The notes beneath the pieces are model-generated. The model searched no databases, was not told where the DNA came from, and saw only the letters and a program-made list of their open reading frames with translations. A DNA stretch of 29,927 bases from a virus, in the IMG/VR virus record IMGVR_UViG_3300012001_000029, positions 1 to 29,927 of that record, one strand, 5' to 3'. Below, piece after piece: positions 1 to 29,927 of this stretch. The position numbers and the translations under genes were made by a program. The first letter of the stretch is position 1. Every line of letters begins with the position of its first letter.

Positions 1-96
1 GTATCCAGCTGCGTGGACAGCCAGCGCTGCAGCAGCTGGTTCCTTGGGAATATGTAGCGTGGCGCCGTTGAGGGCGAATTGAACGTTTTCAGACAT
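1..96 (-). CDS. Hypothetical protein, N-terminal 32 residues only (cut by window edge)
   Basis: A leftward reading frame begins with ATG at 96 and is still open at base 1. The visible residues start MSENVQFALNGATLHIP and go on into an alanine-rich stretch. An SD sequence GGAGA lies about 7 bases upstream of the ATG, which supports the start. The gene follows the 148-525 gene in the same direction with a gap of about 50 bases, so it probably belongs to the same leftward operon. Too little is visible to name a function. Confidence 0.6.
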   Translation of the reverse strand, partial: MSENVQFALNGATLHIPKEPAAAALAVHAAGY

Positions 97-147
97 GGCG
101 TGATCTCCAAAAATTTGCGATCCGCGCTGCGCGCGGAAATTGTTGAA

Positions 148-525
148 TTACTCAATGATCAATAATCTGCGGACGGCACGAGCGCGACCTTCATACGTCT
201 TGGGGTCGTAGCCCTGGCCGCCATTGCCGAAGATCTGATCCCAGGCGTACGAGTCGTCGGCCGCGTCCTGCTCGCAGGACCAGTACCAGTCTGGCTCAAA
301 TTGATCCTTCAGGTTGGCAAATAGCAGCGACTGCTCGCGGCGCGTCGGCAGCTCGCCACCGGCCTTTACTGCCCATGCCTTGGCGTCATTCCAGCTCTGC
401 AGGTTCTTAGGCTCTGCGGCCAGCAGTATCAGGTGGTGGTCTGGCTGTCCGTCCTTGCCGAGGATGATGCCTGCATACCGTTCACCAGATTCAAGATTTG
501 TTGCAATCCGTTGTGCTTTGCTCAT
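148..525 (-). CDS. DUF1566-like (Lcl C-terminal type) phage protein
   Basis: This 125-residue protein has the arrangement typical of DUF1566 domains: an N-terminal part (about residues 1-40), then LPTRREQSLLFANL (about 59-72), a YWSCEQ motif (about 81-86), an aromatic/glycine stretch (YAWDQIFGNGGQGY) and a closing RARAVRRL. Such domains are common in phage accessory cassettes, and their role is not established. No signal peptide or membrane segment is seen. The start is supported by GGAGAA about 5 bases upstream. The gene lies 9 bases after the stop of its upstream neighbour (535-891), so the two are probably cotranscribed. The family call rests on motif pattern only. Confidence 0.75.
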   Translation of the reverse strand: MSKAQRIATNLESGERYAGIILGKDGQPDHHLILLAAEPKNLQSWNDAKAWAVKAGGELPTRREQSLLFANLKDQFEPDWYWSCEQDAADDSYAWDQIFGNGGQGYDPKTYEGRARAVRRLLIIE

Positions 526-534
526 ACCGTTCTC

Positions 535-891
535 CTAGTAAGAAAATTGCAAGCCGATGCGCTTGTTTTTATAGACTGTCACGGCCTCCAGCAGGATGAA
601 GCCATACTGCCACGCCGGTCTCCAGGCCGCTGGCAAGGTTTTCGTGACAAGGTAGTGCCCTGCTGCTGTCACGAGGAAATAGTTGCGTATGGCAGCGTCT
701 GAAGGGTGCTCGCCTAACAGCTTGTTGCGCTCGTGCGCTGTCGTTGGGTAGTGCTTGATGTCCTTCGTTTGGGCATAGTCAAGGACCATCAGCCCGTCGA
801 AGAACACCTCGCGCTGAATGTCTGCGTTTGATAGCGTGCCTGCTTGTGCCGTTGATGCAACGAGGAACAGGAGGATTAAGAGCTTTTTCAT
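535..891 (-). CDS. Small exported or membrane-anchored protein of unknown function
   Basis: The 118-residue protein starts with a clear Sec-type signal sequence: two lysines, a hydrophobic core (LLILLFLVAS) and a plausible signal peptidase site after TAQA at about residue 17. The mature part carries a second moderately hydrophobic region near residues 88-105 (WQYGFILLEAVTVY). It therefore likely acts in the periplasm or at the inner membrane. Similar small exported proteins in phages can affect superinfection or the host envelope, but nothing here identifies that. Its ATG overlaps the stop of the upstream gene (888-1040) as CTATGA, indicating translational coupling. Confidence 0.65.
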   Translation of the reverse strand: MKKLLILLFLVASTAQAGTLSNADIQREVFFDGLMVLDYAQTKDIKHYPTTAHERNKLLGEHPSDAAIRNYFLVTAAGHYLVTKTLPAAWRPAWQYGFILLEAVTVYKNKRIGLQFSY

Positions 892-1040
892 AGCGGCCTT
901 TTGTGGATGGTGAGTTGGATTAACGCTTCTTTGACTTCAGGAATTTGCCTTGCATCGCCCGAGTGGACCGCAAGGTGCGAAAGCAGCTTTAAGTGCAGCT
1001 TTGTGAGGTCGTACAGTGCTTTGGCGAGCGCATCGTTCAT
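888..1040 (-). CDS. Short hypothetical protein (50 aa)
   Basis: The likely start is the ATG at 1040, giving MNDALAKALYDLTKLHLKL and ending KRPL. A longer version from 1103 would overlap the upstream gene and has no better signal. AGGA lies 6 bases upstream of the chosen ATG, and the upstream gene stops only one base before it. The sequence is mostly helical, with a leucine-rich amphipathic N-terminal half. No family is recognised. The tight coupling on both sides supports a real gene. Confidence 0.55.
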   Translation of the reverse strand: MNDALAKALYDLTKLHLKLLSHLAVHSGDARQIPEVKEALIQLTIHKRPL

Positions 1041-1041
1041 G

Positions 1042-1224
1042 TCAGTCCTGTATGTGGCGGCGCATCCGGTTGTCGTAGGCTTCACGGCAAGCTGCAGCCG
1101 CAAGTTCTGGTGTCTCGAAGCAGCCGATCCAGCAGCCGCAGAAGCGTGCGACTTGCTGGTGCGTCAGTGAGCCGGTGCCTTCTTTACTGACGGTGTAGCG
1201 GGCATCTGGGAGGTCGAGTTTCAT
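1042..1224 (-). CDS. Short hypothetical protein (60 aa), cysteine-containing
   Basis: The likely start is ATG 1224 (MKLDLPDARYTVSKEG), preceded by GGAAG about 7 bases away. The earlier in-frame ATG at 1278 would run through the upstream gene. The middle contains CGCWIGCFETPELAAAACREAYDNR. The stretch from FETPELAAAA to YDNR resembles the AP2/integrase-like pattern in which an element is split into columns of small residues before a charged helix, but no assignment is made. The three close cysteines could bind a metal. The stop at 1042 lies one base before the next start. Confidence 0.55.
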   Translation of the reverse strand: MKLDLPDARYTVSKEGTGSLTHQQVARFCGCWIGCFETPELAAAACREAYDNRMRRHIQD

Positions 1225-1225
1225 G

Positions 1226-1345
1226 TCAGTATGCCTTCCAGACGGTTTGTTCGATACGGATGGCGTTGCGTTTCGCAAGGCGTTGGCGTACCTCTTCGGC
1301 GGTGAGTGTGGATTTGCCGAAGAGGGCGGTGAAGAGGCGCTTCAT
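1226..1345 (-). CDS. Short hypothetical protein (39 aa)
   Basis: The frame from ATG 1345 gives MKRLFTALFGKSTLTAEEVR followed by QRLAKRNAIRIEQTVWKAY. Its ATG overlaps the TGA of the upstream gene (ATGA at 1342-1345), and its own stop lies one base before the next start. It is strongly basic with an aromatic N-terminal helix. The coupling on both sides is the main evidence for expression, because the protein itself is too short to classify. Confidence 0.45.
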   Translation of the reverse strand: MKRLFTALFGKSTLTAEEVRQRLAKRNAIRIEQTVWKAY

Positions 1346-1593
1346 GCTGTCAACCCCGCACGGTCGGCCAGTTGGAAACCTACCTTGAGCAGGTTGCACA
1401 GCGAATCGCACAAGTACATCCGGTTGGTCAGCTTGGTACGCTCGAAGGTGGACAGCTTCGGATTCTTCGAGGTGATGCGTAGAGTCAGATGGCGCTCAGT
1501 GAGTTGACTGAGTGTCATGGTTGCCAGATGCTTTGCTGGCAGGCTTGGGTCGGACTTGAGGGCTTTGGCAAGTAGGGAATTTACGGTGGTCAT
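1342..1593 (-). CDS. Hypothetical protein (83 aa), basic helical
   Basis: A strong SD (AAGGAG) lies 7 bases upstream of ATG 1593. The protein starts MTTVNSLLAKALKSDPSLPA and contains LSQLTERHLTLRITSKNPKLS followed by FERTKLTNRMYLCDSLCNLL. It is rich in leucine, threonine and basic residues and probably all-helical. No signal peptide or known motif is seen. The good ribosome site and the ATGA overlap with the next gene make it a convincing gene of unknown role in the leftward cassette. Confidence 0.6.
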   Translation of the reverse strand: MTTVNSLLAKALKSDPSLPAKHLATMTLSQLTERHLTLRITSKNPKLSTFERTKLTNRMYLCDSLCNLLKVGFQLADRAGLTA

Positions 1594-1630
1594 GGTGTAC
1601 TCCTTGAAGTTAGAGCGTTGGTGGTGGATT

Positions 1631-2122
1631 TTAATCTACGAAATTGCCGAACGAATCAGTCTTACGGATTTCAGGACCATCGTCGCTACCTGTGAAGTCG
1701 CAAGCATTCACCGCGTTGATCATATCAGCCAGCTTCTCCGGCCCGTCAGGAAACGGATGGCCTGTGCGTGAGATCAGCCCTTGTGAGAAGAACTCAATGA
1801 CCTCCTTGCGCAGCCATGCAAGGGCTTCTTCGTGTTTCGGTGCTGTGCCGGTCTGGAGGATTTTGTTGGCCCACCAGTTACCAAAGGGACCGGCGACTTC
1901 GTACTCTAACACGCCAGGGAAGCCGTTCGTATCGGCGTCAATGGCCGCTGCAGCGTTCGTGAGGCGTGCCAGCGGCTCGATGTAGGCGCACACCGCCTGA
2001 ATCATTTCGACGTTGCCTGAGCCGCCGTGGCTCCAACGTTCGATGAGGGCGGCGTAACCGACTTCGTGCAGGCCTTCCATGAAGTAGGCTCCGAATACTA
2101 CTTGGTCGTTGGTACAGATCAT
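1631..2122 (-). CDS. Hypothetical acidic protein (163 aa)
   Basis: The start is placed at ATG 2122 (MICTNDQVVFGAYFMEGLHE) because AAGGAG lies 7 bases upstream and the ATG overlaps the TGA of the upstream gene. An ATG 33 bases further upstream has no such signal. The protein is acidic with many aromatic residues and has an alanine-rich helix near residues 56-64. The C-terminal half (HEEALAWLRKEVIEFF, then GPEKLADMINAVNAC) looks like two amphipathic helices. No domain is recognised. Its position among small early-type genes suggests an accessory or host-modulation role, which is inference. Confidence 0.6.
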   Translation of the reverse strand: MICTNDQVVFGAYFMEGLHEVGYAALIERWSHGGSGNVEMIQAVCAYIEPLARLTNAAAAIDADTNGFPGVLEYEVAGPFGNWWANKILQTGTAPKHEEALAWLRKEVIEFFSQGLISRTGHPFPDGPEKLADMINAVNACDFTGSDDGPEIRKTDSFGNFVD

Positions 2123-2316
2123 GATTTCTCCTTTGGTGTGGCTTGGACTTTCCAACCTCGGTAAGTGAGGTCGGGCTTGTTAATTGCACGGTGCATACCG
2201 CTCTGTGTGAGGCGGTACTTTCTGCAAAATTCGGCAGGGTTGTCTGTCTTGAACCAGATGCCGGTCGGCGACAGGATGCTGTAGTCGTAACGGGCGACAC
2301 AAGCAGGGATTTTCAT
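2119..2316 (-). CDS. NUMOD-like small DNA-binding protein
   Basis: The 65-residue protein has a first part SILSPTGIWFKTDNPAEFCR followed by KYRLTQSGMHRAINKP and YRGWKV. This order (strand, short turn with G, an EFC helix, a second helix with S-x-x-x-R, then a GW strand) is the pattern seen in NUMOD/IENR modules that position homing endonucleases on DNA. Here the module stands alone without a nuclease domain, so it may act as a small DNA-binding regulator. Both ends overlap their neighbours by ATGA junctions. The fold assignment is from pattern reading only. Confidence 0.6.
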   Translation of the reverse strand: MKIPACVARYDYSILSPTGIWFKTDNPAEFCRKYRLTQSGMHRAINKPDLTYRGWKVQATPKEKS

Positions 2317-2576
2317 TTTGCGAGCAAGGTCTTCGCCGACATCCCACGAAGGAAGGCGAAGGGGTTGTCGATGATCTTGCGGAACTCGGCCTCAGCAAGG
2401 AAGTGTGTGGCGCAGAACTTAGGAATATCAGGTACGTCGAAGGTCTCGCCGTTGGCAAGTGTGACCAAGACTTCCTCGGCTTGGGAGGTGTGTTCGGGAT
2501 GTGCGTTGACCGCGACTCCAAGGTGTGCGGAGAGGGTTTGGGCGATCTGTTTTTTGATCGGGTTATATGAGCGCAT
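2313..2576 (-). CDS. Hypothetical protein (87 aa), first gene of the leftward operon
   Basis: Two candidate starts exist, ATG 2585 and ATG 2576. AGGA abuts the first with no spacing but lies 9 bases before the second, so 2576 (MRSYNPIKKQIAQTLSAHLG) is preferred. The protein has a basic N-terminal helix, a central strand pair (VLVTLANGETFDVPDIPKF) and an acidic/aromatic C-terminal region. No family is recognised. As the first gene after the probable operator-controlled promoter at 2620-2649 it would be the first product of the leftward transcript. Confidence 0.6.
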   Translation of the reverse strand: MRSYNPIKKQIAQTLSAHLGVAVNAHPEHTSQAEEVLVTLANGETFDVPDIPKFCATHFLAEAEFRKIIDNPFAFLRGMSAKTLLAK

Positions 2577-2619
2577 TTTGAGCATTCCTTACATGAGTGA
2601 TTTTAGACGGGTTTTCGCT

Positions 2620-2649
2620 AGTGTAACTGACGTTACAGGTAGCGGTCAC
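2620..2649 (-). promoter_or_regulatory. Probable leftward promoter with palindromic operator in the spacer
   Basis: On the minus strand, GTGACC (bases 2649-2644, 4 of 6 matches to TTGACA) is followed after 18 bases by TACACT (2625-2620, 4 of 6). The spacer and -10 contain a perfect inverted repeat, TGTAAC-TGAC-GTTACA (2622-2637). A palindrome in this place is the classical position for a repressor operator. The operon starts about 45 bases downstream. The promoter is modest by score, while the palindrome is certain. Confidence 0.45.
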
Positions 2650-2809
2650 ACTTTTTTCCAGCGCAACGGATGGGACACTTGAAAACATCAAGTGCCTGAC
2701 GATAGTTACGGATTTTTTGGCCGATTTTCGTTGTGTATGTAGCATTGAAAAGGGCTGTTTTTTGGCCTGTAATAACTCATTAAGGCTGTTTTTTGCTAAG
2801 GGTAGAGTT

Positions 2810-2838
2810 TTGCTGATACTTTCAAAAACCTATATAAA
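2810..2838 (+). promoter_or_regulatory. Candidate rightward promoter (upstream one)
   Basis: TTGCTG (2810-2815), a 17-base spacer and TATAAA (2833-2838). The -10 is good (5 of 6) and the -35 is weak (3 of 6). It would give a leader of about 140 bases before the HNH-like gene that includes the ACGTTT/AAACGT repeat. Confidence 0.3.
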
Positions 2839-2928
2839 AGGGCCAAAAGCATAGAAAAGAACCTTCCAGAAAAAGACGTTTAAAAACGTGAAATCCTATT
2901 GGAAGAACTCGATTTTGAATACCCTAGT

Positions 2929-2958
2929 TTTACATTGCTAGTGTATATAGGTTAGAAT
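2929..2958 (+). promoter_or_regulatory. Probable promoter of the HNH-like gene
   Basis: TTTACA (2929-2934, 5 of 6), an 18-base AT-rich spacer and TAGAAT (2953-2958, 5 of 6). The start site would fall near 2965, just ahead of the AGGAG ribosome site at 2970-2974, giving a short leader. Confidence 0.5.
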
Positions 2959-2980
2959 AGCTTCTTTTTAGGAGACTATG

Positions 2981-3688
2981 ATGAACCTTGCGAAACGTCC
3001 TGACCCTGCCTTACTTGCGAAATTCCGACTTGAGAAAGGTAGCGTATATCGCGTCAAAGGCAAGTCTCGAAAAGCCTTGTGCCAGAATGTGCATGGCCTG
3101 ATCTACGCAACAGTCGATGGCGTTCGCATAGCTGCTCATGATATCGCCTGGGCTTTGGTGTTCGGGAACTGGCCTATGTGGCCGTTGGCTCACGTAGACG
3201 GGCAGGATTGGAACCTTGCGATTGCCAACTTGACGCCTATGCGTGGCAGAGTTTTGCGCTGTCGTGTGACCGAGCGAGACGGCAAGTTTTACCATTCGTT
3301 GTCGGGAGTGGACAGCTATCGATCTAAAAAATTGGCTAAGGAAGGTTGGCATTTGCGTGCTATAACGGCGTACCTTGCCGACCGAGAATTCTGTTTAGAC
3401 CAAGAAGCGCTTGCACGAAGCGGTGCTTTACAAGAAATGCCTCGTGAAAGGGTTCCTAAAGTGCGTGAAGCGGTCGATCTGTCGGCGCTGAATCTGCCTC
3501 CGATTGACCCTTATCTGGTCGAGGGGAAAGTCACGTCGCGTCCTAAAGTAGCTTTGAACGCTCGTGCTCATTGGCGACCAGAATTGAACTCATGGCTGGT
3601 GGTGAACGCACCAGCCGGTGTATGGGACGATTACCGCATCAGATGTGCAGCAGCATTGCGAGGATTGTTCCCCACAGAAGCAGGTTGA
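2981..3688 (+). CDS. HNH-like protein with incomplete active-site motif (235 aa)
   Basis: Two tandem ATGs (2978, 2981) follow AGGAG. The second has 6-base spacing and is preferred. Residues about 20-60 form the strand-rich lead (SVYRVKGKSRKA, LIYATVDGVRIAAHDIAWAL), followed by VFGNWPMWPLAHVDGQDWNL and AIANLTPM. This is the order of phage HNH endonucleases (IAW-L-x-G-x-P, then xH-x-DG, then N-x3-NL). The residue before the conserved His, usually D or H, is Ala here, so catalysis is uncertain. The C-terminal half (about 120-235) is a different module, with a tryptophan-rich end (HWRPELNSWLVVNAPAG) that may bind DNA. It is the only rightward gene in the left third. Confidence 0.65.
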   Translation: MNLAKRPDPALLAKFRLEKGSVYRVKGKSRKALCQNVHGLIYATVDGVRIAAHDIAWALVFGNWPMWPLAHVDGQDWNLAIANLTPMRGRVLRCRVTERDGKFYHSLSGVDSYRSKKLAKEGWHLRAITAYLADREFCLDQEALARSGALQEMPRERVPKVREAVDLSALNLPPIDPYLVEGKVTSRPKVALNARAHWRPELNSWLVVNAPAGVWDDYRIRCAAALRGLFPTEAG

Positions 3689-3702
3689 GAGCGATCATCA
3701 TT

Positions 3703-3846
3703 TCAGGAAGTGTCCGAGGATGCGCTTCCAGTCGGGCGATAGGTCGTGTGGAACGACTCTACGCGGGCTTGAAAGTCTTTGGGCTGGATGATCTTGCCGA
3801 CGAAGACGGGCAGGATTTTTGTCTGGGTTTTTATGACAGTAGGCAT
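3703..3846 (-). CDS. Short hypothetical protein (47 aa)
   Basis: A leftward frame from ATG 3846 gives MPTVIKTQTKILPVFVGKII and ends ASSDTS at a TGA at 3705-3703. GGGAGA sits 5 bases upstream of the ATG, and a promoter-like pair lies at 3868-3896, giving a leader of about 15 bases. The protein starts with a basic/hydrophobic strand and continues with FQARVESFHTTYRPTGS. No family is recognised. It is convergent with the HNH-like gene, 14 bases apart, with no terminator between them. Confidence 0.5.
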   Translation of the reverse strand: MPTVIKTQTKILPVFVGKIIQPKDFQARVESFHTTYRPTGSASSDTS

Positions 3847-3867
3847 AGTGTTCTCCCTTTGGTAGAG

Positions 3868-3896
3868 AATATATCGGATTTCGTGACAGTGCTGAA
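3868..3896 (-). promoter_or_regulatory. Candidate leftward promoter for the 3703-3846 gene
   Basis: On the minus strand TTCAGC (3896-3891) is followed by 17 bases and TATATT (3873-3868). The -10 is strong and the -35 weak. The -35 coincides with one arm of the symmetric cluster at 3891-3916, so a bound protein could activate or block it. Confidence 0.35.
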
Positions 3897-3916
3897 AAGT
3901 TTCAGCGTAAGCTGAA
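3891..3916. repeat. Three alternating inverted half-sites (GCTGAA/TTCAGC)
   Basis: GCTGAA (3891-3896), TTCAGC (3901-3906) and GCTGAA (3911-3916) are separated by four bases each. The middle arm can pair with either neighbour, so the half-sites repeat with a 10-base period, about one helical turn. This suits a cooperative operator or a pair of exclusive hairpins. Confidence 0.5.
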
Positions 3917-3975
3917 GGCGATTTTTAGTTCGCCGTGTGCATATAGCCTCCAGGAAGTTTGGGTACGCGGTAAAT

Positions 3976-4004
3976 AAAAAAGCTCACATGCTGTGAGCTT
4001 TTTT
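3976..4004. terminator. Strong bidirectional rho-independent terminator
   Basis: A perfect 13-bp inverted repeat, AAAAAAGCTCACA / TGTGAGCTTTTTT, has a 3-base loop (TGC). The A tract on one side and the T tract on the other make it active in both directions. It separates the leftward 4062-4199 gene from the 3703-3846 gene and could stop rightward readthrough from the HNH-like gene. Confidence 0.85.
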
Positions 4005-4040
4005 ATTTGGCCCTGTGAAAGGCCAGGGTGAGAATTTTAA

Positions 4041-4057
4041 ACATCCATTGAGGATGT
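4041..4057 (-). terminator. Possible weak leftward terminator hairpin
   Basis: ACATCC-5-GGATGT lies 4 bases beyond the stop of the 4062-4199 gene, and the minus strand then reads TTTAAAATTC. The stem is short and the T run broken, so it is weaker than the terminator at 3976-4004. Confidence 0.3.
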
Positions 4058-4061
4058 ATGT

Positions 4062-4199
4062 TTAGTCGGCAGCGACTGCTTCAGGCAAGCGGATCAGCTC
4101 GCAGTCAACGAGACCGAACTCACGCAAAGCGAATTCGATTTCGGCGCGTTCTGCATCGTGGTCTAGGCGGGCTTGCCGGGTGTTTAATTGGTCGGACAT
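4062..4199 (-). CDS. Short acidic hypothetical protein (45 aa)
   Basis: The preferred start is ATG 4199 (MSDQLNTRQARLDHDAERAE), with AAGGGA 6 bases upstream. An in-frame ATG at 4289 would add 30 residues with no ribosome site and is rejected. The protein is a single acidic amphipathic helix followed by LREFGLVDCELIRLPEAVAAD. It stands alone, flanked by a weak hairpin and the bidirectional terminator downstream and by a long hairpin (4257-4285) in its probable leader. The function is unknown. Confidence 0.5.
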   Translation of the reverse strand: MSDQLNTRQARLDHDAERAEIEFALREFGLVDCELIRLPEAVAAD

Positions 4200-4256
4200 G
4201 GTGATTCCCTTCAGTTTAGGATTTAAGTGGCGTGGTGAGGCTGTAATGTACCTTAG

Positions 4257-4285
4257 CCAATGCGTTCTCGTTGAGAGCGCATTGG
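4257..4285. repeat. 13-bp stem, 3-base loop hairpin
   Basis: CCAATGCG (4257-4264) pairs with CGCATTGG (4278-4285). TCTC/GAGA pair inside it, with a T-G wobble in between, leaving loop GTT. No T tract follows on either strand, so it is more likely an operator or leader structure than a terminator. It lies 58 bases upstream of the leftward gene starting at 4199. Confidence 0.55.
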
Positions 4286-4289
4286 ACAA

Positions 4290-4319
4290 TCTTATCTACC
4301 GTTGATGTACAGGATAAGA
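4290..4319. repeat. 7-bp inverted repeat with 16-base loop
   Basis: TCTTATC (4290-4296) and GATAAGA (4313-4319) are perfect complements just ahead of the GAGGGG ribosome site of the short GTG frame at 4331. Confidence 0.35.
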
Positions 4320-4330
4320 CGAGGGGTTTT

Positions 4331-4438
4331 GTGTCTAATGACATTGTGGCGTCAAGGGACATTGATGGTAGTTGCTACACGCGGCAACTTCTCGCGCTAC
4401 TGGCTTGCAAAGGCCGTGATGATCCAATCCGCGTATGA
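4331..4438 (+). CDS. Possible short protein (35 aa, GTG start) or gene fragment
   Basis: GAGGGG ends 4 bases before a GTG, giving MSNDIVASRDIDGSCYTRQL and then LALLACKGRDDPIRV before TGA. The amino-acid mix looks coding. Just after the stop another frame reads on with YERLVTLFLHTIG, which would join sensibly if one base were changed. The stretch could therefore be a real short peptide or the start of a longer frameshifted gene. No homology is recognised. Confidence 0.3.
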   Translation: MSNDIVASRDIDGSCYTRQLLALLACKGRDDPIRV

Positions 4439-4675
4439 ACGTCTTGTCACCTTGTTTCTTCACACCATAGGATTCTGTTCGTCCGAAAATTCTTGTGTCT
4501 GTATTCGTAGGGCAGCGGCCCTATGCTTAAAATTTTGCATCCTTCAAAATCCTCACGGAGTGGAAAGAATGCAATGCGCTAGATCGCTTCTAGTCGCTTC
4601 AATGGCCTATTGATTGTTTTAGTCTGTGAGAGCACTAAAATACTCACCTTCTCGCCGTCATGCCTTTTCGTCAGC

Positions 4676-4859
4676 ATGGATATTTGCACAGTCAATACAG
4701 GGAAAGCACTTGAAAATTTACCGTTTGTAACTTACAGGCAAACTTCGTCTTTTTGATGTACGGCCTAGGACTTATGAACGCCTAAACCGTTTGTTGAATG
4801 AATGGGATATTGAGACAAAATTTTCATTTGAGACTGGATTTTACGCTGCTACGAATTAA
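4676..4859 (+). pseudogene. Possible frameshifted small gene (about 60 aa if joined)
   Basis: From ATG 4676 the frame reads MDICTVNTGKALENLPFV and stops at TGA 4754-4756. The +1 frame continues across that stop with DVRPRTYERLNRLLNEWDIE and ends at TAA 4859. Both halves look coding. The junction is TCT TTT TGA, where a tRNA on TTT could slip +1 onto another TTT, so programmed shifting is possible. A simple indel is at least as likely. The ATG has no clear ribosome site. Confidence 0.3.
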
Positions 4860-4992
4860 CGCGACCGCGACAAACCACGCGACAAAATACTCGCCTTGTT
4901 TTTTACGCCATTCAATTTTTAAAGACCAGAGACGAACCCGAAAACGACGCGCAAAGCGAAGCAAGCGAGAACATCGAGGCGCAACATTTGTT

Positions 4993-5031
4993 ACGCTTTA
5001 CACTGCGCACAGAATGCGCAGTGTAAAGCGT
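4993..5031. repeat. Perfect 17-bp inverted repeat (5-base loop)
   Basis: ACGCTTTACACTGCGCA (4993-5009), loop CAGAA, then the exact complement (5015-5031). It lies just past the stop of the leftward gene 5059-5628. No T tract follows on either strand, so a simple intrinsic terminator is doubtful. Confidence 0.8.
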
Positions 5032-5051
5032 ATAGGGCGAACCCTATACGC
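5028..5051. repeat. Perfect 10-bp inverted repeat overlapping the 17-bp one
   Basis: GCGTATAGGG (5028-5037), loop CGAA, CCCTATACGC (5042-5051). Its first four bases are the last four of the neighbouring hairpin, so the two cannot both form completely. Confidence 0.75.
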
Positions 5052-5058
5052 GCCTAAA

Positions 5059-5628
5059 CTACGCGGCAACCTTGGCAGGCTTGGACGCTTTTTGCGCGGC
5101 TAAAACCGCCGCGTTCAGGCTTGCCAATTCAACCGCCGACAATGCGCCAATAGCGATCAGTGCGAGCATGGCTTTGACGTTAGAGGCCACGTCTTGCCTG
5201 ACTGGTTCCACCTTGGGCGTAGTATCGGCAACCTGCAATGGTTCAGCAATCAGCTTACCGCTTGCAGTCTTGAGAACGGCAGGTTTAGGCGCTGCAACCT
5301 TACAAGCAATCGATGCAAAAATATCGAGCGCCTGATTGACGGCTGTGTCGATAGCATCCGCCCGCGAGATAACGTTTTTATGCAAGCCCAGCACGCCCAC
5401 AACCTGTACAGCCGTGCGCATGGCGCGTACACACACTTTCTTGCTACCGCTTGCGAGCATGTCAGTCAATTGCGTTTTATTGCCGTGGCGCAGTGATTGC
5501 GAGTAGGCGCTAAACAGTGCGGATTGTGCGACGTTGAAACGATCCTGCTTGTTGCCGTCCAATGCGGACATAGTTTCGAGCAAGGATGCAGCCATAGTCG
5601 GCGCGACGGGGAGAATGATCTTAGACAT
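5059..5628 (-). CDS. Hypothetical protein (189 aa) with hydrophobic C-terminal helix
   Basis: The frame starts MSKIILPVAPTMAASLLETM with AAGGA about 9 bases upstream. Residues 1-105 look helical and soluble (NKQDRFNVAQSALFSAYSQS, then HGNKTQLTDMLASGSKKVC). Residues about 110-145 are a proline/threonine-rich linker. Residues about 147-180 form an alanine/leucine-rich helix (NVKAMLALIAIGALSAVEL). The C-terminus is lysine/alanine rich, as in some nucleoid-binding proteins. No family is recognised. It stands alone between two unusual noncoding regions: hairpins just beyond its stop and a repeat cluster upstream of its start that may control it. Confidence 0.65.
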   Translation of the reverse strand: MSKIILPVAPTMAASLLETMSALDGNKQDRFNVAQSALFSAYSQSLRHGNKTQLTDMLASGSKKVCVRAMRTAVQVVGVLGLHKNVISRADAIDTAVNQALDIFASIACKVAAPKPAVLKTASGKLIAEPLQVADTTPKVEPVRQDVASNVKAMLALIAIGALSAVELASLNAAVLAAQKASKPAKVAA

Positions 5629-5738
5629 AGTAAAGGTTCCTTGAGTTTAGAACGGTGGTGAACGTCCGGTTCACTTCGGTACTTCAGAACAACATCAAAC
5701 TACACACTCATTATTATCTAAAGTTACTTTGAACGCTA

Positions 5739-5766
5739 GTTCTGTGTGCGTTCTGTGTGCGTTCTG
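5739..5766. repeat. Tandem 11-bp direct repeats (iteron-like)
   Basis: GTTCTGTGTGC occurs at 5739-5749 and 5750-5760, followed by a partial third copy GTTCTG (5761-5766). An 11-base period places the copies on one face of the helix, as in iterons or cooperative operators. Confidence 0.6.
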
Positions 5767-5834
5767 ACAGCTTAAAGTTAGACTGAAACGTCATAAGAAC
5801 TTTAGATATCTGACAGTATCGCATATATAGGGTA

Positions 5835-5850
5835 AGTCTTATATAAGACT
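5835..5850. repeat. Perfect 16-bp palindrome
   Basis: AGTCTTATATAAGACT is fully self-complementary with a TATATA-like centre. This is a typical shape for a dimeric DNA-binding protein site. Confidence 0.7.
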
Positions 5851-5851
5851 G

Positions 5852-5882
5852 GATTTAACAATTGACCCTTAATTGTTAAATC
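5852..5882. repeat. Perfect 12-bp inverted repeat with 7-base loop
   Basis: GATTTAACAATT (5852-5863), GACCCTT, AATTGTTAAATC (5871-5882). It begins one base after the 16-bp palindrome. The stem is AT-rich, so a DNA-level site (operator or origin element) is more likely than a terminator. Confidence 0.7.
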
Positions 5883-5898
5883 ACCAAAACAGTGCAAA

Positions 5899-6183
5899 AT
5901 GCCCGAACGGCCTAGGTTGAACGATCAAGCAGGATTCGAGGCAATGTGGCTTCAGCAAATATCGGCGCACTGCGCGCTTTCTGATAGGATTTAAACCGTA
6001 TTGCATAAAAGCAACTATGCCTGTTTTTTGAGCAAATTCCGCATTGTGAAACCCGAAAACGTTGTCATAATGATAACGGATCACGGCGGTTTCGACTGGT
6101 TATTCGCGGCGCTGTTGACGGCACTGTTGACGGTACCACTTAGTGCCAGCAGGCAACTATGCGGCGCGTACCGCCTACCCTAA
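5899..6183 (+). pseudogene. Possible small gene interrupted by one in-frame stop
   Basis: From ATG 5899 the frame reads MPERPRLNDQAGFEAMWLQQ and on to SDRI, meets TAA at 5992-5994, then stays open in the same frame to 6183. The second part contains a hydrophobic stretch (FDWLFAALLTALLTVPLSA) suggestive of a membrane helix, encoded partly by a 12-base tandem repeat (6109-6132). No ribosome site precedes the ATG. It could be a remnant, two small ORFs, or chance, since the opposite strand is also open here. Confidence 0.25.
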
Positions 6184-6209
6184 AAATAGCTATCACTCCT
6201 ATCAACTTT

Positions 6210-6233
6210 TTGACATTCCCGTAAAAGTTACTT
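6210..6233 (+). promoter_or_regulatory. Dispersed element copy A (TTGACA-8-AAAGTTACTT)
   Basis: TTGACA at 6210-6215 and AAAGTTACTT at 6224-6233. A -10 at the expected distance is only T/A-rich (TTTTAA), so as a promoter it is weak. It lies 77 bases upstream of copy B. Confidence 0.5.
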
Positions 6234-6286
6234 TTTAAAATTTTTTAATTTTCATCCATCAAATTTAGTTGTCATTTTAACAACAT

Positions 6287-6315
6287 TTGACACCTGCGTA
6301 AAGTTGCTTTAGAGT
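6287..6315 (+). promoter_or_regulatory. Promoter with dispersed element copy B (TTGACA-7-AAAGTTGCTT)
   Basis: TTGACA (6287-6292), exactly 17 bases, then TAGAGT (6310-6315). The last ten spacer bases are AAAGTTGCTT. The expected start site (about 6322) nearly coincides with the ATG at 6323, so the transcript may be leaderless. It is probably the promoter at the head of the structural operon. Confidence 0.55.
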
Positions 6316-6322
6316 TCTTGCC

Positions 6323-6640
6323 ATGAAACCACTCCTGCAACTTCCTGAGCACATAATCAAGCGTGTCCAGCAGCGCCTAATGACTGGCAGAGAGGCAGCA
6401 GAAACCCTTGGCATATCCGAGCAGTACTTCTGCCAACTCTTCAAGCCTTATACCAGGATCGCAGGCATCACCTCCACCAAGCGCCACGCCATCTCACTCA
6501 TCACCAGCGCACGCCACGAATTTCGCAAGCAACTTGCCGACGATATCCGCGCCAAGCGCAAGACAATCGCACAAGCAGCTTTAGCGGGCAACTGCACCGA
6601 GCGCACAATCTACCGCTACCTCAACGGGGAACACCAATGA
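6323..6640 (+). CDS. Helix-turn-helix DNA-binding protein, first gene of the late arm
   Basis: The 105-residue basic protein has two helix-turn-helix-like segments: about residues 19-45 (LMTGREAAETLGISEQYFCQ) and about 76-101 (RKTIAQAALAGNCTERTIYR, then YLNG). Between them is a basic linker helix. Two HTH units in a short protein fit either a transcription regulator of the late genes or a DNA-recognition subunit of the packaging machinery. The 7049-7462 product is the better small terminase by position. No clear SD is seen. The start site expected from the promoter lies at the ATG. The gene overlaps the next by ATGA. Confidence 0.65.
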   Translation: MKPLLQLPEHIIKRVQQRLMTGREAAETLGISEQYFCQLFKPYTRIAGITSTKRHAISLITSARHEFRKQLADDIRAKRKTIAQAALAGNCTERTIYRYLNGEHQ

Positions 6641-6867
6641 GAATCTCCGCTCATGAAGACAGCCCAGACTTCAACATGATGTACGCCTATGCGACTGTCA
6701 CGCTGGACGGTGTAGCCATCCGGGGTGTGATCGACGCAGATGAAGAGGCAGGCGAACTCACCGTCTACCTGTTCGGCGAGGACGGCAGAGTTCTCGTAGA
6801 GGGTGACGAAGCTGTTACTGGCACCGTCCACGGCCTCGTGAAAATCTCTTTCCCGACCATCCAATGA
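6637..6867 (+). CDS. Small acidic beta-rich hypothetical protein (76 aa)
   Basis: The ATG overlaps the stop of the HTH gene. The protein (MRISAHEDSPDFNMMYAYAT and on) alternates short strands with turns (VTLDGVAIRGVIDADEEAGE, LTVYLFGEDGRVLVEG), giving a probable small beta-barrel or sandwich. It is acidic, has no signal peptide or metal motif, and matches no family I can name. The gene order HTH, this gene, SH3-like gene, small terminase is tightly coupled, so a packaging-related role is plausible but unproven. Confidence 0.6.
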   Translation: MRISAHEDSPDFNMMYAYATVTLDGVAIRGVIDADEEAGELTVYLFGEDGRVLVEGDEAVTGTVHGLVKISFPTIQ

Positions 6868-7073
6868 CCACCACCCGCGAAGGCATCACCGTCGCAGTCG
6901 GTCAACGGTGGGAGTCGCTCGACCAGCGCGATTACCTGCGCGGCACGATCACCGCAGTCACACAAACCCAAGCCACCTTAAAGACGCAGACACGCACGCT
7001 CGTCCTGGCAATCGACAAGATGCACAAACACAGCACAGGATGGAAGCTATGGCACTCAAACGCATCAACCTAG
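6864..7073 (+). CDS. SH3-like small protein (69 aa)
   Basis: The start overlaps the previous stop as ATGA. The sequence VGQRWESLDQRDYLRGTITA, then TLKTQTRTLVLAIDKM and TGWKLW, has the five-strand pattern of small phage SH3/KOW-like proteins (G-x-R/V-W at the front, a basic strand, G-W/Y-x-L at the end). Such domains often bind nucleic acid or other small proteins. Its 3' end overlaps the small terminase start (7049) by 25 bases in another frame. The fold call is from pattern only. Confidence 0.55.
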   Translation: MTTTREGITVAVGQRWESLDQRDYLRGTITAVTQTQATLKTQTRTLVLAIDKMHKHSTGWKLWHSNAST

Positions 7074-7462
7074 AGCCGAAGGCACCCGACGCACCAGCAG
7101 CGCTCCCAGACGACTCTGAGGCACTCCTGGTGCTCCGTAACGAGATCGACAGGAAGCTCAACCTCGGCCTCGATCAACTCGACATGGCGAATGAACTCTC
7201 GCTGCAGTACCGGCGTGCGAACGACCTCTACGCCGAAGTTCTACAGGACAAGCAGATACCTACCAACCAAAAGGCCCAGGTACTCAACACCTTGTCCAAC
7301 GTCCTGAAGTCGATCACTGAGTCCTCACAGGTCACGTTCTCCATCGCCCGTCAGAAGAAGATCGAAGCGGCCACACTTGCGGCGGTGCGCGACTTACCGA
7401 AGGAAGCGAAAGACAAATTTTTCAGCATGTTCAAAGAATTTCTAGGCCCAGATGTCGAATGA
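7049..7462 (+). CDS. Probable terminase small subunit
   Basis: The start is set at ATG 7049 (MALKRINLEPKAPDAPAALP) with AGGA 8 bases upstream. An earlier ATG at 6908 would translate a non-protein-like arginine/histidine-rich stretch inside the SH3-like gene. The 137-residue protein is acidic and helical (VLRNEIDRKLNLGLDQLDMA, then NQKAQVLNTLSNVLKSITES), as expected for the oligomerising core of a small terminase, and it ends 11 bases inside the large-subunit gene. Position and size are the main evidence. The protein lacks an obvious HTH, which may be supplied by the 6323-6640 product. Confidence 0.6.
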   Translation: MALKRINLEPKAPDAPAALPDDSEALLVLRNEIDRKLNLGLDQLDMANELSLQYRRANDLYAEVLQDKQIPTNQKAQVLNTLSNVLKSITESSQVTFSIARQKKIEAATLAAVRDLPKEAKDKFFSMFKEFLGPDVE

Positions 7463-9179
7463 AATCCAAAATTACTACGACCAGCTTCACGCCGCAGCGT
7501 ACAACCGCTACGACCTTGCAGACGCTGCCCGTTACATCACCGAGAAGACCTTCATTAAAGGCCAGCCGTTCTCGTTTGAAGACTTTCCGTTCCAAGAGGC
7601 TGCTCTATCGGATACGAGCAAGAATCTTTGCTTCCAGAAACCCGCGCAAGTTGGTTGCAGTGAGATGGTGGGGCGGTACGCACTTGCGCTGAGTCGCATC
7701 ATCCCTTGCTTCACGACGATCTACGTAGCGCCGTTCAGTCATGACGCCAACATCTTCATGACGACCCGCATCAAGCCGATCATCACTGAATCTCCCGACC
7801 TGAAAGACAACCTTGACCCTACTATCGACAACACCGAGATTAAAGGATTTGGTAGTTCCCTCCTTTTCGCACGTGGAGCTTCAGGCACAACTCAGGCTCT
7901 TTCAATTCCAGCAGACCTTCTTATCTTCGATGAGCTTGATAAAGCCAATGCAGATATTGTCGGTCAGTACAGCAGCCGACTACGCGCCTCCCGCTGGAAA
8001 CTCACGAGGAAGCTCTCTACGCCCACTTTAAAGGGCCGTGGGATCAACCTTGCGATACAAACGACAAGAAGGTGGCATTATGTGTGCAAATGTCACCATT
8101 GCAACAACGTTTTCATCCCAGACTACGAAGAACATGTACATATTCCTGGTTTTGATGGTGAAAAGAAGGAAATAACACGCGAATTACTGTCGATTATTAG
8201 CTGGAAACAGGCTGTTTTACTGTGCCCAAGGTGCGGCAAAGAGCCTAACCTCCACAAGGAAAATCGCTTCTGGCTGCTCGAAAATCCGAACGATAATTTC
8301 GATGACGACTACAGCTACATCATCTCGCCATTCGACGCGCCGAAAATCCACACAGCAGCCTCGATTACCAAGGAAATCACCAACTACAACACCTACGGAG
8401 AGGCCCAGAATCAGGTGCTGGGGAAGGTTTCTACCGATACCCAGGCCCAACTGACCGAGGAGGACATTGAGGGCTGTATGACGCTCTCTCCGCTCGACAG
8501 CAGCAGCCTGCACTGCATGGGGTGCGACATGGGCCTGACTTGCACCATCATGATTGGACGCCTCTCACCAGAAGGAATTCTTCTGATCGTGCATCGTGAG
8601 AAGGTCTTGATGACCAACTTTGAGATTCGGCGGCGTGAGCTGGCCGTCAAGTACCGCGTGCTCATCACTGTGTGCGACATCCAGCCCTACACCGACATGA
8701 TTTACCGGATGCAGAAATCGGACAAGAACCTCTTCGGCGGTCTTTACGTTGACACCAAAGGGTCGCCGACGTTCGAGATCAAGCACGTCGATGAGAAACT
8801 CAGCGAAGGCAAACTGCCGGTCCATCAGGCGCGTATCCACCGCAACAACGGTTTCGACAACCTGCTCGACATGATCAAGAAGAGGTTGGTGCTATGGTCG
8901 GCGCAGGGCGGCGTGATCGACGGCGAGATGAAGCTGCACTTCACTGACATGAAGCGCGTCCAGGTGTTCGACAAGTTCAACGAGCTGGTCTACACCTGGG
9001 AGAAGTCTGACAAGGGCGTCGATCACTGGCACCACACGGCGCTATACCTGCTGACCGCCTGCCGCCTGATGCCTACCGCAAGTTATGATGTCGCGTTCGA
9101 CGGCTTCCCACTTGTCAGAGTCTTCAAAGTTCGCACCAAAGAACCCGAGCGAAGTAATTTACAAATCATCCAGAGGTAA
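7452..9179 (+). CDS. terL: Terminase large subunit, GpA-like
   Basis: This 575-residue packaging ATPase/nuclease has the GpA-family layout. A Walker A-like loop lies at about 62-71 (QKPAQVGCSE), Walker B at about 156-163 (LLIFDELD), and a coupling motif follows at STPTLKGRGI (about 189-198). A zinc site is formed by CKCHHC (212-217) and LCPRCG (257-262). The RNase H-like nuclease has GCDMG (Asp359), VCDIQ (Asp409) and KGVDHWHHTALY (Asp524), the usual three acidic positions. The length is close to other GpA-type proteins. It would translocate DNA into the prohead through the portal and cut the concatemer. It overlaps the small subunit by 11 bases. Confidence 0.95.
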   Translation: MSNEIQNYYDQLHAAAYNRYDLADAARYITEKTFIKGQPFSFEDFPFQEAALSDTSKNLCFQKPAQVGCSEMVGRYALALSRIIPCFTTIYVAPFSHDANIFMTTRIKPIITESPDLKDNLDPTIDNTEIKGFGSSLLFARGASGTTQALSIPADLLIFDELDKANADIVGQYSSRLRASRWKLTRKLSTPTLKGRGINLAIQTTRRWHYVCKCHHCNNVFIPDYEEHVHIPGFDGEKKEITRELLSIISWKQAVLLCPRCGKEPNLHKENRFWLLENPNDNFDDDYSYIISPFDAPKIHTAASITKEITNYNTYGEAQNQVLGKVSTDTQAQLTEEDIEGCMTLSPLDSSSLHCMGCDMGLTCTIMIGRLSPEGILLIVHREKVLMTNFEIRRRELAVKYRVLITVCDIQPYTDMIYRMQKSDKNLFGGLYVDTKGSPTFEIKHVDEKLSEGKLPVHQARIHRNNGFDNLLDMIKKRLVLWSAQGGVIDGEMKLHFTDMKRVQVFDKFNELVYTWEKSDKGVDHWHHTALYLLTACRLMPTASYDVAFDGFPLVRVFKVRTKEPERSNLQIIQR

Positions 9180-9181
9180 TT

Positions 9182-9382
9182 ATGACCCTTGCTCACGAGC
9201 TGCCGAGGCAGCAGAGGCGCTGCCGCCAGATTCTCGAAAATGCCTTAGCCATCGGCGCACCCGGAGTTTTCCTGGTTGCGTTCCTGCACGAGGCGCTGGC
9301 TCGCGCAGAAGAGGCGGCTGCGTCCAACGACCTTGCGCTGATGGTCTCCTGCTGCATAGAACTCCAGTCTTTCAAGGAGTGA
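9182..9382 (+). CDS. Small conserved-type phage protein between terminase and portal (66 aa)
   Basis: GAGG lies 5 bases upstream of the ATG, two bases after the terminase stop. The protein begins MTLAHELPRQQRRCRQILEN with a basic helix, continues with a hydrophobic one (GAPGVFLVAFLHEALARAEE) and ends with a third (LALMVSCCIELQSF). The three-helix pattern resembles small proteins often found between large terminase and portal in betaproteobacterial phages, of unknown function. A head-joining gpW-like role would fit the position, but the sequence does not show the gpW pattern. Confidence 0.6.
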   Translation: MTLAHELPRQQRRCRQILENALAIGAPGVFLVAFLHEALARAEEAAASNDLALMVSCCIELQSFKE

Positions 9383-9383
9383 T

Positions 9384-9623
9384 ATGCGCAAGCCCTTCCC
9401 TGTGCTGCACCCTCCAGAAGGCTGCACGGCCCATGTTAAGTGGAATTCTTTGGACGATCTGTGGGCACAGAAAATGCACGGGCAAGACCTCGCATGGTTA
9501 GCCTCCCGAGGAGGTCTCAACATCCACGAAATCGCCAGGAATATCAGCCACACGGACCTCTACCACACCAAGCTGACCGATGACGCTGCCGTCGCGCTCG
9601 TGAACTTTATCGCGTTCAAGTAA
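9384..9623 (+). CDS. Hypothetical protein (79 aa)
   Basis: AAGGAG precedes the ATG, which lies one base after the previous stop. The protein reads MRKPFPVLHPPEGCTAHVKW, then SLDDLWAQKMHGQDLAWLAS, and then an HTH-like stretch (GGLNIHEIARNISHTDLYHT). The latter could be a small DNA-binding motif (about residues 43-62), but the match is loose. The role is unknown. It ends a transcription unit, and its stop codon is inside a copy of the dispersed element (9618-9641). Confidence 0.55.
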   Translation: MRKPFPVLHPPEGCTAHVKWNSLDDLWAQKMHGQDLAWLASRGGLNIHEIARNISHTDLYHTKLTDDAAVALVNFIAFK

Positions 9624-9641
9624 CTTTGGCCTCAATGTCAA
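9618..9641 (-). promoter_or_regulatory. Dispersed element copy C, reverse orientation
   Basis: On the minus strand: TTGACA (9641-9636), 8 bases, AAAGTTACTT (9627-9618). It overlaps the stop codon of the 9384-9623 gene and precedes the portal gene. No -10 follows at the right distance on the minus strand, so promoter activity there is unlikely. Confidence 0.5.
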
Positions 9642-9646
9642 AATCG

Positions 9647-9676
9647 TTGACGCCAAAGCAGCTTTCGTGACAGTAT
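9647..9676 (+). promoter_or_regulatory. Candidate promoter upstream of the portal gene
   Basis: TTGACG (9647-9652), 18 bases, CAGTAT (9671-9676). The -35 is good and the -10 poor. The spacer contains AAAGCAGCTTT, a palindrome resembling the AAAGTTACTTT core. Confidence 0.3.
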
Positions 9677-9713
9677 CCGCAACATAGTCGATTCGCTCAA
9701 CCACTGGCACCCA

Positions 9714-11324
9714 ATGGCAGATAAACCCAATACTGAAGCTGTACCTGCCACACGAGATCGGTTTGGCGTCCTACTGACTTCGCCAGGACTCAGCTACAGC
9801 GCCAAAGGTGTGTCGCCTCCGCAGGCTCCAAAAGGTGGGGGCGGTGCCGGTCCTCTCACTCCCGTCCCACCACCGAAAGCGCCTAGCTCACAGCAATCGA
9901 TTCCTTCGTTCTGGAAGTCTGCTGTCGCCACCACGGCGCAGATGGTCAAGACGGACCTTAACGTCGCTAACACCGATCTTACGAACACGTTCCGTCTCGG
10001 CGCGAACACACCTGCAGTTATCCGCAACCTTGCCAGGGTCAACCCTGACTTGTCGGCAGCATTGTCGGCCTATCTGCGCGTGGGCATACCGGAGAAATTC
10101 ACCTGCATCGCTCGCAATCCTGACGGTTCGTTCAACCGTGACGCGACCTTGCTGGCGATGGCGATCCTCGACCGCTTCAACCTGATGCCTGACTACTCGA
10201 ATGGCTTTAGCCAAGTCTCCAGCCTGCGCACGGTCTGTGAGGCACTGGCGAAAGAAATCTTCATCGAAGGCGCGTGCTCAATGGAGCTGGTGCTCGACAA
10301 GGGACGGATGCCGCTGAAGTTCCAGCCGGTCGCTGTTTCGCAACTGATCTTCTACCAAGACGGTGACGGCACCAAGCCGGTCCAGCGTCTCGGTGGTGTC
10401 GATACCGACCTCGACATCCCTACGTTCTTCTTCACGCAGCTCGACGCGGACCTGTTGAACGTCTACCCTATCAGCCCTTGGGAAGCCGCAGTGCAGCCGG
10501 TGCTGGCAGGGACTACCTTCTTATCCGATCTGCGCAGGGTATGCTCACGGCACGTCTACCCGCGCTACGACTTGAAGATCGACGAAGACAAGCTGCGCAA
10601 GCGCATCCCTCCAGAGATACTGAACGACAAAGACCAGCTCTCGCTCTACCTCAACAGCATTCTCTCTGAAGTCGAGACGGCGATCAACAACATGGGCGTC
10701 GAGGAGGCAGTGATCCACTTCGACTTCTTCGAGATCAAGTACATCGAAGGCGGCGGTCAGGACGTGCCAAACACGTTCGATACCGTCAAGAGCATCTACG
10801 ACGCCAAGATCGCAACTGGTGCCAAGACCATGCCGAGCATCCTGGGACACGGCACTGGCACCCAGAACACGGCCTCGACCGAAACGATGGTGTTCATGAT
10901 GTCGGCGAACGGCATGGTGCGGCTGAAGCTCAACGAGATTCTCAGCAAGGGCATGACCCTTGCGGTACGGCTGTTCGGTATGGACGTGACTTGCGAGTTC
11001 AAGTTTGCAGATATCGAGTTGCGCCCCGAGTCGGAGTTGACCGCGTTCCGCGTGATGAAGCAGTCACAAATTCTGGAGCAGCTTTCCTACGGCTTTATCA
11101 CCGACGACGAGGCTTCGTTGGCCTTGACGGGGCGCTTGACGCCAACCGGCTTCAAGCCTCTCTCAGGCACGCAGTTCCTGCAACTGAACGCAGCCAAGCT
11201 GAACCCGAACGACAACCAACTTGGGAACCAGCAGGGCGCTCTCACGCAGGACGTGAAGCCGACCACACCAACACAACCGAAAGGGCCGGTGAAGAAGGCT
11301 GGCCTCAACCTCGTAGGAGATTAA
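9714..11324 (+). CDS. Portal protein
   Basis: This 536-residue protein sits directly after the terminase block and before the protease, the usual portal place. A proline/glycine-rich N-terminal tail (about 1-60) leads into helical segments with RNLARVNPDLSAALSAYLRV (about 102-121), a wing region (about 140-260), SPWEAAVQPVLAGTTFLSDL (about 255-274) and the long clip/stem helices with SEVETAINNMGVEEAVIHFD (about 318-337). The C-terminal part (GFITDDEASLALTGRLTP) matches the end of many portals. It would form the dodecameric ring that holds the terminase and later the connector. There is only one possible ATG, and no SD is visible before it, which is unusual beside its neighbours. Confidence 0.85.
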   Translation: MADKPNTEAVPATRDRFGVLLTSPGLSYSAKGVSPPQAPKGGGGAGPLTPVPPPKAPSSQQSIPSFWKSAVATTAQMVKTDLNVANTDLTNTFRLGANTPAVIRNLARVNPDLSAALSAYLRVGIPEKFTCIARNPDGSFNRDATLLAMAILDRFNLMPDYSNGFSQVSSLRTVCEALAKEIFIEGACSMELVLDKGRMPLKFQPVAVSQLIFYQDGDGTKPVQRLGGVDTDLDIPTFFFTQLDADLLNVYPISPWEAAVQPVLAGTTFLSDLRRVCSRHVYPRYDLKIDEDKLRKRIPPEILNDKDQLSLYLNSILSEVETAINNMGVEEAVIHFDFFEIKYIEGGGQDVPNTFDTVKSIYDAKIATGAKTMPSILGHGTGTQNTASTETMVFMMSANGMVRLKLNEILSKGMTLAVRLFGMDVTCEFKFADIELRPESELTAFRVMKQSQILEQLSYGFITDDEASLALTGRLTPTGFKPLSGTQFLQLNAAKLNPNDNQLGNQQGALTQDVKPTTPTQPKGPVKKAGLNLVGD

Positions 11325-11325
11325 G

Positions 11326-11487
11326 ATGCAACAATCCGTAGAAGAATTGACATTCGCTGCGCTGCCAATTTACCGGCACATCATCTGCGGGCGCATCGTC
11401 TCCACGCAGCCTGTCGGCGACGGTACGCAGCACTGCTCTGCCTGCGAGAGCCGCCCTCCAGCTACTGAGTTCGAGGTGGTGCCATGA
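11326..11487 (+). CDS. Short cysteine-containing protein (53 aa)
   Basis: An ATG two bases after the portal stop, preceded by AGGAG at good spacing, opens MQQSVEELTFAALPIYRHII followed by CGRIVSTQPVGDGTQHCSAC and ESRPP. The C-x(n)-C-x2-C arrangement, with a nearby His, could be a small zinc ribbon. The stop overlaps the protease ATG (ATGA at 11484). Strong translation signals on both sides support a real gene. The function is unknown. Confidence 0.6.
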   Translation: MQQSVEELTFAALPIYRHIICGRIVSTQPVGDGTQHCSACESRPPATEFEVVP

Positions 11488-12938
11488 TCGAATTCTGGGC
11501 AGGTACCGAGGCTGCTTATCAGGTGGTCATCGAAGCGCAGACCAAGATCGCGGCAGGACTCGCCATCAAGGCTGGCTATTTCGACGAGATGATGGCTTCG
11601 CTGCCTCCTCTCGTCAGCGTTTCTGACGGCATTGCCACAGTCGATGTGGTAGGGAGTCTTGTTCCTGGCGAAGCCGGTATCGGCCGCATCTTCGGAACAT
11701 TAGGCTACACGGATATCAATAACGCCCTCGTGGACGCTGCCAGCAACCCCGATGTCAAGCAGATCGTCATGAACTTCTCGACCGGAGGCGGCAGCGTTAA
11801 TGGCGTGAACGACCTCGGCAAGATGATCCAAAAGATCGATGCTGTGAAGCCGGTCGTAGGCTTCACCAACGACCGCTCAATGAGCGCTGGCTATTGGCTC
11901 ATGTCCTCGGCGCGTCAGGTCGTCCTTGCGGACACGGCGATGGTTGGCTCTATCGGTGTCCTGACAGTTCATATGGAACGCTCGGCACAGATGGCGCAGA
12001 ACGGCGTCAAAGCTACTGTGCTGCGGGCCGGTGAGTTCAAAGCACTTGCGAATCCTTACGAGCCTTTGACTCCTGCAGCGACTGCAGAGATTCAAGGCCA
12101 ACTCAGCGATCTCTATGACATGTTCGCTGGACACGTACAGGATATGCGGGGTCTTTCAGCGTCAGAAATGAACGCTGCAGGCCAAGGTCGTGAGTTTATG
12201 GGCAAGCGAGCTATCTCCTCTGGGCTTGCAGACAAGGTGCTATCTGCTGACAAACTTTCCGCGTATGTCAAAAAGGTTGACACTACAAAACCCTCACCTG
12301 ATAATCGCAACAAATCTAAAGGAGCTTCTGCCATGATCCGTAAAGACCTCACCGCTATTCAACTCGCAGCCATCGCGGCAGGCGCTCCTACTGCGCAGGT
12401 TATGCTGCTTGGTGAGCCTCAAGTTGCTTTGACCGCCGAGCAGATCGCAGCTGCTGCCGTAACCGCCCAAGCAGCTTTGGACGAAACGGCACGCATCGCA
12501 GCCGAGGCTGCTACTGCAGAGACTGCGCGTGTCGCAGCCGCTGCTGAAGCCGCGAAGCCCATCGTCGTTGCAGCTCCTGCAGTCGATGCCGTCGTGGCGC
12601 ACCTGACGCAGCAACTCGCTGCGGCCAACGCCGATGTGGTTGCGGCCAAGATCGAAGCTGCCAGCTTCAAGGCATTCTCTGAGACACACGAAGGTCTCCT
12701 AAACATCGCTCGTGAGTCAGTCGGCAAAATGGCTGTCGCTCTGGGAGGTTCGAACGATCAATCAATGGCGCTCGACGCAAAAGCGGCCATCACCGAATAC
12801 GCACGCATCACCGACGTATTCAAAACCAAATTCAAGGTGGGTCAGGTTTCGGCAGCGACCCCTGTCGAGGGTCAGCAAGTTGTTGCTGACCCCCGGTTTG
12901 CTTCTGCCGTCAAATCCGCACCTTCCGCACGTAAATAA
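11484..12938 (+). CDS. Prohead protease (S49/SppA-like) with C-terminal scaffold region
   Basis: Residues about 45-265 are a ClpP-fold S49 peptidase: GSLVPGEAGIGRIFG, NFSTGGGSVNGVNDL (oxyanion turn, about 97-111), the nucleophile Ser134 in DRSMSAGYWLM, and the general base Lys186 in AGEFKALANPYEPLTP. Residues about 285-484 are alanine-rich and coiled-coil-like, with long helices, as in the scaffold half of lambda C/Nu3. In such phages the protease removes scaffold and trims capsid proteins during prohead maturation. GAGGTGG lies ahead of the ATG. An internal SD and start at 12333 would make the scaffold alone. Confidence 0.9.
   Translation: MIEFWAGTEAAYQVVIEAQTKIAAGLAIKAGYFDEMMASLPPLVSVSDGIATVDVVGSLVPGEAGIGRIFGTLGYTDINNALVDAASNPDVKQIVMNFSTGGGSVNGVNDLGKMIQKIDAVKPVVGFTNDRSMSAGYWLMSSARQVVLADTAMVGSIGVLTVHMERSAQMAQNGVKATVLRAGEFKALANPYEPLTPAATAEIQGQLSDLYDMFAGHVQDMRGLSASEMNAAGQGREFMGKRAISSGLADKVLSADKLSAYVKKVDTTKPSPDNRNKSKGASAMIRKDLTAIQLAAIAAGAPTAQVMLLGEPQVALTAEQIAAAAVTAQAALDETARIAAEAATAETARVAAAAEAAKPIVVAAPAVDAVVAHLTQQLAAANADVVAAKIEAASFKAFSETHEGLLNIARESVGKMAVALGGSNDQSMALDAKAAITEYARITDVFKTKFKVGQVSAATPVEGQQVVADPRFASAVKSAPSARK
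12333..12938 (+). CDS. Probable scaffold protein from internal in-frame start (201 aa)
   Basis: Inside the protease gene, AAAGGAG (12318-12324) lies 8 bases before ATG 12333, giving MIRKDLTAIQLAAIAAGAP and the whole alanine-rich helical C-terminus. The SD is stronger than the one at the protease start. Lambda makes Nu3 scaffold from within C in the same way, and the point of initiation here is exactly at the boundary between peptidase and scaffold parts (residue 284). The product would be needed in many more copies than the protease. Confidence 0.65.
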   Translation: MIRKDLTAIQLAAIAAGAPTAQVMLLGEPQVALTAEQIAAAAVTAQAALDETARIAAEAATAETARVAAAAEAAKPIVVAAPAVDAVVAHLTQQLAAANADVVAAKIEAASFKAFSETHEGLLNIARESVGKMAVALGGSNDQSMALDAKAAITEYARITDVFKTKFKVGQVSAATPVEGQQVVADPRFASAVKSAPSARK

Positions 12939-12949
12939 GGAGTAACAAC

Positions 12950-13510
12950 ATGTCCAAAGCACATTTCATCGTTCCTACCGGCCCATCGGGCGACGTTACC
13001 ACCGTCCGTCTCGGTGCCAGCAATGCCGCAGCCGACAACCTGACTCTTTCCGACGCCGGTAAGCTGGTCAAGCTGGTCGGCGAATCCCGTTTCGACCTGT
13101 GCGTTGTCGGTGATGCGATTGAAGGTTTGATTCTGTCGATTGAGCAGGCCACCGCAGGCGGCTTCTCGGTCGGTTCGCTCCTGGAAGAGCCTGAGCACTT
13201 TTTCGCCACCGCTGACGGCCTACAAGCCACCCCAGGCGTCGGCGCAATCGCGGTCGGTGACTTCGTGGTCGCAGGCACGATTACCGCCAAAGGCACTGCC
13301 CTGACGGCCTACCCGAAGGTCTGCAAAGCTACCGTGCAGCCTGGGGTAGCCGTTGTTGCAGCAGATAATTTGGTGGCTACCATTAACGCCGCACTGGTTA
13401 CTGTGGCTGCTCAGACGGCATATACCATGCACGCCTGCCGCGTGGTGAGTCTCGGCCAAGCCGGTACCGGCGCAGTCGGTACCACCATCGTCGTCCAACC
13501 GCTCAACTAA
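12950..13510 (+). CDS. Probable capsid decoration/stabilisation protein
   Basis: The 186-residue protein has AAGGAG ahead of its ATG and lies between protease/scaffold and major capsid, where head decoration proteins such as lambda gpD are encoded. It is beta-rich, with a glycine/alanine/valine composition (ATAGGFSVGSLLEEPEHFF, then TPGVGAIAVGDFVVAGTITA). It ends with a strand typical of trimeric spike proteins (GTGAVGTTIVVQPLN). It would bind the outside of the expanded capsid. Identity rests on position, size and composition rather than a named motif. Confidence 0.65.
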   Translation: MSKAHFIVPTGPSGDVTTVRLGASNAAADNLTLSDAGKLVKLVGESRFDLCVVGDAIEGLILSIEQATAGGFSVGSLLEEPEHFFATADGLQATPGVGAIAVGDFVVAGTITAKGTALTAYPKVCKATVQPGVAVVAADNLVATINAALVTVAAQTAYTMHACRVVSLGQAGTGAVGTTIVVQPLN

Positions 13511-13539
13511 GTCGCACCCACCAAAAAGGAGTCACAATC

Positions 13540-14766
13540 ATGGCATTTTATTACGACAAAAACGGTGCGATTCAGCAAGCTCCGAAGCTGGACGAAAAGA
13601 TTTATCGCGCCGCACATGACGAAAACAAAACCGTCGCCGCTTACATCAACGGGCTGTACCCTGACGGGAACACCAAGGACGCCACAGTGTTTCAACAACT
13701 GTGCGCCTCGGAAGGTCTGATCGTCGGCAAGAACGACATCTTCGGCCTGCGTGCGCCAAGCATCGCCGATATCCTGGACGGCAAAAGCGGCTTTCAAGCC
13801 GCCAGCCCGACCAACACGGAAGGAAAGGGTACACCTTGGGGTTCGCAATCGCGCATCTTGTTCCCTGCCGCCGTCATTCAGTTGATCGAAGATGCAGTTC
13901 AGCCCGACCGTCATTCGGACGAGGTGATGTTCCAAGAGATGATCGCCATGTCACAAGGCATCGACGGCGACACGTATCTGCAACCTGTCCTGAGCTACGC
14001 CAATACTGGTGGCGCGAATGCAGGTACCAATGCAGCCAAGGCACAGCGCGTCTCGCAACTCGGCGACGTGCCGACCATGCTGACGCTGACCACCAGCGAC
14101 CGCGCCCGTAACATCCCGACCTATGGCGTCGGTATCGAGATGTCGGACCAAGCCATGCGCGCCACCACGCTGGACTTGCTGGCCCTGACGATCGGTCGTT
14201 TCCTGCTGATCGAAAAAGACCAACGCGTCTACACGTACCTGTCCAACCTGTTTGCTGGCGATCTCGACCAGAACACAGGTGCTGTGTCAGCCGTGACAAC
14301 CGTCGCCCTGGACCCCGCTTGCGCAGCAGGCACTGTGACGCACAAGTCGTGGATTCAGTTCTTGGCGCGTAATCGCAAAAAGCGCAAGATCACCCACTGC
14401 GTCTCCGACATCGCAACTTATCTCAAAGTCGAAGGCCGCACTGGTCGCCCAGGCACCAACGCTTACGATCCTACGATTGCTCGTATCGATCCTCAAGCAC
14501 GCGCCATGAACGTGCCTTTCGGCTCCGACGTGCGCTGGTTCTTGGTGGACGCTGCAGTAGCTGGTGGCCCTGTACCAGCGGACACCGTGTGGGCTTTGGA
14601 CTCCCGTCAGGCAGTGATGATGGTGTCCAACACCCAGGCGGCTTACCAAGCCACTGAGCAGTTTGTGCTGCGTCGTAGCTCAAATTTAGTTATTCACTGG
14701 GCGGAAGAAGTTTGCAGATTGTATGCCGCAGACTTGACACCATTCGACGTACTCACAGTGGCCTAA
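13540..14766 (+). CDS. Major capsid protein
   Basis: The 408-residue protein has AAAGGAG upstream, lies after scaffold and decoration genes, and is followed by a strong terminator, as expected for the most abundant product. The N-terminal arm (about 1-95) could be the part trimmed or rearranged. The middle has features of HK97-fold capsids: TPWGSQSRILFPAAVIQLIE (about 107-126), LTTSDRARNIPTYGVGIEMS (about 185-204), the long backbone helix (LLALTIGRFLLIEKDQRVYT) and a late P-domain/A-domain stretch with YDPTIARIDPQARAMNVPFG. It would form hexamers and pentamers of the icosahedral head. Confidence 0.85.
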   Translation: MAFYYDKNGAIQQAPKLDEKIYRAAHDENKTVAAYINGLYPDGNTKDATVFQQLCASEGLIVGKNDIFGLRAPSIADILDGKSGFQAASPTNTEGKGTPWGSQSRILFPAAVIQLIEDAVQPDRHSDEVMFQEMIAMSQGIDGDTYLQPVLSYANTGGANAGTNAAKAQRVSQLGDVPTMLTLTTSDRARNIPTYGVGIEMSDQAMRATTLDLLALTIGRFLLIEKDQRVYTYLSNLFAGDLDQNTGAVSAVTTVALDPACAAGTVTHKSWIQFLARNRKKRKITHCVSDIATYLKVEGRTGRPGTNAYDPTIARIDPQARAMNVPFGSDVRWFLVDAAVAGGPVPADTVWALDSRQAVMMVSNTQAAYQATEQFVLRRSSNLVIHWAEEVCRLYAADLTPFDVLTVA

Positions 14767-14785
14767 TAAGTATCTGCCAAGTAGA

Positions 14786-14809
14786 ACGGCCTCTTCGGAG
14801 GCCGTTTTT
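14786..14809 (+). terminator. Rho-independent terminator after the capsid gene
   Basis: ACGGCCTC (14786-14793), tetraloop TTCG, GAGGCCGT (14798-14805), then TTTTT. The cUUCGg loop makes the 8-bp stem very stable. Confidence 0.9.
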
Positions 14810-14815
14810 ATTTGT

Positions 14816-14837
14816 GTAACTTTCACAGGAATGTCAA
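14816..14837 (-). promoter_or_regulatory. Dispersed element copy D, reverse orientation
   Basis: On the minus strand: TTGACA (14837-14832), 8 bases, AAAGTTAC (14823-14816). The first 11 bases, TTGACATTCCT, nearly match copy A (TTGACATTCCC). It sits 6 bases past the terminator T run and just upstream of the plus-strand promoter at 14843. Confidence 0.5.
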
Positions 14838-14842
14838 AAAAC

Positions 14843-14871
14843 TCGACATCCTATACACCGAGCAGGATAAT
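14843..14871 (+). promoter_or_regulatory. Probable promoter of the connector/tail unit
   Basis: TCGACA (14843-14848, 5 of 6), exactly 17 bases, GATAAT (14866-14871, 5 of 6). The expected start site near 14878 lies in another core-like sequence, AAGCAACTTT (14877-14886). It restarts transcription after the capsid terminator. Confidence 0.65.
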
Positions 14872-14904
14872 CCGACAAGCAACTTTAACCTTACAGGACA
14901 CCCT

Positions 14905-15117
14905 ATGAAAATCGTAGACCGCGACGGCAAATGGTTTATCAACAACGCCCAATTCCGTATGGTGGATGGCGACTCAGGTACCTTCTTTGAGCCTGGAGAG
15001 GCTACCAAAGCAACTGAGACAGCTTGGCTCGGTAAGCAGCCTCACATCGTCGAAGTCGAAGACCCGAACGCACCTGAAGGCGAGGTCGTACCAAAACGCA
15101 CTCGCGGGCAGAAGTAA
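14905..15117 (+). CDS. Small structural-region protein (70 aa)
   Basis: The start is ATG 14905 (MKIVDRDGKWFINNAQFRMV), with AGGA 8 bases upstream. A longer reading from 14812 would begin inside the terminator-proximal leader. The protein is a short beta-rich unit (VDGDSGTFFEPGEATKATET) ending in a charged tail (VVPKRTRGQK). Its position after the capsid suggests a head-associated or connector role. No family is recognised. Confidence 0.55.
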   Translation: MKIVDRDGKWFINNAQFRMVDGDSGTFFEPGEATKATETAWLGKQPHIVEVEDPNAPEGEVVPKRTRGQK

Positions 15118-15120
15118 GCC

Positions 15121-15600
15121 ATGACACTACTCACATCCTTTGCCACTTGCGACGACATCCGAGCGACCTTGGGTGTGACCCCTGAAGAGCTTCCCGACAC
15201 GGTTTTGGCGTCTCCCATCTACCTGACGAAGCTCCAAGAAGCTCTGCGCAAGGTCAGCGCGACTCTTGAGGCAGAGTTCATTGCGTTGACTCCGGTGACG
15301 GCAAAAGAGACACGGCTATCGAATCTGGTCAAAGCCTACAGCGCCTACTTTATTGGTTACGACCTTTTCAGCACCCTCCCCGTCTTCGCGCCGAAAACAG
15401 TCAAAGATCAGCACGCGGAGACCCAACGCATCCTGTCCCCTTTTGTTCAGCTCAAGGACGATCTGACTTACTCTACAGGCTACTTGAGACGCACCTTGCA
15501 GGAAGCCTACGCAGACTACAAAAACATCGTAATCGACGATCCCGTAGTGCGCCGCCTGCTCTCCAGCGTAGGACTGGGTGTAGACCCAGTTACAGGATGA
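15121..15600 (+). CDS. Probable head-tail connector (adaptor-like) protein
   Basis: The 159-residue helical protein starts with TCDDIRATLGVTPEELPDTV, a pattern seen in gp6-like adaptors and other connector proteins that bind below the portal. The rest is two or three long helices (LTKLQEALRKVSATLEAEFI, then RLSNLVKAYSAYFIGYDLFS) and a C-terminal tail (VVRRLLSSVGLGVDPVTG) that could insert into a portal groove. It is followed by an ATGA overlap with the next gene. The assignment is by position and helical pattern. Confidence 0.6.
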   Translation: MTLLTSFATCDDIRATLGVTPEELPDTVLASPIYLTKLQEALRKVSATLEAEFIALTPVTAKETRLSNLVKAYSAYFIGYDLFSTLPVFAPKTVKDQHAETQRILSPFVQLKDDLTYSTGYLRRTLQEAYADYKNIVIDDPVVRRLLSSVGLGVDPVTG

Positions 15601-16439
15601 GGCTCGTTGACGCCGCCAAGGTGTTCCTCAAGGAGCAGGCATACGACGCCTACTCAGGCGCTGCGCTGTTCAAGTGCCAAGCCGCTGCGTTCAATGACAT
15701 GCGGTCGCCAGGAGCCACCGCCAAGCGGCGTACTTTGTCAGCTTTGGCCGGAAGCGTCATCCCTACGAGGAGAGTGATCAAACTGTTCGGCGACTACCTG
15801 CTGGTCTCCCTTAAGACAAGTGACTCTTTTCTGGGTACCACTATCCGCGAGTCCTATGGGATGAAACTCTCATCCGATCTCCTGGCAGGGCTGACGCCGG
15901 GGAGAGCTTGTCTCGCTGCGGCAGGCACCTCTTTCTACGCGCACAAGAGTTATTTCAAGGATACGGTCAACACCTTGACCGACTCCGAGTACGACGTGCA
16001 ATGGAACGTCTTCATGTACCAAGGGGAGAATATCTCCAAGGGCTACTTCATGAGGGACGCCGCAGGGCTGCTATATCGCACCAGGAACAGCTATGTGGAC
16101 GTGGAAGGGTTCCGCGTAGCCGAAGCCGACGAACTCGACGCAGACGCGTTCCAGGCGGTTGTATTCGTGCATAACGCCGGGGCCATCGACCCAATCACCG
16201 ACGCGCCAGTGGCGAATGCAACGGCGACGAACTGCATCCAGGTGGATACTCCTAAGTTCTACCAGTTCCGCACACAGACGGAATCCAATATGAAGCCAGG
16301 AGACATAGCCGTGTTCATCGCCGCTTCGGTCATCGCGCCGAAGGTCTCTGCTGTGTTCACGATGGCCGGCAGAAAGTACACCGTCATTTCCGTGGTGCCG
16401 GAGCTGGACGCTTACGTGATGCACGCAAGGCTCGTGTGA
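15597..16439 (+). CDS. Probable head-tail joining structural protein (280 aa)
   Basis: Starts at an ATGA overlap. The N-terminal part (about 1-85) is basic, and the middle and C-terminal parts are strand-rich (SDSFLGTTIRESYGMKLSSD, then YDVQWNVFMYQGENISKGYF, and an end with MAGRKYTVISVVPELDAYVM). This is compatible with a head-closure or neck protein of the stopper kind, though it is larger than usual. No motif names it. The gene order (adaptor, this, gp10-like, terminator) is the standard connector order and is the main support. Confidence 0.5.
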   Translation: MRLVDAAKVFLKEQAYDAYSGAALFKCQAAAFNDMRSPGATAKRRTLSALAGSVIPTRRVIKLFGDYLLVSLKTSDSFLGTTIRESYGMKLSSDLLAGLTPGRACLAAAGTSFYAHKSYFKDTVNTLTDSEYDVQWNVFMYQGENISKGYFMRDAAGLLYRTRNSYVDVEGFRVAEADELDADAFQAVVFVHNAGAIDPITDAPVANATATNCIQVDTPKFYQFRTQTESNMKPGDIAVFIAASVIAPKVSAVFTMAGRKYTVISVVPELDAYVMHARLV

Positions 16440-16906
16440 AGCTCTCGATAGGCAATATTGATCCAGTCTTCGCGGAGTTGCTCAGGCTCGTGCAGGAGAA
16501 CCTCGACGCCCAGTTCCGCGAGAAGGTTGCCGCAATCTTCCGCACACTTGTTGTCTACACGCCGCAATGGTCGGGCGACCTTGCGAGTAACTGGCAGATG
16601 AACCTGACCGGGCAAGCGACATATTTACGGTGGGCAGGGAAGGTGGAGTGGACGCCAGAAGTAGCGAAGAGAGGTCCGTTCTTTTCGATGGGCTTGACGC
16701 CTGCCTCGGACTACGCACTGAAGCAAGCCCAGACGCTTGAGTACCACTACACGCAGTCTGTGTTCCTCGTCAACGCCACACCGCTGACACTGGCAGCGAA
16801 GACTGTGACCAGCGACAGCGACGGCAAGACCAAAAATCTGCGGCCGGAAAATTTGATCAACGGAGGCAAGGCGCTAATCGCTTTCGTTAAAGGGGAATAC
16901 TCATGA
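16436..16906 (+). CDS. Probable neck/tail completion protein (gp10/gpZ-like)
   Basis: The start is a GTG overlapping the previous TGA (GTGA). The protein contains VAAIFRTLVVYTPQWSGDLA followed by SNWQMNL. This R-x-L-V-x-x-T-P-x-x-S-G-x-L-x-x-N-W pattern is characteristic of HK97 gp10 and gpZ-like proteins, which complete the head-tail joint. The 156-residue length fits. The C-terminal part (NLINGGKALIAFVKGEY) is also usual for the family, with a G-G-x-A helix. It overlaps the next gene by ATGA. Confidence 0.75.
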   Translation: MKLSIGNIDPVFAELLRLVQENLDAQFREKVAAIFRTLVVYTPQWSGDLASNWQMNLTGQATYLRWAGKVEWTPEVAKRGPFFSMGLTPASDYALKQAQTLEYHYTQSVFLVNATPLTLAAKTVTSDSDGKTKNLRPENLINGGKALIAFVKGEYS

Positions 16907-17319
16907 TTCAAGAAGCCGCTCGACAGGAGATCGCTACTATCATCGCGGCGATGGTCGCCGCACATACCGACTACCCGCTGGTCGTCGAGACCAACAACCG
17001 CGACCCTGTGGACCAGACTACGCAGACCGACCCTTACTTCAAGGTGCAGATCAAGTGGCTCGGAGGCGAGCAGAAAGACCTCGGCCCTGCGCCAATGGTG
17101 GGGCAGTACGGGCAAATCCTACTGGCTGCGTGCGTCAAGGAAGGTTCAGGAGAGAAGGCTGCGAACGTGCTCATGGACTTCTGCGCGCCGTACTTCGAGC
17201 GCAAGGCACTTGCACTCCTGCAGACCGATATGTATCTGCCTATGAGCGACCCCATACTGCTCGGCTGGTACTACGTGACAGGGCTGGTTAATTTCAAGTG
17301 CTACCGCATCAGTGCTTAA
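16903..17319 (+). CDS. Probable tail terminator protein (gpU-like)
   Basis: The 138-residue protein begins with a helix (MIQEAARQEIATIIAAMVAA) followed by strands with a typical D-P-Y-F-K-V-Q-I-K-W-L-G segment and GQYGQILLAACVKEGSGEKA. It ends with LLGWYYVTGLVNFKCYRISA. This alpha/beta layout and the position just before the tail tube gene match tail terminators, which cap the tail at its correct length and bind the head connector. Confidence 0.7.
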   Translation: MIQEAARQEIATIIAAMVAAHTDYPLVVETNNRDPVDQTTQTDPYFKVQIKWLGGEQKDLGPAPMVGQYGQILLAACVKEGSGEKAANVLMDFCAPYFERKALALLQTDMYLPMSDPILLGWYYVTGLVNFKCYRISA

Positions 17320-17343
17320 ACTTTTCAGCGGATAGCAAAAATC

Positions 17344-17372
17344 TTGCCTTGCTAAATAAGCTGACGTACCAT
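17344..17372 (+). promoter_or_regulatory. Candidate promoter of the tail tube gene
   Basis: TTGCCT (17344-17349), 17 bases, TACCAT (17367-17372), each 4 of 6. No terminator separates this gene from the preceding unit, so it may only boost tube expression. Confidence 0.3.
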
Positions 17373-17397
17373 CCAATCTAATTTCCAGGAGAACTCC

Positions 17398-18633
17398 ATG
17401 ACTATTTTCGCAATCACCAACCGAGCAGGTTTGTCGTATATTCCTGAAGCCACTTTTGGAGTGACTCCTGTGGGTGGAAACGGCAAATCGCTGCGTTTCA
17501 CCGGCGAGTCGCTGGACTTCGCGCTGACCAAGACAGGCGACAAAGAAATTCGCCAGGACCGCCAAGAGTCGAGTTCGACCACGACCGATGCGAAGGCTTC
17601 GGGCGGCATCAAGACGCATATGCAGTATGCCGAATATGACCCCCTGATCGCAGCCTTGCTGCAGACGACTATCGCTGCCTACGGCACCGATGGTGTGGGT
17701 ACCACGTTCGCGGCTACGATGACCGCAACCACGATCACCGCAGGTGTTGCTCCAATCGGTACCAGTGACTTCACGACGCTGCGAGCAGGCCAGTGGTTCA
17801 AGCTGAACGCGCCGACCGGCACCAACGACGGAAAATGGCTGCGCGTCTCGACGATCACCCCGCCGACCACAACCGTCATCACGCTCGACGTGAGCACTCC
17901 TGCGCTGGTCGAAGGCCCAATCGCAGCTTCGTCCATCTCCTCCTGCCGCATGACCAACGGCGTGACGCAATCGTCCTTCACGCTTGAGCGCTCGGTCAAC
18001 AACATTGCTGTCCCTCTGTTCTTCACTTACAAGGGCTATACCGTCAGCAAAATGGCGGTCTCCTTCGCCTCTGGTTCTCTGACCGAACCGTCGTTCGACT
18101 TCATGGGTCAGAACATGGTCAAGGGTACTGCCAAGGTTGTTCCTGGCGTGATCGCGGCCTCGCAGACCTATAACATCCAGAACGGTGTGACAGGCGTCGG
18201 CAACATCTGGGAAGCCGGTACTCCGATGACCAACACGTCGATCAAGAAGTTCGACCTGAGCATCGACAACTCGCTGCGGCAGCAAGGCGCACTCGGTACT
18301 CTCGGTGCAGTCGGCATCGGTTCCGGCACCTTGAAAGTCACAGGCGCTGCCGAGATATATCTGGCAGACGGCGCACTGATCGATAAGTTCCTGGCCGACA
18401 CCTACACGTCGTTCACGATCTCGACCAAGGACTCTGCAGGCAACGGCTACGTGTACACGCTGCCGAAGGTGATGATCACGAAATGTACGACCGTCGCAGG
18501 CAGCAAGGACACCGACATGATGCTGTCGATCACTTGGGAAGCCAAGGCCGACTTGACCAACGCTACCGCAGCCCTACGTCAAACGATTTTCATCGACCGT
18601 CTTGGAGCTGCAGTGCCAATTAGCTTCGCCTAA
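17398..18633 (+). CDS. Major tail (tube) protein
   Basis: CAGGAG precedes the ATG. The 411-residue protein opens with a tube-like strand (NRAGLSYIPEATFGVTPVGG) and then KSLRFTGESLDFALTKTGDK, typical of tube subunits. About residues 90-190 are threonine-rich and Ig-like (ATMTATTITAGVAPIGTSDF, LRAGQWFKLN) and look like an inserted domain exposed on the tube. The C-terminal part returns to the tube fold with KVTGAAEIYLADGALIDKFL and ends in SITWEAKADLTNATAALRQT. A strong terminator follows, consistent with a high-copy product. Confidence 0.8.
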   Translation: MTIFAITNRAGLSYIPEATFGVTPVGGNGKSLRFTGESLDFALTKTGDKEIRQDRQESSSTTTDAKASGGIKTHMQYAEYDPLIAALLQTTIAAYGTDGVGTTFAATMTATTITAGVAPIGTSDFTTLRAGQWFKLNAPTGTNDGKWLRVSTITPPTTTVITLDVSTPALVEGPIAASSISSCRMTNGVTQSSFTLERSVNNIAVPLFFTYKGYTVSKMAVSFASGSLTEPSFDFMGQNMVKGTAKVVPGVIAASQTYNIQNGVTGVGNIWEAGTPMTNTSIKKFDLSIDNSLRQQGALGTLGAVGIGSGTLKVTGAAEIYLADGALIDKFLADTYTSFTISTKDSAGNGYVYTLPKVMITKCTTVAGSKDTDMMLSITWEAKADLTNATAALRQTIFIDRLGAAVPISFA

Positions 18634-18662
18634 GTTTATCCTGTGTGAGCTGTACCTTTATA

Positions 18663-18686
18663 CGCGGCCCTTGGGCCGCGTTTTTT
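18663..18686 (+). terminator. Rho-independent terminator after the tail tube gene
   Basis: CGCGGCCC (18663-18670), TT, GGGCCGCG (18673-18680), then TTTTTT. Perfect 8-bp GC-rich arms (fold-back loop of about 4 bases). Confidence 0.9.
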
Positions 18687-18689
18687 ATT

Positions 18690-18718
18690 TTGACAAATTT
18701 TCAAAGTTACTTCACAAT
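18690..18718 (+). promoter_or_regulatory. Promoter with dispersed element copy E (TTGACA-7-AAAGTTACTT)
   Basis: A perfect TTGACA (18690-18695), exactly 17 bases and CACAAT (18713-18718). The last ten spacer bases are AAAGTTACTT (18703-18712), the same position as in the promoter at 6287. The start site would be near 18725, ahead of GGAG and the gpG-like gene. Confidence 0.65.
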
Positions 18719-18746
18719 CAGGACTTCACACACCACGGAGAATAAA

Positions 18747-19157
18747 ATGGCTGGCCTCAATATCTTCAAGAATTTTGCTACCGACGAAAAAGTCGAAGAA
18801 AACGGCAAGGAAATCCAGATCGGCGATACGTCGTTCATCACCGTTGCCCGTGAAGGCAACAAGCGATATCAGCGCATGTTCACCAAACTGTACGAAGCGT
18901 CTCAGTTCGTTCTGAAGCAGAAGAACGACGCCGCCGAAGTACGTGCCGTGGAGATCACCATCGAAGTAATGGCGCATACGATCCTGCTCGGCTGGCGCGG
19001 CATGGACGCACCGGACGACTCACCAGACATGCCGTACTCCATCGAAAACGCCAAGCTGCTTTTGGCCGTCAAGGACTTCCGTAAGATGGTCGATGGCTAC
19101 TCGAAGGACTTCGCCAACTTCAAAGCCGCAGAAGAGGTTGAGACCGCAAAAAACTAA
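18747..19157 (+). CDS. Tail assembly chaperone, short form (gpG-like)
   Basis: The start is ATG 18747 (MAGLNIFKNFATDEKVEENG), with GGAG about 6 bases upstream. A reading from 18645 would cross the terminator and promoter. The 136-residue acidic helical protein ends EVETAKN at TAA 19155-19157. By analogy with lambda G it coats the tape measure during tail assembly. The position between tube and tape measure and the slippery sequence at its end are the main evidence. It has its own terminator/promoter boundary on the left. Confidence 0.8.
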   Translation: MAGLNIFKNFATDEKVEENGKEIQIGDTSFITVAREGNKRYQRMFTKLYEASQFVLKQKNDAAEVRAVEITIEVMAHTILLGWRGMDAPDDSPDMPYSIENAKLLLAVKDFRKMVDGYSKDFANFKAAEEVETAKN

Positions 19158-19498
19158 CGGAATACCTCAAGTGGTCAAACACTTGGGGCAGCTCTTTGAA
19201 GTTCTTGCAGGAGCGTTTTGAGGAGACAGGGGAGATGCCCCAGGCTCTGCAGAACAAACCTGAAATCAGCTTCTGTGAACAGTTCTACTTGGAGATTTTT
19301 GGAAGCATTTCGCGGTCTCGGCCCTTCACTCAAGCAGGGCCGCTGCCGATACCTCTGGAAACGGCGTTGCTATCCTACTGCCTCTTCTACGGAATACATG
19401 ATGTGGACCAACGAGAGAGTATAGCGAAAGCGGTCGTAGCCTTAGACAACGAATACCTTGCAGACTTCGCCAAGAAGCAAGCAGACAAAGCCCCCTAA
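18747..19498 (+). CDS. Tail assembly chaperone, -1 frameshift product (gpGT-like, 250 aa)
   Basis: At A AAA AAC (19148-19154) the ribosome can slip back one base and read 19154 onward as LTEYLKWSNTWGSSLKFLQE without meeting the TAA, continuing to TAA 19496-19498. This adds 114 residues to the 136 of the short form. In lambda only a few percent of ribosomes shift and the T part recruits tube subunits. The extension here has the usual cysteine/aromatic core (ISFCEQFYLEIFGSISRSRP) and an acidic end. The downstream frame has no good start of its own (first candidate is TTG 19196), which supports access by shifting. Confidence 0.8.
19148..19188 (+). promoter_or_regulatory. Programmed -1 frameshift site: slippery heptamer and stem-loop
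   Basis: A AAA AAC lies in the zero frame as GCA AAA AAC TAA. Ten bases further, CCTCAAGTG (19165-19173) pairs with CACTTGGGG (19180-19188) through nine pairs including one U-G, closing a 6-base loop. This is the usual stimulator geometry, with a slightly long spacer. Confidence 0.8.
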
Positions 19499-19511
19499 AC
19501 GGGGCTTTTTT
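19488..19511 (+). terminator. Rho-independent terminator overlapping the gpGT stop
   Basis: AAGCCCC (19488-19494), a 6-base loop containing the TAA, GGGGCTT (19501-19507), and a run of six T (19506-19511). It closes the chaperone unit before the tape measure gene. Confidence 0.85.
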
Positions 19512-19532
19512 GCGATTAAGTTTTTACGCGAA

Positions 19533-19558
19533 AAGCAACTTTGTTTTCAACTTGTCAG
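19533..19558 (-). promoter_or_regulatory. Partial copy of the dispersed element
   Basis: AAGCAACTTT (19533-19542), the reverse of AAAGTTGCTT, is followed by 10 bases and TGTCAG, one mismatch from TGTCAA. Spacing is 2-3 bases longer than in copies A-E, so it is listed as partial. Confidence 0.35.
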
Positions 19559-19580
19559 TAAGCACCTTTTAGCGGACAAT
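19552..19580 (+). promoter_or_regulatory. Probable promoter of the tape measure gene
   Basis: TTGTCA (19552-19557, 5 of 6), exactly 17 bases, GACAAT (19575-19580, 4 of 6). It lies between the chaperone terminator and the tape measure ribosome site, with a start near 19587. Confidence 0.5.
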
Positions 19581-19603
19581 GGCGCGAAAAGGAAACCACC
19601 GTC

Positions 19604-22600
19604 ATGACCGTCGAAGCTCTCGAAATTAAAGTAAGCGAACCGAGCATGGAGGGAGTCGGAAAGTTCCTTGCGGAGCTGACGGCTCTGGAGGCACGGCTCA
19701 AGTCCATCGACGGAAGCTCTGCATTCAGGGTTCTGGAGAACCAAGTCCTTGCCGCTGCCGAGGCGACCAGCGCAGGCACTCGCGGCGTAGGCTCTGCCGT
19801 TGACGAACTCAAAGCCAAAATGAGGATGATGGAGGCCGATGCGACCACCCGGGCGCAGACCCAGGCCGGTGCCGCAGCCAACGTCATCAAAGCGTTCAAC
19901 ATGCTCGCGCAAGGTATCCCTACGGAGCAGGTGGCGGCGAAGATGGGCGAACTTGCCACGATCACGGCGGTAGGGTTCAACGGCCAGATCGAACAGCTCA
20001 AACAGTACCAAGCGAACGCCAAAGGTCTGTACGACACCTACTGGAGTCGAATAGCTACGGCGACCGAGGCGCAACACATCCAAGCTCTTGAGCAGGATGC
20101 CAGCTTCAACGCCAAGAAGCTGGCAGCCGCTGAGACCGCAGCAGCGAAGCTGGACGCCGCCAAGATGGCCGAGATCGACCGCCAGCGGCTGATGGACACT
20201 AATTTCTATGACGCAAGCCTACCGGCCCAACTTGCTGCTGCTGAGAAGGCCAAGCTCTTTTCCGTTCGAGGTGGTAACGCCACATCGCAGTTTGGTGCCG
20301 CCGCAGCAGGCGCGGACATCGCAGCTATCGAGGCGCAGATCGCCGCCTTGAAAAAGTTGGACGCGGCCAATGGTGTACACATCATAGGCATGGGGTCCAA
20401 CCTAGCGAAGACTGAGGTGGTGCGTGTCGGCGTGGATGTCCTCAACGGCAGCTATGGGAGGATGGAGCGTTCCCTCTTCACTCTAGGCACCTCGACCGGC
20501 TGGTCCACGCTGCTGTTCTCCGCGCAGGGTTTTGCTATCGCTGCCGTCACCGCTGCCGTGGCAGGATTCTTCTACGCACTATACTCAGGCTCCAAAGAGC
20601 AAGAGGCGATGAACAACGCCTTGGCCCTGACCAACAACTACGCAGGAACCACGTCGGACGGCCTCATGCATATGGCCGAGGCTGCGACTGCTGCGGGAGG
20701 TAGCCTGTCGGTCGCCAAAGACGCCGTGACAGCACTTGCAGCCTCGGGAAGGTTCACCTCTGAGGAAATCGCCAAGGTTACTCAAGCCTCGGTGGACATG
20801 AACACCATGACAGGCGCGTCTGTCAAGGACACTGTGAAGCAGTTCGAGGAGCTGGCGAAATCTCCTGTCGAGTCGATTCTGAAACTGAACGAGACTTACC
20901 ACTTTCTCACAGCGGCGGTGCTGGTACAGATCGAAACGCTGCAGCGCCACGGTGACGCCATCGGTGCGTCCAAGCTGGCAATCGACACGTTTGCGAAAGC
21001 TGTCCACGATAAGACGCCAGAGATCGTCGCCAACATGGGGTTCATTGAACGCGCTGCCACACGTATCAGCAACGAATTCCACAAATTTGTTCAGGGTTTT
21101 GCGGACATCGGCAAGGATATCGGCCCGATAGACACGGTTACTAACGCCTACACGAGGCTCAGGAGAGCACAGAACGCTGCAGTGGGCCTGGGCGTATCCC
21201 AGAAGCAGCACGACGACGCCGTGACGGCTGCGACTGCGGCAGTGGAGGCTGCTATCAAGGCCAACACGGACCTCAGAGATTCTGCGATTCTTGCAGGGGA
21301 AGCTACACAGCAGCGGGCGAAGCAGGACAAAGCCGTCGCCGAAACGATGGCCTACGACGCTTCGCGCAAGCACTCGCAGTCCCTCCAAGAGAGGCAAGAC
21401 GCACAGACTGTGCGTGACGCTTTGATCGCCAAGGCGATAGCCACGGATCAGACGCACAACGCAGACCTTGCGGCATTAGGTACCGCAGAGGCAATCGCGC
21501 AACGCCACGCTGAGATCGCCAAGCAGTACGCCGAGTCTCACAAGGCGGGAGCCAACGACGCCTATCGCTCCGAGCAGAAAAAAGCTGAGACTGCTTTCGA
21601 GGAAGTGAAGCTGCATCAGGCACAAATACTGCGTGACGCGAAGGCAGCGAACGCTCGGGCCGAACTCAGCGACATCCATCTGGTAGAGATCGCTTACGAA
21701 ACGACAATGGCGACGAACCTCGCCAAGACTGTAGAGCTTGCCGCCAAAAAAGCGAATGCCCAAGGCGTAGCCAACAAGCTCGCAGCCGGTGCGGAACTCG
21801 ACAAGCAACTTCAGGCCAATGATGCTGCAGCCATTAAAGGTCAGCACGACCTGGAAGATGCCAAGCAGAAGATTATTTATGCGTCGGAGCAGTCGATCCT
21901 TGCCATACGCATCAAAGGGCTGGACGACCAAGGCAGGTTCGTTGAAGCGCAGGCATTGAAGGATGAAAAGACCTACGGAAGCGAAGTCTCCAAGCTCCAA
22001 GAGGGTCTCCAGAGCATGACATCCAAGATGATGTCCGGAGGAGTCATCTCCGCCACCGACGTGAAGGTGCTGGATGCCTACCTTCAAAAACTAGGAGAGA
22101 TCGCAGACACCGAAGCGTTTAACAAGCAGGCTGCACAGGTCAAGGAGCTGAACGCGCAATTCCAGGCGCTGACGGCCGATTTCGCCGCCAAGACCAAAGA
22201 CTTGTTCACCTACGCTAAAGCGAACGGTGGACTGGCCGCTGCCTTCGGTGCGCAGCAACTTGCTCACGAGGTTCTTTCGGACGCCATTCCTGCCGTACAA
22301 AAACTGGTCGCCGCATACAAGGCTGTGTCAGGCCCGAATGCGACACCTGCCGAGGGGCTGGCAGTGAGCAAGGCTCAGAAAGAGATGCAGACCATGCTCG
22401 ACTTGAACCAGAAAGCGGCGACTGTGATCAGCGCTGCCTGGGTCAAGACTGGGGCTGACATTTCTAAGTCGCTGACGGCTGCGTTCGGCAGTGGCGGTAC
22501 GGCTCTCGGAGGGATGCTCGCGGCGTACACGGCTCACCTCGCCTCTCGCACGGCCCAGGACGCTGCCTACACCTCGACCTATGCCGATGTCTATGCGAAG

Positions 22601-25294
22601 GCCGCTGCAGGCGACCAGCAGGCCCAGGCTGACGTTGCAGTGGCCGAGAAGGGGTACAACGACAGCCGCGCAACGGACACGGCAGGCATGTACGCCAGCA
22701 TGGCCGATTCTGCGATGGGATTTTTCAAGCAAGGGACGGACGGCTACCGCGTGATGCAGGTGGTGTCCAAGGCGTTCCACCTGATAGAACTTGCGATGAA
22801 CATGGAGACGATGGTCGCCAAGCTGTTCGGTACCACGGCAGTCACGACCGCCGTAGTCGCCTCTACCGGCGTGCAGATAGCCGCAGGAGCCACCGCGACT
22901 GCTGCGTCGGTCGTGGATTCCGGCGTAACGTTCGCCGCCGCAGCACCTGCGGCCATCGCCAAGGCAGGCGCACAGACCGGCTGGTGGGGCGCTATCGCGA
23001 TGGCTGCTGTCATGGCGGCGCTCGGCTACGCGGCGTCTGGAGGCTTCGACAGTGGAGGCACAGCAGACGCGGCCACGGTGCAGAAAACCCAGAACACAGG
23101 TACTGTCCTTGGCGACGTAAATGCGAAGTCCGACTCGATCCAAAAGTCACTTGACCTCCTCGGCAAAAATTCGGATATCACGTTGACCTACACGCAGCAG
23201 ATGACGCGTTCGCTGCAGGCTATCGAGTCCTCCATAGGAGGCGTAGCGAACATCATCTTCCGCACCAACGGAGTCGCTTCAGGGACCGTCAACGGCCTCC
23301 AGACCGGCACCTTAAGCAAGAACACCGGAGACCCTATCCTCGGCATGTTCGGGATCAACGATTCGTTCTTGACCAAAAACCTGCCGATCATCGGAGGACT
23401 TGTCTCGGCGTTGCAGGGGCTATGGGGCAAACATACGCAAAATGTCACAGACTCCGGCTTCACGGCGAACGGCACACTTGGGCAGTTCAGTCAGGGGCAG
23501 GGTTTCGGTCAGTACGCCAACGTGGACAACACCCAAAGTAGCTGGTTCGGTCTGGTGAAGAAGACGACATCCTCGCAGATTCAGGGAGAGCTTGGGCCGG
23601 AACTGTCCCGCCAGTTCGGGCTGCTGTTCACCAATCTCGGCACAGAGATTAAGTTAGCTGGTGCGGCGCTTGGCCTTAATGCCAACACTATGCTGGCTGC
23701 TGTGAACAGTTTCGCCATCAACCTGCCGTTGAGCATCAAAGGCTTGACCGGCACGGCGCTGACTGATGCAATCAACAACTGGATATCCACCATCAGCGAC
23801 ACGGCGGCACAGAAGATCATTCCTGGCCTGGACTCTTTCCGTCAGGTAGGTGAAGGCTACCTCCAGACCGTCGTCCGTGTGGCGACCGGCGTAGAGCAGG
23901 CCAAGTCCGCGCTCGACCAGCTAGGCATCACAGCCATCAACTACACGCAGATCGTCAACAAGCAGGGCGACGTGATGGCCGAGATCGCTCGGCAAAGTAT
24001 CGTCGCCAAGGAGTCTGTGAGCACGTCAGGAGGAAACAGTTGGTTCGGTTTTGTCTCTACTGTCACAACCGGCATAGGCAAGATCATCGAAGGCTTCGCA
24101 GGAACCGGCGCGGACATGATCACGCTGTACACCACGCTCATCTCTTTGCGTGATGTGCTGAAGTCGTTCGGCAACGCTGCTGCCGACGTGACGATAGACA
24201 TGATCAAAGGCGCAGGCAGTTTGGCAACGCTGCAATCAGGGATCACCGCCTACTACGACAAGTATTTCACTGCGCAGGAGAAGGCCGACGCAGGTATGGC
24301 CTCCATGACCAGCAAGTTTGACGCGCTGGGCGTGGCGATGCCCACATCACTTGCAGGGTTCCGTGATCTCGTTTCCGGTCTTGACCTCTCCAACGTAGCC
24401 AACCAGACCCTGTACGGAAAACTGATGGGCCTGTCAGGCGCGTTCTACGACGCTACGAAGGCTGTCACGGACATTGCCACGGCAGCGAACACGGCAGCGA
24501 TCACAGCGGCCACCACAGCGGCTAAGGCATTCCAGACAACCATCGACAAGTTCAAGTCTTTCTCGGCAGCGCTGCTGACGTTCAAGGACTCTCTGCTGCT
24601 TGGGAACCTGTCCACACTGACGCCGGAGCAGAAGTATGCGGAGGCGAGCGCCCAGTACCACAAAACCCTGCTCGCAGCGCAAGGTGGCGACACAGTTGCG
24701 CAGCAGGCTTTGACAGGATCGGCCTCGGCGTTCTTGCAGGCTTCCCAGGTCGCCAACGCGTCAGGCACGCAGTACCAGAAAGATTTTGCCAGCGTGACTA
24801 AGGACATGTCGGCGACATCGGCCTTGGCGCTGACTCAGGCGAACCTCGCGCAGTTAAGCCTCAACGCGGAAAATGCTCAGTTGGCCGTACTGAACCAGAT
24901 CAACGCCAATTTGGCAGGCACGACTGTAAGGACCGTCTCAGGCACGTCAGGAGGCTTGCTGCCCTTGAACGGCTCGCACGCCAATGGTCTTAGCTACGTG
25001 CCGTTCAACGGCTACCGTGCGGAGTTGCATCAAGGAGAGGCAGTGCTGACGGCCAATGAGAATCTCAACTACCAGAACATGGGGCGTATGGACATGGCCC
25101 CGTTGACGAATGAGATCAAGGCGCTACGGGCCGAGGTGGCCGCGTTGCGCGCAGACCAGAGCCAGCAGACAGGTGCCTTGATCGCAGCGAACTACGATGC
25201 CAACGGAAAAGCTGCGGACAAGATAACGACCGGCACCAAAGAAGCGTCCAAGGCTGCAGCTTGGGCGGCTAGGTCCAGAGGGGCGGTTGTATGA
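19604..25294 (+). CDS. Tail tape measure protein (TMP_2/lambda gpH-like, 1896 aa)
   Basis: The largest gene of the window. Residues 1-290 are charged helices. About 290-329 is a hydrophobic segment (LLFSAQGFAIAAVTAAVAGF). About 340-520 matches the lambda gpH/TMP_2 pattern (ALTNNYAGTTSDGLMHMAEA, then ALAASGRFTSEEIAKVTQAS, and SPVESILKLNETYHFLTAAV). About 530-900 is a long alanine/lysine coiled region. About 1049-1145 is a second hydrophobic block, a candidate for membrane insertion during DNA entry. The C-terminus has YVPFNGYRAELHQGEAVLTA, a motif common at the end of tape measures. It sets tail length inside the tube and is ejected at infection. AAGGA lies 11-12 bases before the ATG. Confidence 0.9.
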   Translation: MTVEALEIKVSEPSMEGVGKFLAELTALEARLKSIDGSSAFRVLENQVLAAAEATSAGTRGVGSAVDELKAKMRMMEADATTRAQTQAGAAANVIKAFNMLAQGIPTEQVAAKMGELATITAVGFNGQIEQLKQYQANAKGLYDTYWSRIATATEAQHIQALEQDASFNAKKLAAAETAAAKLDAAKMAEIDRQRLMDTNFYDASLPAQLAAAEKAKLFSVRGGNATSQFGAAAAGADIAAIEAQIAALKKLDAANGVHIIGMGSNLAKTEVVRVGVDVLNGSYGRMERSLFTLGTSTGWSTLLFSAQGFAIAAVTAAVAGFFYALYSGSKEQEAMNNALALTNNYAGTTSDGLMHMAEAATAAGGSLSVAKDAVTALAASGRFTSEEIAKVTQASVDMNTMTGASVKDTVKQFEELAKSPVESILKLNETYHFLTAAVLVQIETLQRHGDAIGASKLAIDTFAKAVHDKTPEIVANMGFIERAATRISNEFHKFVQGFADIGKDIGPIDTVTNAYTRLRRAQNAAVGLGVSQKQHDDAVTAATAAVEAAIKANTDLRDSAILAGEATQQRAKQDKAVAETMAYDASRKHSQSLQERQDAQTVRDALIAKAIATDQTHNADLAALGTAEAIAQRHAEIAKQYAESHKAGANDAYRSEQKKAETAFEEVKLHQAQILRDAKAANARAELSDIHLVEIAYETTMATNLAKTVELAAKKANAQGVANKLAAGAELDKQLQANDAAAIKGQHDLEDAKQKIIYASEQSILAIRIKGLDDQGRFVEAQALKDEKTYGSEVSKLQEGLQSMTSKMMSGGVISATDVKVLDAYLQKLGEIADTEAFNKQAAQVKELNAQFQALTADFAAKTKDLFTYAKANGGLAAAFGAQQLAHEVLSDAIPAVQKLVAAYKAVSGPNATPAEGLAVSKAQKEMQTMLDLNQKAATVISAAWVKTGADISKSLTAAFGSGGTALGGMLAAYTAHLASRTAQDAAYTSTYADVYAKAAAGDQQAQADVAVAEKGYNDSRATDTAGMYASMADSAMGFFKQGTDGYRVMQVVSKAFHLIELAMNMETMVAKLFGTTAVTTAVVASTGVQIAAGATATAASVVDSGVTFAAAAPAAIAKAGAQTGWWGAIAMAAVMAALGYAASGGFDSGGTADAATVQKTQNTGTVLGDVNAKSDSIQKSLDLLGKNSDITLTYTQQMTRSLQAIESSIGGVANIIFRTNGVASGTVNGLQTGTLSKNTGDPILGMFGINDSFLTKNLPIIGGLVSALQGLWGKHTQNVTDSGFTANGTLGQFSQGQGFGQYANVDNTQSSWFGLVKKTTSSQIQGELGPELSRQFGLLFTNLGTEIKLAGAALGLNANTMLAAVNSFAINLPLSIKGLTGTALTDAINNWISTISDTAAQKIIPGLDSFRQVGEGYLQTVVRVATGVEQAKSALDQLGITAINYTQIVNKQGDVMAEIARQSIVAKESVSTSGGNSWFGFVSTVTTGIGKIIEGFAGTGADMITLYTTLISLRDVLKSFGNAAADVTIDMIKGAGSLATLQSGITAYYDKYFTAQEKADAGMASMTSKFDALGVAMPTSLAGFRDLVSGLDLSNVANQTLYGKLMGLSGAFYDATKAVTDIATAANTAAITAATTAAKAFQTTIDKFKSFSAALLTFKDSLLLGNLSTLTPEQKYAEASAQYHKTLLAAQGGDTVAQQALTGSASAFLQASQVANASGTQYQKDFASVTKDMSATSALALTQANLAQLSLNAENAQLAVLNQINANLAGTTVRTVSGTSGGLLPLNGSHANGLSYVPFNGYRAELHQGEAVLTANENLNYQNMGRMDMAPLTNEIKALRAEVAALRADQSQQTGALIAANYDANGKAADKITTGTKEASKAAAWAARSRGAVV

Positions 25295-26763
25295 CGGACG
25301 CACAGTACGCGGCATGGCTAGTTGACCCCTCTGCTATCAAGGTGGTCTTGGTTGAGGTTGTCGTCAACGTCGCAGGTGTGGACATCACACGCTACTTATC
25401 CACCGGAGGCTACACGACCAGCGCAGCGGACACGCCAGCGAACACGGCGTATCTTCCTGTGGTCTCCCCTGGCAACCAGTTCACGGAGAGTATTTCCCTG
25501 GATACGGCGGCGAATCTGGATGCGGGTGACATCGAAATCTACAACGCAGCAGGCGAGCGGGATAGCTGGTTGAGCGACATCTGGGCGAATCGCCCTTTAC
25601 AGGGCTTCATAGGCGACCTCAGATGGGCGCGTAGCGACTTCCGCATGATCTTCAATGGGGTGGTAGCCGACATCGACAGCAAGAGCCGTGACACGCTTAA
25701 TTTGCTGCTGAGAGATAAGCTGCAACGGCTGAATACGCCGGTTTCCGATGTCGTTCTCGGAGGCACCACAGCGAACAAGAATGAAGTCATCCCTCTGCTG
25801 TTCGGCGAGTGTCACAACATTACGCCACTGCTGACCGATCCGGCCACACTGGAGTACCAAGTCCACAACGGGCCTATCGAAGGATTTATCGAGGTGCGCG
25901 ACAACGGCGTGCCGGTGTCCTTCACGGCTCACGTTGCGACCGGAAAATTCAACCTGCTGGCGTCTCCTGCGGGAGCCATCACCGTGAGCGCCCAAGGAGA
26001 CAAACCTGCAGGCGTCTACTCCAACACAATCTCGAAGCTGGCACAACGGCTTGTGACTGGTTACGGCAAGACCTCCGACCAATTCACGGCAGCGGACCTG
26101 GACGCAGTGAACCTTGCGGCGTTTGACACAGCACACTCGCAACCTGTAGGCATTTACCTCAACGGCAGGGAGAACACGCTCGTCAGTGTCCAGCAACTTG
26201 CTGCGAGCGTCGGCGCACAGGTCTCCATGTCGCGTACCGGACTGATGCGACTGCTCCAAATTACGCTGCCGCCAACAGGAACTCCTACGGTTGTCACAAC
26301 CAGTCAGATGACCGAGCGCAGCCTGTCGGTAGTAGGGCGCACACAGGTCGTATCGGCGGTAAAGATTGGTTACTGCAAAAACTGGACCGTCCAGGCCGGG
26401 TTGCTCACCGCGATCCCTGCTGACCATAAGGATTTGTTTGCTCTCGAATGGTTGAGCGCCACTGCGTCAGATGCCACAACAAAAACAACTTATAAACTGA
26501 ACACCGAGCCGGTGCAGATCGACACTCTGCTACTTACTTACGCGGACGCGTCTGCGGAAGCTACAAGAGAACTAGGTATAGGCAAGGTGCCTCACACAAC
26601 TTACCAGTTTGAAGGAACTGCGGACCAAATGACACTCAACTTAGGCGACCCTGTAACACTTGTACATTTCCGCTATGGCATGTCGGCAGGTTTAACCGGC
26701 GCAGTGGTCGGCCTGACGCCTAACTGGATAACAGGCCGCGTGACGGCTCAGGTGCTCATCTAA
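25291..26763 (+). CDS. Tail tip/baseplate hub-like protein (490 aa)
   Basis: The ATG overlaps the tape measure stop (ATGA), with GAGGGG ahead of it inside that gene. The N-terminal half (about 1-150) is strand-rich, with ITRYLSTGGYTTSAADTPAN and FIGDLRWARSDFRMIFNGVV resembling the first domain of distal tail and hub proteins (a segment measured off a path, then RD-L-x-LLLRDKLQRLNTPV). About 180-270 has an OB- or LysM-like stretch. The rest is mixed alpha/beta and ends VGLTPNWITGRVTAQVLI. It takes the place where lambda has M, L, K, I and J and would connect tube to fibre. The exact family is not certain. Confidence 0.6.
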   Translation: MTDAQYAAWLVDPSAIKVVLVEVVVNVAGVDITRYLSTGGYTTSAADTPANTAYLPVVSPGNQFTESISLDTAANLDAGDIEIYNAAGERDSWLSDIWANRPLQGFIGDLRWARSDFRMIFNGVVADIDSKSRDTLNLLLRDKLQRLNTPVSDVVLGGTTANKNEVIPLLFGECHNITPLLTDPATLEYQVHNGPIEGFIEVRDNGVPVSFTAHVATGKFNLLASPAGAITVSAQGDKPAGVYSNTISKLAQRLVTGYGKTSDQFTAADLDAVNLAAFDTAHSQPVGIYLNGRENTLVSVQQLAASVGAQVSMSRTGLMRLLQITLPPTGTPTVVTTSQMTERSLSVVGRTQVVSAVKIGYCKNWTVQAGLLTAIPADHKDLFALEWLSATASDATTKTTYKLNTEPVQIDTLLLTYADASAEATRELGIGKVPHTTYQFEGTADQMTLNLGDPVTLVHFRYGMSAGLTGAVVGLTPNWITGRVTAQVLI

Positions 26764-29132
26764 TGGCTACTATCGTAAATGACCGTGACGTGATACTGCA
26801 GGCCGCAAGTCCTCGCACGATCACGCTTACTATGTACGGGTTCACGGTGGAGGATGCCACGACAGCCCTTGCGAACGCAGCCACGGCTCAAGCCCAAGCA
26901 GATACAGCCACTGCAAATGCTGCGACAGCGCAGTCCCAAGCCAATACAGCCACTGCAAATGCTGCGACAGCGCAGTCCCAAGCCAATACAGCCACTGCAA
27001 ATGCTGCGACAGCGCAGGCGGCTGCTAACGCTGCCAACACAGCGCTTACAAATATTGCCAGCGACAGTATTTTATCTCCGAGCGAAAAACCCTCCGTGGT
27101 GCAGGATTACTCTGTAATCACAACTGAGCAGAGCGGTATAGATGCTCAAGCGACCGCCTACCTAGTCACAACAGAGAAGACTAATTACGATAGCGCTGTG
27201 AGTGCTCTCACAACGTACCTCGGAACTCTAACGGGGTGGAACACGGTGCCTGGGGGTGACGTAGTGATTGTTGGTGCGACATTCAGAAGTAACTTTGCGA
27301 ATGTGTACACGACAAAACAACTGTTGCTTGACAAGATAGTGGCTAACGCGAAGTCGTTGGCAGACACGGCGCAGGCCCAAGCAAATACTGCAACGACCAA
27401 CGCTGCGACAGCGCAGGCGGCTGCTAACGCTGCTCAAGCTGCCGCCAATGCTGCACAAACTGCTGCGGATAACGCGCAAACATCTGCCAACGCAGCCAAT
27501 GCGGATCTGGCGAATATCGCGTCGGATAGCGTGTTGTCGCGCGGAGAAAAAGCCGCTGTCATCCTCGATTACACCGCGATCCTCAACGAGCAAGCGGGGA
27601 TCGATGCGCAGGCCGATGCCTTTGTTCAGTCGCGCACCGCGTACGACACCGCCGTCACGTCGCTGACGAGCTACCTGACTGGACTAGCCCCTGCCTATAA
27701 CGACACGACGACCGATACCGTCATCGTGGCGGCGACGTTTCGGTCGAAATTCACGGATGTCTATTCAGCCCGGCAAGTACTTCTCGACGCTATAGCGTCA
27801 GCCGCTTCCACTAACGGTAAAAGTCTCGGGCTTCCTCTTCAAGCATGGAAGAACCCTGCAGGGTACTCGTTTGTTACTCTGACTGACGGCCACTCCGGGA
27901 GTGCCGCGCTCCGCATGACTGGCAGCGGTGCGCCAAACACCGGAACATTTACAGCAATCGACCCGAGCAAGACCTACAGGACGCGCTTCTGGGCGAGGTC
28001 TGTGCCTACCACAAACGGGCTGCTCTATTTCGACCTTCGTCAGTTTATTGACAGTGCGGGTGCTACGGCGGGTCCAGTCAATGGCGGGCGGTCTCCGTAT
28101 AAACCAGGCGGCATTTCACGCTCAGTAGCCACCGACACATGGACAGAGTATTCCTATACGTGGGGGGCCGCTGACTGGCAAGCAGGCGTCCAGTATGTCC
28201 AGCCAGAGTTCCTTGGGAATTACTCCGGGACCGCTGGTTACTGGGAAATCCAAGACTTTACATTTGAAGAAGTGACGGAGGTAGTGGCAGCGCAGGCTGC
28301 GGCAAATGCCGCACAGACCACAGCGAACACAGCCGAGACAAATGCCTTAGCGGCCTTATCAGATATAGCTAACATTGCATCGGACTCTGTACTGTCGGCA
28401 GGAGAAAAACCAAGAGTTGTGCTGGACTACACTGCGATTCTAAACGCTCAGACAGGCATTGACTCTCAAGCGACAACCTTCGGCGCTACAACAAAAGGCT
28501 CTTACGACACAGCGGTTTCAGCTCTGACAAGTTACCTCACAGGACTCTCTCCTGCATACAACTCATACACCACGGACACGACTATTGTAGAAGCTACTTT
28601 CCGTGGGAAATTTACGGATGTCTACCTAGCTCAACAAGTCCTACTCAATGAAATTGCGAGCATAGCCTCTGGAGGGACGCTCCTCGGAAGTGGAGTGGTT
28701 GGCACGAGTAAGATTGCTGGTTTAGCTGTAGATACACCCCGACTCGCGGACTACGCTGCAACAGGACTTGCGTCTCTTACTCAAGATTTTCTACTGTCGC
28801 GTGGTAACCCTGGCACAGAAATATTTTCAAATACATTGTCTTTCACGACGGTTGGAAGAGGCAGCGTGAATATCATGTTAAGTATATTCGCAGTAAGCAG
28901 TAGTTCCAGTGGGTTTAACCAGCCAATAGGTAGAATTTATGTGGACGGTTCGCTTGTATCAACATCCCCGAGTGGACAAATGTCTGCCAATACATGTATG
29001 ACGTTTGTGCTTAAAGCACATCTGACGCTGGCCTCTGGCGCACATACGTGTCAATGTTCAGGGCAACAAAATGATACGTTTGGCGACATACATACATGGA
29101 TGGTACTGTCTGTCGAAGAGGTCAGAGTATGA
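26763..29132 (+). CDS. Modular tail fibre/receptor-binding protein (789 aa)
   Basis: An N-terminal attachment part (about 1-30) is followed by an alanine/threonine/glutamine coiled coil of 14-residue repeats (about 33-95). Three copies of a domain of about 100 residues, each opening with IASDS-x-LS-x-x-EK and containing YD-x-AVSALTSYL-like and F-x-x-VY stretches, lie at about 98-196, 251-346 and 539-636. Between copies two and three, about 347-505 is a beta-sandwich resembling carbohydrate-binding modules (YSFVTLTDGHSGSAALRMTG, then YRTRFWARSVPTTNGLLYFD). The C-terminal 110 residues form a compact beta domain, a likely receptor tip. The start overlaps the previous stop as TAATG. Confidence 0.75.
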   Translation: MATIVNDRDVILQAASPRTITLTMYGFTVEDATTALANAATAQAQADTATANAATAQSQANTATANAATAQSQANTATANAATAQAAANAANTALTNIASDSILSPSEKPSVVQDYSVITTEQSGIDAQATAYLVTTEKTNYDSAVSALTTYLGTLTGWNTVPGGDVVIVGATFRSNFANVYTTKQLLLDKIVANAKSLADTAQAQANTATTNAATAQAAANAAQAAANAAQTAADNAQTSANAANADLANIASDSVLSRGEKAAVILDYTAILNEQAGIDAQADAFVQSRTAYDTAVTSLTSYLTGLAPAYNDTTTDTVIVAATFRSKFTDVYSARQVLLDAIASAASTNGKSLGLPLQAWKNPAGYSFVTLTDGHSGSAALRMTGSGAPNTGTFTAIDPSKTYRTRFWARSVPTTNGLLYFDLRQFIDSAGATAGPVNGGRSPYKPGGISRSVATDTWTEYSYTWGAADWQAGVQYVQPEFLGNYSGTAGYWEIQDFTFEEVTEVVAAQAAANAAQTTANTAETNALAALSDIANIASDSVLSAGEKPRVVLDYTAILNAQTGIDSQATTFGATTKGSYDTAVSALTSYLTGLSPAYNSYTTDTTIVEATFRGKFTDVYLAQQVLLNEIASIASGGTLLGSGVVGTSKIAGLAVDTPRLADYAATGLASLTQDFLLSRGNPGTEIFSNTLSFTTVGRGSVNIMLSIFAVSSSSSGFNQPIGRIYVDGSLVSTSPSGQMSANTCMTFVLKAHLTLASGAHTCQCSGQQNDTFGDIHTWMVLSVEEVRV
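26904..27017 (+). repeat. 42-bp tandem direct repeats in the fibre gene
   Basis: Two perfect 42-base copies (26904-26945, 26946-26987) and the first 30 bases of a third (26988-27017). Each encodes 14 residues of the coiled coil. The unit begins ACAGCCACTGCAAATG. Confidence 0.9.
27003..27433 (+). repeat. 32-bp direct repeat pair in the fibre gene
   Basis: An identical 32-base stretch starting GCTGCGACAGCGCAGG occurs at 27003-27034 and 27402-27433, flanking the first of the three repeated domains. Recombination between the copies would delete that domain in frame. Confidence 0.85.
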
Positions 29133-29566
29133 ACACTTATTCGCTATACGTAGCGGATACCGGGCTATTCACAGGGGTGAGTATTTTTTGCCCACACATG
29201 GACTTAGCTAGGAATATTCCAGAGGGTCAGTCCTGCGTCCTTGGAGAGTACGCCCGTCTCTCTCAGCGCGTCGATCTCGCCACCGGCTTAGTCATCGACT
29301 ACATTCCACCTCAGCCATCCGTCAACCACGCGTGGAATTCGGAAACGAAGCGATGGCTGTACGTCAAAACGGATGACGACATCGCTGCAGAGGTGCGGAC
29401 GCTACGCGCAGGCTTGATGTCAGCGTGCGACTGGACGCAACTGCCCGACGTGCCACCAGCCACGAGAGACCTGTGGGCGACCTACCGCCAAGCCTTGAGG
29501 GACATCAGTAAGCAAAGTAGCTTTCCTCGCTCGGTTATCTGGCCTACAATACCGGAAAGAAAGTAA
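29129..29566 (+). CDS. Phage tail assembly chaperone-like protein (PF16778-like)
   Basis: The start is ATG 29129 (MNTYSLYVADTGLFTGVSIF), overlapping the fibre stop, with GAGG 7 bases upstream. A start at 29096 lies inside the fibre frame without a signal. The C-terminal third has the pattern of phage tail assembly chaperones: LRAGLMSACDWTQLPDVP, then WATYRQALRDISKQSSFPRS and VIWPTIPERK. The N-terminal part binds or resembles fibre-tip sequences. In related phages this gene follows the fibre gene and helps fold or trimerise it. Confidence 0.75.
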   Translation: MNTYSLYVADTGLFTGVSIFCPHMDLARNIPEGQSCVLGEYARLSQRVDLATGLVIDYIPPQPSVNHAWNSETKRWLYVKTDDDIAAEVRTLRAGLMSACDWTQLPDVPPATRDLWATYRQALRDISKQSSFPRSVIWPTIPERK

Positions 29567-29568
29567 CT

Positions 29569-29927
29569 ATGCCAAATCTCCGTATCCTGTACGATAACGC
29601 CGCCGACCGGAACCTGACGCTCACAGCATCAACGACCGCAGGAACGCTTGCGGCGTCGAACCTCCTCACGGACATTAAGTCCCAGGTGTGGCGTTCGACA
29701 GGTACGTCTGCGACCTTAACGGCGACTTGGGCAAATGCTGAGTTGATTGGCTGTGTAGCTTTACCCTTCTGCAACTTCACCTCCACCGCGACGATCCGTG
29801 TGAGAGGTTACACCAACGTAGGGGACGCCACCCCTCTGTTCGACACAGGTACCGTGCTGGCCTGCGCCTACGCGCCGTTTGGCCTCTTGGGACTGGGGTC
29901 TCGCCCCTTTAGGGGTCAACGCGTTTT
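29569..29927 (+). CDS. Tail-associated protein, partial, with apparent frame disruption near the end
   Basis: Starts MPNLRILYDNAADRNLTLTA two bases after the previous stop and is cut by the window edge. It has NLLTDIKSQVWRSTGTSATL and LIGCVALPFCNFTSTATIRV, a galactose-binding-like pattern seen in phage tail-fibre-region proteins. The frame stays open, but from about 29887 the sequence reads poorly (LLGLGSRPFRGQRV), while the +1 frame reads WDWGLAPLGVNAF, the expected continuation. One extra base near CTCTTGGG would explain it. It may be a sequence error, a mutation or a shift site. Confidence 0.6.
   Translation, partial: MPNLRILYDNAADRNLTLTASTTAGTLAASNLLTDIKSQVWRSTGTSATLTATWANAELIGCVALPFCNFTSTATIRVRGYTNVGDATPLFDTGTVLACAYAPFGLLGLGSRPFRGQRV

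Follow-up and report, generated by a model that had tools for sequence, protein, structure and literature searches.

A repeated two-half element at predicted promoters of an uncultured siphophage, with a two-helix-turn-helix phage protein as its candidate regulator

What is the role of a motif of the form TTGACA-N7/8-AAAGTTRC that recurs in both orientations at gene boundaries of one phage, and which protein might read it? The question is raised by IMGVR_UViG_3300012001_000029, where the window analysed here is the entire 29.9-kb IMG/VR record, a fragment of a larger genome: the longer relatives of this phage have genomes of about 82-94 kb, and about two thirds of the phage genome lie outside the window. 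Rightward in the window run the terminase, portal, protease, capsid, tail and tape-measure genes. On the whole, the window has five copies of the element with zero mismatches, and all of them had been reported in an initial annotation of this DNA with 1-2 extra bases included at their ends. That annotation had overlooked a sixth copy, whose second half is a variant. The copies and the separate half-sites are as follows.

5720..5727, plus strand: half-site AAAGTTAC, in the leftward intergenic region
6210..6231, plus strand: element copy TTGACA-N8-AAAGTTAC, exact match, backward upstream site of a predicted leftward minus-strand promoter
6287..6307, plus strand: element copy TTGACA-N7-AAAGTTGC, exact match, coinciding with the predicted promoter 6287..6315
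9620..9641, minus strand: element copy TTGACA-N8-AAAGTTAC, exact match, backward relative to the portal gene
12250..12271, minus strand: sixth copy TTGACA-N8-AAGTTTGT, with a family-type second half, within the protease ORF
14816..14837, minus strand: element copy TTGACA-N8-AAAGTTAC, exact match, downstream of the major capsid gene and that gene's terminator-like hairpin
14879..14886, minus strand: half-site AAAGTTGC, close to where the post-capsid transcript is predicted to start
18690..18710, plus strand: element copy TTGACA-N7-AAAGTTAC, exact match, coinciding with the predicted promoter 18690..18718
19535..19542, minus strand: half-site AAAGTTGC (GCAACTTT on the plus strand), 9 bp upstream of the predicted tape measure gene promoter

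The earlier description of the copies as intergenic holds in that all five intergenic TTGACA hexamers of the window belong to the element and none of the 13 coding ones is followed by AAAGTTRC; it does not hold strictly for the copy at 9618 (9620..9641), which overlaps the stop codon of ORF 9384-9623. A terminator-like hairpin (18662-18681 and 14783-14808) directly precedes two of the copies, where several had been said to follow a terminator. The core had also been taken for an odd palindrome, but the 11-base palindrome AAAGTTACTTT is exact at 5720 and 6224 only, and the element is therefore asymmetric. When all spaced 6+6 dyads in the window are counted, TTGACA-7/8-AAAGTT is the most frequent with six copies, tied only by register-shifted versions of itself, and the maximum for any dyad in 200 order-2 Markov simulations, with separate models for coding and noncoding sequence, is four copies. 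This shows that the number and the gap of the sites are non-random.

The copies are also shown to keep a fixed geometry with predicted promoters. In all four gap-8 copies (6210, 9620, 12250, 14816), TGTCAA is followed on the opposite strand by a -35 (at least five of six matches to TTGACA) at a distance of 4-5 bp and then, after a spacing of 16-18 bp, by a -10. The gap-7 copies (6287, 18690) share another arrangement, TTGACA, 7 bp, AAAGTTRC, 2 bp and the -10, which bears out the earlier observation that two plus copies fill the end of a promoter spacer. The features concerned are listed below.

6177..6205, minus strand: predicted leftward promoter TTGATA-17-TAGGGT, which lies 4 bp past the TGTCAA in the copy at 6210
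6287..6315, plus strand: predicted promoter TTGACA-17-TAGAGT for the gene 6323-6640, with TTGACA of the element as the -35
6323..6640, plus strand: 105-aa protein with two helix-turn-helix (HTH) units, candidate regulator
9647..9676, plus strand: predicted portal promoter TTGACG-18-CAGTAT, with the -35 exactly 5 bp after TGTCAA
12277..12305, plus strand: predicted internal promoter TTGACA-17-GATAAT for a nested scaffold, 5 bp after TGTCAA
14843..14871, plus strand: predicted promoter TCGACA-17-GATAAT for the gene starting at 14905, 5 bp after TGTCAA
18690..18718, plus strand: predicted promoter TTGACA-17-CACAAT for the tail assembly chaperone gene (ATG 18747), with TTGACA of the element as the -35
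19552-19580: predicted tape measure gene promoter TTGTCA-17-GACAAT, near the half-site 19535..19542

An independent promoter scan gives 6287, 14843 and 18690 as the best intergenic promoters, and the portal promoter 9647..9676 falls below its threshold. The promoter at 12277 is followed, still inside the protease gene, by AAAGGAG as ribosome-binding site and by an ATG at 12333 that is in frame and predicted to be a scaffold-type start, as expected for a nested scaffold; relatives have an equivalent internal promoter and ATG. The promoter at 6287..6315 has its ATG 7 nt past the -10, on account of which its transcript is predicted to be leaderless; the homologous promoter reads TTGGCA-17-CATACT-TATTGC-ATG in several relatives and has a weaker -35 in others. 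At the homologous place of the tail chaperone gene, TTGACA-17-NANNNT is present in many relatives. No convincing gene was placed behind the leftward promoter 6177..6205. The background chance per position is 0.0055 for such a -35 and 0.0005 for the -35 plus -10, these probabilities being approximate since the 4-5 bp rule was spotted after the sites were known, and no TTGACA outside the element in the window shows the opposite-strand geometry. A sigma-70 test on the element's own strand finds a -35/-10 pair at 16-18 bp in the two gap-7 copies and not in the backward copies. The initial annotation was right that no -10 follows the minus copies on the strand of the element itself; a predicted promoter on the other strand, 5 bp beyond each of them, had escaped it. 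Judged by these predictions, the gap-8 copies are not orphan sites, and their fixed distance from the predicted promoters points to initiation rather than elongation. An antitermination or other RNA-level element was set aside, both orientations occurring inside one transcribed block.

The relatives, which form with the window phage a family of large, uncultured siphophages, are encoded on 21 contigs, several of them 82-94 kb long, and near-duplicates were set aside to leave 18 contigs for the element counts. Their portal identity to the window phage is mostly about 54-59%, falling to 39% for the two outermost contigs. Named phages at a greater distance include Achromobacter JWF and Xylophilus Lumi. 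Close relatives were not found by a single-protein terminase search, nor was any match to the portal profile found in bacterial genomes. Ten long relatives give no match to the tyrosine integrase profile (PF00589) and thymidylate synthase, ligase and RdgC are among the conserved genes, which together make a lytic life style likely for the group.

None of the relatives searched carries the pattern in the exact form seen in the window. In the 18 relatives, a related form, TTGNCA-gap-WWGTTTGC, has 27 occurrences at gaps 8-10 (19 at gap 8, 7 at gap 9 and 1 at gap 10) and four at all 23 other gaps in the range 0-25, and of 48 occurrences of GCAAACWW followed by TGNCA, 35 are at gaps 8-10. The loci include at least five non-orthologous places in both orientations, orthologous copies not being independent of each other:

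family element, upstream of a replication-module gene
family element, upstream of rdgC
family element, after terminase
family element, at the tail chaperone gene
family element, inverted, at the tail-tube gene
looser form of the family element, inverted, after the capsid gene

Site and orientation agree between the window phage and some relatives at two places, namely inverted behind the capsid gene and forward ahead of the chaperone gene. In the window phage the second half-site, hereafter the B half, has drifted to AAAGTTRC in all five intergenic copies of both orientations (AAAGTTAC or AAAGTTGC here, as compared with AAGTTTGC among the relatives), and the coding copy at 12250 alone retains a family-like form (AAGTTTGT). 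Taken by pattern, the element is conserved across the related phages in an altered form with a drifted second half; the conservation that the initial annotation had looked for is found for the element and not for its exact sequence. A strict pattern scan of viral contigs returned one further contig (L105), and the element was not found in the late regions of JWF and Lumi. A search of roughly 1.2 Mb of sequence from the relatives found no instance of the whole composite in which the B half is free of mismatches, and the inverted copy of the relatives stands about 9-11 bp from the -10, differing from the window geometry with the -35 at 5 bp. Backward copies had at first been supposed to work at the distance from the -10 seen in the relatives, a view given up when the spacing of 4-5 bp to the -35 became apparent. 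For the sites of the relatives, exact dyad counts took the place of a free EM position matrix, which had wandered off into AT-rich sequence; intergenic 8-mer enrichment in the relatives returned mostly terminators and orthologous blocks.

Concerning the protein that might read the element, the 6323-6640 product matches Pfam HTH_23 and HTH_29 above cut-off, and in its AF2 model (mean pLDDT 86) a 25-residue helix joins the two HTHs, as a helix joins those of MarA. The two-HTH protein is conserved upstream of terminase in the relatives, and among the 51 conserved proteins of the relative G001 it is the single match among the HTH families listed (25 of 28). No homologue was detectable in any record of the phage collection, named phages included, and fold searches for it gave no significant match. 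PHROG 836, a late transcriptional activator, is matched weakly by all five members of the first HTH-protein alignment (best E 2e-6) and, with E 1.7e-4, by the window protein over no more than residues 54-104; in the members inspected, those of the window and of G001, the match is confined to the C-terminal stretch with the second HTH. In the N-terminal HTH, recognition-helix residue 38 is Arg in 13 of 13 aligned relatives and Gln in the window protein, which keeps the RTI-Y/Q-R core of the C-terminal HTH. This Arg38 to Gln change parallels the loss of the family B half, as the kept C-terminal core parallels the kept TTGACA, a correlation seen in one lineage. The 6323-6640 protein is the best candidate for the regulator of the element. 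An HTH gene adjoining terminase could also be that of the small terminase subunit, an observation that counts against a regulator role.

We propose, rating the chances somewhat above even, that the element is an asymmetric two-half operator of a phage-encoded regulator, most likely the two-HTH protein, which would activate from backward sites and repress from forward ones; the earlier suggestion of a phage-encoded regulator at several unit boundaries gains support from the conserved element and the HTH candidate. The halves TTGACA and AAAGTTRC, separated by about one and a half turns of the helix, would each be read by one of the two HTHs, the protein presumably binding as a monomer that spans both halves. 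At the backward gap-8 sites (portal, nested scaffold, post-capsid gene and one leftward unit) the bound protein would recruit host sigma-70 RNA polymerase as a class-I-like activator, while at the forward gap-7 sites (its own gene and the tail chaperone gene) it would compete with sigma and so repress or autoregulate; promoter activity, binding and the division into activated and repressed copies are all inferred. Forward copies are also found at late genes (tail chaperone, ORF after terminase), which counts against equating forward with repressed. A further idea, which we put forward as a tentative and rather doubtful one, is that across this phage family orientation and spacing set the effect of the protein, a backward site 4-5 bp from the -35 activating and a forward site on the promoter repressing, and that in the window lineage the five intergenic half-sites switched together with the Arg-to-Gln change in a whole-regulon specificity switch. 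If half-site and recognition helix did drift as a pair, the rewiring of a whole regulon would become open to direct test.

Several other explanations have to be weighed against an operator of the two-HTH protein. The copies might be sigma-70 promoters with a fixed spacer in the extended -10 style, the minus copies being chance or relics. The gap-7 copies and most forward copies in the relatives are indeed good promoters, with the B half directly before the -10; however, the backward copies without an own-strand -10 retain both halves, the gap and the fixed distance to a second promoter, and in the window phage the second half shows one and the same drift in the intergenic copies, whichever way they point. 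We consider this explanation very unlikely, and the initial statement that the element is not simply a promoter agrees with the backward copies. As many phages recruit host factors, a host regulator might read the site instead of a phage protein, and phages of different hosts could equally differ in the B half. Yet the B half differs between the window phage and all relatives in step across the intergenic copies, as for a co-evolving phage regulator, and its change correlates with the change in the phage HTH, so that we take a host regulator to be unlikely.

The L5 stoperator site, which contains TGTCAA, had served the initial annotation as a comparison; on a reading of this kind a stoperator- or immunity-like repressor would silence all these units. 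The TGTCAA likeness may simply come from the element overlapping a -35 box or mimicking one. Like the stoperators of the L5 and TipsytheTRex repressors, the element is an asymmetric site repeated at many intergenic places, and in the L5-type case a monomeric repressor uses its two DNA-binding domains to read such sites in short intergenic spaces (PMC9283540); the forward copies here do overlap promoters. However, L5-type sites belong to a lysogeny repressor, are oriented with transcription and cease to work if reversed (PMC9283540), whereas three of the six copies in the window (two of the five known before) are inverted in one rightward late block, 9620, 12250 and 14816 standing against 6287 and 18690 among rightward genes. 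That the -35 stands at a constant distance suggests that initiation is acted on, the tyrosine integrase search in ten relatives gave no sign of lysogeny, and the second domain is a stoperator domain in L5 but an HTH in the window protein. The element does not qualify as an L5 stoperator, and we consider a silencing repressor improbable. Since about two thirds of the genome are not in the window, another regulator could be encoded there and bind the element, the two-HTH protein being a small terminase or having some other role. The gene adjoins terminase and a few members of the HTH-protein alignment match a small terminase PHROG weakly; against this, the promoter of the two-HTH gene itself carries a site, and no second HTH carrier is found among the G001 conserved proteins for the HTH families listed. 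This is possible but, in our estimation, doubtful.

For the two-HTH protein as regulator, the nearest likeness is to MarA/SoxS/Rob/RamA and the marbox, where a small two-HTH monomer binds an asymmetric two-half site in opposite directions according to promoter class, RamA facing one way at sigma-70 promoters of class I, where its site is upstream, and the other way at those of class II, where the site overlaps (PMC8811837). In the window, backward upstream and forward overlapping sites at predicted sigma-70 promoters form an arrangement of this AraC/MarA-like kind. Unlike the AraC family, the window protein reaches 17.1 bits for HTH_AraC with a cut-off of 26.6 and resembles the AraC DNA-binding domain 2k9s only at E 1.6 and TM 0.29; unlike the marbox, the site has another sequence and gap, and its forward copies cover the whole spacer. 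The orientation rule, if true, would extend the two-HTH monomer logic of MarA/RamA to a phage. No description of transcription control in this siphophage group was found, and the analysis supplies a predicted late regulon with its sites and a candidate 105-aa regulator for uncultured large siphophages. Most sites in the window are at late genes, which, with the weak profile match, recalls the late activators of PHROG 836. In addition, phage-encoded p4 and p6 of phi29 are described as turning early promoters off and a late one on (PMC3100819), to which the two-HTH protein would be analogous in logic only.

In the relatives, a conserved -10 element is kept in the arrangement CATACT-TATTGC-ATG 5' of the two-HTH gene and of the portal gene, and because of its position the transcription start is predicted to fall at the ATG itself. 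The message of the two-HTH regulator is thus predicted to be leaderless in the relatives, as is that of the portal gene in several of them. Also 5' of the two-HTH gene in the relatives lies a noncoding AT-rich stretch, found at 5700-6290 in the window, whose repeats in the relatives include AAACTTTTC and ATAAATTAC; in both, the stretch may be an origin or a region of early control.

Within the S49-type protease gene, window 12277-12340 contains an internal promoter, a ribosome-binding site and an in-frame ATG, an arrangement kept in the relatives; they probably mark a scaffold gene nested there that has a promoter of its own. Another promoter, TTGCNN-17-GATAAT, is conserved in the relatives 3' of the chaperone gene and immediately 5' of the tape measure gene, its -10 being held in the hairpin CCCGTTAGATAATGNCAATCTAACGGG.

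The family element is present 5' of the relatives' RdgC-type exonuclease gene, located as follows:
L012:14518-15456, RdgC-type exonuclease
G019 70385-71236, RdgC-type exonuclease

In Xylophilus phage Lumi (L104), a distant relative, palindromic repeats of the TTACTAG-N-CTAGTAA type, probably another operator, lie around leftward genes:
L104 728-743, repeat near leftward genes
L104 1275-1317, repeat near leftward genes
L104 2154-2169, repeat near leftward genes
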